Assembly: GCA_017302835.1 (NCBI GenBank)
Contig: JAFLCC010000006.1
Location: 62,001-126,000, forward strand
DNA length: 64,000 bases
Reading direction: 5' to 3'
Source: Deltaproteobacteria bacterium
GTDB lineage: Bacteria > Bdellovibrionota > Bdellovibrionia > Bdellovibrionales > Bdellovibrionaceae
A program made the translations under genes and the position numbers. Each line of letters opens with the position of its first letter. The first letter of the stretch is position 1. The notes beneath the pieces are model-generated. The model saw only the letters and a program-made list of their open reading frames with translations, had not been told where the DNA came from and did not search any database. This document shows positions 1 through 64,000 of this stretch, piece by piece.

Positions 1-3000
1 TACTTTCCTCGTTAAGAGCAGAGGGCTTATTAAAGACAACTTCAATTTCATGGTTACATACAGATTATTTTACAGGTTACCTTCCTAGAGTTGCAAGTAG
101 TCTGGATAGAACTTTTGTAGGATCAAATTTTTTAAGGCAATCTTTTACATCCTCCGGGGCAGACAATAGCAAAATATTTACTTCTGGAATTCCTTTAAAT
201 TCAGAGGCATTTTTAGATTTTGATAAAAATAAATTTTTAGTTTCGGAAGGTTTAAACACCAATCTTAGAACAATTCTTATCTCAACTAATCAATCTGGAG
301 AAGGTGAATTTTCAAAAATAATCAAGTCAATTTACGAACAGTTTTCTGACTCCATACAGATTGTTGCCGTTTGTGGAAGTAGTCAAAAAAATCTGAAGGA
401 TTTATTAGAACTAAAATCAAAATTTGGTGACAAACTTAATCTTAAAATACTAGGACTTATTCCGAATTCAGAACTGATGAAGTATATAAAATCATCTGAC
501 TATTATATAACTAAAAGTGGTGGATTTTCTGCTAGCGAAGCTTTCATCATGGGTAAACCAACTATTCTACTAAATCATAATGCTGGTTATGAAAATGAAA
601 ATGCTTCGAATTTTGAAAAAGAAAAATTAGCGATAGTAAATAACAGTATTGATGATATTGGAGTTCAATTAAAAGAACTTTCTGATAATAATGAACTCTT
701 AGAAGAAATGAGATTGGCGCAAACTGCATTTAGAAATTCCTATAATATTGATCAAATATCTGAATTCGCTTTGAAACCCAAAAAAAACAATCACTTGGAT
801 AGACTTTTTGTGTTAGGCATTGAGGGTGGAGTTAAGGCTGAAGGAACTGTTGAGATGATTTCTAAATTAGATAAAATCAGTCCTTCAGATGTTGAAATAG
901 TGTTAAGTTATCCTCAATCATTTAGAGGAAAATATATTGATGGGCCAGGGTCTAACCCATTTGGGCATTTAGCAGTTAGAGTGGAAGATAAACTTTATAC
1001 TGCAAATCATATAGCCCGACCAGAAACAGAATCAGAATTAATGTACACCACTTCTCTTGATAATTATTTATATGGAATTGATCGAGAAAACATCAATGGT
1101 GAGCATACTTCTTCCTTTGGATTGTCCTATGGACGAGATAGTATTTCATTGCGAGTTTCTGGTTTACCTCAAGAAAAAGTTCAGGCTATGCACAAGGAAG
1201 CTCAAAAAATTAATCAAGATTATTTAGCCGGTAAAGTGAGTTGGATTGATAAAAAAAGTAATTGTGCAAATTTTGTAGCTCAAATTCTTATAGCAGGAGG
1301 TTTAAGCCCTAAGGATCTAGAAAAGTCACTAGGAAAAAGGATTGCCATGCCTCTCGATGTATTTGATGCCTATCTTCAGAGCATTCAATCTGATACCTCA
1401 TTAAGATCTGAGCTTGTTTCTTATACTCGTGTTGCAAACTCCCAAAATATGTATAAAACGGCTCGATTTCCTCTCTCAATTTATAAGATTAAAAGATCCT
1501 TAGTGAATTATTTTTCAAAGGGAACTGATGAAATTGAAAAAAGAGTTTCTAAAAGAGTCACTTTTTATCCAGGTAGTATCAATGCTCATCTAGAAGATTT
1601 AAATTCTGAACTTAGTTATTTTAAAAGGGAAGGAAGCTCGAGTTCAGTCCTCGATTTAAATGAATTAGCAAGCATTGAAATGGATTTGGAAAAATCTTAT
1701 GAAAAATTGAAGTCTCAAAATTTAAACTATGTTCACCTTGAAAAAATTCTCATGGAAGACTTGGCCAAACTAAATGACGAAACTAAATTAGCCATTTTTT
1801 CAGGAAAGCTAGGAAGTATGCCTGATAGCATTGAAAAAGCTAAAGCCAATATCTTGTTGAAAAAAATTAAAGAATTAGATTCTATTCAACAAACTTATCA
1901 AAATGAATATGATAATTTAGTAAAGTCAGAATTGGATTATTTTTTAAGGGAAATATACATAACCGTCGAAGATTATCATTTAAGAATGGTCAAAGGAAGA
2001 AGTGATAAAACGGCTTCCCGATTGAACGCTAAGTTCAAAGAAATCAAAGAAGACTATGTAAAATATCTAGGTTTTAGAAAAAATTATGGAGGTCCAAAGG
2101 ATGGGCCAACGAGAACATCAGTTACCAGAATATTTTTTGATCATAGTAAGGAGTATTTTGATATTGTTGAAAATCGCAAAGGTCCTTCAGAATACATGGA
2201 ATCTGGATTGTTAAAAAAACTTAAAATGAAAGCTAAATATTTTGGTTCTATAGTGAGAATCTTATTTAAAATGATTCCCCAGTTTACTAAGGTTATTTTT
2301 AATGTTTATGCAAAACCTATTTCCCCAGCAGGAACTTCACCTGTTTCTGAAAACATACATAAAACATTAGCTAATCTAAGTGATGAGTTGGGAATTCAAA
2401 TTGAAGTATTAAATAAAGAAAAAATTCCGAAAGTGACTTCATTAGGAGAAGACAAGATTGTCAATATAATTACGCCGACTCATCGTGATTCTACTTTGGA
2501 TGCTTTTGTGATGTCAAAACTAGGGCTTGAAAAAGCCTTGCTTGTAATGGCCCCTGATCAGTTTTTGCCGAAAATCTTGGCGAACAAAGTCGATAAGGTT
2601 GATTCGATTATCGGAGTTGGAAGGGGGGCCAATTTGCCAATTCTTAAAATAAGTGAACAGCTCGCTCGTTCTAAATCAAATACAATAATTTTATATCCTG
2701 AGGGGTCAATTAATGCTGGATTGGAAGAGCTCAGGCCTCCAAGAGAAAAATTTTCCTATGGGCTAATCAAAAAATTAATATCAGAAGGCTACAAAGTGAA
2801 TATCATTCCTATAACCTATCATGGTACGGCAAAATTCGCTCATGAAGGAAGAAATGCAAATCCGCTCCAATATCTAGATAAAAACGTGAGGCTTAAAGCT
2901 ATCGTTCATAACCCTATCAACTATGAAGTTGTAGAAATGATGATGAACAATTTTGATCCCCAGAGCGTTGCAAGAATGATTCGTGGACGTTGGATTGAGG

Positions 3001-3140
3001 AACTTGGCATTTCAAATATTTCAACTCATGGGCTTGTAAAAGTAAAAGAAGCCATTAAAAGGTTAAATAATTTGGGAATTCCTGTAAAGAGCGAAACAAA
3101 AAAAGTTCCAACGTATTGTCTCAAATTTTATGGGGCCTAG
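1..3140 (+). CDS. Multidomain glycosyltransferase / papain-like / acyltransferase protein (5' partial)
   Basis: The frame is open from the window edge (first full codon at base 3), so the start lies upstream; about 1,045 residues are visible. Visible residues 1-250 look like the C-terminal half of a GT28 glycosyltransferase (MurG/MGDG synthase/UgtP type), with the donor-site segment TKSGGFSASEAFIMGKP. Around residues 315-430 a GHLAV histidine precedes an NCANFVAQ cysteine, the order seen in circularly permuted papain-like (NlpC/P60, LRAT-like) domains. A charged, coil-rich stretch follows (about 480-680). Residues 720-1010 resemble PlsC-type acyltransferases, with THRDSTLDAF near 826 and YPEGS near 898. 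The His-to-Asp spacing is one residue longer than the usual HX4D. The glycosyltransferase and acyltransferase parts suggest glycolipid or phospholipid remodelling; this is inference. It converges on the next gene with one base between stop codons. Confidence 0.75.
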   Translation, partial: LSSLRAEGLLKTTSISWLHTDYFTGYLPRVASSLDRTFVGSNFLRQSFTSSGADNSKIFTSGIPLNSEAFLDFDKNKFLVSEGLNTNLRTILISTNQSGEGEFSKIIKSIYEQFSDSIQIVAVCGSSQKNLKDLLELKSKFGDKLNLKILGLIPNSELMKYIKSSDYYITKSGGFSASEAFIMGKPTILLNHNAGYENENASNFEKEKLAIVNNSIDDIGVQLKELSDNNELLEEMRLAQTAFRNSYNIDQISEFALKPKKNNHLDRLFVLGIEGGVKAEGTVEMISKLDKISPSDVEIVLSYPQSFRGKYIDGPGSNPFGHLAVRVEDKLYTANHIARPETESELMYTTSLDNYLYGIDRENINGEHTSSFGLSYGRDSISLRVSGLPQEKVQAMHKEAQKINQDYLAGKVSWIDKKSNCANFVAQILIAGGLSPKDLEKSLGKRIAMPLDVFDAYLQSIQSDTSLRSELVSYTRVANSQNMYKTARFPLSIYKIKRSLVNYFSKGTDEIEKRVSKRVTFYPGSINAHLEDLNSELSYFKREGSSSSVLDLNELASIEMDLEKSYEKLKSQNLNYVHLEKILMEDLAKLNDETKLAIFSGKLGSMPDSIEKAKANILLKKIKELDSIQQTYQNEYDNLVKSELDYFLREIYITVEDYHLRMVKGRSDKTASRLNAKFKEIKEDYVKYLGFRKNYGGPKDGPTRTSVTRIFFDHSKEYFDIVENRKGPSEYMESGLLKKLKMKAKYFGSIVRILFKMIPQFTKVIFNVYAKPISPAGTSPVSENIHKTLANLSDELGIQIEVLNKEKIPKVTSLGEDKIVNIITPTHRDSTLDAFVMSKLGLEKALLVMAPDQFLPKILANKVDKVDSIIGVGRGANLPILKISEQLARSKSNTIILYPEGSINAGLEELRPPREKFSYGLIKKLISEGYKVNIIPITYHGTAKFAHEGRNANPLQYLDKNVRLKAIVHNPINYEVVEMMMNNFDPQSVARMIRGRWIEELGISNISTHGLVKVKEAIKRLNNLGIPVKSETKKVPTYCLKFYGA

Positions 3141-3141
3141 T

Positions 3142-4347
3142 TTAAAAAAGCGAAGTTGAGATTAATTTGGATTGATCATTCAAGTAGTCTTTATATTTTT
3201 TTAAGAAGGTATGGTAGTTGTCATCACTGTTGGAATTTTTAGTTAGCGACATCTCTTTCTCTACGGTATCAAGAGCAGAGTCATACTCAAATCGAGCAAG
3301 TTTAACCTGATTCAATGGATTGTTTTTCGGAGTTTCATTTAAGTAAGTATCAAATCTTTTTTTAGAGCTAAACCAATTCCAAGTGATATCTAAAAATGTA
3401 ATTTTCAAATCTCCATTGAATAGTTGATTTGGCTTTATTAAGTCCCTTTTTTCGATTTCAAAAAAAGGTTGAATTGGCAGCCAATTCATTTCATTGAAAA
3501 CTTCTAAAAGTTGAGGATTTTTAAAAATTTTCTTTGGTTCCGAGAGCTTAATTTTATATCCACTCACTTGATCAACGGCAGCTAAAAACTCATTACCTGG
3601 AATAGAGATATTAAAAAGTTTTCGATAGAACGGCACTCGAACGTCGATGGGACTTTCGAACCCAATTTCAGATAGGGTATTGTGGACAAGATGAGCGCAA
3701 TTATCATTAAAAAAATCATAGTTAAAAGTTTCATGATTTTCTATTATTTTTTTATTTTGCTTATTTAAAAAACCGATAACTCGGTTTAACACTAAGTTAT
3801 TAATAGGAATTTTAGCACACCAGGTTTCTCTTCCAAAATTCATTGCCGAATCGTAACCTAGAACAGTTTTTGCGAAATCAAGTTTGCTGTTTAATGTTTT
3901 TTCATATTTTGTTTGATGAAATTCTACTCCTTTAAATGGAGATGAGTTTGCCATTTTTTCGAAAGTGAGTTTAAAATTTTCATCATTCAAAGTTTGATTT
4001 GGCGACAAGTGGCCATTAAAAATTTTTTCAAATCCCTCAGTGGCTAGCCAGTTAACATTTTTTATAAATGGATTTACACTCACTAGGACGTGCTGATTTT
4101 GATTTTGTTTTTTATCGCATTCCTTTAGTTGCGGAAAGGCGTAGTTAGGATCTAAGCAAGCTCCCTTTATTAAAAGAGCGATATGTCCTGAGGGGAGTTC
4201 TGTGGGGGCGCCAACTCGATTGACCTGTGTTGCTAAACAAACCCCAATATATTTCGAGTTAATTTTTTCGAAAAATGTAAATGGATAAGCTGAAACCGAG
4301 AACATAAAAAAAACAAAAAAGAAAAACATTTTATTAAGCTTCTTCAT
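3142..4347 (-). CDS. Secreted protein with permuted papain-like H...NC signature
   Basis: A 401-residue protein with a clear signal peptide (residues 1-20, a phenylalanine-rich hydrophobic core ending in SVSA), so it is exported. SGHIALL places a histidine at residue 55 and DNCAHLVHNT places a cysteine at 217. This His-before-Cys order is typical of circularly permuted NlpC/P60- or LRAT-like amidohydrolases and resembles the middle domain of the convergent large gene next door. The C-terminal 170 residues are lysine-rich with no recognised domain. Hydrolysis of peptidoglycan or a lipid amide/ester is possible but unproven. No strong ribosome-binding site precedes the ATG. The family is not firmly identified. 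Confidence 0.6.
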   Translation of the reverse strand: MKKLNKMFFFFVFFMFSVSAYPFTFFEKINSKYIGVCLATQVNRVGAPTELPSGHIALLIKGACLDPNYAFPQLKECDKKQNQNQHVLVSVNPFIKNVNWLATEGFEKIFNGHLSPNQTLNDENFKLTFEKMANSSPFKGVEFHQTKYEKTLNSKLDFAKTVLGYDSAMNFGRETWCAKIPINNLVLNRVIGFLNKQNKKIIENHETFNYDFFNDNCAHLVHNTLSEIGFESPIDVRVPFYRKLFNISIPGNEFLAAVDQVSGYKIKLSEPKKIFKNPQLLEVFNEMNWLPIQPFFEIEKRDLIKPNQLFNGDLKITFLDITWNWFSSKKRFDTYLNETPKNNPLNQVKLARFEYDSALDTVEKEMSLTKNSNSDDNYHTFLKKYKDYLNDQSKLISTSLF

Positions 4348-4480
4348 ATGTAACTCTAAGTCTGAATATAAACCTTATCCGCTATGCTCTGGCTATATTA
4401 TTACGCATTTTTTGTTTTGAGTCAAAAACCATTCGATAAGAGGGTAGGCCAGTATGGATTTGGGGAATGATCCACAAGAT

Positions 4481-4522
4481 CTGTTATGAAAATCTTTCCA
4501 AAGTACCTGATTTTCATAACAG
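4481..4522. repeat. 14-bp perfect inverted repeat downstream of glnN
   Basis: Arms at 4481-4494 (CTGTTATGAAAATC) and 4509-4522 are perfectly complementary with a 14-base loop. It lies 32 bases beyond the glnN stop on the transcribed strand. There is no T tract, so it is either a 3'-end stabilising hairpin, a T-less terminator, or a protein binding site between glnN and the gene at 3142-4347. Confidence 0.55.
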
Positions 4523-4553
4523 ACGGAATGAGTTAAAATACTAAGACATCATA

Positions 4554-6779
4554 CTAAGACAAGGAATTCGTGAATAACATTTCTCTGTACTTTGGTAAAG
4601 GCCAGAAGTCATCAGAGACCAATCTTTCCGCAGCATCACAAGCGTCTCTCAACTTAAAGCTCAATGGTTGAACTTCAGAAGCTAAACGCTTCATTTTAGC
4701 GGTTTCGTCATGACCTTCTCTGACAGAATCAGTAAGTCTGATCAATTCATCCTGCAAAGACAAAATAGAATCAAAAACTTGTTCTAACTTGTTGGTTCTA
4801 GATTGATGATGCTTCTTCAAAGAAGTTAAGTTCAATGACTGCTGAGTATGAGCCAATGCGGTGATCTGTTTTTCAACAGATGGGATTACCAAAGTTTGAA
4901 CCATTTCAAGAAGCGTATCGATTTCAATATCAATGGTTTTCACATATCGTTCCACACTGATATGATAACGGCTCATAATTTCTTCTGTGGATAAAACATT
5001 TGTTTTGGTTAAAAAGCTAGAGGCTTTTTCATCTTTAAAAACTTCGAGTGCTTCAGCTGTTGAATTTAATATAGGCAGACCACGTCGTTTAGCTTCTTCT
5101 TTCCATTCTTGAGAATAACCATTTCCATCAAATCGAACTTTATTAGACTCTTTTAAATACTGACGAGTTAACTCCATCACAGCTTCGTCTCGAGATCCCT
5201 TAGTTTTTAGTAAAGTCTTTAACTTTTCAGTGGCTTCTCTGAAAGTATGAGAGACAGCTGAGTTTAAAATCGTCATGGGAATTGAAACGATGGCAGAAGA
5301 TCCTACGGCTCGGAATTCAAATTTATTTCCAGTAAACGCAAATGGAGACGTCCTATTTCTATCCGTATAATCCTTAGAAATATTTGGAATTTTACCAACG
5401 CCCAAGTCAATAATTTGTTGGTCTGTGGCCTGTGCTGATTTGCCTTGTTCAATTTCAGTACAAATTTTTTCTAACATGCTTCCCAAAAACACAGAGATAA
5501 TAGCCGGAGGGGCTTCATTGGCGCCCAATCTGTGATCATTTCCGGGAGAGGCGATAGAAGCTCTTAGCAGAGCGGCATGGTCGTGGACTGCTTTTAAAAC
5601 AACAGATAATACAGTTAAAAATCTGAGGTTTTGGTGAGGTGTTGTTCCGGGTTCTAAAAGGTTCTCGCCTTTATCATTTGAAAGACTCCAGTTGTTATGT
5701 TTTCCGCTTCCGTTAATTCCAGCAAAAGGTTTTTCATGAAGCAAACAAACAAAATTATGTTTTAAAGCCACTCGTTTTAAAACATCCATAGAGAGGGTAT
5801 TGTGATCGGCAGAAATATTTACATCTTCAAAAATAGGAGCTAATTCAAACTGACTTGGAGCCACTTCATTGTGTCTTGTTTTTGCTGGTATTCCTAATTT
5901 AAATAATTCAAACTCAACGTCCTGCATGTATTTTTGAACTCGTGAAGGGATTGAACCAAAATAATGGTCTTCAAGTTGTTGACCTCTTGGAGAAGAAGCA
6001 CCTAGGAGAGTTCGGCCTGTCATGATAAGATCAGGACGTAAAGAGACAAAATTTCGATCTACAAGGAAATATTCTTGTTCTGCGCCCAAGGTGGCATTGA
6101 TTCGCTTCACATCCACATCGCCAATCAGTTTTAAAAACTCACAAGCTTCGTGACTTAAAGATTCTAAAGATCTTAGAAGAGGGGTTTTGCAATCAAGAGC
6201 TTGGCCATGATAACCAAAAAACACCGTAGGGATGCAAAGTGTTTTGCCACCTTCGTCTTCAACAATAAAGATAGGTGAAGAAGGGTCCCAAGTCGTGTAA
6301 CCACGGGCTTCAAAGGTAGATCTCATCCCGCCAGAAGGAAAGCTAGAGGCATCAGGCTCACCTTGAATTAATTGTCCTTCAGTAAAGCGTTCGATAACTC
6401 GTAATTCAGAGTGGTAAGAGGTTTGAATCGTAATGAAGGCATCATGTTTTTCAGCGGTTAAACCCGTCATCGGTTGAAACCAGTGACAAAAGTGAGTAAC
6501 CCCTTTGGCAACAGCCCATTCTTTAACCGCAGAAGCAATGGATTCGGCTGTTTCTTTAGGAAGTTTTTTTCCATGCTCAAGGGTTTTAAGTAAGTTCTGA
6601 TAGGCATCTTTAGGGAGTTTTTCACGCATTTGCGCTAATCCAAAGGTCATCGAACCAAAAAACTCAGAAACGGGACTAGTGGAAGAAATGGGTCGTTCAA
6701 CATTGATTCTAGGAAAGTTGAGGGCTGAAATCAAAGCTTGTGAACGTGGACTGGCGTTGGTTGAATTAACCGAAGACAT
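4554..6779 (-). CDS. glnN: Glutamine synthetase type III
   Basis: ATP-dependent ligation of ammonia to glutamate, cytoplasmic. The 741-residue length and the sequence match the GlnN (GS III) family, which is much longer than GlnA. Characteristic blocks are KTRHNEVAPSQFELAP and GINGSGKHNNWS in the middle of the protein (ammonia/glutamate-site region) and a long C-terminal helical extension. The start at 6779 (MSSVNST) is preferred because AAGGAG lies 5 bases upstream; a longer reading from 6809 would begin inside the leader. It is monocistronic, followed by the inverted repeat at 4481-4522. A GTTCT/AGAAC dyad just upstream of the ribosome-binding site could be an operator, but this is weak. 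No glnA, glnB or amtB is adjacent. Confidence 0.95.
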   Translation of the reverse strand: MSSVNSTNASPRSQALISALNFPRINVERPISSTSPVSEFFGSMTFGLAQMREKLPKDAYQNLLKTLEHGKKLPKETAESIASAVKEWAVAKGVTHFCHWFQPMTGLTAEKHDAFITIQTSYHSELRVIERFTEGQLIQGEPDASSFPSGGMRSTFEARGYTTWDPSSPIFIVEDEGGKTLCIPTVFFGYHGQALDCKTPLLRSLESLSHEACEFLKLIGDVDVKRINATLGAEQEYFLVDRNFVSLRPDLIMTGRTLLGASSPRGQQLEDHYFGSIPSRVQKYMQDVEFELFKLGIPAKTRHNEVAPSQFELAPIFEDVNISADHNTLSMDVLKRVALKHNFVCLLHEKPFAGINGSGKHNNWSLSNDKGENLLEPGTTPHQNLRFLTVLSVVLKAVHDHAALLRASIASPGNDHRLGANEAPPAIISVFLGSMLEKICTEIEQGKSAQATDQQIIDLGVGKIPNISKDYTDRNRTSPFAFTGNKFEFRAVGSSAIVSIPMTILNSAVSHTFREATEKLKTLLKTKGSRDEAVMELTRQYLKESNKVRFDGNGYSQEWKEEAKRRGLPILNSTAEALEVFKDEKASSFLTKTNVLSTEEIMSRYHISVERYVKTIDIEIDTLLEMVQTLVIPSVEKQITALAHTQQSLNLTSLKKHHQSRTNKLEQVFDSILSLQDELIRLTDSVREGHDETAKMKRLASEVQPLSFKLRDACDAAERLVSDDFWPLPKYREMLFTNSLS

Positions 6780-6923
6780 GAATACTCCTTTTGTGTTCTG
6801 TAAGAACAAAAAATCTCTTACAAAGGTTTAAGTTATGAACCCTAAGAATCAATCAGACAAGACCTGACTCATTAGGATCTTCGTCCAGGATAACTCAAAA
6901 TGATCAGATTTTTCAAGTTATTT

Positions 6924-7436
6924 CTAGACAGGCTCTAAGGGTTTAACCGAAATGGTAATTTCGAAGGTCATGAAAACTAAATCTGGAGATTTTTCGCTGT
7001 AGGCTTTGCCTTTGAAGCTTCGATGCCGTCTTTTATGTGTTAATTCGCATTCAGTTAAGAGGTCTAAAATGTCTTTGACATCCTCAAACTCAAAAATAAC
7101 GTGATCCTCGGCTCTTTTGATAAATTCAGCTTTAAAATCCTTAAAGATAAAGTTAAATTTTCTCTTGTTAATAAAAAGTTCATTTAACAAAGGTAAAGCC
7201 ACAGAAAGTTCTGCCCCCATACACAGAGCACCGAAGTACATACTGCGGTAATGGTTTTTACTCATCCATTGAAGGGGGAGTTTAACCTTTGCTGTAGGGG
7301 ATAGGCTCAGCACTTTTGGACAGCAAAAAAACAATAATGGAATTCTAAAAAAGCTAGTAGCTTGAATATAAAAGTTTAATTTAAAAAGATTCAACTTTAA
7401 TTGTTGAATCTTTAATTTAAAAAAACTAGGAGACAT
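6924..7436 (-). CDS. DUF4442-like hotdog-fold protein
   Basis: A 170-residue protein resembling DUF4442 (PaaI-like hotdog thioesterase family): an N-terminal helix-rich part, then the block MSKNHYRSMYFGALCMGAELS, which is typical of the family, then KFNFIFKDFKAEFIKRAED. Members are thought to act on acyl-CoA-type thioesters, but no substrate can be inferred here. The start at 7436 (MSPSFF) is chosen because it overlaps the end of the RNase Y-like gene by 11 bases and has AGAGGA upstream; a longer reading from 7514 would run 89 bases into that gene. It is probably translationally coupled to it. Confidence 0.7.
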   Translation of the reverse strand: MSPSFFKLKIQQLKLNLFKLNFYIQATSFFRIPLLFFCCPKVLSLSPTAKVKLPLQWMSKNHYRSMYFGALCMGAELSVALPLLNELFINKRKFNFIFKDFKAEFIKRAEDHVIFEFEDVKDILDLLTECELTHKRRHRSFKGKAYSEKSPDLVFMTFEITISVKPLEPV

Positions 7437-9045
7437 GTTCCTCTTCGCGGTACTTTTCTCCGCGCGGTGGTTTGCCAGTAGTTTGCTCATGAACAACCGT
7501 TTCTCTGACAACAACCACCTTTATTTGGCCTGGATAATTACATTCAGCTTCAATACGGTTGGCTATTTTTTGACTCATTGATAGAGCCTCATGGTCATTC
7601 ACTTTTTTGTTATTTACATAGACTCGACATTCTCTGCCGCCGTTAAGAACAAAGCAATCGGTAACACCTTCAAAGCTATTGGCGATATCTTGAAGTTCAG
7701 AGATTTTTTGGGCGTAGGACTCAAGCGTTGATCGGCGAGCGCCTGGCCTGGCACCACTGATGGCGTCAGCAGCGATAACTAAGAAGGCATGAATAGAACT
7801 TGGTTGTTCATCATAGTGATGGGCTTTGACATTATGAACGATTTCCGCAGATTCACCTCTTTGGGAAATAAAATGAGCACCAATGACAGCGTGACCACCA
7901 TCAAGAGCGTGATCCATAGATTTTCCAATATCATGAAGCATGCCACTACGACGTCCTGCTTTGATTTCGACATTGAGCTCGCTCGATAATAACCCACAGA
8001 GCCAGCCGACTTCCGCACAGTGAAAAAATTGGTTTTGGGTAAAAGAGTATCGAAAGCGAAGGCTTCCCATCATTTGTTTGATTTCGGGATGAACATTTTC
8101 TAGGCGTAACTCTTTCACGATAGCTTCGCCATCTTGCTTGATTTGTTTGAATAGGTCTCTTTTCTGGATCTCAACTGTTTTTTTAATATACTCTTCTGAA
8201 TAAGGTTTTCTTTCCTTAACGAGTCTTTCCAATACCCTTCGAGTTAACTCTCTTCTCACAGGGTCAAAGCCAGCGATTCCAACAAGCTCATTGTTATCTT
8301 CGATAATCACGTCGCATCCACATAGGTCTTGAATGAGCTTTACGAAAGCCCCCTTGGGATCAGCTAAAAAATTCCTTGACTGGGGGTCTGGGAAATAGAC
8401 AGGGGCTAGGCCCCTCTCAGGGCAATAACTTCGAGCAAAACGGTCCAAAGCAGTGTCTAAGATTTTTTTAGCAATTTCTTCCTGTTTTTCTTTGATATCA
8501 TTTTCAAAAATTTCTTGCTCTTTAGTTATCTGTCGAGAAATTTCCAGCACAAAGTCTTCTTTAATTCGATTTTTAACCTCATCGATAGTTGAATTTGTTT
8601 TGAGCGTTAAACTTTCAATAAAAAGTTTCTTTTCTTTATTAAGAAGAAATTTTTTATCTTGAACAATCATATTGGCTTTTTTATTTTCAATTTCTTTGTT
8701 TCTTAGGAGTTGATGTTTAGATTCATTTTCAGATTTTTTTTGATTCCACTTAACTTCGAAAGCCTCTTTTTTTTCTTCCAACTTTTCTTCTAAATCACTC
8801 AGTTTATTTTCTAGTTTCAAAAGTTCAGGCTCGGCTTTGGTCCACATCTCCATCTCGATTTCATTTGCCTTTTCAGTTTGGTCAATGAGTTTAAGCTCAA
8901 GGGCTTCTTTAATTTCATCAATGATTTCGTCAGCCTCTGCTTTTGCATTTTTAATCATCGATTTAATCCAGTAACGATAAGCGATCCATCCAACAACAGA
9001 ACCAATTACAAGACCTAAAAAAAGAAAAATTATTACTTCAATCAT
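7426..9045 (-). CDS. rny: Ribonuclease Y-like HD-domain endoribonuclease with altered KH loop
   Basis: Architecture follows RNase Y: one N-terminal membrane helix (about residues 3-22), a long charged coiled coil (30-190), a KH-like region (about 200-290), then an HD domain with RRSGMLHDIGKSMDHALDGGHAVIG and the family segments DAISGARPGARR and YPGQIKV. RNase Y is the membrane-bound enzyme that initiates mRNA decay in many bacteria. Oddly, the KH GxxG loop (normally GREGRNIR) is replaced by LADPKGAFVK, although the following GFDPVRRE block is intact. The start at 9045 (MIEVIIF) places the membrane helix at the N terminus, as in the family (539 aa); no strong ribosome-binding site is visible. 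The 3' end overlaps the DUF4442 gene. Confidence 0.88.
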   Translation of the reverse strand: MIEVIIFLFLGLVIGSVVGWIAYRYWIKSMIKNAKAEADEIIDEIKEALELKLIDQTEKANEIEMEMWTKAEPELLKLENKLSDLEEKLEEKKEAFEVKWNQKKSENESKHQLLRNKEIENKKANMIVQDKKFLLNKEKKLFIESLTLKTNSTIDEVKNRIKEDFVLEISRQITKEQEIFENDIKEKQEEIAKKILDTALDRFARSYCPERGLAPVYFPDPQSRNFLADPKGAFVKLIQDLCGCDVIIEDNNELVGIAGFDPVRRELTRRVLERLVKERKPYSEEYIKKTVEIQKRDLFKQIKQDGEAIVKELRLENVHPEIKQMMGSLRFRYSFTQNQFFHCAEVGWLCGLLSSELNVEIKAGRRSGMLHDIGKSMDHALDGGHAVIGAHFISQRGESAEIVHNVKAHHYDEQPSSIHAFLVIAADAISGARPGARRSTLESYAQKISELQDIANSFEGVTDCFVLNGGRECRVYVNNKKVNDHEALSMSQKIANRIEAECNYPGQIKVVVVRETVVHEQTTGKPPRGEKYREEEHVS

Positions 9046-9188
9046 TGGATCATTGTAGTTCCAAGCCAAACAAAAAGTCCATTTTAATATCGGGCCTGAA
9101 AGATAATATGTTTGTTTAAATTCAAAATATCGTTTAGAGTTCAAGTAGTTATAGACTACATTGTGTTTTTTTTGACGCAGGATAAGTC

Positions 9189-9632
9189 ATGGAGGTCAGG
9201 TTGACGTCTGAAGAATCAGTCGGAATATCTCAAGAAGATAAAAAGATATTAGCCAGGGAGGTCCTATTTAAAACTTTTATCATTAGTGGTCCTGGTGGAC
9301 AAAATCTCCATAAAAGTTCAACTGGAGCTGAGATGACTTGGGATTTAGAAGGTTCTTTTATTTCAGAAGCTTTAAGAAAAAAGATTTTAGAAGGTATAGA
9401 CAGAAATCAGTTGTCTTTAAAATTTCAGTTTAAGTCTCAAGGGAGCCGGTCCTTAGGTCAGAATAAAAAAGATGCCTTTTCAAAGTTCATGAATTTTCTG
9501 GAAAAAATTATATTTGTTCCCAAAAAGAGACGGCTCACTAAACCAACCTATTCATCAAAAATCAAAAAAATTGAAGGCAAAAAAAAGAGGGGTGAAGTTA
9601 AAAAAAATCGTCGAAAAATTAACTTTGAATGA
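9189..9632 (+). CDS. arfB: Peptidyl-tRNA hydrolase ArfB (YaeJ-type ribosome rescue factor)
   Basis: A small class I release-factor-like protein of 147 residues. It has the catalytic GGQ motif in SGPGGQNLHKSST (residues 35-47), no codon-recognition domain, and a strongly basic C-terminal tail (KKRRLTKP... to KKNRRKINFE). ArfB inserts this tail into the empty mRNA channel of stalled ribosomes and hydrolyses the peptidyl-tRNA. AGGAT precedes the ATG. It is divergent from the RNase Y-like gene, so the two share the 143-base region between them. Confidence 0.93.
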   Translation: MEVRLTSEESVGISQEDKKILAREVLFKTFIISGPGGQNLHKSSTGAEMTWDLEGSFISEALRKKILEGIDRNQLSLKFQFKSQGSRSLGQNKKDAFSKFMNFLEKIIFVPKKRRLTKPTYSSKIKKIEGKKKRGEVKKNRRKINFE

Positions 9633-9811
9633 AGTTAAATTAGTCATATTTCGAAACATTCATAAAGTGTTCATTGGTGTAAAAAAAAATTAAATAGTTT
9701 TTGTTGAGTTAATAGTTTAGCTTTAATTTAGGGAATGAAATTAGCTAAGGAACGAAACAGCTAATGAATGAAAGCGTAAAATTGTAATTTTATAGATGGG
9801 TTGTTGTTTTA

Positions 9812-10231
9812 ATGGGAAAATTAATGAGGTTTTTACTAAAGGGTTTGAAGTATATTTCGTTTTTAGCAGTCTTGTTTATCATTTTAGTCAGTTATGTGGT
9901 TTACTTTCCCTACATACACAAAAAAACTATTTTTGGATCAGTCAAAGGGGTTAAGCAAATTTTTGAAACCTCTTCTATTGTTTCAATGGGAAATTCAGAT
10001 CCTTCAACGAAACTCACTTCATTTGCCGTTGCGGTACAAGATAAAAGCAGTTTAGAAATTTTCACTGGTTCTACAGAAGATAGACAATGGGGCGTTGTAA
10101 AAGAAGGGCAATGCGTGGAGGCCTACTATTATCCTTACCCTCCATGGAATTTACAAAAAGCAGGCACCTATTACAATGTGAGACTAAAAAGACTCTTTGA
10201 AAATTGTGAGCAAATGGATATGGCAAAATAA
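9812..10231 (+). CDS. Hypothetical membrane-anchored protein
   Basis: A 139-residue protein with one N-terminal membrane helix (about residues 12-31, FLAVLFIILVSYVVYFPYI) and a soluble remainder. The C-terminal half has a compact block (REDRQWGVVKEGQCVEAYYYPYPP is approximated by the D-R-Q-W-G and Y-Y-Y-P-Y-P-P motifs) and two cysteines. No known domain is recognised. It may form a short operon with the gene 30 bases downstream. There is no obvious ribosome-binding site. Function unknown. Confidence 0.6.
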   Translation: MGKLMRFLLKGLKYISFLAVLFIILVSYVVYFPYIHKKTIFGSVKGVKQIFETSSIVSMGNSDPSTKLTSFAVAVQDKSSLEIFTGSTEDRQWGVVKEGQCVEAYYYPYPPWNLQKAGTYYNVRLKRLFENCEQMDMAK

Positions 10232-10261
10232 ATTTTATAATTAAGGCAACAAAGGCGAAAA

Positions 10262-11101
10262 ATGTTTAATAAAGTGTTTATTGATATTGATAAAGAGCTT
10301 TACCATGATATTTCTAGTTCTACGCTTACCCCTGAAGAAATTAAAGCTACGTATAAAAACCTTGTAGACTTTCAACCTTTTTTTGATTTGAATCAGTTTC
10401 TACGAAAAAATAGCACGGTCCCAGACTGGGTTATTTCTCTCTCAATTCAAAGTACAGATAGGATATATGTTTTCACCTATTTCTGTAAGCAAGCACCTAC
10501 TTTTATGCTGAACGAAGTTTTTAATGTCATCACTCAAAGCTCAATTCAACACCAGGGGAATAAGCATCTTATGAACCAGATACTTAACCAGAATGGCTTT
10601 AAAAATTTTGAACAAATTGTAAAAGATGTTTTCTTGCAAGAAATGCAAAATCAACTGACGGAAGATAGGATATCTGACCCAAGTGATCTGTACAAAGATT
10701 ACATGTTTTTATTTCAAAAAACCTTGAATTATGTAAGAAAAATTCAAAACTCTTATTCCGGTGATCACTTAGAATTTAAAGATCTTTATTATGACATTCA
10801 AAATGTAGAAAAATCATTAGCTGATTTAAATTCTGATTTTTTGACCTTGTATTTTCTCAAAATGAAAGAACAGGGCTTGCAAGCTCAATCAGAATGGCGA
10901 GAAGGTTTAAAGTCGTTCATGCCTTTTTTTGAAAAGAAGGTTAATTATCATCTAGAATTACTATCAAGTTATTTTGATAATTATTGCAATAAAAATTTGG
11001 CCCAGGATCAAAATCCTTCTCTGAAGTTACAGGATGATTTTCAGATTGTACTCGTTTATGTTGAAAATTTAAAAGATTGTTTTAAGGGAATAGTCTCGTA
11101 A
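10262..11101 (+). CDS. Hypothetical cytoplasmic protein
   Basis: A 279-residue, mostly helical, acidic protein with no signal peptide or membrane segment. The segment PDWVISLSIQSTDRIYVFTYF is the most hydrophobic part. No catalytic motif or known family is recognised. AAAGGCG lies just upstream of the ATG. It follows the membrane-anchored hypothetical gene by 30 bases and converges on an HD-GYP gene. Function unknown. Confidence 0.6.
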   Translation: MFNKVFIDIDKELYHDISSSTLTPEEIKATYKNLVDFQPFFDLNQFLRKNSTVPDWVISLSIQSTDRIYVFTYFCKQAPTFMLNEVFNVITQSSIQHQGNKHLMNQILNQNGFKNFEQIVKDVFLQEMQNQLTEDRISDPSDLYKDYMFLFQKTLNYVRKIQNSYSGDHLEFKDLYYDIQNVEKSLADLNSDFLTLYFLKMKEQGLQAQSEWREGLKSFMPFFEKKVNYHLELLSSYFDNYCNKNLAQDQNPSLKLQDDFQIVLVYVENLKDCFKGIVS

Positions 11102-11155
11102 ACGCGACTTTGGCTCAAACAGGCACTTGGAAAGATTTTCAAGGTTTTTCTAATA

Positions 11156-12088
11156 TTATTTTATATTTTTTATGATTTCTGCTAACAGTTGAATATGATT
11201 TAGGGGATGAGTCCCCACTCGCTCGATCATCAATTTTTTGGGTGCTTCCAGTTTAGGAACGGATTCGAAGGTGATAAGCCGATCAAGGGTGTTGGCGCTA
11301 GAGACAATAATGGATAGGGGATCCAATTGTTTTTCCTTTAATTTATTGGGGAAACCACTTCCATCAATATGTTCTTCGTGCTCATTGATAATCGTTGTCA
11401 CCAATTGATCAAAATGGTTTTTGTCCTTGACTCGCTCTGCCCCTTTTTTGGGGTGCTGTTTGTAGATAGCTAATTCCTCTGGAGTCAAGAGGTTGAGTGG
11501 TTGGGCGACATTAATATTCGATTCGTGATGTCCAATATCATGTAAAAGTCCACCCAACGTAAGAAGTTGGGTTTTTTGTGGATCTGTGATCTTTAATTTT
11601 TGCGCCAAAGAAATAGCATAAGTGGCGACAGCGACTCCGTGATGAGCCAGGTTTTTATCACTGTTTTCTATATTTAAAACAGCGTTTGCCGCTGCTGAAT
11701 TTTTCATCATAAATTCTACGTATTTTCCAGCAGCATCTTTAGTTTCAAAATAAGCTTCTTTGTTTTCTGGTCGCTCAAAGACTTCTTCGACATTGGATTG
11801 CTGTTGTCCCTGAATGATTTCAGCACGGGTGCTGATATCTTTTTTTGAGTTGGAATCATAGGCAGACTCGATATTTGTTTTTAAATATTCACGGTAATTG
11901 GATTCATCTTCACTAAGAATAAACATTTTTTTTAATTTTTTATCTTTTAGCCGTTTAAGTCGCTGCCCCTCAAAACTATCTCCTCGACGAAGATAGAGAA
12001 CAAACTTGTCGTTAATTTTCACATAAGCATCGAAGCTTATTTTCTGATCTCCTCTGAGGGTACCGACTCTAATTGAAACATGGTTCAT
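11156..12088 (-). CDS. HD-GYP domain protein (putative c-di-GMP phosphodiesterase)
   Basis: A 310-residue protein. Residues 1-100 form a small N-terminal domain (KINDKFVLYLRRGDSFEGQ) also seen in the HD-GYP protein at 14511-15935. The C-terminal half is HD-GYP: LLHDIGHHESN, KQHPKKGAERV, and NEHEEHIDGSGFP (GSGFP in place of GxGYP). The usual VxD ahead of the last helix is SSANTLDRL, so one metal ligand position is Asn. HD-GYP proteins hydrolyse c-di-GMP to pGpG or GMP; whether this one is active is uncertain. It is divergent from the gene at 12147, with a 9-bp dyad between them. Confidence 0.85.
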   Translation of the reverse strand: MNHVSIRVGTLRGDQKISFDAYVKINDKFVLYLRRGDSFEGQRLKRLKDKKLKKMFILSEDESNYREYLKTNIESAYDSNSKKDISTRAEIIQGQQQSNVEEVFERPENKEAYFETKDAAGKYVEFMMKNSAAANAVLNIENSDKNLAHHGVAVATYAISLAQKLKITDPQKTQLLTLGGLLHDIGHHESNINVAQPLNLLTPEELAIYKQHPKKGAERVKDKNHFDQLVTTIINEHEEHIDGSGFPNKLKEKQLDPLSIIVSSANTLDRLITFESVPKLEAPKKLMIERVGTHPLNHIQLLAEIIKNIK

Positions 12089-12106
12089 AGTTATAAATCC
12101 CTTACA

Positions 12107-12126
12107 ATATCCTTGTTCAAGGATAT
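12107..12126. repeat. Inverted repeat between divergent genes
   Basis: Arms ATATCCTTG (12107-12115) and CAAGGATAT (12118-12126) with a TT centre. It overlaps the predicted -35 region of the rightward promoter, so it could be an operator for the divergent HD-GYP and HPt-like genes. Inference from position only. Confidence 0.4.
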
Positions 12127-12140
12127 GAATATGTTAGAAT
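12113..12140 (+). promoter_or_regulatory. Predicted sigma70-type promoter for the HPt-like gene
   Basis: TTGTTC (12113-12118), a 16-base spacer, and TAGAAT (12135-12140). The start codon at 12147 is only 6 bases beyond the -10 box and no ribosome-binding site is present, so the transcript would be leaderless. Confidence 0.4.
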
Positions 12141-12146
12141 CATTTT

Positions 12147-12656
12147 ATGACATTAGATATTGAAATCTTAAATGATTTTATTTCAGAATCCAAATCTTTA
12201 ATTGAAATCAGTCTAGAAACATTGTCCGAAATTGAAGAGGATCCAAGCCTTCGAAAGAAACTGGCTGAGTATGGAAATAGTATTGATAGAATCATGGGTG
12301 GAGCCAAAAATTTAGCCCTCATGGCAGATGGAAATCATCCATTGAATTTTGTCGCCGACTATGCCGCCTTATGCAAAGCCGTAGGGTATAAGGCATCCCA
12401 GCTAGACAATAACCCTCAATTTTATTTTGTTTGTGTTGCTTTATTATTAGATGCAACCGAAACAATGTTAGAAATGCTGAATCATTTGCATGATGAAACT
12501 CATTCCTTTAAAAACTATATTTCAGAGACGTTTTTAGAAAGGTTGAAATGGGTGTCTGAACAGTTTGGTAAGGAATATCGGGAGACCGTTGGTGATAAAG
12601 GCTTGGCACAGAATGAAATTGATGACCTGTTAAAAAAACTTGGACTTGGAGTCTAG
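12147..12656 (+). CDS. HPt-like protein lacking the phospho-histidine, with a FliM-like C-terminal peptide
   Basis: A 169-residue helical protein. Residues 12-60 resemble the HPt (P1) helix pair of CheA: IEISLETLSEIEEDP, then NSIDRIMGGAKNLAL where HPt domains have H-T-I-K-G-G-A. The position of the phosphorylated His is Asp here, so phosphotransfer is unlikely. The last 17 residues (AQNEIDDLLKKLG) resemble the N-terminal CheY-binding peptide of FliM (LSQAEIDALL). A role as a CheY-binding scaffold is inference. The start has no ribosome-binding site. Its stop codon overlaps the GTG start of the next gene by one base (TAGTG), indicating coupled translation. Confidence 0.6.
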   Translation: MTLDIEILNDFISESKSLIEISLETLSEIEEDPSLRKKLAEYGNSIDRIMGGAKNLALMADGNHPLNFVADYAALCKAVGYKASQLDNNPQFYFVCVALLLDATETMLEMLNHLHDETHSFKNYISETFLERLKWVSEQFGKEYRETVGDKGLAQNEIDDLLKKLGLGV

Positions 12657-13852
12657 TGGAAAAAGATCTGACTCCCTTTTTGAAAGGGGGAGAGTCCTAC
12701 AACTTGGCCAATGAAATAATTCAAACTTTGATCCTACGGGGATATAAATCGTATTTTGCTGGCGGTTGTGTTCGGGATGCTATTATTGGAAAAAGTTACC
12801 ATGACTTAGACATCGTGACCGAAGCCCTTCCTGAGCAGATTGAAAAATTATTTTTTGGAAGAACCATTCCCGTAGGAAAAAAGTTTGGGATTATCATTGT
12901 TCATCAAAAGGGAATAAATGTAGAAGTGGCCACCTTTCGTAAAGATGGAAACTATATTGATGGAAGACGCCCAGATCATATTGACTATGGCAATGAAAGT
13001 GAAGATGCCAGGCGAAGAGACTTTACTATCAATGCCCTTTTTTATGATCCGATTCGACATCAAATTATTGATCATGTAGGCGGCTTAAAGGATATAGAGA
13101 GAAAAGTCATCCAAACAGTAGGGAAGCCAGAAATAAGATTTCAAGAAGATTATTTGAGAGTTTTAAGATTATTTAGACTCGCTGAAAATTTGCATTTTAG
13201 TATTGAGCCTAAGACGCTTAGCTCTGCTCAAAATTTATTTTATCAACTAGATAAGCTTTCTTCAGAAAGAAAAAGGGATGAGCTTTTCAAATCTTTTTTC
13301 AGGGTGAAAAATCAATATCAAGTGGTGTTAAATTATCAAAAATACGGGCTTTGGAAGGTCTACTTTAATCAGACAGAATTATTTGTACCCGAAGTTTTCT
13401 TTATACATCCTTGCAATGAAGAAATCTCATTATTGTGCTCGCTGTTATGGAATATTGATGACTATAAAAAGGTGCTTAAAAGTTTAAAATTAAGTTCTAA
13501 GCAAGAAACTTTTATCACTAAAGTTTTAAAAATGAAATCACAGATTCATAAAATTCTTGAAAATGAAGAAGGCGAAAAACGATTTTTATGTCTTACCAAA
13601 GAATTTAGATTGCTTATGAAAATGATGATGACTATTGATCCTGGAAATTTAGAAGTGGCAAGGTTATGGAGTTGGTGTCAAGTCTACGATAAAAATCCCC
13701 CGAAACCATTATTGGCAGGTTCAGACCTTGTTGACTTTTTCCAAGGTAAAGAGTTGGGATTTGCATTAGATCTTGTCTTTAAGGAGCAATTGATTCAGAA
13801 TTGGCGGGAAAAAGAGCTGGCCTTGAGCTGGTTGCTGAAACAAAAAAAATAG
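12656..13852 (+). CDS. CCA-adding enzyme / poly(A) polymerase family nucleotidyltransferase
   Basis: A class II nucleotidyltransferase of 398 residues. Visible motifs are YFAGGCVRDAIIG (GG motif), HDLDIVTEA (catalytic DxD), RRPDH, ARRRDFTINALFYDP, and FQEDYLRVLRLFRLAENL. It adds CCA to tRNA 3' ends or poly(A) to RNA; the two activities cannot be told apart from sequence alone. The HD domain of some CCA enzymes is absent. The start is GTG at 12656. It lies in a likely operon with the preceding HPt-like gene and the RDD gene seven bases downstream. Confidence 0.88.
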   Translation: MEKDLTPFLKGGESYNLANEIIQTLILRGYKSYFAGGCVRDAIIGKSYHDLDIVTEALPEQIEKLFFGRTIPVGKKFGIIIVHQKGINVEVATFRKDGNYIDGRRPDHIDYGNESEDARRRDFTINALFYDPIRHQIIDHVGGLKDIERKVIQTVGKPEIRFQEDYLRVLRLFRLAENLHFSIEPKTLSSAQNLFYQLDKLSSERKRDELFKSFFRVKNQYQVVLNYQKYGLWKVYFNQTELFVPEVFFIHPCNEEISLLCSLLWNIDDYKKVLKSLKLSSKQETFITKVLKMKSQIHKILENEEGEKRFLCLTKEFRLLMKMMMTIDPGNLEVARLWSWCQVYDKNPPKPLLAGSDLVDFFQGKELGFALDLVFKEQLIQNWREKELALSWLLKQKK

Positions 13853-13859
13853 AGGTATC

Positions 13860-14480
13860 ATGTATTATTTCCCTTCTACCTGGAAAAGACTTTTGGCTCG
13901 ATTCATCGATAGTGGTGTCATTTTCATTTTACAATTACCTGTGATATATCTTTTTTTTATAGATTTCCTTCGAACCGAAGAGGTGAAAATTCATTGGGCT
14001 CATGTTGTTTATTTTTTTGCTGTTCGAATTTCCTATGAGACCTTTTCTGTCGCTTTTTTTTCTGCAACTATTGGAAAAAAACAGATGGGATTGACCGTCA
14101 TTAGCAGAAATAACTTCGTTGGAGACAAGCAGGTTCATTTGGATCAAGCTTTTTTAAGATCCTTGGTCAGCCAATTGAGTTTGATTTTTGGTTGGTCGCT
14201 ATTTGTAACCGCTTTTTTAAAATATAATCGAACTCATATTGCTGACTGGGTTGCAGACACCCAAGTTTTAAGCAAGACACCACAAAGTGTCCGTCCCAAA
14301 ATCAGATGGGTATTGGCATTTGGATTTATTTTCATTTTCTTATCGAGCTCTGTAAAAAACACAGTAATGACGCTGGATTATTTAGAATGGAAAAATCCCT
14401 ATCTCTATGTTCAAAAAAACTATGTTAAAAAATTGATAAATCAATTCAATCTCGATATCGAAGTGAGTGAAGACTTTTGA
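13860..14480 (+). CDS. RDD family membrane protein
   Basis: A 206-residue inner-membrane protein. The N-terminal STWKRLLARFIDS carries the Arg...Asp pattern that names RDD proteins. Membrane helices lie at about 16-33, 45-65, 95-115 and 145-160. RDD members are linked to sodium/proton transport in a few cases, but most are uncharacterised. GAGGT lies directly upstream of the ATG, and the gene follows the CCA/poly(A) polymerase gene by seven bases, so they are probably co-transcribed. Confidence 0.82.
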   Translation: MYYFPSTWKRLLARFIDSGVIFILQLPVIYLFFIDFLRTEEVKIHWAHVVYFFAVRISYETFSVAFFSATIGKKQMGLTVISRNNFVGDKQVHLDQAFLRSLVSQLSLIFGWSLFVTAFLKYNRTHIADWVADTQVLSKTPQSVRPKIRWVLAFGFIFIFLSSSVKNTVMTLDYLEWKNPYLYVQKNYVKKLINQFNLDIEVSEDF

Positions 14481-14510
14481 AACGCGCTCACAGAGCCCAT
14501 TTAAAGCTTC

Positions 14511-15935
14511 TCAAGAGCGCTCAGAAGGCCCTTTGGCACACTTGGCTAGTGCCAAAATGGTGTTCAAATCAATAGGTAATTTGTTAGACATGGCTTTTTC
14601 TTTCATTTCCTCAACAACCAAGGCTGGATTCTTATTGATTTGCTCTTGTTGATAACAGGTAAGAGCTTGAAACTCATAGGCGACCCGGATAATTTTACTC
14701 AAAGATTGAACTTTTTCTCCAATTTTTTTCTTTGGAAAACCAGAGCCATCAAGATTAACTCGGTGTTCAAGGATGGTGTCGGAAACATCAGGAGGAAGCG
14801 GAACTTTTTTTCCCTTGATCATTAAAACGGATTTATCTGGATAGGTATAATAAATAGACTCATCAGAGCTTGAGAGTTCACTTGGACTCATATTGACATC
14901 AATATTATCAATATAAGAGAGACCAATATTATGGAGAAGTCCGGCAAGGGCTAAGGATTCAATTTTTTCTTTATTAAAGCCAACAATATTTCCAATGTGG
15001 GCAGAATATATACAAAGGTTGATGGCATCGCTATAAAATGTTCTGACTTCACCAGTGAACTTGACCATTTCTAAATAGGATTCTCTGGGGGAGTAATCAT
15101 CCAATAAACGATATTCTTGCAAAATTTCCTTGCATCGGTCAAAAATATTTCTTCCAGCTTTAAAATCGTTGACTTCCTGATTGAAGAATTCGCCCATAAT
15201 TAAAAAAATCAATTTTTTGGTTTTTAAACTTTTTTCGGTGAGGGCGACGGGGCGTTCGATATTTGAAAAAGTTTGGGCCGTTCGAGCGTATTCAAAAAAG
15301 TCCTTTTTTTCAGTCTTTTTAAAATATATTTTTTGATGAGTCTCTTCTAGCTTTTTAATCTTTGCCTCATCAAGGCGAGTCCCTTTTTTTCTATAAAGTA
15401 TTGTTTTATGATTGTTAGGTAAGTGAAAAAAAACATCAAAATTAAGATCTAATTCAGGGCTAATATCCTTATAAGAAATCACATTTAAAGCGACTATCGG
15501 AATGTTGTTTCCTTGAAAATCATAGGGAATTACTTCTAATAATAAATCAATGACAAATTCTTTATCGTAATTAATATGAATAATGTGATTAGTCCCATTT
15601 TTTTTAAGAATTTCGAAATTTAAAGGAACCTTGTTTGTGTGGAAAACAATTAAGGGGATTTTTGGGAAGCTCATTTTTAAGGTTTGTGCCCATTCGGCAA
15701 CGGCGGGTTGTCCAAGGTTTCCATCCACTAGGAACAAATAGGGTATGATTTTATCTTGAGACAATTCTACAAACTTTGAAATATCATTTTGAATATTGTA
15801 CTCAAAATCATTAAAGTCTTCTAGGAACTTTTTCATTTTATCAATAAAATAGGTTTCTTTAGAGACAATTAAAACACTCTTCTTGGTTTTTTCAATATTT
15901 TCATTTTCAAAAAGAGTGTCGTCGTTATTTTCCAT
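14511..15935 (-). CDS. Receiver-like / degenerate HD-GYP protein
   Basis: A 474-residue protein. Residues 15-140 resemble a receiver domain (VLIVSKETYFIDKMKKFLED, then FLVDGNLGQPAVAEWA). A small domain with ILYRKKGTRLDEAKIKKLEE follows, as in the HD-GYP protein at 11156. The C-terminal HD-GYP domain looks catalytically dead: HD is HN (LLHNIG), the Hxx-G helix has Tyr for His (YYTYPDKS), HHE is EHR, and VxDxFD is VAYEFQAL; GSGFP is kept. It may bind c-di-GMP or act as a scaffold. The start is set at ATG 15935, 17 bases after the cheX stop; a TTG at 15995 would overlap cheX. It is third in the cheY-cheX operon. Confidence 0.82.
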   Translation of the reverse strand: MENNDDTLFENENIEKTKKSVLIVSKETYFIDKMKKFLEDFNDFEYNIQNDISKFVELSQDKIIPYLFLVDGNLGQPAVAEWAQTLKMSFPKIPLIVFHTNKVPLNFEILKKNGTNHIIHINYDKEFVIDLLLEVIPYDFQGNNIPIVALNVISYKDISPELDLNFDVFFHLPNNHKTILYRKKGTRLDEAKIKKLEETHQKIYFKKTEKKDFFEYARTAQTFSNIERPVALTEKSLKTKKLIFLIMGEFFNQEVNDFKAGRNIFDRCKEILQEYRLLDDYSPRESYLEMVKFTGEVRTFYSDAINLCIYSAHIGNIVGFNKEKIESLALAGLLHNIGLSYIDNIDVNMSPSELSSSDESIYYTYPDKSVLMIKGKKVPLPPDVSDTILEHRVNLDGSGFPKKKIGEKVQSLSKIIRVAYEFQALTCYQQEQINKNPALVVEEMKEKAMSNKLPIDLNTILALAKCAKGPSERS

Positions 15936-15951
15936 TTCTTCATTATATGTA

Positions 15952-16446
15952 TTAGGAAATAGATATTTCAATAAAGAATTCAGATTCGTTGGCAAGCTTG
16001 AACGGAATAATTAAAGTAGCTGACTTTGTATGATGTAACATAACAAACTGACCTTTGATAACTGTAGGGATCGCCATTTCAAAGCTATAACCCATTTCAT
16101 TAAGAGAGGCCTTCGCGCTTCCATAAATCATGTTCGTTAACTCTCCGACAGCATCGTGAACCTCATCAGTAATGTCAGGATACTTTTCACCGAGCATATT
16201 TTCTAATATCAGAAGAATTGATGCTTTAGGGAAACTAAGAGTGAGTGTTGCTTTCCAATCATTAGAGACCAGCCCAACGACCCCAGCAATTTCTCCCCTG
16301 GCAGCAAATTTAGGTTCTACAAAAGGTTTCCCTAAAGTCACCGTGGTATTTGCCATCGTTTGTAAAGTTTTTGAAACTCCGTCAACAAATGAATTGATTA
16401 AACGTTTATCTAAAAGTGGATTTTGTAATTTAGGTGCTGCAGACAT
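15952..16446 (-). CDS. cheX: CheX-like CheY-P phosphatase
   Basis: A 164-residue CheX/CheC-family protein. The active-site helix carries the conserved E...N pair in AVGELTNMIYGSAKASL, and the GVVGLVSNDWKATLTLSFP sheet segment fits the fold. CheX dephosphorylates CheY-P. AAGGAG stands 7 bases before the ATG. It lies 13 bases after cheY and just before the degenerate HD-GYP gene, so regulator and phosphatase are co-expressed. Confidence 0.9.
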   Translation of the reverse strand: MSAAPKLQNPLLDKRLINSFVDGVSKTLQTMANTTVTLGKPFVEPKFAARGEIAGVVGLVSNDWKATLTLSFPKASILLILENMLGEKYPDITDEVHDAVGELTNMIYGSAKASLNEMGYSFEMAIPTVIKGQFVMLHHTKSATLIIPFKLANESEFFIEISIS

Positions 16447-16459
16447 AGAATCTCCTTAG

Positions 16460-16879
16460 TTATGAAGCTTTTGCAGCTTGGTTAGTTTTTTCAAAAACTC
16501 GTTCCAGTTTTTGTTTTAAAATGGCTGCATTGAAAGGCTTGACAACATAGTCAGATACTCCGGCCTTGGCGGCCTCTAAGATCTGTTTTTGTTCACTTTC
16601 TGCAGTGACAAGCATAAATGGGAGATTCGCAAACCGAGCATCTGCTTTGCATGTTTTGAGCAAGTCGATACCCAGCATTTTTGGCATGTTCCAATCAGAA
16701 ATTACAAATTGAAATGGCTGACCTTGTCCATGGGCCTGTTGAATCAATGGCCACGCTGTCGCGCCATCATCAGCTTCTTCAACTTGGGTGTAACCCAGTT
16801 CTGAAAGGATTTTGCGAATAATCTTTCTCATCGTTGCAAAATCATCAATAACTAAAAATTTTGTATTTGGGGGGAACAT
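16460..16879 (-). CDS. cheY: CheY-like response regulator
   Basis: A single receiver domain of 139 residues: FLVIDDFATMRK (acidic pair), FVISDWNMPKMLGIDLL (phosphorylated Asp), LVTAES (Thr switch), VVKPFNAAIL (Lys). The SDWNMP sequence is typical of chemotaxis CheY. AGGAG precedes the ATG. It is the first gene of a three-gene operon with cheX and an HD-GYP protein. No CheA, CheW or receptor gene is nearby. Confidence 0.93.
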   Translation of the reverse strand: MFPPNTKFLVIDDFATMRKIIRKILSELGYTQVEEADDGATAWPLIQQAHGQGQPFQFVISDWNMPKMLGIDLLKTCKADARFANLPFMLVTAESEQKQILEAAKAGVSDYVVKPFNAAILKQKLERVFEKTNQAAKAS

Positions 16880-17209
16880 ACCTACACTCCTATTATGTTT
16901 TATGTTAATTCATATGGATTTAATTTCCTATCGGTCTAGTTTTTAAAAACTGGAGTCCTGTATCCTTGCATCAAAAAAAAAAGTTAGGCAGACTTAGACT
17001 CAGGTGGTGTGTTCCAAAACAAAAATCGTGAAGATCTAAGACGAAAATCTTAATTGATTTTGACACCAAACAGAGAGATGCTCATCCAGGACGGGTGTTG
17101 TGTTTAAATGTTGGACAAAAAAAATAAGATCAAAGGCTTAATAAGATTAACCGATAGTTTTGGGGCAAAGGTCTAATGAATAACAACAATTTAGCGGGAG
17201 GGAGCAAGG
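16880..17209. other. Intergenic region between divergent cheY and LuxR-type gene
   Basis: 330 bases without a gene. It holds the leader of cheY on the left and of the HTH gene on the right. No convincing promoter, RNA or repeat was recognised beyond short A-runs. Confidence 0.5.
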
Positions 17210-17614
17210 ATGCTCAGAGATACATTAATACAAAAGGGACTTTCTAATAGGGAAGCCGAAGTTGGCGAACTCGTTTCAAAGGGTTTATCAAACAAGGAAG
17301 TAGCCAACCAATTATTCGTTACTGAAAAAACAGTAAAGTTTCATTTAACAAACATTTATAAGAAGATGTCTGTTAAATCAAGAGCTCAGCTGATCGTATG
17401 GTGCTTACCACACCTTGGTTATATTGAGGCAGAAAATAGAGTTGAAAACAATGCGGCTATTCAAACGCAAAATGTTTCTTCTCAGTTTAATGTTCAGGCG
17501 ACTCAGACCATTCCAGCTGGAAATTCAACGGTAGCTGCTCCGACGCTTCCAGCATCTCCGAGTCAGCTAAATAGGAACTCTGGGAACTCTGATATCGGTG
17601 CCATGGGAATTTAA
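17210..17614 (+). CDS. Small LuxR/GerE-type HTH protein
   Basis: A 134-residue protein. Residues 8-65 are a complete LuxR-type helix-turn-helix (LSNREAEVGELVSKGLSNKEVANQLFVTEKTVKFHLTNIYKKM in outline, with the conserved E-V...L...G.SNKE.A..L..T..TVK.H...I..K pattern). There is no receiver or ligand domain. The C-terminal 55 residues are a Gln/Ala/Pro/Ser-rich, probably disordered tail. It likely binds DNA as a dimer like GerE. A strong GGGAGGG site precedes the ATG. Target genes unknown. Confidence 0.85.
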   Translation: MLRDTLIQKGLSNREAEVGELVSKGLSNKEVANQLFVTEKTVKFHLTNIYKKMSVKSRAQLIVWCLPHLGYIEAENRVENNAAIQTQNVSSQFNVQATQTIPAGNSTVAAPTLPASPSQLNRNSGNSDIGAMGI

Positions 17615-17666
17615 TTTGCTACTTGGGTTGTAGTGTTGAAAAAATCATTATGACCCAATTCCTCTT

Positions 17667-18071
17667 CTAAGGAAGAAGTTTAATCTTAATTTCGTCAACT
17701 TTATCTTCGGGTTTGTTTTTTAATTTAAGAAATAAATGGTCCCCTTTGAGCGGGGTTGTGGTTGTAAAATAATCGCTTTTTCTTTGTAAGGTGAGTTTTT
17801 TCTCGTTTTCGCCAATAAATAAAGAGGCTTCAATGCTGAGATTATCAATTTTAATTCTTGCAGCCTCTTTACCCAAAATATAAAATTTTGATGATTTATC
17901 TCCTGGAACAATCGTAACTGTAAATAAATTTCCAGACTGTTTTAAATGGTTTATATCCTTTGGGTCAGGGCTACTTGTGGCATTTGGATCCATTGGATTT
18001 TGCGACCAAGCAAAAGTACCAAGGCCGATAAACCCAGTAATTAGAAAAAGAAAAATTATTTTTTTTAACAT
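17667..18071 (-). CDS. Hypothetical secreted protein
   Basis: A 134-residue protein with an N-terminal signal peptide (hydrophobic residues 5-20, probable cut near FAWSQ). The mature part is lysine-rich and predicted to be beta-rich (FTVTIVPGDKSSKFYILGKEAARIKI). No known domain. AAAGGAG precedes the ATG. It sits 24 bases downstream of argR on the same strand and may be read with it. Confidence 0.6.
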   Translation of the reverse strand: MLKKIIFLFLITGFIGLGTFAWSQNPMDPNATSSPDPKDINHLKQSGNLFTVTIVPGDKSSKFYILGKEAARIKIDNLSIEASLFIGENEKKLTLQRKSDYFTTTTPLKGDHLFLKLKNKPEDKVDEIKIKLLP

Positions 18072-18095
18072 AAAAAACTCCTTTGAATCTACTTT

Positions 18096-18557
18096 CTAAA
18101 GAATAAACTCTTTTTTAAGACTTTTTAATAAAACTTCTATTTTACTTATATTTGAAGGAGCCACAAAGACGGTGTCGTCGCCAGCGAGGCTTCCAAGTAT
18201 GTCATCTCTTTTTAAGAGGTCTAATTGTCTTGCCACCAAGGAGGCAGAGCCTGGTGAGGTGCGAATGACAATCAAGTGTCCATTGTGTTGAATACCAGTT
18301 ATGAGACTTTGTATTCCTTCTTTACTTGTTGGTAAGGCCGTGGGGTCTGAAGGAAGCAGTTGATAAGTGGCTCGTCCCGAAGGGTCCGTGGCTCTGATGG
18401 CGCCTAGCTTTTTCAAATCTCTAGAGATTGTGCTTTGAGTGACTTCGAAACTCTTTTTTTTAAGAGCAAGGACCAGTTCTTCATGGGTTGACAGTCCTCC
18501 ATTTTCTAGAAGCTGTCTTAATAGTTTTAATCTCTGTTTGGAATTACCGACTGTCAT
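18096..18557 (-). CDS. argR: Arginine repressor
   Basis: A 153-residue ArgR. The N-terminal winged helix has THEELVLALKKKSFEVTQSTISRDLKKLGAIR (residues 24-54, the STISRD core is diagnostic). The C-terminal oligomerisation/arginine-binding domain has GSASLVARQLD and LGSLAGDDTVFVAP. It represses or activates arginine genes as a hexamer in response to L-arginine. No ribosome-binding site precedes the ATG, and a good promoter places the transcription start at or next to the start codon. No arginine biosynthetic gene is adjacent. Confidence 0.94.
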   Translation of the reverse strand: MTVGNSKQRLKLLRQLLENGGLSTHEELVLALKKKSFEVTQSTISRDLKKLGAIRATDPSGRATYQLLPSDPTALPTSKEGIQSLITGIQHNGHLIVIRTSPGSASLVARQLDLLKRDDILGSLAGDDTVFVAPSNISKIEVLLKSLKKEFIL

Positions 18558-18565
18558 CTACAAGT

Positions 18566-18594
18566 ATTAAAGACATCGATTGGCGATTTGTCAT
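18566..18594 (-). promoter_or_regulatory. Predicted promoter of argR (leaderless)
   Basis: On the minus strand: ATGACA (18594-18589), a 17-base spacer, TTTAAT (18571-18566), and then 8 bases to the argR ATG. Both hexamers match the sigma70 consensus in five of six positions. The start point should fall on or one or two bases before the ATG. Confidence 0.5.
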
Positions 18595-18671
18595 TCATTT
18601 TTATAAAGTCTTCCTGGAATAAGTCATTTTGCCGACTTGCTCTTTGTTGAAACTCAGAGTAGGTTCACTCG

Positions 18672-19496
18672 ATGAAAAATCTAGAAATTGAAGATATTAA
18701 AGACCCACAGAGTATTGAGTTATTAAAAGCCTTACATATCCTCACCATGGAAGGAAAAATAAATCAGGACAGTCGCAGAAAACTTAAGCAGGTTTACCAT
18801 TTATTTAATTTTATCGAACCATTATTACTTGAGTTGGAAGCTCAAGATTCTGAAATGACCTTGGTAGACCATGGTGCTGGAAAATCCTATTTAGGTTTTA
18901 TCATTTATGATTTGTTCTATAAAAAAAAGGAAAAAGGACATATTTACGGTGTTGAATCCAGAGAAAAATTAGTACAAAATTCATTGGCTTTGCAAAAAAA
19001 AATTAAATTTGAGCGCATGACTTTTATGAAGATGACAGTGAAAGAGGCTTCAGCTTCTGATTTAATTCCTAAAAAAATCGATTTAGTGACAGCCTTACAT
19101 GCATGTGACACCGCTACTGACGAGGCTATTGATTTTGCATTAAATAAAGAGGCGAAATACCTGGTTCTTGTTCCTTGTTGTCAGGCAGAAGTCGCACAAT
19201 ATTTAAGAAAAAACAAAGCCAAGCAGCTTGCTGATCCCTTAGCTGAACTATGGCGACATGCGATCCATACCAGAGAGTTTGGTAGTCATGTCACTAATGT
19301 TTTGAGATGTCTAAAGCTAGAGGCTCATGGATATCAAGTCTCCGTGACGGAGTTGGTGGGTCTAGAGCACTCAATGAAGAATGAATTAATCCTTGCTCAT
19401 AAAATTGAAGGTCCGCGACAAAGAACTTCAGATCGAATAAAGTCCTTACTTTTTGATTTAGGCCTTCAAGAGTTAGAAAATCGATTTTTAAATTGA
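18672..19496 (+). CDS. SAM-dependent methyltransferase (METTL25/Methyltransf_32-like)
   Basis: A 274-residue Rossmann methyltransferase. LVDHGAGKSYLGFIIYDL (residues 58-75) is the SAM-binding motif I, IYGVESREKLV motif II, DLVTALHACDTATDEAI and LVPCCQAEV the following strands. The ALHACDTATD and PCC motifs are those of the METTL25/GSTCD-like group. The substrate is unknown; an RNA or protein target is possible. It is divergent from argR. Confidence 0.8.
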   Translation: MKNLEIEDIKDPQSIELLKALHILTMEGKINQDSRRKLKQVYHLFNFIEPLLLELEAQDSEMTLVDHGAGKSYLGFIIYDLFYKKKEKGHIYGVESREKLVQNSLALQKKIKFERMTFMKMTVKEASASDLIPKKIDLVTALHACDTATDEAIDFALNKEAKYLVLVPCCQAEVAQYLRKNKAKQLADPLAELWRHAIHTREFGSHVTNVLRCLKLEAHGYQVSVTELVGLEHSMKNELILAHKIEGPRQRTSDRIKSLLFDLGLQELENRFLN

Positions 19497-19509
19497 TTCA
19501 AACATGTTC

Positions 19510-20910
19510 TTAGGCGACGGAGGGGGCGGATATTTTCGCATTCAATTGCGGAGTGTTATGACCTTCGCGACAGCGGTAATCTAGATAGCCTTCTTCGGTT
19601 CTTATGAGACTCATCCCTTCGCCGCAGCTGGCGCAGACAAGGGAGTTATAAGATACCGAACGTGGAGAAACATGAACTGCAGAAATGGGGTAATCAAAAC
19701 CCTTGATGGCCTTATGCACATGATGTTCAAAGTGCCAACCAAGGAGGAGGGGTTTAATGCTGTGCCAGACGCGACTGCTTAAAACAATTTGGTTTGAGCT
19801 CGCAATTGAACACAATCGTGAAGCCAAATTGACGTCAGGACCAATTGCAGTGAAGTAGCTTTGACTTTTTCCTAAAAAGCCAACAACAACGGGACCAGAA
19901 CTCACACCAAATTTGACTCCTGTTTCAATGGATAATGAATTTAAGTTCAGGTCCTTAACGATGAGTTTAAAATCTGAAACAATACCTTCATAAAAAGAAA
20001 TAATATTGTAATACCACTGAGAGCTTTCGTTGTAATTAGCTAAAAACAAGAAACCATCACCTAGATGAGTCAACACGACCATATCTGATTGAATGGCTCT
20101 ATTTGTTGCAGCTTCTAAAAACTTTTCTTTTAGTTCCCAATCAATAATGAGTGGAACTTCATTGGAAATAACTGAAGATGAAACGATATCAGCAAACCCT
20201 ACAACGGCATTGGGAAATATTTTTCTTTGGGTAATCAGATGAGGATTTTTTTCAAAACTTTCTCGAATGATTTTTGGAAAATGATTTTTAAGGATTTCTG
20301 TTTTTCTGAGTTGATCTATTTCTATCTTGGCAAGTAATTTAAATTTTAACCAGAGGGTATCCACTTTTTCTTCACTATTTCCATAAAGATAGCTAAGAAC
20401 TACCATGCCAACAAGAAATCCAGATTGAATAAGAGCTAAATGGAAGTCTTGACGAGGGGCTGTGAAAATATATATGGGAATGGCTGGGAGAAAAGAAAAA
20501 GTTAAACTAATCAAGGCAAGTTTTTTTCTCATCCTGAAAACCTGTAGGCCTGTGGTGCCGCAAAGAATTAATCCCGTGGCGTAAAGTGACAGGTAACCGC
20601 CTGTCTGAAAAATCATCCACTCTATGGGCCAGCAGGCCAAACAAAGAGTCAGGCCAGCGATCACGTACATTCTTTTTCTAAAGAATTTCACTTTTTTAAC
20701 AAGAAAAAATAAACTGAAAACACTTACAACAAAAGCGATTCTGAGTGCAAACCAAAGATTAAAATGAACTGGGGAATAAAAATAATCGTTAATTCCAAAA
20801 AGAATATAAACAATGCTTGCACCCCATCTAATGTGGGTTCTGTACCGACTAAAGATATGTCGATTTAATCTTCTTTGCTCTGTTCTTTCTTTAACATCTG
20901 TTCTAATCAC
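19510..20910 (-). CDS. Membrane class III adenylate/guanylate cyclase
   Basis: A 466-residue protein. Residues 25-185 contain six membrane helices. Residues 220-410 are a class III cyclase domain: FADIVSSS (first metal Asp), HLGDGFLFL (GDG, second metal Asp), GVKFGVSSGPVVVGFLG, and AIGPDVNLASRLCSIA. A C-terminal segment CASCGE...CREGH could bind zinc. It makes cAMP or possibly cGMP at the inner membrane. Its start overlaps the stop of the PilZ-methyltransferase gene by four bases (ATGA), so the two are translationally coupled. No cAMP receptor gene is visible nearby. Confidence 0.87.
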   Translation of the reverse strand: MIRTDVKERTEQRRLNRHIFSRYRTHIRWGASIVYILFGINDYFYSPVHFNLWFALRIAFVVSVFSLFFLVKKVKFFRKRMYVIAGLTLCLACWPIEWMIFQTGGYLSLYATGLILCGTTGLQVFRMRKKLALISLTFSFLPAIPIYIFTAPRQDFHLALIQSGFLVGMVVLSYLYGNSEEKVDTLWLKFKLLAKIEIDQLRKTEILKNHFPKIIRESFEKNPHLITQRKIFPNAVVGFADIVSSSVISNEVPLIIDWELKEKFLEAATNRAIQSDMVVLTHLGDGFLFLANYNESSQWYYNIISFYEGIVSDFKLIVKDLNLNSLSIETGVKFGVSSGPVVVGFLGKSQSYFTAIGPDVNLASRLCSIASSNQIVLSSRVWHSIKPLLLGWHFEHHVHKAIKGFDYPISAVHVSPRSVSYNSLVCASCGEGMSLIRTEEGYLDYRCREGHNTPQLNAKISAPSVA

Positions 20911-22328
20911 TTCATGGTCACTTCCAAAAACAAATCAATTTCTTGATCGTCTTTATGTAGTCTATATTCTTTAAAGTTAAGCAGTTGAGTTAATTGTATC
21001 ATTTCATCTTCAGATCTATGAATGAGTCGCCAATCCGCGACAAGTTCAGAAATGGTTTTGGTTGGGTTGTTGGGATGAAAGTTTCCGATGATCATGGTGC
21101 CCTCTTGTTTGAGTGAGAGGGAAAGATGATAAGTTAAAATCTGAGCCACAGGCTGAGTTAAATAGTCATAAAGTCCTGCGCTATAAAGGAGATCAAATTT
21201 AAATTCCTTGAAGAGTTGGGTTTCTTCAGTGCTTTCAAGAATATGTTTAACGGAAATAGGAAGAAAAAAAGTTTTGCACTTTAAATTTCTACTTATTATT
21301 TTATCATAAATACTTCTTTTTGAATTTAAAAGAGCTTCCACATCTTGGTCAACAAGCACTATCCTATATTTTTCAGACTCGTTAACAGGAACTTGATCCA
21401 AGAATTGCAAGATTTCATGAGCTGGCCCAGAAGCGATGGATCCAAAAGTAAACTGTGATTTCTCTTTAGAAAGACTTAAGATTTTGTCGGATAAGTATTT
21501 TTTTCGAAACTTCACAGAAAGGGATGAGCTTTCGTTAATGCCATAACGGTGCATTAAGATTTCGAAAAAGGAATTACCTTCATAGGAATCTCGGTATATT
21601 TGATTCATCATTTCAAAGTCACCTGCGTACCCAAGCGGCTTTCTAAGGGCTCTGCCGATAAAGGGGTTTTGCGTGTAGTAAGCGCCGACTTCATTGCGAA
21701 AAAAATGTATATAATTCTTTCTTAACTCTTTTTCAGTAACTTGTGAAAAAATTAAATCTAATCTTTTGGAAAACTTTTTAAGTGTGCTTACAAAATCAGG
21801 TTCTAATTTAGCCTTAAGAACTTCTTTGTAGGAGTTTCTCGTACCTTCACTACAAACTCGAATTTCTGACTCCAATTGATCTAAGGTTTGCTTTATCGAT
21901 CCTAGAAAATTTTTTATTTCAAAAGTTAAGATCTTAAAATCATTAGAAACTAAATCGTAAGATTTTAAGTCTTGATTTAGTTTTTCTTTAACAAAATCAA
22001 GTTTGTCAATAGCTTCTAAGAAACCTTCAGGAAGATACTGGCTATTAAAATGAAAACCATAAAGAAATCCTTGGTCTTCTTTTCTCTTCCATAAAATGCG
22101 CCCTTTTAATTCCAGAGGAGATTCTTCAGACAACGAAAGGCTAAAAACGGTTTCAAGCTGTTCATGAAAATCCTGCTTACACCAAAAAGCGGCTCCCGAA
22201 TCAGAAATATTATGAATACGACAATCACTATTCTGAACGGTTAAACGAATATTAGAAGTGGCCAAGGAGTTAAATCTTTTTTCTTTTACATTTTGGAATA
22301 AGGGAATCTTTTTAAGGGCATGGGTCAT
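20907..22328 (-). CDS. PilZ domain - methyltransferase fusion
   Basis: A 473-residue protein. Residues 15-115 are PilZ-like: NSDCRIHNISDSGAAFWC corresponds to the D/NxSxxG motif, but the preceding RxxxR arginines are not clear. Residues 200-470 match the methyltransferase family often named after 3-hydroxypalmitate methyl ester synthesis: RKPLGYAGDFEMMNQIY and then a Rossmann part with FGSIASGPAHEIL and IVLVDQD. Binding of c-di-GMP may control a methyl transfer; the substrate is not known. The strong coupling with the downstream cyclase suggests one signalling unit. GTGAGGA precedes the ATG. Confidence 0.78.
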   Translation of the reverse strand: MTHALKKIPLFQNVKEKRFNSLATSNIRLTVQNSDCRIHNISDSGAAFWCKQDFHEQLETVFSLSLSEESPLELKGRILWKRKEDQGFLYGFHFNSQYLPEGFLEAIDKLDFVKEKLNQDLKSYDLVSNDFKILTFEIKNFLGSIKQTLDQLESEIRVCSEGTRNSYKEVLKAKLEPDFVSTLKKFSKRLDLIFSQVTEKELRKNYIHFFRNEVGAYYTQNPFIGRALRKPLGYAGDFEMMNQIYRDSYEGNSFFEILMHRYGINESSSLSVKFRKKYLSDKILSLSKEKSQFTFGSIASGPAHEILQFLDQVPVNESEKYRIVLVDQDVEALLNSKRSIYDKIISRNLKCKTFFLPISVKHILESTEETQLFKEFKFDLLYSAGLYDYLTQPVAQILTYHLSLSLKQEGTMIIGNFHPNNPTKTISELVADWRLIHRSEDEMIQLTQLLNFKEYRLHKDDQEIDLFLEVTMK

Positions 22329-22431
22329 GGCGTCCTCACAGGTTGGTTTCCACTCTCATTTCGGTTTAATAAAAAAAAACTAAAATCACCCAGTCTAGAC
22401 CATGCCAAAGTATTGAGAGCCTATCTAAAAA

Positions 22432-22460
22432 AAAGAGCGAACTTTCTAAGTTCGCTCTTT
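22432..22460 (-). terminator. Rho-independent terminator of hsp20
   Basis: Perfect 11-13 bp arms (AGAGCGAACTT / AAGTTCGCTCT) with a three-base loop; on the minus strand the hairpin is followed by a run of eight T. It ends transcription of the hsp20 gene at 22508-23014. Confidence 0.85.
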
Positions 22461-22507
22461 GGGGGGGAGGTGTTCCAAATTCACAATTTATCTATGGCGG
22501 ATGAATT

Positions 22508-23014
22508 TTAATGACTATCCTCTTTTTTGCCGATCAGTTTTTCCATGAAGCTCTTTGGACCTGAGCCCGCAGTGATACTTATGGACTTAGAACTTTTTGG
22601 TGCCGCCTTTGGCAGATAGACATGCAAGACTCCATGATTGTAATTCGCCTCAATTTTGTTCTCCTCGACATTTTCTGGTAGTCTAAAAGTCCTCTCAAAT
22701 TTTCCGTAAACCTTCTCAGTGCGGAAATATCCATCTTTCTCAACCTTATTTTCATCTTTTCTTTCGCCTGAGATTTTTAGCACACGGTCGCTAAATTCGA
22801 TCTTTACATCCTCTTCTTTGACTCCGGGCACATCAAAACTCATCAAATAGCCCGCATTTGTCTCTTTCACCTCTGACTTTGGTTGGAAGTAGGCCTGATA
22901 CTCATTTGCAGGAGTTGTCGGCAAAGGAAACTCCTTAAAAGCGTCATCAAACTCCTTCATCAACTCCCATGCTGATACGTAAGGCATACTGTTCGCAATT
23001 AATGATCTTCTCAT
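22508..23014 (-). CDS. Small heat shock protein, Hsp20 family
   Basis: A 168-residue alpha-crystallin chaperone. The crystallin domain spans about residues 48-145 (YLMSFDVPGVKEEDVKIEFSD, KFERTFRLPENVEENKIEA, GVLHVYLPK). The C-terminal ISI of SKSISITAG matches the IxI motif used for oligomer assembly. ATP-independent holdase, cytoplasmic. AAGGGAG precedes the ATG. Own terminator at 22432-22460. No CIRCE element was seen in the 209-base upstream region. Confidence 0.93.
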   Translation of the reverse strand: MRRSLIANSMPYVSAWELMKEFDDAFKEFPLPTTPANEYQAYFQPKSEVKETNAGYLMSFDVPGVKEEDVKIEFSDRVLKISGERKDENKVEKDGYFRTEKVYGKFERTFRLPENVEENKIEANYNHGVLHVYLPKAAPKSSKSISITAGSGPKSFMEKLIGKKEDSH

Positions 23015-23223
23015 AAATTCTCCCTTCTCTTTTCCACTATTATTTTGTTTCTTTGGTTTTTTTCGGCCCTCTTTTTTCGTGGGCCTTTCGCAATTAAGTT
23101 GTGTTGGAATTTTGATTAGTCAAGTGAGAAAAAAATAATGATTAAATTTTTTCTTAAGATATTTTAAGGATTAGTTATGTTAAGGAGATAGCAAAATTCA
23201 TTTCAGAACCAGGGGTTTCTTGT

Positions 23224-24189
23224 ATGGCTAAAGCAAAGCACCGTTTGGAGCACCTATTGTTTCAATCGTCTGGGTTTATTAAAAATGCACCTATTGTCAT
23301 TGCGGTCTCAGGAGGACGTGACAGCATGGCTCTTCTCCATGCGATGGTCCAGGTTTTTTCTAAGGAAAAATTGGTGCTTTGTCACTTTCATCATGGAGAT
23401 GGCAATAACGAGAAGTTTAGGAATGAAGCTCAAGTTTTATTACGTAAAAAAGCTATTGAGTATGGATTGGTCTATGAAACTCAAAAGTCTCCAGTTCTCT
23501 TAGTGAGTGAGCTGGAGTGCCGTAACGCAAGAAACCAATTTTATTTAGAAACGGCGAAGAAACATAATACTTCTATCGTGGCCTTAGCCCATCACTTAGA
23601 TGATTGGGTTGAAACTCAGTTGATCAAGCTCATTCGAGGTTGTTCCTTTGAAAGTCTTAATCAAAATCTGGAGCTGTCAAAATACAAAGAAATAGTGAAA
23701 TGGAGACCATGGATTCGAACGGAGCAGAAAGAAATTCTTGCCTATTTAAAACAGTTTAGAATCAGCTATGTGGAGGATCCTAGCAATAAAGAGAACAGCT
23801 TTCTAAGGAATTGGATCCGAAATTGTTGGTTAGAATCCTTAGAGAGTTTTCGACCAGGTTCTAAAAAATCATTGGCATTTTCTTTAATTCATAGTCTTGA
23901 AAAAAATCAGTCTCGGTCTTATTCTCGTTCTCAGAACAGATTCCCTTGGAATTATAAGGACTCGAGTATTTCTCGACTTTTTATAGAAAGCCTTGCGGTG
24001 AAGGAAAAGAAACAATGTTTTGCTTATTTCTTTTATAGAAAGAAATTTACCTTTGTAAAGAGATCTCAAATTGAAGAAATAATTAAGCAACTGGACAATA
24101 TTAAGAATGAACACATAATCTCATTCAAGACCTTTGATGTGATTGTTAACGCAGAGCGGGTTTTAATCCTGCAAAAAAATCAGTTTTAA
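23224..24189 (+). CDS. tilS: tRNA(Ile)-lysidine synthase
   Basis: Converts C34 of the tRNA(Ile) CAU anticodon to lysidine, using ATP and lysine. The N-type ATP pyrophosphatase P-loop is SGGRDSMALLHAM (residues 30-42), followed by CHFHHGD and LAHHLDDWVETQLIKLIRG, all diagnostic. At 321 residues the C-terminal part is short compared with E. coli TilS. No good ribosome-binding site precedes the ATG. It is followed by ftsH after 72 bases; tilS-ftsH is a common gene pair. Confidence 0.93.
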   Translation: MAKAKHRLEHLLFQSSGFIKNAPIVIAVSGGRDSMALLHAMVQVFSKEKLVLCHFHHGDGNNEKFRNEAQVLLRKKAIEYGLVYETQKSPVLLVSELECRNARNQFYLETAKKHNTSIVALAHHLDDWVETQLIKLIRGCSFESLNQNLELSKYKEIVKWRPWIRTEQKEILAYLKQFRISYVEDPSNKENSFLRNWIRNCWLESLESFRPGSKKSLAFSLIHSLEKNQSRSYSRSQNRFPWNYKDSSISRLFIESLAVKEKKQCFAYFFYRKKFTFVKRSQIEEIIKQLDNIKNEHIISFKTFDVIVNAERVLILQKNQF

Positions 24190-24261
24190 TACTGTCTTAG
24201 CATTAAAGAAAATGATATTCTGGCAGAGATTTTATAAAATCTCCTCAGAGAAAGGGAATTC

Positions 24262-26229
24262 ATGAAACCGCAAACGAAAGTGGCCGCATTTTGGTTTTTT
24301 ATAGTTATCATTTCCATCATGTTTTTACAGTTTTACCAACAAAAACATCAGAAAACCATAGCTCAATTTAACTACAAAAAATTTATGACGGCTGTAGATG
24401 AAGGAAAAATAAATCCTGATAAATTAACAATCCACATAGACACCGGTGAGTTTAATGGCGAAGTGAAGCCCGAATTTGAAAAAGAGTTTGATGGAATTCA
24501 ATTTTCTTTTACAGGCAATCCGGGTGATCGGGCTTATGAAGAGTTAAGACAAAAAGGAATTACTCCTAAGTACGAAAGAGGCGATTCAAATAATTTATTT
24601 ATGAGTTTTGTTTCTAATTGGTTGCCACTTATTTTGATTGGCGGTTTATTCTTCTTTATCATGAGACAAATCCAAGCTGGTGGAGGAAAAGCCATGAGTT
24701 TTGGAAAAAGCCGAGCTCGATTGCTAACTGAAAATAAAAATAAAGTTTTATTTAAAGATGTTGCAGGCGTTGATGAAGCCAAAGAAGAGCTTCAAGAGGT
24801 AGTGTACTTTCTTAAAGAGCCAAAAAAGTTTTCTCGTTTAGGTGGGCGTATTCCAAAAGGTGTTTTACTTGTTGGATCTCCTGGTACCGGAAAAACTCTT
24901 CTCGCAAGGGCTGTCGCCGGCGAGGCAGGAGTTCCGTTTTTTTCGATTTCTGGATCTGACTTTGTTGAAATGTTTGTCGGAGTGGGAGCTTCGCGGGTGA
25001 GAGATCTTTTTGAGCAGGGGAAGAAGCATGCTCCTTGTTTGATATTTATTGATGAAATTGATGCCGTAGGTAGACATCGTGGGGCCGGTATGGGTGGAGG
25101 GCATGATGAGCGTGAACAGACCCTTAATCAGCTGCTCGTAGAGATGGATGGCTTTGAATCAACTCAAGGTGTGATCTTGATTGCTGCCACCAACAGGCCA
25201 GATGTTTTAGATCCAGCCTTATTAAGACCTGGAAGGTTTGATCGAAGAGTTGTTGTGAACAAGCCAGATCTCAAAGGGCGTGAGCAAATTTTGGGAGTCC
25301 ATATGAAAAAGACACCTTTGGGGCCCGATGTGGAGCCTGCAAAGATTGCTCGAGGGACTCCAGGTTTTAGCGGTGCTGATTTAGAAAATTTAGTTAATGA
25401 AGCGGCATTAATCGCGGCTCGTGGGAATAAAAATTATTTAGAGATGAATGATTTTGAGAAGGCCAAGGATAAAGTGATCATGGGCAGTGAACGCAAATCC
25501 ATGGTTATCAGCGATGAGGATAAAGAGATCACGGCTTACCACGAGGCAGGTCACACTTTGGTGGGAAAAAAACTTGCAGGAATTGATCCGATCCATAAGG
25601 TGACTATTATTCCAAGAGGGATGGCTTTGGGAGTGACTCAAACCTTGCCAGAAAAAGAAAGCTTGAATTTAACAAAAAACAAAGCAGAGAATATGATTTC
25701 CTTTTTGTTTGGTGGCAGAGCTGCCGAGGAATTTATTTTTAAGGATATCACTACGGGTGCAGGAAATGATATTGAACGGGCCACTGAAATTGCTAGAAAA
25801 ATGGTATGTGAGTGGGGAATGAGCTCTCGGCTGGGACCCCAGGCCTATGAAAAGCATGAGGGGCCTGTTTTCCTGGGTTTACAATATGGTCAAAAATCAA
25901 AAGATTATTCGGATGCCAAAGCTCAAGAGATTGATGATGAAGTCTCACGGATAATTAGTGAGGGTTACAAAAAAGCCGTCGAGATTTTACATGAAAATAA
26001 AGATTCTTTAGATAAAATTGCCAAGGCCCTGCTTGAGTACGAAACCATTGATGGGGCTGAAGTGGAATTGCTTGTTAATGGAGGCGAGGTCAAAGAAATT
26101 GAAAAACTTAGAGGCATAAAAATTGAGGGTATCAGTAGAACCATCGCAGCGGCTACCGACTTGAAAAAAAGCACTCAGGGTGGAGAAGGCTCAGATCCTG
26201 TCGGTAATCCAGGTCCTGTCTCTATTTAG
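24262..26229 (+). CDS. ftsH: ATP-dependent zinc metalloprotease FtsH
   Basis: A 655-residue membrane AAA protease. Two membrane helices (about 8-25 and 118-138) flank a periplasmic domain. The AAA module has Walker A GSPGTGKT (near 205), Walker [11 protein letters not shown], and the second region of homology [19 protein letters not shown]. The peptidase has HEAGH near residue 427. It degrades misfolded membrane proteins and short-lived regulators such as sigma32 or LpxC in relatives. GAAAGGGA precedes the ATG. It leads the cdaA-cdaR-glmM-pdxJ cluster. Confidence 0.97.
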
Positions 26230-26246
26230 ATTTTTTGGAGAGCCCG

Positions 26247-27059
26247 TTGAACTTTAATTACTGGTTTGAAAGCTTATCGCTTATTTTTTCCCAATTAAGA
26301 TATCAAGACCTCATTGATATGTTTTTGGTGTGGCTTATCGTCTATCGGATTTTAATTTTGATTAAAAAAACCGGTACTATCCAAATGCTTTCAGGCTTAG
26401 GTATACTAGCTATCGGTTATATTCTGAGCATATGGCTTGAGTTGTACACTTTCAATTGGATTCTTGAAAAATTTTTTAGCAATCTGTTTGTTATCGTCGT
26501 TATTTTATTTCAGGCAGAGATTCGCAGAGCTTTGGCATTGATAGGATCTAATCCCTTTTTTTCAGGAGTGACGACGGCACAGGAAACTCATATTATTGAA
26601 GAGATTGCAAAAGGACTTCAGTTATCTGCCCAAAAGGGCTATGGGGCCTTAGTGGTCATTGAGCGTGAAATCACTGTTGATTACCACATTGATGTGGGAA
26701 CAGAAATTGATTCGAAAGTGTCTTCGGAATTAATTGTTTCGATATTTCATCCTCAAGCTCCCATGCATGATGGAGCGGTGATCATTCGAACGGGAAAAAT
26801 TTTTTCTGCAGGGAGTTTTTTACCTCTGAGTAAAAATCCAGCTTTGGATAAGAATTTGGGCACGAGGCATCGGGCTGCTATCGGTTTAACAGAGGAAACA
26901 GATGCTGTCGTACTTGTTGTGAGTGAAGAGAGCAAGTCCATTGGCATTGTTCAAGGTGGAATTTTAAAACCCAATGTAGATCAAAATGAAATACGTCAAA
27001 CTTTATACGAAGTTTTTGGAATCAATTACAAAAACTTCCAACCAGAGGTTTCAACGTGA
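26247..27059 (+). CDS. cdaA: Diadenylate cyclase CdaA
   Basis: Makes c-di-AMP from two ATP. A 270-residue protein: three N-terminal membrane helices (about residues 28-100) and a DAC domain with the catalytic DGA in MHDGAVI (near 174) and the RHR motif in GTRHRAAIG (near 207). The start is probably TTG at 26247, with GGAG seven bases upstream; another in-frame TTG at 26235 has no ribosome-binding site. The stop overlaps the GTG start of cdaR by four bases. Gram-negative c-di-AMP producers include Deltaproteobacteria-like lineages; here the cda-glmM linkage is the same as in Firmicutes. Confidence 0.93.
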   Translation: MNFNYWFESLSLIFSQLRYQDLIDMFLVWLIVYRILILIKKTGTIQMLSGLGILAIGYILSIWLELYTFNWILEKFFSNLFVIVVILFQAEIRRALALIGSNPFFSGVTTAQETHIIEEIAKGLQLSAQKGYGALVVIEREITVDYHIDVGTEIDSKVSSELIVSIFHPQAPMHDGAVIIRTGKIFSAGSFLPLSKNPALDKNLGTRHRAAIGLTEETDAVVLVVSEESKSIGIVQGGILKPNVDQNEIRQTLYEVFGINYKNFQPEVST

Positions 27060-27529
27060 AATCAAAGGATTCTTTCTGGGATTATTTTTTTGACAATATA
27101 ACATACAAACTGGTGGCCTTATTTATTTCCCTCATTCTATGGGTTACGATTTTAGGCCGTAGAGATTTTGTTTACAGTAAAAATATTGAAATCGAAGTGC
27201 AAACCTCTTCTCAATTGGCGGTCATTGAACAGTCCGATGCCAGTGTGAGAGTCCGCATCACTGGGCCGAGAGCCTCGCTGAAAAAGTTTATGGAGTCACA
27301 GGCAAATCAAGTTATTTTGGTAGACGTCTCTTCTTTAGGAGAAGGAAAAATAGAAATACCTATTTCAGAAAAAAAATTTAGTTTGCCGTTAGGAGTGCGT
27401 GTCGTGAGTATTAAACCATCGAAAATTGATGTCACAGTGGTTTCTAGAAAAGTTTTTTCTGGTGAAGAGTTAAAAACCGAAGATAAAGAAAACAAAAAAA
27501 CATTACAAGACGTTGAAGAACAAAAATAG
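27056..27529 (+). CDS. cdaR: YbbR-domain protein CdaR
   Basis: A 157-residue protein with a single N-terminal membrane helix (about 15-34) and one extracytoplasmic YbbR domain (FVYSKNIEIEVQ..., VRVRITGPRASLKKF, LPLGVRVVSIKPSKIDV). CdaR binds and modulates CdaA. Firmicute CdaR has several YbbR repeats; only one is present here. The GTG start overlaps the cdaA stop (GTGA), and the charged C-terminal tail is Glu/Lys-rich. Confidence 0.88.
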   Translation: MKSKDSFWDYFFDNITYKLVALFISLILWVTILGRRDFVYSKNIEIEVQTSSQLAVIEQSDASVRVRITGPRASLKKFMESQANQVILVDVSSLGEGKIEIPISEKKFSLPLGVRVVSIKPSKIDVTVVSRKVFSGEELKTEDKENKKTLQDVEEQK

Positions 27530-27549
27530 TAAGGCATTGGGAAAAAACT

Positions 27550-28926
27550 ATGGCTGAAAAAATCAAAAAATTATTTGGAACGGATGGAATCAGAGGAAAG
27601 GCTAATCACTTTCCTATAACTGCGGATGTGGTCGTAAAAATTGGTCAGGCCATAGGGGTGATTTTACAAAAACAAAAAAAAGTGGGTTTATCTCCACTTA
27701 AAAAAGTGGTTATCGGTAAGGACACACGCCTCTCTGGATACATGATTGAACAAGCGCTTTCGAGTGGTCTGAATTCGATGGGGATTCATGTTCATTTGGT
27801 AGGGCCTTTACCAACCCCAGGAATTGGTTATTTAACTCGAACCATGCGAGCACATGCGGGTATTGTGATCAGTGCTTCTCATAATCATTACCAGGACAAT
27901 GGAATCAAAATTTTTGGCCCCGATGGATTCAAGATCCCAGATGAATTAGAAAAAGAAATTGAAAAGCTTGTTGCTGAAAAAGATCTATATAGTTATTTAC
28001 CGGATTCTCCGCAAATTGGCAGAACCAAAAGAATTGAAGATGCTCAAGGACGCTACATTGTTTATGCTAAGTCCACATTTCCCTTAGAGTACACCTTGGA
28101 TGGATTGAGAATTGTTCTGGATACCGCTCATGGTGCTAGTTACAAGGTGGCTCCTGCTATTTTTGAGGAGTTGGGTGCCGAAGTGATTCAAATAGGAAAT
28201 CAGCCTAATGGAATTAATATAAATGATGAAGTGGGGGCTTTATTTCCGTCAAAGCTAGCGGAAGAAGTATTGAGTTACCGGGCCGATATAGGTATTTCTT
28301 TAGATGGAGATGCGGATCGAGTTATTCTGGTGGATGAGCTAGGAAGAATCATGAATGGGGATCATATTCTTGGTCTATGTGCTCTATTTATGAAAAAAAG
28401 AGGCGAGCTTAAGAAGAATACTTTGGTGGTGACACAAATGAGTAATTTTGGACTTGAAAAAGCAATGAAGGAGAATGGCATTGCCGTTATCAAAACCAAT
28501 GTGGGTGATAAGTATGTTGTCGAGGAAATGAAAAAAAATGGGTATAACTTAGGGGGAGAGCAGTCAGGGCATATTATTTTCTTGGACCATACCACTACGG
28601 GAGATGGCTGTGTTGCGGCTTTGAATGTGCTTGCCGTGATGAAACAAATGGGACAAAAAGTTTCAGAACTAAATGACTTAATACAGGATGTTCCTCAGGT
28701 CTTAATTAATTGTCGAGTCAAAGTGAGAAAAGAATTGGAATCCTTAAAAGGTTTCAATGAATTGATCACTGAAGCGGAAAAGGAACTCAAGGGCAATGGC
28801 CGCATTTTTGTCAGATTTTCGGGAACAGAGCCTGTGATCAGAGTCTTAGTAGAAGGTCCTAATAAAGCAAAAATATCAGAACTTGCAGATAAAGTCGCAA
28901 GCTTTTTGGATAGAGAGTTATCTTAA
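27550..28926 (+). CDS. glmM: Phosphoglucosamine mutase
   Basis: Interconverts glucosamine-6-P and glucosamine-1-P for UDP-GlcNAc, the precursor of peptidoglycan and LPS. A 458-residue alpha-D-phosphohexomutase: GTDGIRGKA at the N terminus, the phosphoserine loop VISASHNHYQDNGIK (near 105), the metal loop DGDADRVILVD, the sugar-binding GGEQSGHI and the phosphate-binding RFSGTEPVIRV. Twenty bases separate it from cdaR. In other bacteria CdaA binds GlmM and lowers its or CdaA's activity, so this gene order has functional meaning. Confidence 0.96.
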   Translation: MAEKIKKLFGTDGIRGKANHFPITADVVVKIGQAIGVILQKQKKVGLSPLKKVVIGKDTRLSGYMIEQALSSGLNSMGIHVHLVGPLPTPGIGYLTRTMRAHAGIVISASHNHYQDNGIKIFGPDGFKIPDELEKEIEKLVAEKDLYSYLPDSPQIGRTKRIEDAQGRYIVYAKSTFPLEYTLDGLRIVLDTAHGASYKVAPAIFEELGAEVIQIGNQPNGININDEVGALFPSKLAEEVLSYRADIGISLDGDADRVILVDELGRIMNGDHILGLCALFMKKRGELKKNTLVVTQMSNFGLEKAMKENGIAVIKTNVGDKYVVEEMKKNGYNLGGEQSGHIIFLDHTTTGDGCVAALNVLAVMKQMGQKVSELNDLIQDVPQVLINCRVKVRKELESLKGFNELITEAEKELKGNGRIFVRFSGTEPVIRVLVEGPNKAKISELADKVASFLDRELS

Positions 28927-28930
28927 GAAA

Positions 28931-29668
28931 ATGAAAATGCGAAAAGAAAAAATAAGATTAGGTGTGAACATAGATCATGTGGCAACCCTCAGAAAGGTCA
29001 GGGGGAATACCACTTCCTACCCAGATCTTTTGCATTTATCACAGCTGGCAGCCAAGGGTGGAGCCGATCAAATCACAATCCATTTGAGAGAAGATCGAAG
29101 ACATATTCAGGATATGGATGTGAAAAAAATCTGCTCTCATTCTTTGATAGATGTGAATCTAGAAATGGCGTGTACGGAAGAGATGACACGTATCGCTCTT
29201 AAAAATAAACCACAATGGGTTTGCCTCGTCCCTGAAAATAGAGCTGAACTCACCACCGAAGGTGGACTCGATGTGGAAGCAGCAAAAAATAAAATAAAAA
29301 AGGTCATTGATAAAATCCAAAATAAAGGAATAGAAGTCTCTCTATTTATAGAGCCGAATCTAAGACATGTCCAATTAGCTTTTGATCTGGGGGCTGATGC
29401 CATTGAATTTCATACCGGGAAATGGGTTCGCCTCGTCCAAAAAAATCAAAAGAGAAGTGAATTTAATAAATTAAAGAAAGCAGCTCAACGTTGTCATCAA
29501 TTGGGGATGCGTGTTCATGCTGGTCACGGTTTAGATTTGGAACACACACAGCTTATTAAGAACCTCCCCTATTTAAAAGAGTTGAACATTGGCCATTCCA
29601 TAATCTGTTTTTCTTTAGAGCAGGGGATTGAAAAAACAGTCAGAAAATTCAAATCTATTTTGAAGTAA
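28931..29668 (+). CDS. pdxJ: Pyridoxine 5'-phosphate synthase
   Basis: Condenses 1-deoxyxylulose-5-P with amino-acetone-P to pyridoxine-5-P, the last step of DXP-dependent vitamin B6 synthesis. A 245-residue TIM barrel with RLGVNIDHVATLRKVRG, GADQITIHLREDRRHI, CLVPENRAELTTEGGLDV and VHAGHGLD, all conserved. The start at 28931 lies four bases after the glmM stop; an upstream in-frame codon at 28883 would overlap glmM. A terminator hairpin follows. Its use of DXP means DXP synthase is expected in this organism even though isoprenoids can come from mevalonate. Confidence 0.95.
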   Translation: MKMRKEKIRLGVNIDHVATLRKVRGNTTSYPDLLHLSQLAAKGGADQITIHLREDRRHIQDMDVKKICSHSLIDVNLEMACTEEMTRIALKNKPQWVCLVPENRAELTTEGGLDVEAAKNKIKKVIDKIQNKGIEVSLFIEPNLRHVQLAFDLGADAIEFHTGKWVRLVQKNQKRSEFNKLKKAAQRCHQLGMRVHAGHGLDLEHTQLIKNLPYLKELNIGHSIICFSLEQGIEKTVRKFKSILK

Positions 29669-29672
29669 GAGC

Positions 29673-29713
29673 TTTCAAATAGAATTTCTCATATTGAGAA
29701 ACTCTATTTGAAA
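29673..29713 (+). terminator. Hairpin terminator after pdxJ
   Basis: Eighteen-base arms at 29673-29690 and 29696-29713 with one mismatch and a five-base loop, followed by a T-rich stretch. It closes the ftsH-pdxJ cluster. Because of it, the next gene cannot sensibly start at 29708. Confidence 0.7.
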
Positions 29714-29764
29714 ATAGAAATTTTTGTTTTAAGACTTTACCTATTGTCAGTCACTTGCTACAAT

Positions 29765-30478
29765 ATGAAAATGGGCGCTAATAGAAAACTCGTCTATTTG
29801 GCTTTTTACTTCTTGTTATCACTGGCTCTTTTGGTTGCACCAACGTCTTGCTCAAATAATAAAAATGAGGATACGGTTACTGATTGCAGCTCTGCGGATG
29901 ACAGCTTAAAAGATCCAAAAACAATGGGTGAAATAGTCAATTTAATAAATGCACTTCCTAAACCAGTCAGTTTAACTTGTTTTTTGAATGCTTTGAAGCC
30001 TCCTTTAAAAGTCTTTGCGGTTAATAGCACTAGCAGCGCCCAGTCAGCAGTTGGCAATGCCAGCCCACGGATTTTTATTCTGAAGGATAAATTATCTTTA
30101 AGTGTTGTGCCCGCGGGAATTGGGAAAGATTTACTAGAACTTGGTGAGCTCTACGCGAGTCAAAGTTTTAAGGCTGAGATCAGGTTCCCGGTTGAAGGGA
30201 ATATAAACATGGCAGGACTTAACAGTTATCTTTCTGGTGGGGCAGGTACTTCAACCTGTTCTGGCTGTCACCTTCATGAATCTAAAATGTCCTATCAAAA
30301 TACAAGCGGAACTTTTATTTCAGATATTTTTAGACCTGACGAAAGTAAACGGGTTGGAAAAGCTTTTATGAAAATTGAAACGGATATTTGTAAATCAGAC
30401 GTGAATAAATTTCGCTGTGACATGCTCAAGGCTATTTATGTCAATGGGCAAGCCACTGATGATATTTTCCCCTATTAA
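29765..30478 (+). CDS. Lipoprotein with a CXXCH haem-binding motif
   Basis: A 237-residue protein. The N-terminal signal ends in APTSC, a plausible lipobox, so it should be lipidated and exported. Near residue 165 is TCSGCH, a c-type haem attachment motif, in STCSGCHLHESKMSY; further cysteines occur in DICKSDVNKFRCDML. A monohaem cytochrome-like or metal-binding periplasmic lipoprotein is likely. No standard cytochrome c domain was recognised. The start at 29765 (MKMGAN) gives a normal signal peptide and avoids the terminator. It converges on a histidine kinase gene. Confidence 0.68.
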   Translation: MKMGANRKLVYLAFYFLLSLALLVAPTSCSNNKNEDTVTDCSSADDSLKDPKTMGEIVNLINALPKPVSLTCFLNALKPPLKVFAVNSTSSAQSAVGNASPRIFILKDKLSLSVVPAGIGKDLLELGELYASQSFKAEIRFPVEGNINMAGLNSYLSGGAGTSTCSGCHLHESKMSYQNTSGTFISDIFRPDESKRVGKAFMKIETDICKSDVNKFRCDMLKAIYVNGQATDDIFPY

Positions 30479-30498
30479 CGTGAACTCGCACTAGAGCC

Positions 30499-31635
30499 TC
30501 ATTTTGCTGGCTTTGGAGCCATTGGTTGCACGGAAGATTCTCCTGAAACAACGGTATTTGTTGTATCAATAATTAGTTTCTTTGGAATCACCATCATAAA
30601 AATACATCCACTTCCTGGTGTGTTTGTCACAGAAATTTTTCCATGAAGGAGGGAGACGGCTCGTTTCACAATGGTTAATCCAAGCCCTAGTCCACTCAAT
30701 TCTTCGCCTCCGGTATTAAATGGCTTAAAAAGAGAATCAATTATTTTAGATGGAATTCCCCCACATTCGTCTTCAACTTCAATGACAACATTTTCTGATG
30801 AGGAAGCCGCTTGTAAAGTGATTGAGCCATTTACTTTTGAGTATTTAAGTGCATTTTGCAAAAGATTAGCAATGGCCGATAATAATAATTGCCGATCTGT
30901 TTCTATATAAAGTTCTTCTTGTATATTGGTTTTAATTGTTTGATTTTTCGTTTTTGCTTCACTTAGGGAGGTAACTAGTAATTGATCAATGAGAAAGTTT
31001 AATTGAAATTTTTCGACGTGAATTGTGGGATCTGATCTCATGCGTACTTCGGATAGGGAGCTATCCATGAGTTTTCGCATTCTCGTAAGGCTTTCTTCTA
31101 GAACTCTTGCGGTGCTACCTCTGGATCCGACGATTCCATTCTTGATCATTTCCTGAGCCATGGTCGCGCTCGAAAGGGCATTTCTGAGCTCGTGAACAAG
31201 AAAACCTAAGTGTTGAACTTCCTTTTCTTCTTTAATCTTTACATTTTGATATTGAAATTCAGAGACAGATGAGGCGATGGCAATATCAAGACATAAATTG
31301 AGATCATTAAACTCTTGAGTGGAAATATTAGAATTATTCCGCTGAGCGTATTCGGTAATTGCCTGGCACATGGCTCCATAGGCATGAACCACGTGGGAAA
31401 TGGTATAATTTAATTTGAGCAATTCCTTTCCATGAATAGCAGCTTGAGTCAAAATATTTTTTTCAGAATTCCCTAAGTGAGGACTTTTTAGATATTCAAT
31501 CAAATGATCAAAAAACAATGGGAGCCCTGCCCTTAGTTGGGCCGAAGAAGGCAAGCTTCCTGCCAGTTTGATCGTTTTCTCTTCGGTGAGAGCCAGAATT
31601 TCTATTCTATTTTTTTCCAAAAATTCATAGAGCAT
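30499..31635 (-). CDS. Sensor histidine kinase with RsbRD-like N-terminal domain
   Basis: A 378-residue soluble kinase. Residues 1-130 resemble the RsbRD_N (RsbT co-antagonist) helical domain (PLFFDHLIEYLKS, HGKELLKLNYTISHVVHAYG). HisKA has the phospho-His at 148 in LVHELRNALSSA. The ATPase domain shows N box NLLQNALKYS, G1 VEDECGGIP, and G2 GLGLGLTIVKRAV. There is no membrane segment, so it senses a cytoplasmic signal or partner. AGGAAT precedes the ATG. It is divergent from a single-domain response regulator, its probable partner. Confidence 0.88.
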   Translation of the reverse strand: MLYEFLEKNRIEILALTEEKTIKLAGSLPSSAQLRAGLPLFFDHLIEYLKSPHLGNSEKNILTQAAIHGKELLKLNYTISHVVHAYGAMCQAITEYAQRNNSNISTQEFNDLNLCLDIAIASSVSEFQYQNVKIKEEKEVQHLGFLVHELRNALSSATMAQEMIKNGIVGSRGSTARVLEESLTRMRKLMDSSLSEVRMRSDPTIHVEKFQLNFLIDQLLVTSLSEAKTKNQTIKTNIQEELYIETDRQLLLSAIANLLQNALKYSKVNGSITLQAASSSENVVIEVEDECGGIPSKIIDSLFKPFNTGGEELSGLGLGLTIVKRAVSLLHGKISVTNTPGSGCIFMMVIPKKLIIDTTNTVVSGESSVQPMAPKPAK

Positions 31636-31682
31636 ATTCCTCCAAACTTTATTTAAATAATAAATAAAAAGGCATCATTGAA

Positions 31683-31708
31683 ATAAGTATGATATAAATC
31701 ATACTTAT
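31683..31708. promoter_or_regulatory. Palindrome overlapping the response regulator start codon
   Basis: Perfect 11-bp arms (ATAAGTATGAT / ATCATACTTAT) around a central ATAA; the right arm includes the first two bases of the ATG at 31707. A TATAAA (31693-31698) lies 8 bases before the ATG and there is no ribosome-binding site. It may be an operator for the divergent kinase/regulator pair, or a hairpin covering the start. Confidence 0.5.
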
Positions 31709-32108
31709 GGTTACAAAAAAGTCTGTTCTGGTTGTTGATGATTCAACTGAAAATCAAGAGTTGCTTAAAATCATATTTCAAAAATACAGCATCGACGTTC
31801 ACTGTACATCTAACGGTGAAGAAGCGCTATCATTATTAAATAAAATATCCATTTTACCCGACTTGATTATTTTAGATCTTCAAATGCCCATTATGAATGG
31901 GTATCTGTTTAGAAAAGAACAGTTAAAAAATAAAAAGTTCACAGATATTCCTGTTATCGTCATGTCCGCAGATGATGTTCCTGACTTAAATGAAAAAATG
32001 GAGTTTCCTCAAGGAGTCTTAATAAAGCCAGTTCAGTTTGATTCTCTTATTAAAACTGTTATCTCTGTCGCCCCCCTCCTGCGGCCACGATTTAAGACTT
32101 TTCAATAG
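31707..32108 (+). CDS. Single-domain response regulator
   Basis: A 133-residue receiver: SVLVVDDSTENQELL (acidic pair), LIILDLQMPIMNG (phospho-Asp), VIVMSADDVPD (Ser switch), GVLIKPVQFDSL (Lys). It has no output domain. It is divergent from the RsbRD-type histidine kinase with 71 bases between, suggesting a two-component pair. The last nine residues (RPRFKTFQ) are encoded by a 27-base sequence that recurs at 60175-60201, so the true C terminus may have been altered by a repeat. Confidence 0.88.
   Translation: MVTKKSVLVVDDSTENQELLKIIFQKYSIDVHCTSNGEEALSLLNKISILPDLIILDLQMPIMNGYLFRKEQLKNKKFTDIPVIVMSADDVPDLNEKMEFPQGVLIKPVQFDSLIKTVISVAPLLRPRFKTFQ
32079..32105 (+). repeat. Dispersed 27-base repeat, copy 1
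   Basis: CCTGCGGCC, one base, CGATTTAAG, one base, CTTTTCA; matches 60175-60201 at 25 of 27 positions. It covers the last codons of the response regulator gene. Confidence 0.55.
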
Positions 32109-32301
32109 GGCTCCTAGTGCCCTAAAGGGCCTTGTTAACTTTTGTTCTCAAAACAAGACTAAAAAATAGAGGTAAAATCAAGACGATACCATACATTAAA
32201 ATACATTAATTTGATTTTAATTTTGAATTTATTGGCCACAGCTAAGCTATTCTTATAGCCAAGAAATTAACAAGCTTGAGCTTAAACAAAAGGAGTTTCA
32301 A

Positions 32302-32646
32302 ATGAAAAAGGTACTATTAGTTTCGTCAATATTAGTGATGGGGTTAGTTACAACTTCTATGGCTGAGGAATCTTCAAAGCCATCTGAAAACCCATCTGAA
32401 AAGCGAGAAGAAGTCGTAAAAAATCGTCTCGAAAAACAAGAGAAAAGGATTGAAGAAGGTGTGAAATCAGGGACCATCAATACCGAAGAAGCAAAAAAAC
32501 TAGAAGCGCAACAAAATAGAATTGAAAAAGTGGAAAAAAAGGCAATGAGTGATGGAAAGATGACTCAGAAAGAATTTCATAAAATTGAAAAAATGCAAAG
32601 TGCTGCTAGTAAAAATATAAAAGTTAAAAAACATAATCAAAAATAA
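32302..32646 (+). CDS. Small secreted helical protein
   Basis: A 114-residue protein with a signal peptide (residues 1-21, cut near SMAEE). The mature part is highly charged and helical. It has two related segments, GVKSGTINTEEAKKLEAQQNRI and AMSDGKMTQKEFHKIEKMQ, each with a turn then an acidic helix, which resembles half EF-hands. Similar short exported proteins exist in many proteobacteria, with no known function. AAAGGAG precedes the ATG. It is followed by a strong hairpin. Confidence 0.7.
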   Translation: MKKVLLVSSILVMGLVTTSMAEESSKPSENPSEKREEVVKNRLEKQEKRIEEGVKSGTINTEEAKKLEAQQNRIEKVEKKAMSDGKMTQKEFHKIEKMQSAASKNIKVKKHNQK

Positions 32647-32672
32647 TAAGTGTAAGCATTAAGGAACTGTCG

Positions 32673-32712
32673 ATAAAATAGCTGGCGCGATAAATATCGC
32701 CAGCTATTTTAT
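32673..32712. terminator. Bidirectional terminator
   Basis: Perfect 15-bp arms (core AATAGCTGGCG / CGCCAGCTATT) with a 10-base loop, with A/T runs on both sides. It lies between the convergent genes at 32302-32646 and 32704-33525; its right arm contains the stop codon of the latter. Confidence 0.8.
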
Positions 32713-33525
32713 TTCGTGTCCAGTTCCATATTTTTGTGGAGCTTGAAGATAAATTCTCTGAGATTCTGGCAGCCATTGATTGAGCTGTTCGCGACGATGG
32801 ACATCAGATGGATGCGTGGACATCCATTCTGGTGGCGTGGCCCCCCCTTTGAGAGCTCCCATTCTTTCCCAAAGTTTTATAGATTCGGATGGATCATAAC
32901 CGGCTTTTGCCATATAATTTTGACCAAACTGATCGGCCTCAGATTCATCGCCTCGAGAAAATTTTCTATTGAAGAAAGTGAGGGCAATGCCGGCGGCAGC
33001 CCCTCCTAGACCCGTAAGAAGTCGACAATTTTCCGTTTTGCAAAGTAATTGACCGCCAACCGCCGTGGCCACGCCAATCAAGGCACCTGTTTGTTGTTCT
33101 TCAATAGCTCTGGCATAACCTTTTAGTCCATGTCTGCGAGTGGCATGGGCGACTTCGTGTCCTAGGACGGCAGCCAGGGCTCCTTCTGTTTTAAGAACTG
33201 GCATGATTCCTGTGTAAACAGCTATTTTCCCACCAGGCATGCACCAAGCATTTGGTTCTGGAGATTCAATGAGAATGGCTTCCCATTGAAAGTTTTCACC
33301 AGAAGCGGCGGCAATCCGTTTGGCCACACGCTGAACCATGGCATTCCAATCTTGTCGGTTTGAGATTTTAGATTTTGCTTTAATATCAGAATAGGCTTTA
33401 GCTGCTTCCGTATTAATTTCGCCTTCACTTGGAGTTTGACCATTGGTAAGGGTTGAGCAGTTGACACTGCTAAAGAGAATTAAAAATGACAAAGCAATAA
33501 GAAAAATAATTTTTATCAAATTCAC
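32704..33525 (-). CDS. M48-family zinc metalloprotease, probable lipoprotein
   Basis: A 273-residue periplasmic protease of the LoiP/YcaL/BepA-like M48C group. HExxH is in VLGHEVAHATRRHG (near residue 138) and the third zinc ligand is in ESEADQFGQNYM. MPGGKIAVYTGIM and WMSTHPSDVHRREQLN are conserved family blocks. The signal ends in SSVNC, a lipobox variant with Asn before Cys. The GTG start at 33525 is chosen because TGGAGG lies 5 bases upstream. It probably takes part in outer-membrane quality control. Confidence 0.9.
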   Translation of the reverse strand: MNLIKIIFLIALSFLILFSSVNCSTLTNGQTPSEGEINTEAAKAYSDIKAKSKISNRQDWNAMVQRVAKRIAAASGENFQWEAILIESPEPNAWCMPGGKIAVYTGIMPVLKTEGALAAVLGHEVAHATRRHGLKGYARAIEEQQTGALIGVATAVGGQLLCKTENCRLLTGLGGAAAGIALTFFNRKFSRGDESEADQFGQNYMAKAGYDPSESIKLWERMGALKGGATPPEWMSTHPSDVHRREQLNQWLPESQRIYLQAPQKYGTGHEIK

Positions 33526-33742
33526 GGAACCTCCATTTTGGGCCCAGTCTAGCACTAACAATCTACGGAGTGAAATTATTACTGTCTAAATTATGAGTCT
33601 TGATTTCTTTTTTTTACGTAGGTAGAAGCAGTCCTGAGTTATGTTTTTTTGGATTTAAATAAATTCAATAAAAATAAACTAGAAATATTTATTAAATTTA
33701 AACTAAATATAAACTAAACCTAAATTAAATAAGGATTATCAA

Positions 33743-34171
33743 ATGAAAAATATTTTAATGTTTATGATGTTATCTGGCTCTGTATTATTTGCTCAAACTC
33801 CCGTCTTTACCCAGATGGTGTACCTTCAGTCTAAAAATGGGGTTAAAATTGATGTGGAACTCAGAAGATATTGCTATGAAAAAGACTGCCCCATTAAAGA
33901 TATCACCGTAAGACTTCCAGGAGCAGGGTATTCAGATAATCGGTATGATGGGACAGTTCATGTGGTTTCTGTCGTACGCTGTCCAAACTCTCAGGAGTCG
34001 ACACAGGTTCTCAAAGGCCAACGTTCTGGATCTTACCCTGTTTTTGGGGAATTTGTGTTTTATACAAATTATGTTAATTCAAAATGCGTTAGTGAGTTAG
34101 CCGTTTATTCTGGGAATCAATGGATTGTTGATCCTATGACGGGAAAAAATAATTTTAATATTAATTATTAA
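33743..34171 (+). CDS. Hypothetical secreted protein
   Basis: A 142-residue protein with a short signal peptide (residues 1-17, cut near LFAQT). The mature part is beta-rich with four cysteines that could form two disulphides (RRYCYEKDCPIK, VRCPNSQ, SKCVSELAVY). No family recognised. The ATG follows AAGGA at good spacing. The 180-base upstream region is very AT-rich and holds short TAAACTAAA direct repeats. It converges on a histidine kinase with a four-base stop overlap. Confidence 0.62.
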   Translation: MKNILMFMMLSGSVLFAQTPVFTQMVYLQSKNGVKIDVELRRYCYEKDCPIKDITVRLPGAGYSDNRYDGTVHVVSVVRCPNSQESTQVLKGQRSGSYPVFGEFVFYTNYVNSKCVSELAVYSGNQWIVDPMTGKNNFNINY

Positions 34172-35235
34172 GCCGCTGATCCCTCATTACTTTTGTCCGT
34201 GGCCAAAGGTAGGTTGATCGAGAAAATGGTGCTTCCAGGAAGAGAAGCACATTGAATATCCCCTTTATGGGCCCGAATAATCCCTAGAGACACGCTCAGG
34301 CCAAGCCCTGTTCCTTGGCCAACATCTTTGGTTGTAAAAAATGGAAAAAACATTTGTTCTTTGACCTCTTCGGTGAGGCCGCGTCCATTATCTATAATCT
34401 GTATAAGAATTTGCGTTCCTTCCACCTTACTGTTGATGATAATCTTCGGTTCTGCCATACCTTGAACGGCTTCAATCGCATTTTCAACAATGTTAAATAA
34501 GGCTCTGGAAAGCTGATTTTTTTGCCCATCAAGTGAAACATTTGGGACAGTTTCTAATTCAAATTGAATCCCACACATTTTCATTTTTTCTTTAAAAAAG
34601 GAAGCGGTGAAATCCATCAACTCATTTAAAGAAAAAACCTTGTTATCTTCGTTCGTTGATTCTCGAGCAAAATACTGTAGCCCCCTGACAACATTTTGAA
34701 TTCTTAAATTCACATTTGAAATCTTTTGAGCGCAGGAATTGATAAAACCTGACGGATCCATCTGGGGGTTTTTGCTAAGGTAACTTTGAATTTTGAAGAC
34801 CTGTCCACCCGAAATTGCGAGTGGATTATTGATCTCATGGGCGATTCCGGAAGCCATGCTTCCAAGGAAGGCTAATCGTTGAGAATTAAGCGCATTGGCT
34901 CGCTCTGTTAAAAGTTTGTCTTGGGTTTCCCGTAGTTTTTTGAGAGCGGATTCTAGGTTCTCTCTGCCAATTTGAAGATTCAAATTATTTTCAACCCCTC
35001 GAACCATCATCTTGGAGAGTCTTCGACTGATTGAAAGAAGGTAGAAGAAAAGTATCAACAAAAAACCAGGAATAGCAACAGCCTGGGCAGGGAGGGATCC
35101 TTCGAAAAACCGGTAAATATAAATTGAAGAAGGAAAAAGAAGACAGACGACGTAGAAAAAAACCTGAATTCGTGGAATGGTAACGAGTGCCACTGGAGCC
35201 ACGGAGGTAAATCCAAACATTAAGGAAAGGGCCAC
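34168..35235 (-). CDS. Sensor histidine kinase, C-terminal portion (frame-split gene)
   Basis: A membrane kinase: RLAFLGSMASGIAHEINNPLAISGG holds the phospho-His, NIVENAIEAVQG the N box, IIDNGRGL the G1 box, and GTGLGLSVSLGI the G2 box. The nearest regular start is GTG at 35235, without a good ribosome-binding site. The same frame stays open upstream to about 35380 and encodes another membrane helix (AAVIVNSFLWGLGFCFDAWF), which no start codon can reach. It joins the 92-residue reading frame at 35352-35630 by a -1 shift at an A9 run. The whole protein would be about 486 residues with six membrane helices. Either a mutation, a sequence error or programmed frameshifting. Confidence 0.8.
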   Translation of the reverse strand: MALSLMFGFTSVAPVALVTIPRIQVFFYVVCLLFPSSIYIYRFFEGSLPAQAVAIPGFLLILFFYLLSISRRLSKMMVRGVENNLNLQIGRENLESALKKLRETQDKLLTERANALNSQRLAFLGSMASGIAHEINNPLAISGGQVFKIQSYLSKNPQMDPSGFINSCAQKISNVNLRIQNVVRGLQYFARESTNEDNKVFSLNELMDFTASFFKEKMKMCGIQFELETVPNVSLDGQKNQLSRALFNIVENAIEAVQGMAEPKIIINSKVEGTQILIQIIDNGRGLTEEVKEQMFFPFFTTKDVGQGTGLGLSVSLGIIRAHKGDIQCASLPGSTIFSINLPLATDKSNEGSAA

Positions 35236-35351
35236 GAGTCTTTCGATTCCGTCGATTTTTGAAAACCAAGCATCAAAACAAAAACCAAGTCCCCATAAGA
35301 AAGAGTTAACAATGACTGCGGCTTTTAAGTATTTTTCATTATTGTAAACAT

Positions 35352-35630
35352 TTATTTTTTTTTGATGCCGAGGTAAGACAAAACCGCTCTAAATGTGGTT
35401 GCCAGGCCAATCCCTACTCCTAAAATAAAAATAGGTCCCGTAAGAACTCTATAGCCAAACTGATAAAGAATTCCAACAAAGCTTAATACGAAAATAGATC
35501 CAATAGAGGACGCCATGCTCCTCTCAAAATGCTCAACGACCAGGATATCCTTCACTCGTTGCTTTAAATTCACCTTTGAATTCGACTCCAAATTTAAATC
35601 GAAATCCCAATCGACTTTCTTTAATTCCAT
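35352..35630 (-). CDS. N-terminal portion of the split histidine kinase
   Basis: A 92-residue reading frame with a strong GAGGAG site before its ATG. It has a charged leader (ELKKVDWDFDLNL) and two membrane helices (about 44-62 and 66-82). It ends in GIKKK at a run of nine A (35363-35355 on the minus strand) directly followed by TAA. A -1 shift within A AAA AAA leads into the frame of the downstream kinase, giving the usual six-helix kinase sensor. Read alone it would be a small membrane protein of unknown role. Confidence 0.6.
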   Translation of the reverse strand: MELKKVDWDFDLNLESNSKVNLKQRVKDILVVEHFERSMASSIGSIFVLSFVGILYQFGYRVLTGPIFILGVGIGLATTFRAVLSYLGIKKK

Positions 35631-35793
35631 GTCTCCTCGTCGGAGGATTTTAGAAAAGAATAAGCCAGACTCAAGACTGGTCTAAGCGGTCGAAGAAGTT
35701 GTTGGGGTAGCTGGGCCAGATTAAAGGTAATCGATGCGCATTCACAAAAAACATTTGAATGCTTATTTTATTCCCATTTATGATTGATTTGTT

Positions 35794-37611
35794 ATGATGG
35801 ACGAGATGACTAGTTTTTTTTTAAGATCAAAGGTTGAAAGATTTAATCAAAAAATGGCTTACTTTGCAAAAGTAAGATTGATTTTGGGCGGTACCATTTT
35901 GTTTTTTTGGATTGTTCCCATCTTTAAGGAAAATTTAATTTATCCCTTTTATCAGCTAAGCTTCTTAGGGGTAGGGGTTTTTTTATTAGCCATCTATTTT
36001 CAGATGAGGCAAAAAGACTTTTTAATTTATCTAAATGGAAGATTGAATCTTGAAAAAAGAAGCTTATTTTTTCAAAGAAAAATATCAGGAATGGAATATA
36101 AAAAAGAGGATAAAGTTGATATTTCTGGCTATCATATCCCTCGAAATTCATTGTGGGAAGATTTGGATATTTTGAAAGAAAAAAATCTATTTCATTTTTT
36201 GAATATAACTAAAAACTTAAATGCGGGACAGAAAATAATTAATTTGCTAAGCCAAGAAAAGGTGTCGGAAAACGAGGTTGTCAGCAATCAACGTAAAGTA
36301 AAATTTCTAACTCAAACGAAGGGAACACGAAAAATTCTGTTAACCATTTTATCTGAAATTTCAGACAAAATGTCCTTAGAAAATGTAACTATTTTGATGC
36401 AAAAGAAACTGGTTTTTAAGGAATCATTAAAATATATAATTTATGTATATTATTTATTTCTTTGGTTTTTGTATTTGGGAGCTGCCTTTTTTGAGTTTAA
36501 ACCATTTTATATTCTGGGTTGGATAGGTCTTCTTATTCTTTATGCGTTGGTTGGTTTAAAAATAAAAATTTTAGAAAGCTATCCTTGGGTCGTCAGCTTT
36601 GATTCTCAAATCAAACGTCTAAAAAATACTTACAAGTATTTAAATAGATTGTCCCAGCAATCCTATCAAGAAGGTGTCCCCTTACTTTTAAATTTTCAAA
36701 ATAGGGAAAAAGGTTCTGAAATTAATAGAGGGAATTTTTCAAGCATGATTCAACAGCTGGATTTAATTTCATCTTGTTTGGGAATCCGACAAAATTTTAT
36801 TGTTTATGCATTTGTACACGCTTTTTTACCATGGGATTTTTTTTGGACTCTGCGACTGGAGGTTTTAAAAAATCAGTTAACTCAACTGTTCCCTCAATGG
36901 ATAGAGGACTTGTCTGAGCTGGAATGTTATGCCCAAATTGCCGAATTTAGTCAGAACTTACAGCATTCTTGCTGGCCAAGCTGGCACACAGAACCTGTTT
37001 CTTTAAAAGCTAAGCAGGTCGTTCATCCTTTGATGGATCCCAAGATTGCCGTTCCTAATTCTATCGATTTAGAATTTCAAAAAAATCAACTACTATTAAT
37101 TACGGGCTCCAACATGGCAGGGAAAAGCACTTTTCTGAGAACCTTGGCCGTGAACCAAATACTCGCCAACATGGGATCTAGGGTGACGGCCAGTGAATTT
37201 GTGTCCTCCCCCCTGCAGGTGCTGACGTCTATCAAAAGAACGGATTCCTTAGAGGACGCTTTTTCCACTTTCTATGCAGAGGTAAAAAATTTAAAATGGA
37301 TTTTAGATCAGTGTCAGGCTCAACCTAGTATTTATTTTATCGATGAAATTTTTAGAGGGACGAATAACAAAGAAAGATTGCTTGGCTCACAAAAATATAT
37401 TGAAAAGATTTTAGGAACAAAATCAATCGGGATGGTGACCTCCCATGATTTAGAATTATCCCAAATGGCCAAGGAAAACACGGCCATTATTAACGAACAT
37501 TTTGCAGACAGAGTTGAAAATGGTCGCATGTATTTCGATTATTTAAAAAAAGAAGGCCCTTGCCCCAGCACCAATGCCCTCAAAGTGATGGAGTTGGAAG
37601 GGTTGTTTTAA
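35794..37611 (+). CDS. MutS-family ATPase without mismatch-recognition domains
   Basis: A 605-residue protein. The N-terminal 90 residues and a middle segment (about 212-252) contain pairs of membrane-like hydrophobic helices. The C-terminal MutS domain V ATPase has Walker A TGSNMAGKSTFLRTL (near 437), the ST motif DAFSTFYAEV, Walker B IYFIDEIFRGTNNKER, and TSHDLEL. Domains I-II of true MutS are missing. This matches a MutS-like group with membrane segments and unknown function, distinct from MutS1 and MutS2 (no Smr nuclease domain). It is not expected to do mismatch repair. Monocistronic. Confidence 0.87.
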   Translation: MMDEMTSFFLRSKVERFNQKMAYFAKVRLILGGTILFFWIVPIFKENLIYPFYQLSFLGVGVFLLAIYFQMRQKDFLIYLNGRLNLEKRSLFFQRKISGMEYKKEDKVDISGYHIPRNSLWEDLDILKEKNLFHFLNITKNLNAGQKIINLLSQEKVSENEVVSNQRKVKFLTQTKGTRKILLTILSEISDKMSLENVTILMQKKLVFKESLKYIIYVYYLFLWFLYLGAAFFEFKPFYILGWIGLLILYALVGLKIKILESYPWVVSFDSQIKRLKNTYKYLNRLSQQSYQEGVPLLLNFQNREKGSEINRGNFSSMIQQLDLISSCLGIRQNFIVYAFVHAFLPWDFFWTLRLEVLKNQLTQLFPQWIEDLSELECYAQIAEFSQNLQHSCWPSWHTEPVSLKAKQVVHPLMDPKIAVPNSIDLEFQKNQLLLITGSNMAGKSTFLRTLAVNQILANMGSRVTASEFVSSPLQVLTSIKRTDSLEDAFSTFYAEVKNLKWILDQCQAQPSIYFIDEIFRGTNNKERLLGSQKYIEKILGTKSIGMVTSHDLELSQMAKENTAIINEHFADRVENGRMYFDYLKKEGPCPSTNALKVMELEGLF

Positions 37612-37658
37612 ACTCATCTTAACAAACTTGCCCAGCTTGCTAAAGTTAGTTTGAGCGA

Positions 37659-37817
37659 TCAGATTCGTCCCATGAGGACGAGAACAAGAATGATCACTAC
37701 AACCAAGCCTAAGCCACCGCTGGGACCGTAACCCCAATTTCTGCTATGAGGCCAAGTTGGAATGACACCCACTAACATTAGGACCAGAAGAATTAACAAA
37801 ATTGTTCCAAAACTCAT
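37659..37817 (-). CDS. DUF3309 small membrane protein
   Basis: A 52-residue protein: MSFGTILLILLVLMLVGVIP, then TWPHSRNWGYGPSGGLGL, then a second hydrophobic stretch ending in LMGRI. This is the DUF3309 pattern: two membrane helices linked by a W/G/P-rich turn. It is encoded in a different frame from a longer spurious reading frame here. AGGAGG precedes the ATG at 37817. Function unknown; members are often stress-associated. Confidence 0.88.
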   Translation of the reverse strand: MSFGTILLILLVLMLVGVIPTWPHSRNWGYGPSGGLGLVVVIILVLVLMGRI

Positions 37818-37853
37818 TGAGGCCTCCTTTAATTATGACTCGGATTAAGTCTA

Positions 37854-38108
37854 TTATTTAATTTGTTCAGATTTGTCTTTGATATCATCAGTAGCATTCT
37901 CTATTTTGTGTTTCATTTTTTTACCAAGGCACTGTATTTTTCCATTGATCATTTCACATGTCTTGTCTTGAATGGCTCTGGCGCCCTTCTTGACTCCAGT
38001 TTTTGTGTTGCGGGCCGCTTTATGGAGATCTTCAGTTATCGTAGTTTCTTCAGCAAGGGTTGCGAACGCCGGTAATGAAAAAGAAAGAAAAATTAAAAAT
38101 TTTAACAT
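37854..38108 (-). CDS. Small secreted protein
   Basis: An 84-residue protein with a signal peptide (MLKFLIFLSFSLPAFA) and a short, basic, amphipathic mature part (DLHKAARNTKTGVKKGARAIQ, two cysteines in CEMINGKIQC). The start at 38108 has AGGAG upstream; a longer reading from 38231 would hide the signal. It resembles short exported coil proteins next to DUF3309-type genes; it may be transcribed upstream of that gene. Function unknown. Confidence 0.68.
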   Translation of the reverse strand: MLKFLIFLSFSLPAFATLAEETTITEDLHKAARNTKTGVKKGARAIQDKTCEMINGKIQCLGKKMKHKIENATDDIKDKSEQIK

Positions 38109-38487
38109 TTTGAAACTCCTATCTGAAAACATGACTTTGCTTTCAAGTCCCAATAAATAACTATCTTTTGGCTGAATGAGTTGGTTGGCTTGTTTGACTT
38201 TTTTATTTCTTCTACGATGTAGAGATTGCAACTTAAGGCCCTACTTTAGATCAACTTGTAGTCGAATTGAGAAAAAGGCACGGGAAAAAAAGCCCCGCTC
38301 AAGGCCAATTTTTTACCGAAACGTCTCAATTGCTATCTGCAACCTTGAAAAGCCGCCCAAGAAAGTAAACTCATAAGTCTATGCTAGCGATTGAGCGAAA
38401 TATAATTAAATACAACTTTTGCCCCTTCGTAAAGTTTATGGTAGAGTCATCCATAAAAAATGGGTTAATGAAGGTAATTGTAAAAAT
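38109..38487. other. Intergenic region before argS
   Basis: 379 bases without a supported gene. TTGACT near 38200 has no clear -10 partner. No tRNA-like T-box specifier or riboswitch was recognised. A reading frame at 38176-38376 has no family features. Confidence 0.45.
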
Positions 38488-40323
38488 ATGAAACTTGAGA
38501 AAAATTTATTCGATGTATTGCGGCTTCAAACAGGTGAAATTCTTTTAAAAGCTTTCCAGAGCTGGGAAGAATATAAAAATTTAGAAATGAGCCAGCGCTT
38601 AACTCTCCAGCAAGTATATGGATTCCTGGTGGAGCCTCCCCAGAAGGAGTTTGGTGACTTGGCATTTGGGGCTTTTGCCTTGGCGAAAGTATTTAAAAAA
38701 GCTCCTCCTCTGGTGGCACAAAATCTCTGTGAAAAGATAATTTCTCTTCCAGAATATGACCCTCAGTTTGCCCAAGTGATCGTTCAAGGGCCCTATATTA
38801 ATTTTAAGTTTTCTTCACGTGCCCTAAGTGAGAATATTCTCACTCCCATATTAAATGGAAGTTATTTTAAAAGAATCATCTATAAGACGGCTCCAAAAAC
38901 CATGGTCGAGTTCTCTCAACCGAACACTCACAAGGAACTTCATGTGGGTCACATGAGGAACATGTGTTTGGGTGATTCTATTGTCAAATTGATGAAAGCC
39001 GCTGGGATTCCGGTGATCACTTCCACTTTTCCTGGAGATGTAGGGGCTCACGTAGCTAAGTGTCTTTGGTATTTAAAATACCACCATCAACAGCCACTTC
39101 CCACAACTCAAAAAGGGGAGTGGATTGGGAAGATATACTCCATTGCCCATAATAAGTTAGAGGATGAAATCGGAACAGATAAAGAAGCGCAGAACAGAGA
39201 ACAATTGACCGAGATTTTGAAACAATTGGAGCGAAAAAAAGGAGACTTTTTTGATCTCTGGAAAGAAACCAGAAACTGGTCTATTGAGCTCATGAAAGAA
39301 ATTTATCAATGGGCAGGTATTAGTTTCGATTACTGGTACTGGGAATCTGATGTGGATTCTGACTCTGTTCAGTTGGTTAAAAAATATTTTCATGAGGGAA
39401 AATTAAAAGAATCGCAAGGTGCCATAGGCATGGATTTTACCGAAGAAGGTCTTGGGTTCTGCATGCTTTTGAAATCGGATGGTACCGGACTCTATGCCAC
39501 CAAAGACTTAGAATTGGCCCGAAGGAAATTTCAAGATCATCAAATTGAAAAATCAATTTATGTTGTGGATGTCCGACAAGCCCTTCACTTTAAACAAGTC
39601 TTTCGTGTGTTAGATGTGCTTGGTTTTGAGCAGGCTAAAAATTGTTTTCATCTACAGTATAATTTTGTTGAGCTGCCTGATGGCGCTATGAGCTCGCGCA
39701 AAGGAAATATCGTTCCTTTGGTGAAGTTGATCAAAGAGATGGAAGCGAAAATTGTAAAAAATTATCTTTCTCGCTATGAAAGTGAATGGTCTCAAGGGGA
39801 AATCAATTCAACGGCTCAGATTGTGGCCCAAGGTTCGATTAAGTATGGAATGCTTCGACAAGATCCAGCTAAAAAAATTGTTTTTGAGATGGAAGAATGG
39901 CTCCGCTTAGATGGAGAAAGTGGTCCTTTTATTCAGTACTCTTTTGCCAGGATTAACAGTCTCATTACCAAATTATCACTGGATGTGTTTCAACAGCAAA
40001 TGGATGTTTTCAATTATTCATACCAAAATTTGTCGATGGACTGGTCTTTACTAAAAGAAAAAGCAGAGATTGAGTTGATTCAAATTCTCATGTATTACCA
40101 TCACCAAATCATGCTTTCGGTGGAAAGTTATAAACCCGCGACCCTTTGTACTTATCTTTATGATGTGGCAAAACGATTTAATTTCTTTTATCATGAAAGC
40201 CCCATTTCTCAAATTGAAAATAGAGACTTGAAAAAAGCGCGATTGGGATTAGCCTTGGGTGCGGGTTTGGTTTTGAAAAATGGTTTAGAGCTTTTAGGAA
40301 TTCCTGTTCCAAAAAGAATGTAG
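38488..40323 (+). CDS. argS: Arginyl-tRNA synthetase
   Basis: Charges tRNA(Arg). A 611-residue class I enzyme: the signature VEFSQPNTHKELHVGHMRN contains HVGH (HIGH), followed by FPGDVGAHVAKCLWYL; the lower motif is AMSSRKGNIV (KMSKS region). The C-terminal DALR anticodon-binding domain starts near 500 (FIQYSFARINSLI). The start at 38488 (MKLEKN) is chosen because GAAGG lies upstream and the N-terminal additional domain starts there; an alternative TTG at 38419 adds an unlikely extension. Confidence 0.95.
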   Translation: MKLEKNLFDVLRLQTGEILLKAFQSWEEYKNLEMSQRLTLQQVYGFLVEPPQKEFGDLAFGAFALAKVFKKAPPLVAQNLCEKIISLPEYDPQFAQVIVQGPYINFKFSSRALSENILTPILNGSYFKRIIYKTAPKTMVEFSQPNTHKELHVGHMRNMCLGDSIVKLMKAAGIPVITSTFPGDVGAHVAKCLWYLKYHHQQPLPTTQKGEWIGKIYSIAHNKLEDEIGTDKEAQNREQLTEILKQLERKKGDFFDLWKETRNWSIELMKEIYQWAGISFDYWYWESDVDSDSVQLVKKYFHEGKLKESQGAIGMDFTEEGLGFCMLLKSDGTGLYATKDLELARRKFQDHQIEKSIYVVDVRQALHFKQVFRVLDVLGFEQAKNCFHLQYNFVELPDGAMSSRKGNIVPLVKLIKEMEAKIVKNYLSRYESEWSQGEINSTAQIVAQGSIKYGMLRQDPAKKIVFEMEEWLRLDGESGPFIQYSFARINSLITKLSLDVFQQQMDVFNYSYQNLSMDWSLLKEKAEIELIQILMYYHHQIMLSVESYKPATLCTYLYDVAKRFNFFYHESPISQIENRDLKKARLGLALGAGLVLKNGLELLGIPVPKRM

Positions 40324-40404
40324 AAGGTGTGATTTGACCAGAATGGTGTAAACAAAAAATTACAAAAAACTGTAGAAATAAAAAATAATTTTCTCAAATT
40401 GTAA

Positions 40405-40432
40405 TTGACTTGAAACTAGGGCTAGATATCTT
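40405..40432 (+). promoter_or_regulatory. Predicted promoter of the MFS gene
   Basis: TTGACT (40405-40410), a 16-base spacer and TATCTT (40427-40432). The predicted start point lies within a few bases of the ATG at 40443, which supports that start and suggests an almost leaderless mRNA. Confidence 0.35.
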
Positions 40433-40442
40433 CGACGATACT

Positions 40443-41660
40443 ATGAATAAAATAAAAAAGTCTGATTCAATTCATCCTGTTGTTTGGCTAATTCTTTATA
40501 TTCCTTTTGGAGCGCTCTCTGGATTTGTCGGTGTCGCGTTGACTTTTCTTGCCACTCGCAGTGGACTTTCGGTTACGGAAGGATCACTTATCATTGGATC
40601 ACAAATGTTGATTTCATGGCTTAAATGGTTGTGGGCTCCCATGGTGGACATCACGCTGTCGCCAAAGAAGTGGTATGTGATTTCGACAGTTTTATCTGGT
40701 GTTGGCGTCATGGCCATGGCGATCATTCCTTTGGGAAAAGACACATTGGGCCTCATACTCCTGATCATTGCCTTGGCAAATATTATTAATTCTGTCGTAG
40801 GCATGGCAGTGGAAGCGATGATTGCAAAACTAACCCCTCAAGATCAAATTGGCAGGGTGAGCGCCTGGTTTCAAGCCGGCAATTTAGGTGGGGCAGGTCT
40901 AGGGGGAGCCTTTGGGTTGTTCCTTCTTCAGAAATTGCCTGAGCCTTGGATGGCGGGTGTTATCATGGGTTTACTTTTTATTTTATGTTGTGTCGCTTTG
41001 TTGCCTCTTCCAAACGTGAACGCACATGTCAGCCACCAGCGTCCCGCAGAAGCCGTAAAAACTGTGGTTATTGGTTTTTGGGAGATGATTAAGGATCGGG
41101 TCGGAGTTCTCACCGCTACCATGTGTATCCTCCCGATTGCCACGGGGGCAGCTTCGGGAGTTCTCACTCAAGCCACGGTGGCGGGTTATTGGGGGGCTGG
41201 TGCTGAGCAAGTAGGTTTGGTTCAAGGGCTTTTGTCAGGATTAATAACGGCTGTTGGTTGTTTTTTGGGGGGGTGGGTTTGTAATCGGATGAGTGCCCAC
41301 AAAGCCTACGGCATTTTCGGTATTGCTTTGGCCTTTATTGCTGCTGCCATGGCGGTTTCTCCGGCGACAGTAAGCATGTATGTGGTGTGGAATATGATTT
41401 ACGCCTTAGGAGTGGGGTTGTCCTATGCGGCTTTCACAGCCATGGCTCTATCCGCTATCGGAAAAGGAGCAGCAGCTACGGGATACAATGTTTTCGCCTC
41501 TCTTTCGAACTTCCCTATTTGGTGGCTTGGGCTTCTTTTGGGATGGGTCGCTGATATGAAAGGGCCTCGTGCGATGCTTATTACCGAAGCCATCTTGGGC
41601 TTGCTTGGGGTCTTGGTATTTACCCTGGTTGATTACCGTATTAAGGGAAAAATAAAATAA
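40443..41660 (+). CDS. MFS transporter
   Basis: A 405-residue protein with about 12 membrane helices. Helix 1 begins PVVWLILYIPFGALSGFVG; WLKWLWAPMVDITLSPKKWY between helices 2 and 3 matches the MFS loop and is reminiscent of AmpG-like muropeptide permeases. The predicted substrate is not determined; an AmpG-type role would suit a bacterium that consumes prey cell walls, but this is speculation. A TTG at 40410 is in frame but lies inside the predicted promoter. Confidence 0.82.
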   Translation: MNKIKKSDSIHPVVWLILYIPFGALSGFVGVALTFLATRSGLSVTEGSLIIGSQMLISWLKWLWAPMVDITLSPKKWYVISTVLSGVGVMAMAIIPLGKDTLGLILLIIALANIINSVVGMAVEAMIAKLTPQDQIGRVSAWFQAGNLGGAGLGGAFGLFLLQKLPEPWMAGVIMGLLFILCCVALLPLPNVNAHVSHQRPAEAVKTVVIGFWEMIKDRVGVLTATMCILPIATGAASGVLTQATVAGYWGAGAEQVGLVQGLLSGLITAVGCFLGGWVCNRMSAHKAYGIFGIALAFIAAAMAVSPATVSMYVVWNMIYALGVGLSYAAFTAMALSAIGKGAAATGYNVFASLSNFPIWWLGLLLGWVADMKGPRAMLITEAILGLLGVLVFTLVDYRIKGKIK

Positions 41661-41687
41661 AAATCTTTTAGAATGAAGGGGTTATGA

Positions 41688-43892
41688 ATGATTAAAAAAA
41701 ATGGTTTTAGTCTTACAGGAGTTCTTATTGCCACCGGTATTGGGGCCCTCATTTTTGGATTTATTGCAGATATGGTTATTTACCAGTATAAAGATCAGAA
41801 ACATCTTTCACAAAAATTAGAAATGACAGATTTTGCAAATACACTGATAGCTACCTTTGCAAAACCTGGAAACTGTACTTGTCAATTTATCAACAATGCA
41901 ACAAATCCAAATTTGGCAAATTTTGGAGCCCTTCATTTTGATAGCACCAACGTTTCAGGAACTGAGAGTATCTCGGTGAATAAACTATTTTCTGGATGTT
42001 TGGGTGGTGCTAATCCGCCAATTTTACTAGCGGCCAACAATCAACCTCTGCATGGATCGCAAGACCTTATTGTGGACACGGTTAAATTGATCAATCTGAA
42101 ACCAAGTGGAGGTGGAGCTAATCCTAATGATTGGCAAGGACAATGGCAGGTCATCTTCAAAGTGGCCTCAGGATCGTTAAATAAGCCAAGTCCTCCGGTA
42201 ATGGTAACTCAAAAATTTACCATTGATCCAACAGTTCCTACGGTGGCATTAATTAGCTCTTGTAATGGAATTTCATCGGGGACAGGAACAACCAATTTTT
42301 TAGCTAAATGGAGTGGGATCACAGGAATGCTTATGGATTCAGGAGTGTATGAGGATCCCTTGTTAAAGAAAATAGGGATTGGAACCACCACCCCTACCAA
42401 TCAGCTTGAAATAGTTACAGAAGGGCCACCCTTTCAAACTCGAAGTACGATCTCTACTTATTATTCTGGCGCAGGTCCACATTATGGGGGGTCCTTTTTG
42501 ACAAGAGAAGCAAGGGGAACTATGGCTGCCCCAACAGCTGTTCAAACAACAGACCAGCTAGGCTATTATGCTTTTCAAGGTTATGACGGCACTGGTTTTT
42601 TCCCGAACACTAATGTCACTGGGATAACATCCTATGCAACTGAAAATTGGACACCCGCCTCACGCGGTAGTAATTTGGCCTTTTTAACAACTGCAAACGG
42701 TTCTTCGATAGCAAATATTAACATGACGATCGCTAGCAATGGTAACGTCGGGATTGGAACTAGGACCCCAGATGATACTTTGGAGGTAGTTTTTGGTTCA
42801 GGCAGAGGAATCACGGCTACTAAATTTGGTCAAGTTGGTGCGAGGGGAGGCGCTGTCCAAGTGCGAGGATCTCGCGGTACCCAAGCGGCGCCATCAGCCC
42901 TATTAGCAAATGATTACCTTGGCTGGGTTTATGGAGAGGGTTATTCCGGTGCTGGGTTCACGTCCCATGCGACGCCTACAGGTATGGCTATAGAAACAAC
43001 TGAAAATTGGAATGCAACAAACAATGGATCAAGGCTTTCTTTTTTCACGATTCCCAATGGAACAGCAAATGGGCTCGAACGCATGACAGTGCAAGAAAAT
43101 GGCAACGTCGGTATTGGCACAACCACCCCTCAACAGAAATTGGATGTCAATGGAACCATTCGATTTGGACCTGGAGGCGGAATGCTTCAATCTGTTCCTG
43201 TTGGAAATTTTGGCGGAAAGGAAGCTGTATTGACCGTTGCAGATGGACTTGGTGGAGCCAATGATGAAATTTGGATCGGCCCCAATACGGGGGGATACAT
43301 TGGACATGTCCAAATTAATGCTTCAACCATTCACATGAATAACTCTAATGCTGGCGGCGGTTTTATTTTAACTGGCGATAAGGTTGGAATTGGCACAGCC
43401 GCACCAGGCTTTAAACTTGAGGTGAATGGAACGGCTTATGCGGCAGGAGCGGCTGGGGCCTTGTCAGACTCAAGACACAAACAAGGGATATTGCCACTGT
43501 CTGACGATGTCCTTGATCAGGTTTTAAAGCTGAATCCCGTAAAATTTGAATGGATTAATCCAAAAGATAAAGGGATGCAGGGCACACAAATGGGCTTTGT
43601 GGCTCAAGAGGTGCAGCAACTATTTCCATCAATGATTCTTACAAGTAGCAATGAGGAAAAAACTTTGGGAATAAAATATAACGAAATGACAGCTTTATTT
43701 GTAAAGGCCTTTCAACAGTTCTTTCAGTTGTGGATGAATGATGTTGAGAAAAAAACAGATGATATTTTGAGGTTTGATACGGCTCTTGAAAACATGAGGA
43801 CTGAACTTGAACAGGCAAAACAGGACAATTTGATTTTAAAAAACTATATTTGCAATAAAGATCCAAAAGCAATTTTTTGTAGTGGCCATTAA
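41688..43892 (+). CDS. Pilin-like / tail-fibre chimera with peptidase S74 chaperone domain
   Basis: A 734-residue surface protein. Residues 1-30 are a type IV prepilin-like leader (KKNGFSLTGVLIATGIGALIFG); cleavage would follow Gly6, but Glu at mature position 5 is replaced by Gly. Residues 210-590 hold four fibre repeats around GIGTTTP at about 230, 354, 474 and 567, with spacing near 120, 120 and 93. Residues 590-690 are an intramolecular chaperone of endosialidase (S74): LSDSRHKQGI and MGFVAQEVQQLFPSM; a C-terminal coiled coil follows. Bdellovibrio makes related mosaic trimeric fibres for prey recognition. Ends in a strong terminator. Confidence 0.88.
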   Translation: MIKKNGFSLTGVLIATGIGALIFGFIADMVIYQYKDQKHLSQKLEMTDFANTLIATFAKPGNCTCQFINNATNPNLANFGALHFDSTNVSGTESISVNKLFSGCLGGANPPILLAANNQPLHGSQDLIVDTVKLINLKPSGGGANPNDWQGQWQVIFKVASGSLNKPSPPVMVTQKFTIDPTVPTVALISSCNGISSGTGTTNFLAKWSGITGMLMDSGVYEDPLLKKIGIGTTTPTNQLEIVTEGPPFQTRSTISTYYSGAGPHYGGSFLTREARGTMAAPTAVQTTDQLGYYAFQGYDGTGFFPNTNVTGITSYATENWTPASRGSNLAFLTTANGSSIANINMTIASNGNVGIGTRTPDDTLEVVFGSGRGITATKFGQVGARGGAVQVRGSRGTQAAPSALLANDYLGWVYGEGYSGAGFTSHATPTGMAIETTENWNATNNGSRLSFFTIPNGTANGLERMTVQENGNVGIGTTTPQQKLDVNGTIRFGPGGGMLQSVPVGNFGGKEAVLTVADGLGGANDEIWIGPNTGGYIGHVQINASTIHMNNSNAGGGFILTGDKVGIGTAAPGFKLEVNGTAYAAGAAGALSDSRHKQGILPLSDDVLDQVLKLNPVKFEWINPKDKGMQGTQMGFVAQEVQQLFPSMILTSSNEEKTLGIKYNEMTALFVKAFQQFFQLWMNDVEKKTDDILRFDTALENMRTELEQAKQDNLILKNYICNKDPKAIFCSGH

Positions 43893-43900
43893 AGACTCGT

Positions 43901-43932
43901 GTAAAAATGACGACGATAACGTCATTTTTACT
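43901..43932 (+). terminator. Terminator after the fibre gene
   Basis: Perfect 12-bp arms (GTAAAAATGACG / CGTCATTTTTAC) with a seven-base loop, nine bases after the fibre stop codon; the T-rich right arm provides the U tract. Confidence 0.7.
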
Positions 43933-43938
43933 ATAAAT

Positions 43939-43967
43939 TTGACAATACTGTCGTCATTTTAAATACT
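43939..43967 (+). promoter_or_regulatory. Predicted promoter of the DUF4143 remnant
   Basis: TTGACA (43939-43944, full consensus), a 17-base spacer, AATACT (43962-43967). The spacer repeats part of the upstream hairpin (GTCGTCATTTT). Confidence 0.45.
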
Positions 43968-43991
43968 CATAGAAATTCTATCAAGGGACTC

Positions 43992-44514
43992 TTGTGCCAA
44001 GTGGTGGCAGAGTCTGATCTGAGGAGTTATATTGCTCTTTATCTGGATCAAGAAGTTGCGAGAGAAGGCTTGGTTCGAAACTTACCTTCTTTTTCTCGAT
44101 TTCTTGAAGTAGCTTCGCTTTGTAACGCTGAACAAGTTGATTTTACAGCTATGGCAAATGATTCTCAGGTTAAAAGGACAACGGTTCATGAATACTTTCA
44201 AATCTTGAAAGACACCCTAATCATTCATGAGCTTTGTGCCTGGCAAGTGGCAAAAAAAAGAAAACCCGTGGCGAACTTAGCAACAACAGGAGGTTGATTT
44301 CATTTTAGATGGGAAGTATTCCATCGAAATCAAATCGGGTCCTCACCTGTCTAGCAAAGATATTTCTAGTTTGGTTATTTTATCTAAAGAGAAAATTATT
44401 AAAAAATTTTTCATAATTTATACGGGAGAGTCAGAGCAAAGACTTGGACCAAAGGGTATGATTCAAGCGGTTCCTTACCAGAAATTTTTAACTGAAATCT
44501 TGCCTCGGCTTTAG
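43992..44514 (+). pseudogene. Remnant of a DUF4143 AAA ATPase
   Basis: Two pieces in different frames. Bases 43992-44297 encode SDLRSYIALYLDQEVAREGL... to TVHEYFQILKDTLIIHEL, which is the helical linker of DUF4143 ATPases. Then, in another frame from about 44286 to 44514, QQQEVDFILDGKYSIEIKSG... to FLTEILPRL encodes the C-terminal nuclease-like half (VDF...EIK). The N-terminal AAA domain and the segment between the two pieces (roughly 90 residues in intact relatives) are missing. It is a decayed gene. Such ATPases are often mobile in accessory regions. Confidence 0.78.
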
Positions 44515-44613
44515 TTTAATATTTTGCGGTCCCTGAGTTTACAACTATGACCAAGATGGTATGGGATTGACGGTTCTTCGTTCAGTGGTTTACTCTTTAA
44601 CAGCGGGGTGTTT

Positions 44614-44868
44614 ATGGGCGAATTTAGTATTCTTCATTGGGCAGTGGTTCTGATTATTCTCTTACTTTTCTTTGGGCCTTCGAAGCTTCCGTCCTTAGGT
44701 AAGTCTTTGGGAGAAGCTATTCGTGGTTTCAAAAAGGGAATCAATGAGGTTGAGGATGTAAAATCAGAAGTTAAAACGGTGGCTGAACAAAAGCCAGACC
44801 AGCTGAAGTCAGCGGAACAACTCAAATCAATCGAATCTGCTAAGGTCGCGGAAAAGAAAGATAGTTAA
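44614..44868 (+). CDS. tatA: Twin-arginine translocase subunit TatA
   Basis: An 84-residue TatA/E: a short N-terminal membrane helix (residues 8-21), then FGPSKLPSLGKSLGEAIRGFKKGI, the conserved FGP hinge and amphipathic helix, and a charged tail. TatA forms the pore of the Sec-independent export of folded proteins. tatB and tatC are not adjacent. The ATG at 44614 is preferred over an in-frame GTG six bases upstream. Confidence 0.93.
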   Translation: MGEFSILHWAVVLIILLLFFGPSKLPSLGKSLGEAIRGFKKGINEVEDVKSEVKTVAEQKPDQLKSAEQLKSIESAKVAEKKDS

Positions 44869-44937
44869 CACTCTCTCAGCAGTTCCCAGTCAAAAATAGT
44901 GTTGAATTGGAGAGTTTTAGGCTTGCTTGATTAAGAA

Positions 44938-47559
44938 CTAATAAATCTTTTCCTGGGAGAAATCTTTTTTTCGAGACTGGTACTTATGTTCCTGGGAGAG
45001 ATTTCCGTCGCTGAGGCCATAGCTTTCCTGGGTTTTTAAATGGAGTAATGTTTTTTCTGCAGTTTGCAACCCATGTAAGAAGTAAAGATAATTTTGAAGT
45101 TTAAAAATGAGTTCCGAACCGGATTCATTTAAAGCCTCGTACCTCAAATTTCCAAGTCCCAGTTTCCTCCACGAAGAAACATATTTTATGGCTGATTGCG
45201 CTTTTGCATGGAACATGGTGTTTCGGCACTCATGATCTGGCTTGATCCAATGAAGATGATTAAATTGATCTTTCAATTGGACAAGATGTTTTTCGCAGGG
45301 CTTGCCGCAGTCTTTATAGCTGGAGCCATTACTTAAAAAGGCAGCAAAAACACAATGCTCCATATGAAAGCTTGGCATGTATTGATGAACGGTGATTTCT
45401 AGTTTTTCCGCCGGTGATTTTTTTAATATATTTTCTACTTGAAGTTGGTTGAGGTCGTAGGAAAGACAAAGGCGGGAAAGTCCCTTTGACAAAAGGTAGG
45501 CAACAGTGAAGTGATTGGTGACATTTAAACTGAAATCCCCAATTAATTCTCCTTGAAAAGGTTGACTGTGTTGAAAGTAATAAAGGGCTCCCAAATTCCG
45601 TATCAAAATCACATCAGGATTTAAAGAAGCGATCGTTTTGAGGTTTGTATATTCTTGTGGTTTTAAAATTCTCGTGGTGGCGATTCCCACTTTGATTTTT
45701 TTATTTCGCAAGCTTTCCATGGAAGGTCGATAGTCTCGGCCAAATTCAAAATCCAGAAGTATGAAATTAAAATCAGAAGCTTGAAATTTATTTTCATCTA
45801 GGGCTAAAATAAAATCTTCAACCTGTTGGCGATTTCTCAGTAAAACATTGAAGTTAATTTGTCGCAGGTCTGATATGTTTTCTAACTTTGTAGAATCGAT
45901 AAAATTTGGATTCAAATCCTTACAAGAAAAAGATTTAAAATGAAAATCCTTTTCCGAATGGAAATCGATTCGATGAGTTTTTCTTTTTTCACTGAGCTCT
46001 TGAATTAAAGATTGTCTCAGATTTTTTAGTTCTTTGGCATTTAAAAAGATATCTTCATTTGTCGTTCGATGGATATTTAATTTTCGCAATTTAAACACAC
46101 TACCACCCAGAGAAGAAAATTCATTTTGAATAGCTTCATCTGTGAGGGGGTGTTTTTCTGCGGGCACCCCATTTGACAAGGTTTCTTTAGTGAGTGAAAA
46201 ACGGCCGTCAGAAATCTGAGCAAGTAAGGGTTTATGGAGCGAAAGAGTGATGGAAATATCAATAGGGATACGTTTAAAGAAATTCTTATCTTGAAAAGAT
46301 TTGAGAAGGTCTTTTTTTTGCTCTTTTTGATGATTTAAATAAAGCTTAGCATTTTTGAATTCTCTCTCCACTCCATTCCCTGGCGTGAAATCTTTTGAAA
46401 TGCCAATCCGGTACAAATTATCTTTTTCTTTTTTAACAGAAAAAATAAAACTTCCCCATTCCTTTTTTTCAGATGAAACATCTAGGATCCAAAGTAGACC
46501 ATCTCCCGAAGTTAAGTGGATGTCTTTTTCCAACTCCACCAAAAGTACAGGAGCCTTCAATTGAGAATCGTATTCGAATTGTAGGACCTTTCCAATTAAA
46601 TTGCCTCGATGAGAGCTGTAGGTTCCATCAACTAATTTTTGGTGTTGGACGCCATGGAGCCACCCAGAAAAAAAACCGCGGGAATATTGTACTGCCATAT
46701 TGTTTTTAGCAATTTGAATTTCTTCAGAGTTTAATGATCTTCCATTTAAATATTGATCCATGGCCTTTCGAAACTCTCTGGCGCAACTGGCAACATACTC
46801 AGGTGTTTTGAGGCGACCTTCTACCTTAAAACTCGTAACTCCTATTTTCATCAATTCAGGAATTTCTTGAATGCCGCACAGATCTTGGGGAGAAACAAGG
46901 AATTCTTTTTCCAAGTTTGTTTTCTTTTCACCATCCACTATCAATTCATAGCTAAAACGACAACTTTGCGCACATTGACCTCTGTTGGCTGATCTTCCCC
47001 CTAGGGACTCTGACGTGAAACACTGTCCTGAATAGGAAACGCAAAGGGCCCCGTGGACAAAAACCTCAAGCTCTTTGTGGGTTCTTTCTTTAATACTTTT
47101 AATTTCAGACAAGGAATTTTCCCTGCCAAGAACAAAGCGTTTAAAGTTTAAATCTTCAAGAAGTTGGATAGCCAGATCATTAGTGATGGTCATTTGGGTG
47201 GAGGCATGAAGTGGTTGATGGGGCGAGAGGCTTCGTAGGATTTGGGCTAACCCCAGATCTTGAATAATAAAGGCGTCTGGTTTTAGGGGCAGAACTTGGC
47301 AGACAGCTTCAATAACTTTTTCAAGTTCTTCTTCGAAGATCACAATATTTAAAGCAAGATTGACTTTGACACCAAAGAGGTGGGCGGTCTCAATAATATC
47401 TTTCAGTTCTTCTAATTCAAAATCATAGCTTCTTCCCCTAGCATTGAATCCAGGAAAACCCACATAAATGGCATCGGCTCCATTATGAATGGCTGCCAAA
47501 GCCATTTCTTTTTGCCCCACGGGCAGCAATAATTCAAAAGGGTTCGTTAATTCTTTCAT
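44938..47559 (-). CDS. Peptidase U32 family protein (RlhA-like)
   Basis: An 873-residue U32 family protein. Residues 8-280 form a U32 TIM barrel (LLLPVGQKEMALAAIHNGADAIYVG, then the iron-sulphur-type cysteine cluster CVSYSGQCF..GRSANRGQCAQSCR). Residues 300-520 cover a DUF3656-like beta domain, and the last 300 residues form a second barrel-like half with CVFAAF...DCGKPC...HECR. E. coli RlhA (YdcP) is a shorter relative that hydroxylates C2501 of 23S rRNA using prephenate. That role is likely but not proven here. Length is well above RlhA (653 aa). Confidence 0.85.
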   Translation of the reverse strand: MKELTNPFELLLPVGQKEMALAAIHNGADAIYVGFPGFNARGRSYDFELEELKDIIETAHLFGVKVNLALNIVIFEEELEKVIEAVCQVLPLKPDAFIIQDLGLAQILRSLSPHQPLHASTQMTITNDLAIQLLEDLNFKRFVLGRENSLSEIKSIKERTHKELEVFVHGALCVSYSGQCFTSESLGGRSANRGQCAQSCRFSYELIVDGEKKTNLEKEFLVSPQDLCGIQEIPELMKIGVTSFKVEGRLKTPEYVASCAREFRKAMDQYLNGRSLNSEEIQIAKNNMAVQYSRGFFSGWLHGVQHQKLVDGTYSSHRGNLIGKVLQFEYDSQLKAPVLLVELEKDIHLTSGDGLLWILDVSSEKKEWGSFIFSVKKEKDNLYRIGISKDFTPGNGVEREFKNAKLYLNHQKEQKKDLLKSFQDKNFFKRIPIDISITLSLHKPLLAQISDGRFSLTKETLSNGVPAEKHPLTDEAIQNEFSSLGGSVFKLRKLNIHRTTNEDIFLNAKELKNLRQSLIQELSEKRKTHRIDFHSEKDFHFKSFSCKDLNPNFIDSTKLENISDLRQINFNVLLRNRQQVEDFILALDENKFQASDFNFILLDFEFGRDYRPSMESLRNKKIKVGIATTRILKPQEYTNLKTIASLNPDVILIRNLGALYYFQHSQPFQGELIGDFSLNVTNHFTVAYLLSKGLSRLCLSYDLNQLQVENILKKSPAEKLEITVHQYMPSFHMEHCVFAAFLSNGSSYKDCGKPCEKHLVQLKDQFNHLHWIKPDHECRNTMFHAKAQSAIKYVSSWRKLGLGNLRYEALNESGSELIFKLQNYLYFLHGLQTAEKTLLHLKTQESYGLSDGNLSQEHKYQSRKKDFSQEKIY

Positions 47560-47717
47560 TGAGAGTTAGGTCTTACTAAAGATTCCACGAATTTCCTATA
47601 GCTAACACGTTTTTGAATAAGCTACATGAACTGTCTAATTCTGAGACAGTTTTTGATTTTTCTGAGCTATTAAATGCAATTGATCAGACTTAGACCCCAT
47701 TTTATTGGGTATGAAAC

Positions 47718-49889
47718 GTGCAATTGAAATACTCGATGATAAAGGGTGCTGTCATATTCATATTTTTACTTATATTAGGTTGTGGAAAAGGGTTTAAGAC
47801 CAAAGAAAATCCCTACTTAGAAAAAGTTATTGAAATCGAAGATGCCAAGCAAAAAGAAAATCGAGGAGCTAATAACGAAGATAATCAAGGAACGGCTCAG
47901 GAAAATCCAGACAAGCCATTGATCGCTGACTCTGGCGAAGTTATTCGTAAAGAAAAATGGACCCAGGACTTGCCTCAAAAGTATGATGATGTGGGTGACT
48001 TTTATCGTGTTAAAGAAATTCCTGGAATGTCTGAAAATGAAGTTTTAGATTCTGTTCAGACCCTAAATCCCGAACAAGTTCAGGGATCAAAGACGGTTCA
48101 GTTGTATCGAGGAAAATTAATATTAAGCCAAGTGAAACACCGATTTATAGTGAGTTCAAATAAAAATGAAGAGGCAAGAGAGCTCGAGGTAACCGGGGAT
48201 GTGACTTTTAGCAACCAGAGCACCTTTCCATTTGTTTTAAAAGGAAAAGCAACTGATTTCGAGTTCCCGTTAGAGATTGCTGACAAAAACTCTAATTTAA
48301 AGAATGTATTTAAGGCAAAGGCCATTTGTTTGAAAGAACCAGCTGAAAATTCCTCAGTCGGTGATTCAAATGCTTCAAATATAAGTGACGAGTGTGATAA
48401 ATTAGCTATCGATTTTTATTACAAAAATAAGGATGTTTTTTACACCGATCAGTTAATTTCGAAATCTTTTATTACTGCTGAAATTCAACATCCTGTTGAG
48501 GAGTTTGTAGTTCCTAATGAGTATTTTAATGGGATCCCCGAGGAAGAGTTAACTGATTACGATAAAAAACAAAAAAAGGGAAAGCACGAAGAGCCTCCCA
48601 GCACTGAGGATATCGCTAATCCCGAATTGCCATCCTATTTTATTAATCCAAATTTAGAAGATGTTTCTGCACTTTACCCTGAGGTTAAAAAAACTATAGA
48701 TGAAGCTAAAATAGAAAAAATTAAAGTTCCTAAGAAATTAAAGGTCCTGCCAGAACTGACTGGAGATGAAAAAATTCCAGAAGGTCCTGATTTGATAGGT
48801 CCACCTCCAGCCATGGATCTTAATCCTGGGTTACCGAAATCCCCACCTCTTGTGAAATCACCAAAGCCAAAGAAAGAAGAGGCAATTCCTAAGGTGGAGA
48901 GCCCTATCGCAGAGAACCCTAAGAAAGAGACAACTTTGCCTAACATAAAACCTGTTAAGCCGATCACGCCTGAATCCAAACCAGATGCCAAACCTGAATC
49001 CAAACCTGAATCCAAACCTGAAGCCAAACCTGAAGCCAAACCAAAGCAGCCTGTTGTCGATGGTCCTCCTGCTCATCGTCCACCTGCAAACCCTGCAAAC
49101 CCTGCAAGTCCAGCAAGTCCAGCAAGTCCAGCTAAGCCTGGTGCTGCGGTTGTTGAGGTGACTGCCAATAATCAACGCCCTAAGGATCAGGCCTGGGGAA
49201 AGCCTCACACTGGGAGATATATCAAGAGCCAGCAAAGAACTATTTTCTTAACTCAGTCTAATAGTTTGCTAGAGGCTTTTCAAAAAATAGGACCCGATTC
49301 TGGATTTTCGATATGGAGCCCAAAAAAGTTAAGACATTACGGCACCTATGATATTGTCGAATCCATTGTCAATATAGGAGAATGGATCAAAGACAATATT
49401 CCTAGCTTCACCTTAAAAGTGAATGACATGTCAGGAAAAAATGGCGGAAACATAGGTCATTCTAGCCATAAAACAGGGATGGATGTGGATTTGTCCTATG
49501 TGACAAAGAATCCAAAAATGGCATTTATGGATATGGATCGAGTCAAAGGGGCCTTGCCACACCCTGAATTTCAGGGGGCTGAGCAGTGGAAACTTTTCAA
49601 AGCCGCTTTTGATTTGGCTCCTGTAGAGGTTATTTATGTGAATCGGAAGATTAAAAATGAAATGTGCCGGCAGGCCTTATTATCCAAGGATTTGCCGTCA
49701 AATACCGATACGAAATCAGAGGCAGCTAGAATGTTGACTCGCCTAGTGGTTATTGATAACAACCACGGTGACCATTGGCATTTAAGAATGGATTGTAAAA
49801 CTCTTAATTTTATGAAAGTACAAAGAAATTGTATCTCTCAGCCCCAACCGTTTGTGGGGCCAGAATGTCAAAAAATCAGCCTGAAATAA
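47718..49889 (+). CDS. LAS-family (MepA-like) murein endopeptidase lipoprotein
   Basis: A 723-residue exported lipoprotein: the lipobox is LILGC (Cys21). Residues 330-480 are a Pro/Lys/Glu/Ala-rich linker with tandem repeats. The C-terminal 220 residues resemble MepA/M74 (LAS superfamily): the first zinc block is GHSSHKTGMDVDLSYV and the last is DNNHGDHWHLRMDC. It should cut peptidoglycan cross-links. The start is GTG at 47718; an ATG at 47736 would leave a very short signal peptide. Fits a role in cell-wall growth or in prey-wall modification. Confidence 0.85.
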   Translation: MQLKYSMIKGAVIFIFLLILGCGKGFKTKENPYLEKVIEIEDAKQKENRGANNEDNQGTAQENPDKPLIADSGEVIRKEKWTQDLPQKYDDVGDFYRVKEIPGMSENEVLDSVQTLNPEQVQGSKTVQLYRGKLILSQVKHRFIVSSNKNEEARELEVTGDVTFSNQSTFPFVLKGKATDFEFPLEIADKNSNLKNVFKAKAICLKEPAENSSVGDSNASNISDECDKLAIDFYYKNKDVFYTDQLISKSFITAEIQHPVEEFVVPNEYFNGIPEEELTDYDKKQKKGKHEEPPSTEDIANPELPSYFINPNLEDVSALYPEVKKTIDEAKIEKIKVPKKLKVLPELTGDEKIPEGPDLIGPPPAMDLNPGLPKSPPLVKSPKPKKEEAIPKVESPIAENPKKETTLPNIKPVKPITPESKPDAKPESKPESKPEAKPEAKPKQPVVDGPPAHRPPANPANPASPASPASPAKPGAAVVEVTANNQRPKDQAWGKPHTGRYIKSQQRTIFLTQSNSLLEAFQKIGPDSGFSIWSPKKLRHYGTYDIVESIVNIGEWIKDNIPSFTLKVNDMSGKNGGNIGHSSHKTGMDVDLSYVTKNPKMAFMDMDRVKGALPHPEFQGAEQWKLFKAAFDLAPVEVIYVNRKIKNEMCRQALLSKDLPSNTDTKSEAARMLTRLVVIDNNHGDHWHLRMDCKTLNFMKVQRNCISQPQPFVGPECQKISLK
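48971..49136 (+). repeat. In-frame coding tandem repeats
   Basis: Two adjacent arrays in the MepA-like gene: about four to five 12-base units (TCCAAACCTGAA / GCCAAACCTGAA) at 48976-49040, and five to six 9-base units (CCTGCAAAC / CCAGCAAGT) at 49081-49136. Both code a Pro-rich linker and keep frame, so slippage would change linker length only. Confidence 0.75.
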
Positions 49890-49993
49890 TACTTGCCATT
49901 GTGTATTATTTTGTTTAAATCATGTCTCAACCAATCAGGCTCAAAAAGTGTTTATAAATTTTTATAATCCGCCTCGTTTGAGAAAGGCATAGT

Positions 49994-50185
49994 ATGAAAC
50001 AGAAAACCCATTCGGGGGCAAAAAAACGCATGCGTTTGTTGCCAAGTGGTAAAGTGAAAAGAAAGCAAACTAAAATGCGTCACTTAAACTCTCACATGAA
50101 ATCAAAAACCAAGAGACATTTAGGTCAAACAGCTTATGTTGACGATGCTAACATGTACCAAACAAGCCGAACGCTTGTATTCTAA
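49994..50185 (+). CDS. rpmI: 50S ribosomal protein L35
   Basis: A 63-residue L35: KQKTHSGAKKRMRLLPSGKVKRKQ and H-LNSHMKSKTKRHL are conserved. GAAAGG precedes the ATG. It is nine bases from rplT. The usual first gene infC is missing here; the preceding gene is an endopeptidase. Confidence 0.97.
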   Translation: MKQKTHSGAKKRMRLLPSGKVKRKQTKMRHLNSHMKSKTKRHLGQTAYVDDANMYQTSRTLVF

Positions 50186-50194
50186 GGAGAAAAA

Positions 50195-50542
50195 ATGCCA
50201 CGCGTAAAATCAGGTAAAACAAATCATGCACGTCATAAAAAAGTATTAAAAAGAGCTAAGGGTTTTTACTCAGCCGGCTCCAGAGCTTTCATCCATGCAA
50301 CTGAAAAAGTGGATAGAGCTATGGCCTATATGTTCAAAGGTCGTAAGATGCGAAAAAGAGAATTTCGCGCTCTTTGGAATCAAAGGATCAATGCCGCAGC
50401 CAGATTGAATGGGACTTCCTATTCAAGACTTATTGGTGGGCTTATCAAAGCGGGTGTTGAGGTGAATAGAAAGAATTTATCAGAATTAGCTATTAATGAT
50501 CCAACAGCTTTTACAAAAATGTGCGGTTACGCCCTTAAATAA
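50195..50542 (+). CDS. rplT: 50S ribosomal protein L20
   Basis: A 115-residue L20: PRVKSGKTNHARHKKVLKRAKG at the N terminus, RAMAYMFKGRKMRKREFRALW in the middle and the L20 C-terminal helix. TAAGGAG precedes the ATG. L20 in other bacteria represses its own operon by binding the leader. It is followed by a terminator. Confidence 0.97.
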   Translation: MPRVKSGKTNHARHKKVLKRAKGFYSAGSRAFIHATEKVDRAMAYMFKGRKMRKREFRALWNQRINAAARLNGTSYSRLIGGLIKAGVEVNRKNLSELAINDPTAFTKMCGYALK

Positions 50543-50580
50543 GATAGTGAATTAAATCATCAGATTAAAGCAAATTAATA

Positions 50581-50612
50581 AAGGGCTTTCCCAAAGAAAG
50601 CCCTTTTCTTTT
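50581..50612 (+). terminator. Rho-independent terminator after rplT
   Basis: Arms AAGGGCTTTC (50581-50590) and GAAAGCCCTT (50596-50605) with a five-base loop, then TTCTTTT. Confidence 0.88.
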
Positions 50613-50623
50613 GGAAAAAAAAT

Positions 50624-51703
50624 ATGGGATCAGAGCTTCAAGAGTTTAAAAAAAGAAAAAAAGATCATATTCAAATGGCTCTTAATAAAGAATCACAGTA
50701 TTTGAAAACAAATCCATTAGAAAAAATAAAATTAAAGCATACCGCGTTTCCAGAGTTAGATTGGTCAGAATTAGATTCTACATGTTATTATTTAGAGCAT
50801 CAATTAGGAGCTCCTTTTTTTATAAGCTCTATGACCGCAGGACATGATAAGGGAATGGAAATTAATTTAGCACTTGCTGAATTAAGTGCTGAAAAAAAAA
50901 TATTGATGGGAGTAGGGTCCCAACGGCGTGAGCTTTTTGATGATTCGGCAAAAAAAGAATGGAAAAAGCTCAGAAAAAAAAATCCTAAAGCTTTATTGTT
51001 ATCAAATATCGGCTTAAGTCAGTTGATTCAAACTCCCGCAGATAAAATTCTTCAAATTATAGATAATTTAGAATCTATAGGCTTAATCATTCACACAAAT
51101 CCCCTGCAGGAGTGCATCCAAAAAGAAGGAACTCCTCAATTTAAAATGGGGCTAAGTTCTATTGAAAGGTTAGTAAGAGCGGTTCCAGTTCCAGTGATTG
51201 TGAAAGAAGTGGGAAATGGTTTTTCAGAAGAAGACAGAAGACGCTTAAAAAATACAGGGATATACGCTTTAGATCTATCGGCGAAGGGAGGAACCGATTG
51301 GTCCAGAGTAGAAGCTCTTCGCTTTCCCAGGAATTCCAAAGAACGAGCCTCTGGATTTATTTTTTCGGAATGGGGTTATAGTCTTCCTGAAATGATGCTA
51401 GATAGTGAAAAATTAAATCTTTCATATGAAACCTGGGGCAGTGGTGGTATAAGATCGGGATTAGATATTGCGAAGGTTCTGGCTTTGGGCTGTCAAAAAG
51501 TGGGTCTGGCTCAACCCTGGTTAGAGGCTTTGTTAAAACCTGCGGCGAAAAATGGCAGGATTAGTGAGTGCAAACTAAATAAAAAAGCATTGTATGATTT
51601 TTACACTCAGATAGAGAAAGAAATGAAAGTAGCTCTTTTTTGTACGGGATCAAAAAATATTAAAGAGTTACAAAACAAAAAGGTTATGTATGTCGCGGAT
51701 TAA
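50624..51703 (+). CDS. fni: Isopentenyl-diphosphate isomerase type 2
   Basis: An FMN-dependent IPP/DMAPP isomerase of 359 residues: RKKDHIQMAL near the N terminus, FFISSMTAGHDKG, MGVGSQRR, the lysine block VIVKEVGNGFS, LDLSAKGGTDWSRVE, and WGSGGIRSGLDIAK. It is the first gene of the mevalonate operon, and its end overlaps mvaA by 14 bases. The start ATG is only just after the rplT terminator, so an independent promoter must lie close by. Confidence 0.94.
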   Translation: MGSELQEFKKRKKDHIQMALNKESQYLKTNPLEKIKLKHTAFPELDWSELDSTCYYLEHQLGAPFFISSMTAGHDKGMEINLALAELSAEKKILMGVGSQRRELFDDSAKKEWKKLRKKNPKALLLSNIGLSQLIQTPADKILQIIDNLESIGLIIHTNPLQECIQKEGTPQFKMGLSSIERLVRAVPVPVIVKEVGNGFSEEDRRRLKNTGIYALDLSAKGGTDWSRVEALRFPRNSKERASGFIFSEWGYSLPEMMLDSEKLNLSYETWGSGGIRSGLDIAKVLALGCQKVGLAQPWLEALLKPAAKNGRISECKLNKKALYDFYTQIEKEMKVALFCTGSKNIKELQNKKVMYVAD

Positions 51704-52988
51704 AAACTTAAGTGATATATTCAAAGGTTTTTCAAAATTAAATTTAAATCAAAGAATTCAAAAAATTTTTGAAGCTGGGTCCATCAATGAAGAGGATTTA
51801 AAGTTTTTAAAGTCAGGTGGCCTCAAAGATACTCAATTAGGAGAAAAATTTATTGAAAATACAATTGGGTATTTTCAGATGCCTATGGGGGTAGCCACCC
51901 AATTTTGTATTGATGGCAAAGAGCTTTTTATTCCCATGGCCGTGGAGGAAACTTCCATCATAGCTGCTGCAAGTAAAACCGCAAAATGGATTAAAGAAAC
52001 GGGAACTATCACTACCGAAGTTATGGGGACCGATATTATAGGGCAAATACAAATTGGAAAAGTTCGTCATCTTTCAAATCTTAAAAATGTAATTCACAAA
52101 AATAAAAACTTTCTTATTAATTTAGCTAATACAGAGGTCGTTCCTAATTTGGTTCAACGGGGTGGAGGCGTCCGCGATATACAGCTAAGGGAATTGAAAA
52201 GGGATGATGGTCAGGACATGGCGGTGATTCACATTTTGATGAATCCTTGTGATGCAATGGGGGCTAATCTCATCAACCAAGTTTGTGAGTTCTTAAAATC
52301 TCCAATTCAGGAACTGAGTAACGAAACGGTAACCATGTGTATCCTGTCCAATTTGGCAGATTCTAAAATAACAAGGGCCGTAGTTGAAATGCTCGTGGAT
52401 GAGGAACTTGGAATAAAAATCCAAGAAGCCAGTTTATTTGCAGAACTGGATTCCTATAGAGCGGCTACCAATAATAAAGGCGTTCTTAACGGTATTGATC
52501 CGATTCTTATTGCCACGGGAAATGATTGGAGAGCCGTTGAAGCGGGGATCCATGCCTACGCTGCCAGATCAGGACACTACACTTCTATTACCAAATGGAG
52601 ATTTGATAAAGACACAGGGATCCTGAAGGGAGTATTTGAAGCTCCTCTCATTGTTGGAACGGTGGGTGGAGTTACCAATTTGCATCCCATGGCAAAAATG
52701 TCACTTCGTATGTTAGGTGTACAGTCTTCCAATGACTTATCTAGAATAGCAGCAGCAGTTGGACTGGTCCAGAATCTGGGAGCTTTAAGAGCCTTGACCA
52801 CTGTAGGAATTATTGAAGGACATATGAAACTTCATATAAAAAATTTAAGCCTAGGAGTTGGTGCCACTGAAACAGAAATTCCTCTGCTAGAAACCAAACT
52901 TGAAGAAATTTTAACACTTACCAAAAGAATCACCTTAAGTCATGCTATGGAAGTTCTTAAAGAGATCCGAACCAGTCAGCGAATGTGA
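51690..52988 (+). CDS. mvaA: Hydroxymethylglutaryl-CoA reductase
   Basis: Makes mevalonate from HMG-CoA. A 432-residue class II-like enzyme: the substrate-binding segment MPMGVATQFCIDGKELFIPMAVEE, the DAMGANLINQVCE block (cofactor/active-site), and VGTVGGVTNLHPMAKMSL. Overlaps fni by 14 bases and the next kinase by four bases (GTGA). The cofactor preference (NADH or NADPH) cannot be read with confidence. HMG-CoA synthase (mvaS) is not in this operon. Confidence 0.93.
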   Translation: MSRIKNLSDIFKGFSKLNLNQRIQKIFEAGSINEEDLKFLKSGGLKDTQLGEKFIENTIGYFQMPMGVATQFCIDGKELFIPMAVEETSIIAAASKTAKWIKETGTITTEVMGTDIIGQIQIGKVRHLSNLKNVIHKNKNFLINLANTEVVPNLVQRGGGVRDIQLRELKRDDGQDMAVIHILMNPCDAMGANLINQVCEFLKSPIQELSNETVTMCILSNLADSKITRAVVEMLVDEELGIKIQEASLFAELDSYRAATNNKGVLNGIDPILIATGNDWRAVEAGIHAYAARSGHYTSITKWRFDKDTGILKGVFEAPLIVGTVGGVTNLHPMAKMSLRMLGVQSSNDLSRIAAAVGLVQNLGALRALTTVGIIEGHMKLHIKNLSLGVGATETEIPLLETKLEEILTLTKRITLSHAMEVLKEIRTSQRM

Positions 52989-54031
52989 AAACAGAATACT
53001 TTTCGTTAAAAATTCCAGGAAAAACTTTTATCTCCGGGGAGTACTTGGCTTTACGTGGAGGAAGCAGCTTGTTGGCCTCTACTCTTCCCGGGTTTGAAGT
53101 TTTTTTTATTCCTAAAAAGAAACAAACCAAAAAATTGGATTTGATTCCTCAACTTGCCGAAAAACATCAATTAAGTGTTGAAAAGTTTGATGTTTCCTTC
53201 TTAGGAAAAATTCAATCACCTGCGGAGATTTATTTTCAGAGACATCTAGAAGTGTTCAATGATTGGGAGATCCTTTTTTATGATGGCTATCAACAAAAAG
53301 GTGGGTTTGGGGCCAGCACCGCTCAATTTTTAGCACTTTATCAGTTTTGTCTTATTGAAAAAAATGATTTTAAGAATTTAAGTATAGAAGAAAAATCCCT
53401 AGAAACAATTCTTCTTGAATATTGGCAATGTCAAAGTGATTTAAGTCAAACGAGCCCCAGTGGAAATGATCTTTTGGCCCAACATTTTGCCGGTTTTAAT
53501 ATCATTGAAAAAGAATTTATTTCTAACAATCAAAATGAAGACAAAATTCAAAATAAAATGAAAATTCAACGTCGTTCGTTGGAATGGAAGTTCAAGAATT
53601 TAGATTTTACTCTTTGTTTGACGGGGAACAAAACTCCCACGCACACACATCTTCAAAACCTTAAAAGTTTTGATGAAAAAAAACTTGTTCAGATTCAAGG
53701 CAAAACTGAAGGGGCTTTTGATTCAGGAAATGAAAGATCTTTTGCAGAGGAAATTAACCATTGGTATGAAGAGCTCTTGGATCTTCAGTTAGTATGTGAA
53801 AACACTCAAAAATTAGTTAGGGATTTTAATAAAGAGATGAGTATCCATTCATCTCGAATGGCAATCAAAGGATGTGGGGCTTTAGGCAGTGATGTTCTTT
53901 TTATTTTGTATGACAAATCTGACACTTCATTGGTAAAAGACTGGCTCCATCATCATCAGCTATTAACTTCTTTTACATCTAATGATATATGGATCCAACC
54001 TATTCAGTTTGAAAGGAAAATATGGATTTAA
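52985..54031 (+). CDS. GHMP kinase, probable phosphomevalonate kinase
   Basis: A 348-residue GHMP kinase. KIPGKTFISGEYLALRGG at the N terminus is typical of mevalonate/phosphomevalonate kinases; the ATP loop is GGFGASTAQFLAL (near 108), and SQTSPSGNDLLAQHFAG is a substrate/catalytic block. With mvaD and mevalonate kinase separately encoded next door, phosphomevalonate kinase is the missing activity, so it is assigned by elimination. The GTG start overlaps the mvaA stop; the 3' end overlaps mvaD by ten bases. Confidence 0.78.
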   Translation: MKTEYFSLKIPGKTFISGEYLALRGGSSLLASTLPGFEVFFIPKKKQTKKLDLIPQLAEKHQLSVEKFDVSFLGKIQSPAEIYFQRHLEVFNDWEILFYDGYQQKGGFGASTAQFLALYQFCLIEKNDFKNLSIEEKSLETILLEYWQCQSDLSQTSPSGNDLLAQHFAGFNIIEKEFISNNQNEDKIQNKMKIQRRSLEWKFKNLDFTLCLTGNKTPTHTHLQNLKSFDEKKLVQIQGKTEGAFDSGNERSFAEEINHWYEELLDLQLVCENTQKLVRDFNKEMSIHSSRMAIKGCGALGSDVLFILYDKSDTSLVKDWLHHHQLLTSFTSNDIWIQPIQFERKIWI

Positions 54032-54990
54032 AGGTGTATTCGGCTCCTTCAAATATCGCCCTTATAAAGTACATGGGAAAAACCAACGCCATGGATAATC
54101 TTCCAACGAATACTTCTCTTTCTTATACCTTAGAGCATTTAAGAACTTTTATAACCTTAGAAAAAAATGATAAAGATGAATGGCGGGTTTTGCAGGGTGA
54201 TGGATTGTTTCCTTTAGTTTTATCAGAAAAAGGAAAGCAAAAGTTTATCAATCACTTGTCTTTTTTACGAGAACAGGCTCAGGTTAAAGAATTTTTTTTG
54301 ATAAAATCGGCTAATAATTTTCCTTCAGATTGTGGGATCGCCAGTTCCAGTTCTAGCTTTGCAGCTCTGACAATGGCAGCAATGAATGAATTTCAAAAGT
54401 TATCCAATAACTTGTTAGATTTGTCGCCGTCTAACTTATCAGCGCTTTCTAGAAGAGGCTCAGGATCTTCATGTCGCAGTTTTTTTTCACCCTGGTGTGC
54501 CTGGAAAACCGATCGAGGATTTTCATTGGATTTCCCGTACACTCATCTACATCATATTGTTATTTTGGTAGATATAAGAAAAAAAGAAGTCTCTTCAAGT
54601 GAAGCGCACTTGCGTGTTACAACCAGCCCTTTTTTTCAAGAGCGACTGACCAATGTAGAAAAGCGGTTTCATGATCTTTCATTGGCATTAAAGAATTCGA
54701 ACTGGTTGATACTTCGAAAGCTTTGTTTTGATGAATTCACAGAAATGCACCAACTATTTGAATCTTCGATGCCTCCATTCAGTTATCGCAATGAAGCTAC
54801 TTTTAAGGTGATAGATCAACTTCTTTTATTAGAGAAAAAAAATCAAGAAAAGGCCCCAATCATTACGATGGATGCGGGTAGCAACATTCATCTCCTTTTT
54901 AAGAATGAGGATCTAGATCTGGCGAAAAAATATCGTTCTCTTTTTAACGGTTACGATTTGTTAACTTCTTTTCAGAAGGAATTAAAATGA
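54022..54990 (+). CDS. mvaD: Diphosphomevalonate decarboxylase
   Basis: Converts mevalonate diphosphate to IPP with ATP and CO2 loss. A 322-residue GHMP enzyme: YSAPSNIALIKYMGKTN, the phosphate loop FPSDCGIASSSSSFAALT, and RRGSGSSCRSFFSPWCAW are specific to this family (the Ala-Leu-Ile-Lys-Tyr and S-G-S-x-x-R-S patterns). GAAAGGAA precedes the ATG. Overlaps neighbours by ten and four bases, so the operon is tightly coupled. Confidence 0.93.
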   Translation: MDLKVYSAPSNIALIKYMGKTNAMDNLPTNTSLSYTLEHLRTFITLEKNDKDEWRVLQGDGLFPLVLSEKGKQKFINHLSFLREQAQVKEFFLIKSANNFPSDCGIASSSSSFAALTMAAMNEFQKLSNNLLDLSPSNLSALSRRGSGSSCRSFFSPWCAWKTDRGFSLDFPYTHLHHIVILVDIRKKEVSSSEAHLRVTTSPFFQERLTNVEKRFHDLSLALKNSNWLILRKLCFDEFTEMHQLFESSMPPFSYRNEATFKVIDQLLLLEKKNQEKAPIITMDAGSNIHLLFKNEDLDLAKKYRSLFNGYDLLTSFQKELK

Positions 54991-55919
54991 GCTCTGTGTT
55001 TAGAACTGTCGCTTATGGAAAGTGGATTCTTTCTGGTGAACACAGCGTTTTAAGAGGTCAGGAAGCCATAGTGGTGCCTTTGTTTTCTAAGAAATTGTAT
55101 TTTGAATTTCTTCCTGGATCTCAAATCGATGGGCTTCGCATTCATATTGAAGGAAGTCATTCGAGTGATATTGAATCTATTGTAAGGGCTTTGTTTTCCA
55201 AAGCTATTGAGATCCTGGAATTAAAGAAGTTTAATCTTTCAGGTGATATTCGTATTCAAAACGAAATTCCTTTAGGTTCTGGGCTAGGAGCTAGCTCTAG
55301 TCTCTGCGTGGCCTTTGGTAGATGGTTTTGTTCAATGAACTTGATTGAACCGAATAAAGTCTATGAATTTTCTAGGAACCTAGAAAACCTGTTTCATGGT
55401 GAAAGCAGTGGGGTTGATATAGCGGTGGTTCTTAACGAAAAACCTCTTATCTTTAAAAGACCCCAATCAATAGAATATATAGAAAATTATTTTAAACCGC
55501 ATCTTTATCTTTCTTATTCGGGTCAAAGAGGAGTCACAAAAGACTGTGTTGAAAAGGTTAAAAAAATATTTTTAGTTGATCCCGAAAAAGCTCAACGATT
55601 GGATCAATCCATGGTGGAAACGACTCAGTTGCTCAAGCAGGCATTTATCGTTTCTAATGAATTTAACAATTCAAATGCAGTCAACAGTGATCAGAATCGC
55701 GAGAAACAAATGATCTTAGGAATAAATAATGCTTATTCCATATTTCAGGAGTGGGGGCTAACTCGTGGAGCGATTGATGAGCATATTAGCTCGCTAAAAA
55801 GGATGGGTGCTCTGGCATGTAAACCCACGGGGAGTGGTGGTGGTGGCTACGTCTTAAGTTTATGGCCCAGATCTATGGTACCTTCAGAACAAACAGAATT
55901 TGAATTTATCCCCATTTGA
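54987..55919 (+). CDS. mvk: Mevalonate kinase
   Basis: Phosphorylates mevalonate. A 310-residue GHMP kinase: YGKWILSGEHSVLRG (N-terminal motif), PLGSGLGASSSLCVAFG (ATP loop), HGESSGVDIAV (catalytic Asp region), and CKPTGSGGGGYVLSLW (C-terminal GHMP motif). Last gene of the mevalonate operon; AGAAGGAA precedes the ATG. It is five bases from the end of a convergent truncated gene. Confidence 0.93.
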   Translation: MSSVFRTVAYGKWILSGEHSVLRGQEAIVVPLFSKKLYFEFLPGSQIDGLRIHIEGSHSSDIESIVRALFSKAIEILELKKFNLSGDIRIQNEIPLGSGLGASSSLCVAFGRWFCSMNLIEPNKVYEFSRNLENLFHGESSGVDIAVVLNEKPLIFKRPQSIEYIENYFKPHLYLSYSGQRGVTKDCVEKVKKIFLVDPEKAQRLDQSMVETTQLLKQAFIVSNEFNNSNAVNSDQNREKQMILGINNAYSIFQEWGLTRGAIDEHISSLKRMGALACKPTGSGGGGYVLSLWPRSMVPSEQTEFEFIPI

Positions 55920-55923
55920 ATGG

Positions 55924-56310
55924 TTAGTAAAGAACGTCAAGATAAACAACTCCGTTCTGTGCAGAACCCGCAGAGACACAAGTGCCTACATTTGTCGTGT
56001 CAACATAACACCCTGAAACTGAAACACCACCTCCTGAACCGTATCTTAAAGGAGTCATACCTCCATACCAACTTCCAGAATTAAGGATTCCACCGGCACT
56101 CCAATAGGAAACGCCAATGGAACCATAACCTGTAGATACGCCATTAGCTCCACAGTGACCTGGTTGTCCAAATCCTCCATAATAAATACTGTCCGTCGCT
56201 TGTCTATTGGGAGCATAGGACGTTGGAGTTCCGCTACCAAAAACAGCGCCAGGTAGTGGACCTGGAACAAGCGCTCCAGTATAGGAATCAATTCCAAAAG
56301 TGCAAGCAAT
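55924..56310 (-). pseudogene. 5'-truncated glycine-rich protein gene
   Basis: On the minus strand, an open frame of about 128 codons ends in TAA at 55926-55924. It encodes IACTFGIDSYTGALVP near the junction, then a Gly/Ser/Tyr-rich stretch (YYGGFGQPGHCGANG, GVSYWSAGG, SWYGGM) and ends VYLDVLY. It looks like the C-terminal glycine-rich domain of a secreted or fibre-like protein. There is no start codon before an internal ATG and a stop lies just upstream of ATT at 56310. The 5' part is lost at the junction with the next fragment. Confidence 0.65.
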
Positions 56311-57378
56311 TCAGGTTCTTGTAATGGGCCTCCAGATGGACAACAAATTTATTTAAAGCTATGGTCTGGCGTGAAAACCGCTGATGCTTCTCCCATTCAC
56401 GGTTTACAAGTTTGGGATAGCGAAACTGGTTTTAATGCCTGTGGTGGTAAAATTGGCTTACCTTCAAGTGTAAAATCTGAAATTGGCGTGGATTTTAGTT
56501 CCAATGGAGCGGCTGATTCTACCTTCTCATTTGCTACATCAGTCACTAACTTCTTAGATCAGGTGACAAGCACAACAGGAACTGTGACTCTAACAGACAA
56601 CTGGAAGATGAGCACAGCAACACTTCAACATAGCGTGAATCCTGGTTGTAGCGCTACAGACATCACTATTGGTGGTACTTCTTACTCTATGGCATGGAAG
56701 TGTGGACCAGATAATGCGAGTCTTTACCAAGTCAGTTTAGGAGGTGGTTGTGTGGTTACGGCAACTTCGAAACTCGCGGAAGTTCAAAACTGGAGTGGTA
56801 TGACTTGTGTTAATAAATGGGCCGTCACCAATTCTTCAAACTTCGTTCAAACAAGTAGTTCAGTGAATTTCAATTGGACAGATTTGAATGCCTCACAATT
56901 GGCTTCAGGAACTTCATATTCTTCAATCGCAAACTCTGGCAGTTCTGATTCAGCCAAATTAGCACAATTGCAGTGTTATTCAGAGTATTACTATCGTTCT
57001 GGATTAGAGCGATCAGGTGCTGCTTGCTTACCAAGAGTTGCCACAGATTGGTCATCTTCAAATCCAGCTGATTTTGTGAAAGTTAATTTCCGGCCAAGCC
57101 AAATGGTGTTTTTTGACCAATATAAGCCATTCCCGGATGGCAGTGGTGGAACGATTTTAACTAGACAAGAACACTATAATGGAGTTCAAGTTAACGGTAA
57201 TAGTTGGGTTAATTGCAAAGTCATTGATACCGGTGGTTTATCCATTAAAAAAATCAGCGATTCAAAATTATTGGCCACTTATCAATCTTCAGAAATCTCT
57301 ACAAGTACAGGAAAACCTGCTTGTATGGCTAAATTTTCTGGTAAGAAGACAACATTCGTATTTTATTTAACCAAATAG
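56257..57378 (+). pseudogene. 5'-truncated secreted protein gene
   Basis: A plus-strand frame open from 56257, with coherent protein-like sequence from about 56310 (SNSGSCNGPPDGQQIYLKLW), through VKTADASPIHGLQVWDSETG and several Cys-rich, Ser/Thr-rich segments, to KFSGKKTTFVFYLTK. The GTG at 56371 gives 335 residues, but similar sequence continues upstream of it and there is no signal peptide, so the gene is probably truncated. Composition (low lysine, many Ser/Thr/Asn, paired cysteines) suggests an exported surface protein. No family was recognised. It abuts the fragment at 55924-56310 head to head. Confidence 0.6.
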
Positions 57379-57395
57379 TAATGATTATTGTCTGT

Positions 57396-57427
57396 GTGAT
57401 GAAAATAAACATATTTATTTTCATCAC
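57396..57427. terminator. Bidirectional hairpin terminator
   Basis: Perfect 14-bp arms (GTGATGAAAATAAA / TTTATTTTCATCAC) with a four-base CATA loop. It lies between the plus-strand fragment ending at 57378 and the HEPN gene on the minus strand. Confidence 0.7.
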
Positions 57428-57439
57428 TTAAAAGGAATA

Positions 57440-57850
57440 TTAAGGTTTTTCAGGGCCGAGAATCTTCTCGGCCCATAACAAGACTCTGCTAGCTAACAGA
57501 ATGCAATTTTGAAAATCCTCGTGGCTTAATTCTTCACTGCCTTCTTCGTATTTTCTTATAGTGGCATACTGAGAAAGTGTTCCAAGTAGAAAGGCATCTG
57601 GAGGAACTACTTTTTCTGGAAGCACAGCCACCAGGGCTTCTAAATCGTGGGTGTGCGGGATGGGTTTTTCATAAAAACAAAGGACAGCCTTCAATAGCTT
57701 TTCCGTACATTGTTGTGAGTGGTAAACAATGTTCTCTGGTCGTCCAATTTTTGCGGCACTCAATGCCTTGGCAGAATCTAAATCCCCTTTAGCAATACGT
57801 GCAAGCTCATAGGCATATTTTTTCTTATACTTTTTAGCGAGTGGACCCAT
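57440..57850 (-). CDS. HEPN domain protein
   Basis: A 136-residue helical protein: LARIAKGDLDSAKALSA, then YHSQQCTEKLLKAVLCFYEKPIPHTHDLEALV, the classic HEPN helix with a conserved Q-Q-x-x-E-K-x-x-K-A pattern, and a C-terminal helix ATIRKYEEGSEE. The RX4-6H RNase motif of toxic HEPN proteins is not clear. It overlaps the nucleotidyltransferase gene by 17 bases and is downstream of it. MNT/HEPN pairs act as toxin-antitoxin systems in which the MNT enzyme modifies the HEPN toxin; here the toxic activity is uncertain. Confidence 0.85.
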   Translation of the reverse strand: MGPLAKKYKKKYAYELARIAKGDLDSAKALSAAKIGRPENIVYHSQQCTEKLLKAVLCFYEKPIPHTHDLEALVAVLPEKVVPPDAFLLGTLSQYATIRKYEEGSEELSHEDFQNCILLASRVLLWAEKILGPEKP

Positions 57851-58208
57851 TTAAACTCCAATTTGGATGTAATTCAACACCCGATTCTTTGATATCAAAA
57901 CAGACGCCGCCAATTTCACTTCTTTTGATAAAGTCACTTTTTTTGAAAACAAGAAGGTCGAGTGGCCATTGGGATAACCGACCTGACTCATAAATTTTTT
58001 GCAAGAAAAGCTTAGGACTCTCCTCATCAGGAATAATGACAGCTAGGTCTAAATCTGATTCTGCTGTAAATCGGTCAGCTACAAAAGAACCAAAAATATA
58101 GATGGACGAATTTGGTTGTATTGACAGAACTCGCTCAATAATTCCCTTCAGAAGGGTTATCCAGAAGGGATCAGAAGTAGAAAGACGATTAAGCCGAAGA
58201 AGTGACAT
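57834..58208 (-). CDS. MNT-type nucleotidyltransferase
   Basis: A 124-residue minimal nucleotidyltransferase with the GSx10DxD motif: YIFGSFVADRFTAESDLDLAVI (residues about 38-59 in outline: Gly-Ser then Asp-x-Asp), and a third acidic residue in WPLDLLVFKKSD. It is the first gene of an MNT/HEPN pair with a 17-base overlap. In characterised pairs MNT adds AMP units to the HEPN partner and neutralises it. Confidence 0.87.
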   Translation of the reverse strand: MSLLRLNRLSTSDPFWITLLKGIIERVLSIQPNSSIYIFGSFVADRFTAESDLDLAVIIPDEESPKLFLQKIYESGRLSQWPLDLLVFKKSDFIKRSEIGGVCFDIKESGVELHPNWSLNGSTR

Positions 58209-58545
58209 ACCAGGGTAAGTCTATCTCTAAAATCTCAATAGTCAATCTACATCAAAGGCAGGTTGAAACATAATCTCAGTCCGGTATCTTTTTGTTGTAC
58301 ATATACTGGCAAGCATTTTTTTCAAGTGACGTTCCTATACTCAGAATCCCCAGTCTGTAATATTAGATCAGAAAGATTCTTTTAATAAAGGATAATGAGT
58401 CAGAAATTTCAATTTGATACAAATTCTAATCATTATCTGGGGACATTCATGTACCTAGATATATCAAACAGGAACAACGCCTGAATAAAAATCTTTAAGG
58501 AATAACGTTGATTTAATGAAAGAATAGTGAAAGAATAGCGAAAGA
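58209..58545. other. Intergenic region between MNT and Fic genes
   Basis: 337 bases with divergent genes on both sides. The only structure noticed is the triple GAAAGAAT repeat at its right end. No promoter, RNA or gene could be supported. Confidence 0.45.
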
Positions 58546-58551
58546 ATGTTT
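58518..58551 (+). repeat. Short tandem repeats at the fic start
   Basis: Three 11-base units: GAAAGAATAGT, GAAAGAATAGC, GAAAGAATGTT; the third contains the ATG of the Fic gene. The start also lies in a GAAAG/CTTTC dyad. Confidence 0.6.
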
Positions 58552-59583
58552 CTTTCACAAGAGTTTACTTATTCTAAAGTTATGGTTGAAAGCCTAGTTG
58601 AAATTTCTAGAATGCAAGGGGAAATTTCAGCAAAAGTATTTTCATTATCTGATAGATTATTTTATAGACAACAAAGCCTAGCTGAATCAGCTCATTTTTC
58701 TACTAAAATTGAAGGAAATCAGCTGACTTTAAAACAGGTTACAGAGACGCTGGGTCAGAAAACTCATCTCAAAGCGTCTAGAGAACTCAAAGAGGTTATT
58801 AATTATGCGAAAGCTCGTCAATTTATATTCGAATCAAATATCAACATAAACAAAATCAATCTTTTAAAAAGTCATGACATTCTGCTCACAGGAATTTTGC
58901 TTAAATCAATAAGAGGGAAATACCGACAACTTCAAAATGCCATAAAAGATTCCAAGACTCAGAAAGTTATTTATCTCCCCCCAGAGTGGACAGATGTAGA
59001 AGATTTAATGAAAAATCTTTTTAAAATTGCTTTTTTAAAAAAACCTTCAATCGCAGAAGCTGTTATTGACTCTGGAATTTTTCATTTTCATTTCGAATCT
59101 ATTCATCCTTTTTTGGATGGCAATGGCCGTCTGGGACGACTTTGGTCAACTAATATACTTAGGCATGGTGGTTTAAGTTTTGTTGAATTCGTGGCATTTG
59201 AAAAATATCACGAATTGAATCGAAAAACATATTATGAACAGTTGCATGCCTTGCAGGGTGATATTTTTTATAATATTTCTGCTCGTCTAGATTTGACTCC
59301 TTGGTTAGAATATTGGATTAAAGGTTTATTATACTCAATTAAAGAGGCTTATTCGCGAATTGAAAATTTGAGTTTTGAAAAAGAAGAATTGTTTTTAGAG
59401 AAGCGTCTTTCTATGGGTATAAACTTATTTAAATCCCATAAAAAAATATCTGCCGAGCAATATCAATTGCTAGCCAATATTGGAAGGACTCAAGCGGTAG
59501 AAGATTTAAACAAACTCATTCATTTAAAAATAATAAAAAAAATAGGTGGAGGTCGCTCTACTGTTTATATTCTTATGGAATGA
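58546..59583 (+). CDS. Fic domain protein
   Basis: A 345-residue Fic AMP-transferase-like protein. The active-site motif is HPFLDGNGRLGRLW (near residue 186), a full HPFxxGNGRxxR. N-terminal STKIEGNQLTLKQV (residues 45-58) matches the S/TxxxE(G/N) inhibitory helix, so it is self-inhibited in the usual class II way. The C-terminal 70 residues look like a winged helix (SAEQYQLLANIGRTQAVEDLNKLIHLKIIKK). Fic enzymes add AMP to protein targets. Its 3' end overlaps maf on the other strand by 11 bases. Confidence 0.92.
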   Translation: MFLSQEFTYSKVMVESLVEISRMQGEISAKVFSLSDRLFYRQQSLAESAHFSTKIEGNQLTLKQVTETLGQKTHLKASRELKEVINYAKARQFIFESNININKINLLKSHDILLTGILLKSIRGKYRQLQNAIKDSKTQKVIYLPPEWTDVEDLMKNLFKIAFLKKPSIAEAVIDSGIFHFHFESIHPFLDGNGRLGRLWSTNILRHGGLSFVEFVAFEKYHELNRKTYYEQLHALQGDIFYNISARLDLTPWLEYWIKGLLYSIKEAYSRIENLSFEKEELFLEKRLSMGINLFKSHKKISAEQYQLLANIGRTQAVEDLNKLIHLKIIKKIGGGRSTVYILME

Positions 59584-60151
59584 AGATTCCATATTTTTCC
59601 AAAATTTTTGAAAGTCCAAGAAGTGGAATTCCTTGAATAGCTGTGGGATCTGTTGATTCAATAGTTTCTATGATCTGAATTCCGTGAGCCTCCATTTTAT
59701 AGGAGCCAGCGCAGTCCCAGGGGGAATCAAGATCGACATAGCTTTCGATTTGGGCTCGTCGTAAAGGCTTTATTTTAATTTTAGTTATATTTAGTATGTC
59801 TTCTTGATAAGCGCCATCGAGCACCGTAAGAGCGGTTATTAATTCATGAGTTTGGCCTTGAAGTTTCATGAGTTGAAGAATGGCCTTCTCGCGTGTCCCT
59901 GCTTTTCCAAGAATTTCATTGTGAAGATGAACCAGCTGGTCGCCGCCAATGGTGATTTGGTCTTCCTTGGCTACCGAAGAGGCTTTCAAATAGCTTAATC
60001 GCAAAGCCAATACAGAAGGATTAAGGGAACAGTTTTTGTTTTTTTCGAAATCTTCATCAATCAATGGATTTTGCGATTCAAAGGTTAGACCAAGAATTTT
60101 TAATTGCTGTTGCCTGTAGAGGGAAGAACTTGCTAATACTATTTTTTTCAT
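59573..60151 (-). CDS. maf: Maf-like nucleoside triphosphate pyrophosphatase
   Basis: A 192-residue Maf/YhdE/YceF protein: KKIVLASSSLYRQQQLKILGL, SLNPSVLALRLSYLKA, TIGGDQLVHL, GKAGTREKAILQLMKLQGQTHELIT and DCAGSYKMEAHG. It hydrolyses modified or canonical NTPs (dTTP/UTP or m7GTP type) to remove them from pools. The start at 60151 (MKKIVL) gives the standard family N terminus; the longer reading to 60244 runs through the repeat at 60175-60201. It is divergent from fur with a shared promoter region. Confidence 0.92.
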   Translation of the reverse strand: MKKIVLASSSLYRQQQLKILGLTFESQNPLIDEDFEKNKNCSLNPSVLALRLSYLKASSVAKEDQITIGGDQLVHLHNEILGKAGTREKAILQLMKLQGQTHELITALTVLDGAYQEDILNITKIKIKPLRRAQIESYVDLDSPWDCAGSYKMEAHGIQIIETIESTDPTAIQGIPLLGLSKILEKYGIFIP

Positions 60152-60174
60152 CTCGGTTTGTCCACTTGTACCAC

Positions 60175-60201
60175 CCTGCGGCCTCGATTTAAGTCTTTTC
60201 A
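60175..60201 (-). repeat. Dispersed 27-base repeat, copy 2
   Basis: CCTGCGGCC, one base, CGATTTAAG, one base, CTTTTCA; matches 32079-32105 at 25 of 27 positions. It lies in the maf-fur intergenic region. Confidence 0.55.
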
Positions 60202-60227
60202 GACAGGCCTCGACAATTCTATTGCAA

Positions 60228-60749
60228 ATGAAAATAATTTTCAACTATATTCCAGAAATGATAAAAAAAATAGAAGAAAAATTGTTACCTCGGCAAATAG
60301 ATAATGAAACCTTATTTTTTGATGAAAAATGGACGGAGGATGACTTTCGAAATATCATTAGGAAGATAAATTTAAAGGTCACTCCCCAAAGGATGCAGAT
60401 CTTAAAGGTGCTTCATGAGAACAGAAAACATATCACGGCTCAAGAACTTTTTGAGAAAGTGCAAAAGATCAATTCAGCCTTAGGATTTGCGACAGTCTAT
60501 CGGTTTTTAAAAGACCTCTCAAAAGTGAATTCAGTAACAGAAGTAAGGATGGGCGGGATGCCTACGCGTTATGAGCTCACTCCCAAAAAACATCATGATC
60601 ACATGACCTGCACTCAGTGCGGTCGTATTGTTGAATTTGAAAATAAAAATATCGAGGTGTTGCAGGAAAAGGTGGCTCATCAATATGGTTTTAAATTAAC
60701 TCATCACGTGTTAGAACTTTACGGAGTGTGTCCGGCATGTCAGACTTAA
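60228..60749 (+). CDS. Fur family transcriptional regulator
   Basis: A 173-residue Fur-type regulator. The winged helix is INLKVTPQRMQILKVLHEN ... ATVYRFLKDLS (residues about 45-105). The metal site has HHDHMTCTQCG and the C-terminal zinc pair is YGVCPACQ; both CxxC pairs are present. It could be Fur, PerR or Zur; the metal cannot be told by sequence. There is a 40-residue N-terminal extension before the Fur domain. Starts at ATG 60228 or 60258 are both possible. It overlaps the uvrA start. Confidence 0.88.
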   Translation: MKIIFNYIPEMIKKIEEKLLPRQIDNETLFFDEKWTEDDFRNIIRKINLKVTPQRMQILKVLHENRKHITAQELFEKVQKINSALGFATVYRFLKDLSKVNSVTEVRMGGMPTRYELTPKKHHDHMTCTQCGRIVEFENKNIEVLQEKVAHQYGFKLTHHVLELYGVCPACQT

Positions 60750-63406
60750 GCACGATGAATGAGATCAAGATCGATGAAGAAGTAATTATTATTAAAAATG
60801 CCAGGGAACATAATTTAAAATCTCTCAACTTAAATATCCCCAGGAATAAAATAACTGTTTTTACAGGGCTCAGCGGTTCAGGAAAATCCTCCCTCGCCTT
60901 TGACACGATCTATGCAGAAGGGCAACGCCGTTACATAGATAGTTTGTCTTCCTACGCCAAACAATTTCTCGAGCAATTAAAGAAACCTGAAGTGGACTCC
61001 ATAACGGGTTTATCTCCGGCCATTGCGATTGATCAAAAGTCCGTAGGGAGTAATCCAAGATCCACAGTAGGTACCGTTACCGAAATTTATGATTTCTTAA
61101 GGTTATTGTATGCAAAGGTCGGAACTCCCTTATGTCCGCAGCATCAAATTCCCGTGACATCACAAACGCCACAAGAAATTGTGAGTGATATTTTGAAGTT
61201 AGGGGATAACCATAAGATTTATATCTTGGCTCCTATGGCCCAAGGAAAAAAAGGGGAGTTTTTAAATGAATTTCAAAAATGGCAAAAAAAAGGTTTTATA
61301 AAAGCCAAAGTGGATGGGAAATTTATAGAACTATCCCAGGCAACAAAATTAGCCAAAACAAAACCCCATGATATCGATTTAGTTATTGATCAGCTGATCA
61401 TCAAGGACTCTGTAAAATCAAGACTTTCTGAAAGTGTCAATACGGCTCTGATAATGGCAGAGGGGAAAATCATTTTAGAAACTCATCAGGGAAAGCGGCA
61501 ATTGTTTTCTCTGAAGTCAGCTTGTCCCGAATGCGGTTATTCTTTTTCAGATTTGGAGCCAAGGCTTTTCAGTTTTAATAACCCACGCGGGTATTGTCCT
61601 ACCTGTCATGGTTTGGGAACCCTCGATTTTTTAGAAGAAGAAATTTATGAAGAAGGTGAGGGCGGAAATAAAAAATTAAGTAAGGTCAAGTACACCTTAA
61701 AAAATGCAAAGGAAAAAGAAGAGGATGATGATTTCAGTTTTGAACCAGATATCTCTGTTTGTCCCAGCTGCCAAGGCCATCGATTAAAACCAGAGGCCTT
61801 GAATGTCAAAATTCATCATCAAAATATTTCCGAAGTGGCCGACTATTCTTGTTTGGAGTTAAAGGAATTTCTTCAAGAAGTGAAAGATAAAAAAGATATT
61901 TTTAAATCCAAAGATTTGCTAGTGGCAGAAAAAATTATTTTACAAATACAAAACAGATTAGATTATCTTATCCGAGTGGGGACAGGTTATTTAAGCATGA
62001 GCCGGTCCTCAAGAACCCTTTCCGGTGGCGAAGCTCAGAGAATCAGGCTTGCAACACAAGTAGGGTCTTCATTAATTGGCGTGCTCTATGTGATGGATGA
62101 ACCAAGCATTGGGCTTCATCCAAGAGATCATCATCGATTATTGAATATCATTGCCGAATTGCGAGATCGGGGCAATACCATTATCCTTGTTGAACACGAT
62201 GAAGATACCATATTATTTGCCGACCATGTGGTAGATCTAGGACCTCGAGCTGGCAAGCTGGGTGGTGAAATACTTGCTGAAGGCACCCCCCAGGAGGTGA
62301 TGAAGAATAAAAATTCTCTTACTGGAAAATATTTAAATCGAGTATTACATATTCCTATTCCCAAGATCCGTCGTCAGGGAAATGGTAAGTTTATTGAGCT
62401 CACAGGGGCGACAGGAAACAACTTAAAAAATGTAAATTTGAAAATTCCGTTAGGTTTATTTAATTGTGTCACTGGGGTGTCTGGCAGTGGAAAAAGTACT
62501 TTGATTATTGATACTCTCTATAAACTCTTAGCCAAAGAGTTTTATAAATCCAGCGTGGTGCCTTCACCTTATCAAAAAATTTCAGGACTTGAGCACATAG
62601 ATAAAGTTATTGAGATAGATCAAAAGCCCATCGGCAGAACCCCCAGATCTACTCCGGCTACCTATGTTGGACTTTTGCCAATGATCAGAGACCTGTACTC
62701 GCAGATCCCCGATGCTAAGCTGCGAGGTTATACTCCTGGACGATTTAGCTTTAATGTCAAGGGGGGGCGGTGTGAATCTTGTCAGGGGCACGGGCAAATT
62801 AAAATGGAAATGCATTTTCTAGCCGATGTTTTTGTTCCCTGCGATTCCTGCAATGGAAAACGTTATAATCGTGAAACCTTGGCTGTTACGTATAAAGAAA
62901 AAAACATCGCTCAAATCCTTGAAATGTCCGTAGGGGAGGCCTTAGATTTTTTTAAGAATCATATGGCTATTTACAAAAAACTAGAGACCCTTTCCCGTGT
63001 GGGTCTTGATTACATGACCCTAGGGCAAAGCTCGACAACTTTGTCTGGAGGAGAAGCCCAACGAGTGAAGCTATCTAAAGAACTTTCTAAAAGAGGTACG
63101 GGAAAAACACTTTATATTTTAGATGAGCCCACCACGGGTTTACATTTCGAGGACATTCGAAAGTTAGTTGAATTATTACATGAGCTTACAGAGCAAGGAA
63201 ATACCTTGCTTGTCATTGAACACAATGTGGAAGTGATAAAAACCGCAGATCATCTTATTGATTTGGGTCCTGATGGTGGAAAAAATGGCGGTGAAATCGT
63301 GGCCTCGGGCACCCCAGAAATTGTGAGCCAAAACAAAAAAAGCGAGATAGCTGTATTTTTAAGAAAAGTTTTGCCTTCAGCTGCAAGTGACCTGATAGGG
63401 TCGTAG
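60737..63406 (+). CDS. uvrA: Excinuclease ABC subunit A
   Basis: Damage recognition in nucleotide excision repair. An 889-residue tandem ABC ATPase: first Walker A GLSGSGKSSLAFDT, second GVSGSGKSTLIIDT; signatures RTLSGGEAQRIRLATQ and TTLSGGEAQRVKLSKE; zinc sites CPECGYSF...CPTCHG and CESCQGHG...CDSCNG. It is about 50 residues shorter than E. coli UvrA (940). ATG 60737 is preferred because GGAG lies 10 bases upstream; it overlaps the end of fur by 13 bases, so the two are coupled. Confidence 0.96.
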   Translation: MSDLSTMNEIKIDEEVIIIKNAREHNLKSLNLNIPRNKITVFTGLSGSGKSSLAFDTIYAEGQRRYIDSLSSYAKQFLEQLKKPEVDSITGLSPAIAIDQKSVGSNPRSTVGTVTEIYDFLRLLYAKVGTPLCPQHQIPVTSQTPQEIVSDILKLGDNHKIYILAPMAQGKKGEFLNEFQKWQKKGFIKAKVDGKFIELSQATKLAKTKPHDIDLVIDQLIIKDSVKSRLSESVNTALIMAEGKIILETHQGKRQLFSLKSACPECGYSFSDLEPRLFSFNNPRGYCPTCHGLGTLDFLEEEIYEEGEGGNKKLSKVKYTLKNAKEKEEDDDFSFEPDISVCPSCQGHRLKPEALNVKIHHQNISEVADYSCLELKEFLQEVKDKKDIFKSKDLLVAEKIILQIQNRLDYLIRVGTGYLSMSRSSRTLSGGEAQRIRLATQVGSSLIGVLYVMDEPSIGLHPRDHHRLLNIIAELRDRGNTIILVEHDEDTILFADHVVDLGPRAGKLGGEILAEGTPQEVMKNKNSLTGKYLNRVLHIPIPKIRRQGNGKFIELTGATGNNLKNVNLKIPLGLFNCVTGVSGSGKSTLIIDTLYKLLAKEFYKSSVVPSPYQKISGLEHIDKVIEIDQKPIGRTPRSTPATYVGLLPMIRDLYSQIPDAKLRGYTPGRFSFNVKGGRCESCQGHGQIKMEMHFLADVFVPCDSCNGKRYNRETLAVTYKEKNIAQILEMSVGEALDFFKNHMAIYKKLETLSRVGLDYMTLGQSSTTLSGGEAQRVKLSKELSKRGTGKTLYILDEPTTGLHFEDIRKLVELLHELTEQGNTLLVIEHNVEVIKTADHLIDLGPDGGKNGGEIVASGTPEIVSQNKKSEIAVFLRKVLPSAASDLIGS

Positions 63407-63590
63407 TAGCCGCCTAAAATGAAACAGGTCTATTGCCTTTTTTGTATTCGATTGAGCTGCCAGAAAAATAATACAACCTGATTTCATACTAAACTTCATT
63501 CTGGGGCTTTCCCATTTCAAAATGAAGCACAATTTAATTTTTATTTTAACTTTTCAGACAAATTCGGTTATTCTCGAAAAAGGGGGACTA

Positions 63591-64000
63591 ATGAAACTTA
63601 GTAAATATGGTCGTGGCTTTCTACTTTTTGTTTTTGTGGCTGCTATCAGTCTAGGTTTTCAAAATTGCTCGCGATCTTTCTTATCTGAAGATCAACGTGT
63701 TGATCCCTCAATTGAAGGTCAGCTTTCGGAAGATCAATTTGTTGAAGGTATTTCGGAATTGACTGTTCAAAATTTGACTCAAAATTCTGAGGTCAAAGAC
63801 GGTTATCTTTATGTAGGTGAAAATTATAACGTTTCCTTTTTAAATCGTAAGCTTAGAAACGATGCTGAGTTAACAATTGAAATTCAAAGTACCTCAACAG
63901 CAATATGTTTGCTGAGGCGAGAAGCTACTTCAAAGCATGCTCATAAAGGGTCGTGTTCTGGGCCAGGTGTTTTAGATTTGAAAATTACTTTCTTAAATCC
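63591..64000 (+). CDS. Lipoprotein (3' partial)
   Basis: Open from the ATG at 63591 to the window edge, 136 codons visible. The signal peptide (LLFVFVAAISLGFQNC) ends in FQNC, the same Asn-Cys lipobox variant seen in the M48 protease here. The mature part is acidic and then beta-rich (SELTVQNLTQNSEV, YLYVGENYNVSFLNRKL). No domain is recognised in the visible part. AGGGGGA precedes the start. Confidence 0.75.
   Translation, partial: MKLSKYGRGFLLFVFVAAISLGFQNCSRSFLSEDQRVDPSIEGQLSEDQFVEGISELTVQNLTQNSEVKDGYLYVGENYNVSFLNRKLRNDAELTIEIQSTSTAICLLRREATSKHAHKGSCSGPGVLDLKITFLN

Follow-up and report, generated by a model that had tools for sequence, protein, structure and literature searches.

The locus analysed here raises the question of what a protein does that starts like a pilin and ends like a phage tail fibre. 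The gene lies in the genome of a member of the Bdellovibrionaceae (GenBank assembly GCA_017302835.1). The whole stretch of DNA that was analysed, called the window below, comprises 64,000 nucleotides of contig JAFLCC010000006.1 (positions 62,001 to 126,000). An earlier note, made from the letters of the window, had described a prepilin-like N terminus, four spaced fibre repeats and a self-cleaving S74 domain in one protein, and had proposed display of the fibre through or at a type IV pilus or type II secretion system (T2SS). Our analysis followed the protein from its leader to its tip, then through its genome and its relatives. The coordinates of the gene and its parts are collected in Table 1.

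Table 1. Features of the fusion gene and its borders (positions in the window).
Feature	Position	Strand	Basis
Whole gene: pilin-fibre-S74 fusion protein, 734 aa, ATG start	41688..43892	+	ORF list and translation
Ribosome-binding-like GAAGGGG, 6 nt 5' of ATG	41675-41681	+	read from sequence
Leader peptide MIKKNG, predicted PilD cut after Gly6	41688..41705	+	Gly(-1) in 60/61 relatives; register with PDB mature pilins
Pilin module, residues 7-195: alpha-1 helix (about 9-57) and four-stranded antiparallel sheet (127-195)	41706..42272	+	AlphaFold2 model; family profile
Cys63	41874..41876	+	invariant column, 48 sequences
Cys192	42261..42263	+	invariant column, 48 sequences
GIGTTTP loop 1, residues 230-236, fibre shaft begins	42375..42395	+	MAT-type capping-loop motif
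Shaft module 1, residues 236-358	42393..42761	+	likeness to module 2; region aligns to MAT crystal structures
GIGTRTP loop 2, residues 355-361	42750..42770	+	motif
Shaft module 2, residues 358-480	42759..43127	+	Bd1334 (8oml, 8on4) alignment; PHROG 9942
GIGTTTP loop 3, residues 475-481	43110..43130	+	motif
GIGTAAP loop 4, residues 567-573	43386..43406	+	motif
S74 domain, residues 593-649, with Ser593 (codon 43464-43466) as predicted autocleavage site	43464..43634	+	Pfam PF13884; SDSRHK motif
Chaperone C-terminal tail, residues 650-734, probably coiled coil, shed once cut	43635..43889	+	analogy with S74 proteins
Terminator-like hairpin AAAAATGACG-ACGATAA-CGTCATTTTT	43903..43929	+	read from sequence

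Results

Prepilin leader and pilin module

The protein begins with MIKKNG followed by FSLTGVLIATGIGALIFGFIADMVIYQ. There are two lysines, a glycine at -1, a phenylalanine at +1 and a glycine at +5, and the predicted mature start after Gly6 reads FSLTG. The pattern of a class III signal peptide is present, consisting of a short charged leader, a terminal glycine and about 20 hydrophobic residues (MIKKNG, then FSLTGVLIATGIGALIFGFIADMV). The score of the fusion protein itself against Pfam N_methyl is 11.5 bits and lies under the curated cut-off of 21.2, which is a detection threshold and no biological criterion. A member encoded in the window's own genome (C14) reached 22.0 bits in the genome search and 18.3 bits by itself. 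Glycine at -1 was found in 60 of 61 relatives of the pilin module. At position +5, the 61 members carry Glu (36), Gln (13), Gly (6) or other residues (6); Glu5 is typical of filament subunits and is missing in GspK-type tip pilins, hence it does not define minor pilins. Because of the near-invariant glycine, the frequency of Glu5 and the same-genome member over the N_methyl cut-off, the leader is more than a chance likeness. The prepilin-like N terminus of the earlier note was thus borne out.

The whole fusion protein, used as query against the genome contigs, found no relative, whereas the pilin module alone did. With residues 1-194 as query, five members were obtained in the window's genome, and 31 of 100 relatives also gave matches. 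A profile built from 48 members detected the family in 120 of the 141 genomes of the order. When this profile was compared with all PDB sequences, type IV pilins made up 12 of the 13 matches, and profile position 6 was in register with residue 1 of the mature pilin chains. It also picks up the pseudopilins and the major pilin of the window's genome. Cys63 and Cys192 are invariant in the 48-row family alignment, and a disulfide between them is probable from this conservation. Further members of the family bear glycine-rich or other tails, which indicates that the pilin module is a general carrier.

The AlphaFold2 models, which are single chains, gave a helix at residues 9-57 and a four-stranded antiparallel sheet with a mean pLDDT of 85.3 for the pilin module and a pLDDT of 88.7 for that of a relative. 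This predicted secondary structure agrees with that of a pilin. Foldseek with the pilin-module model returned no significant match among solved structures. A second structure comparison was weak, every Z being below 5: its best match was a T2SS pseudopilus (XcpGHIJK, Z 4.4), and the other pilin chains among the top structural rows were S. sanguinis PilB and PilA and a Thermus competence pilin. A fold search with the model of another family member did not point clearly to pilins either. The pilin assignment was made without leaning on the fold comparison. Judged by its relatives in sequence, the N terminus belongs to a large family with a conserved prepilin leader and pilin module.

Fibre shaft and S74 chaperone

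Behind the pilin module, there are four copies of the motif GIGTxxP, at residues 230, 355, 475 and 567, compared with an average of 0.003 in shuffled sequences of the fusion protein. They are spaced by 125, 120 and 92 residues, close to the values of about 120, 120 and 93 noted before. Between the loops, modules 1 and 2 share 48 of 123 residues (39% identity) and are diverged copies of one sequence. The earlier note had read the spacing as duplicated adhesion modules. The motifs themselves are best read as capping loops of a trimeric beta-helical shaft, with two duplicated modules between them. The shaft matches the crystal structures of the mosaic adhesive trimer (MAT) fibres of Bdellovibrio, namely 8oml (Bd1334, E 5e-10), 8on4, 8ond and 8ol4. 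Phage tail-fibre families also match it (PHROG 9942, E 9.6e-28). By sequence likeness, the shaft is closest to the crystallised Bdellovibrio MAT fibres.

The S74 domain at residues 593-649 scored 53.5 bits against a cut-off of 22 (Pfam PF13884), in agreement with the earlier reading. Its SDxxxK motif is intact as S593-D-S-R-H-K (593-598). Self-cleavage at Ser593 is predicted from this motif and from the homologue Bd3182, for which autocatalytic S74 cleavage at S782 has been published (PMC10769870). In Bd3182, the location in the bdelloplast was abolished by a serine-to-alanine change (PMC10769870).

Surroundings of the gene

According to the sequence, the upstream MFS gene ends 27 nt before the fusion gene, and transcription could read through from the one into the other. 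The neighbours tested in the window are cellular and encode arginyl-tRNA synthetase, MFS, TatA, a U32 peptidase and an M74 endopeptidase. Among the flanking genes checked, no pilus gene adjoins the fusion gene and no phage gene was found. A short ORF directly 3' of the fibre gene (43992-44297) gave a partial match to DUF4143 and is probably the remnant of an ATPase gene.

Pilin-borne and Sec-exported fibres in the same genome

The earlier note had proposed a search of the genome for other genes with the same leader and an S74 domain, and this search was productive. The pilin module is joined to a fibre in three proteins of the window's genome, the 734-aa protein, L007 and L010, all with glycine at +5 (read by eye). 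L007, encoded elsewhere in the genome, is a paralogue of 609 aa. Its pilin module is 74% identical to that of the fusion protein, the shaft module that both have is 66% identical, and the S74 regions agree in 30% of residues; the S74 motif of L007, SLKKFK, has lost the aspartate. L010 is composed of 463 aa with a pilin module and a fibre and is devoid of S74. Its tip was compared with the tip of a Sec-type MAT located 2.4 kb away, and 59 of 129 residues were identical (46%). Canonical Sec-exported MATs are also present in the genome (L042 and L043), in which a signal peptide is followed by NPGVSYQGRIFKPDG.

With regard to the machinery, the genome has a single prepilin peptidase gene of the A24_N (PilD) type, the genes after it resemble pilM, pilN and pilO by eye, and several ATPases of the T2SSE family are encoded. 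A T2SS is also encoded, which counts against pinning the filament to a type IV pilus.

Three further loci were observed during the genome search. L063 (1839-4955, G000:C7) contains an ORF of 1039 aa with an N_methyl-type start (25 bits in the genome search) and no other Pfam match, which by its sequence may be another very large modular pilin. L064 (3221-6069, G000:C9), in the window's genome, contains three tandem pilin-like genes of 356, 282 and 303 aa, one of them without Glu5. L045 (1-4878, G000:C10) is composed of a fibre part (1-1365), recombinase-like and transposase-like ORFs and an S74 remnant (3955-4878); a canonical fibre gene seems to have been interrupted there.

Distribution of pilin-S74 proteins

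When S74 genes were followed upstream, 31 distinct pilin-S74 proteins (15 + 6 + 10) were collected from many genera, an S74 alignment serving as query in the last genome scan. They originate from several families of the order, one Oligoflexia MAG and two MAGs labelled Pseudomonadota. Among cultured bacteria, Bdellovibrio sp. qaytius (CP025734) encodes a pilin-S74 protein of 593 aa (L083, C1:1149069 of G034). The joining of a pilin-type anchor, a MAT-like fibre and S74 in one protein, which the earlier note had seen in one gene, is strongly supported, with N_methyl and S74 both over the curated cut-offs within one ORF in several relatives. The glycine at +5, to which the same note had drawn attention, is real in this protein and fits a tip subunit, but it is no constant of the class, since Glu5 was read by eye, as were all position-5 counts for this set, in 8 of the first 15 pilin-S74 proteins. 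Separately, an N_methyl score of 32.4 bits marks the classical prepilin start of an S74 protein from an Alphaproteobacteria MAG (L185, 15-2195); if the bin is clean, it is a pilin-S74 fusion outside Bdellovibrionota.

The genome G037 was taken as B. bacteriovorus HD100 because a Bd1334 fragment matches it with 100% identity. Its S74 genes number 13, as in the MAT paper (PMC10769870). None of the 13 has a pilin module, and all 13 have a start of the signal-peptide type. The MAT study may not have met the pilin class because HD100 has none.

Three-gene operons and exchange of tips

In three species of the window's genus, a cluster of four genes is conserved: three short pilin-S74 genes and a gene for a 200-aa protein (L204, 1448-5116; L205, 1562-5280; L206, 1475-5288). 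The 200-aa protein ends with VNGRHWVKVK and gave no match to Pfam or PHROG; it may resemble a phage intramolecular chaperone. At position +5, the first pilin of each cluster has Leu or Gln and the other two have Glu. Three tandem pilin-S74 genes are also found in L120 (1352-5880; 494, 524 and 490 aa) and L123 (514-6296; 641, 643 and 638 aa), where the genes are adjacent or overlap by a few bases and have similar lengths. By analogy, these arrangements suggest that the products of three-gene operons form heterotrimers, because one subunit without Glu5 beside partners with Glu5 is the pattern of GspK with GspI and GspJ (PMC5207764).

A tree of the S74 domain was constructed from 15 pilin carriers and 22 Sec carriers with 99 usable columns. 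The two kinds of carriers interleave, and 10 carrier changes are needed, with no direction assigned to them; the well-supported branches force at least five. In no bootstrap tree did either carrier class appear as one group. The carrier label was not more clustered than shuffled labels, which required 12 changes on average and were as low as the real labels in 79-82 of 500 shuffles. The interleaving indicates that tips were swapped repeatedly between pilin and Sec carriers. The place of the window protein itself on the tree is unsure because of its long branch.

Discussion

We consider it probable that the fusion protein is a modular minor type IV pilin, which would hold a trimeric recognition fibre of the phage or MAT type at the tip of a type IV pilus, like CofB and TcpB. 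The analysis shows how the protein is built, that its leader is conserved, that its pilin module forms a family and that tips were swapped repeatedly. Cleavage by PilD, trimerisation, the location at the pilus tip, adhesion and a ligand are inferred. The pilin end would be the carrier module, which would be put into the inner membrane by Sec. Its leader would be trimmed after Gly6 by the single prepilin peptidase of the genome, and the module would then dock at the start of a pilus. Glycine instead of glutamate at +5 would fit a filament-starting subunit, for which no partner is needed above it. Three chains would wind into the beta-helical shaft with S74 driving the trimerisation. S74 would then cut itself off at Ser593, leaving the freed shaft as the tip for recognition. 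Beneath the trimeric fibre, the three pilin modules would together cap the pilus as a homotrimer, the arrangement proposed for CofB and TcpB, and extension of the pilus would bring the fibre into contact with prey or surfaces. The roughly 30 relatives, some of them in three-gene sets, suggest by their sequences that swappable phage-like fibres are mounted on pili.

The filament might instead be the T2SS pseudopilus or another short filament, in which case the fusion protein would be one of its pilin-type subunits and the fibre would act in the periplasm or at the secretin mouth. A pseudopilin cluster (partly identified by eye) lies on the same contig with a T2SSE ATPase (C6:34375), GspK likewise lacks Glu5 (PMC5207764), and the XcpGHIJK model was the best, although weak, structural match of the pilin module. 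However, this T2SS cluster already has its own pseudopilin set. A genome with several modular pilins that are unlinked and differ in their tips is also easier to reconcile with display than with a single conserved cap for secretion, and no T2SS tip is known to carry an S74 fibre. Such a secretion role is thus unlikely.

It is still less probable that the prepilin look is only a matter of descent and that an uncleaved anchor tethers the fibre to the inner membrane. The N_methyl score under the cut-off, the missing Glu5 and the lack of adjoining pilus genes agree with it, but an uncleaved anchor does not need the glycine at -1 that nearly all members retain, nor would it account for Glu5 in 36 of the 61, and a fibre held at the inner membrane would be unable to reach the surface. 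The plain membrane anchor was dropped owing to the conserved glycine. That a phage tail-fibre gene landed by chance behind a pilin start, leaving a functionless prophage remnant, is the most improbable of the explanations, even though phage tail-fibre PHROGs match the shaft and phages commonly carry S74. The remnant was dropped on account of the housekeeping-type neighbours, and the frame open across 734 codons, the paralogue L007 and the same architecture in 31 proteins of many genera also speak against it.

With the display of the fibre on a type IV pilus as the preferred reading, a wider picture can be put forward tentatively. Bdellovibrio-type bacteria may possess a second class of phage-like recognition fibres, which would be mounted on pilins where the other class has Sec-exported MAT bases, and tips would pass between the two. 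In some species a heterotrimer from a three-gene operon, composed of one pilin without Glu5 and two with it, may crown a three-pilin tip complex that would be extended and retracted with the pilus.

Comparison with known systems

Modular pilins are known, and in the survey by Raynaud et al. (2021, PMC8179133) a pilin with S74 (IPR012902-IPR030392, N_methyl and S74) is among the 15 most frequent architectures. The survey interpreted S74 as possibly giving the pilus a peptidase activity (PMC8179133). In the present protein, S74 sits behind a MAT-like shaft, and we interpret it as the chaperone for the assembly of this fibre. This study thereby offers another reading of an architecture that the survey listed as a possible peptidase (PMC8179133). 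In the part of the survey considered here, no description was found of the pilin-module family, the three-gene operons or the swapping of tips with Sec-type MATs (PMC8179133). Among the open-licence papers searched, none joining the pilin-S74 architecture and MAT fibres was found, and an earlier notice elsewhere is possible.

The MAT proteins of Bdellovibrio bacteriovorus HD100 (Caulton et al. 2024, PMC10769870) share with the fusion protein the GIGTxxP-type loops, the C-terminal S74 with SDxxxK and shaft modules homologous to Bd1334 and Bd2133. On the other hand, they start with a signal peptide and a conserved beta-rich N-terminal domain of about 130 aa, whereas the fusion protein has a prepilin leader and a pilin module instead. 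Although the shaft is shared, membership of the MAT class was dropped because the MAT N-terminal domain is absent and the pilin module stands in its place. No surface anchor for the fibres is named in the MAT paper, which notes that an interplay with type IV pili is possible (PMC10769870). A natural MAT-type shaft with an S74 tip on a pilin is a concrete and testable link between MAT fibres and pili. It bears on prey recognition by the pili of Bdellovibrio-type predators and on what holds MAT fibres on the predator surface.

The homotrimeric TcpB and CofB are located at the tip of T4b pili (PMC9565799), and TcpB initiates the pilus without needing Glu5 (PMC5207764). As predicted for the fusion protein, they are large minor pilins that place a trimeric, beta-rich C-terminal module at the tip of the pilus (PMC9565799, PMC5207764). 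In contrast, their tip domains are unrelated and have neither S74 nor a GIGTxxP shaft, their genes lie in the pilus operon, and wild-type TcpB has Glu5 where the fusion protein has Gly5. The Kil tip complexes on the Tad pili of Myxococcus (PMC12075869) resemble the present case as predator pili with exchangeable tips of three pilin-like proteins with extra domains. They differ in that the pilus is of the Tad type and the tip is a heterotrimer of KilL, KilM and KilN, with no mention of an S74 fibre (PMC12075869). The three-gene operons lend themselves to the question of how a three-fold fibre sits on a helical pilus. Modular pilins and MAT fibres on another base were known before, and the fusion protein joins both.
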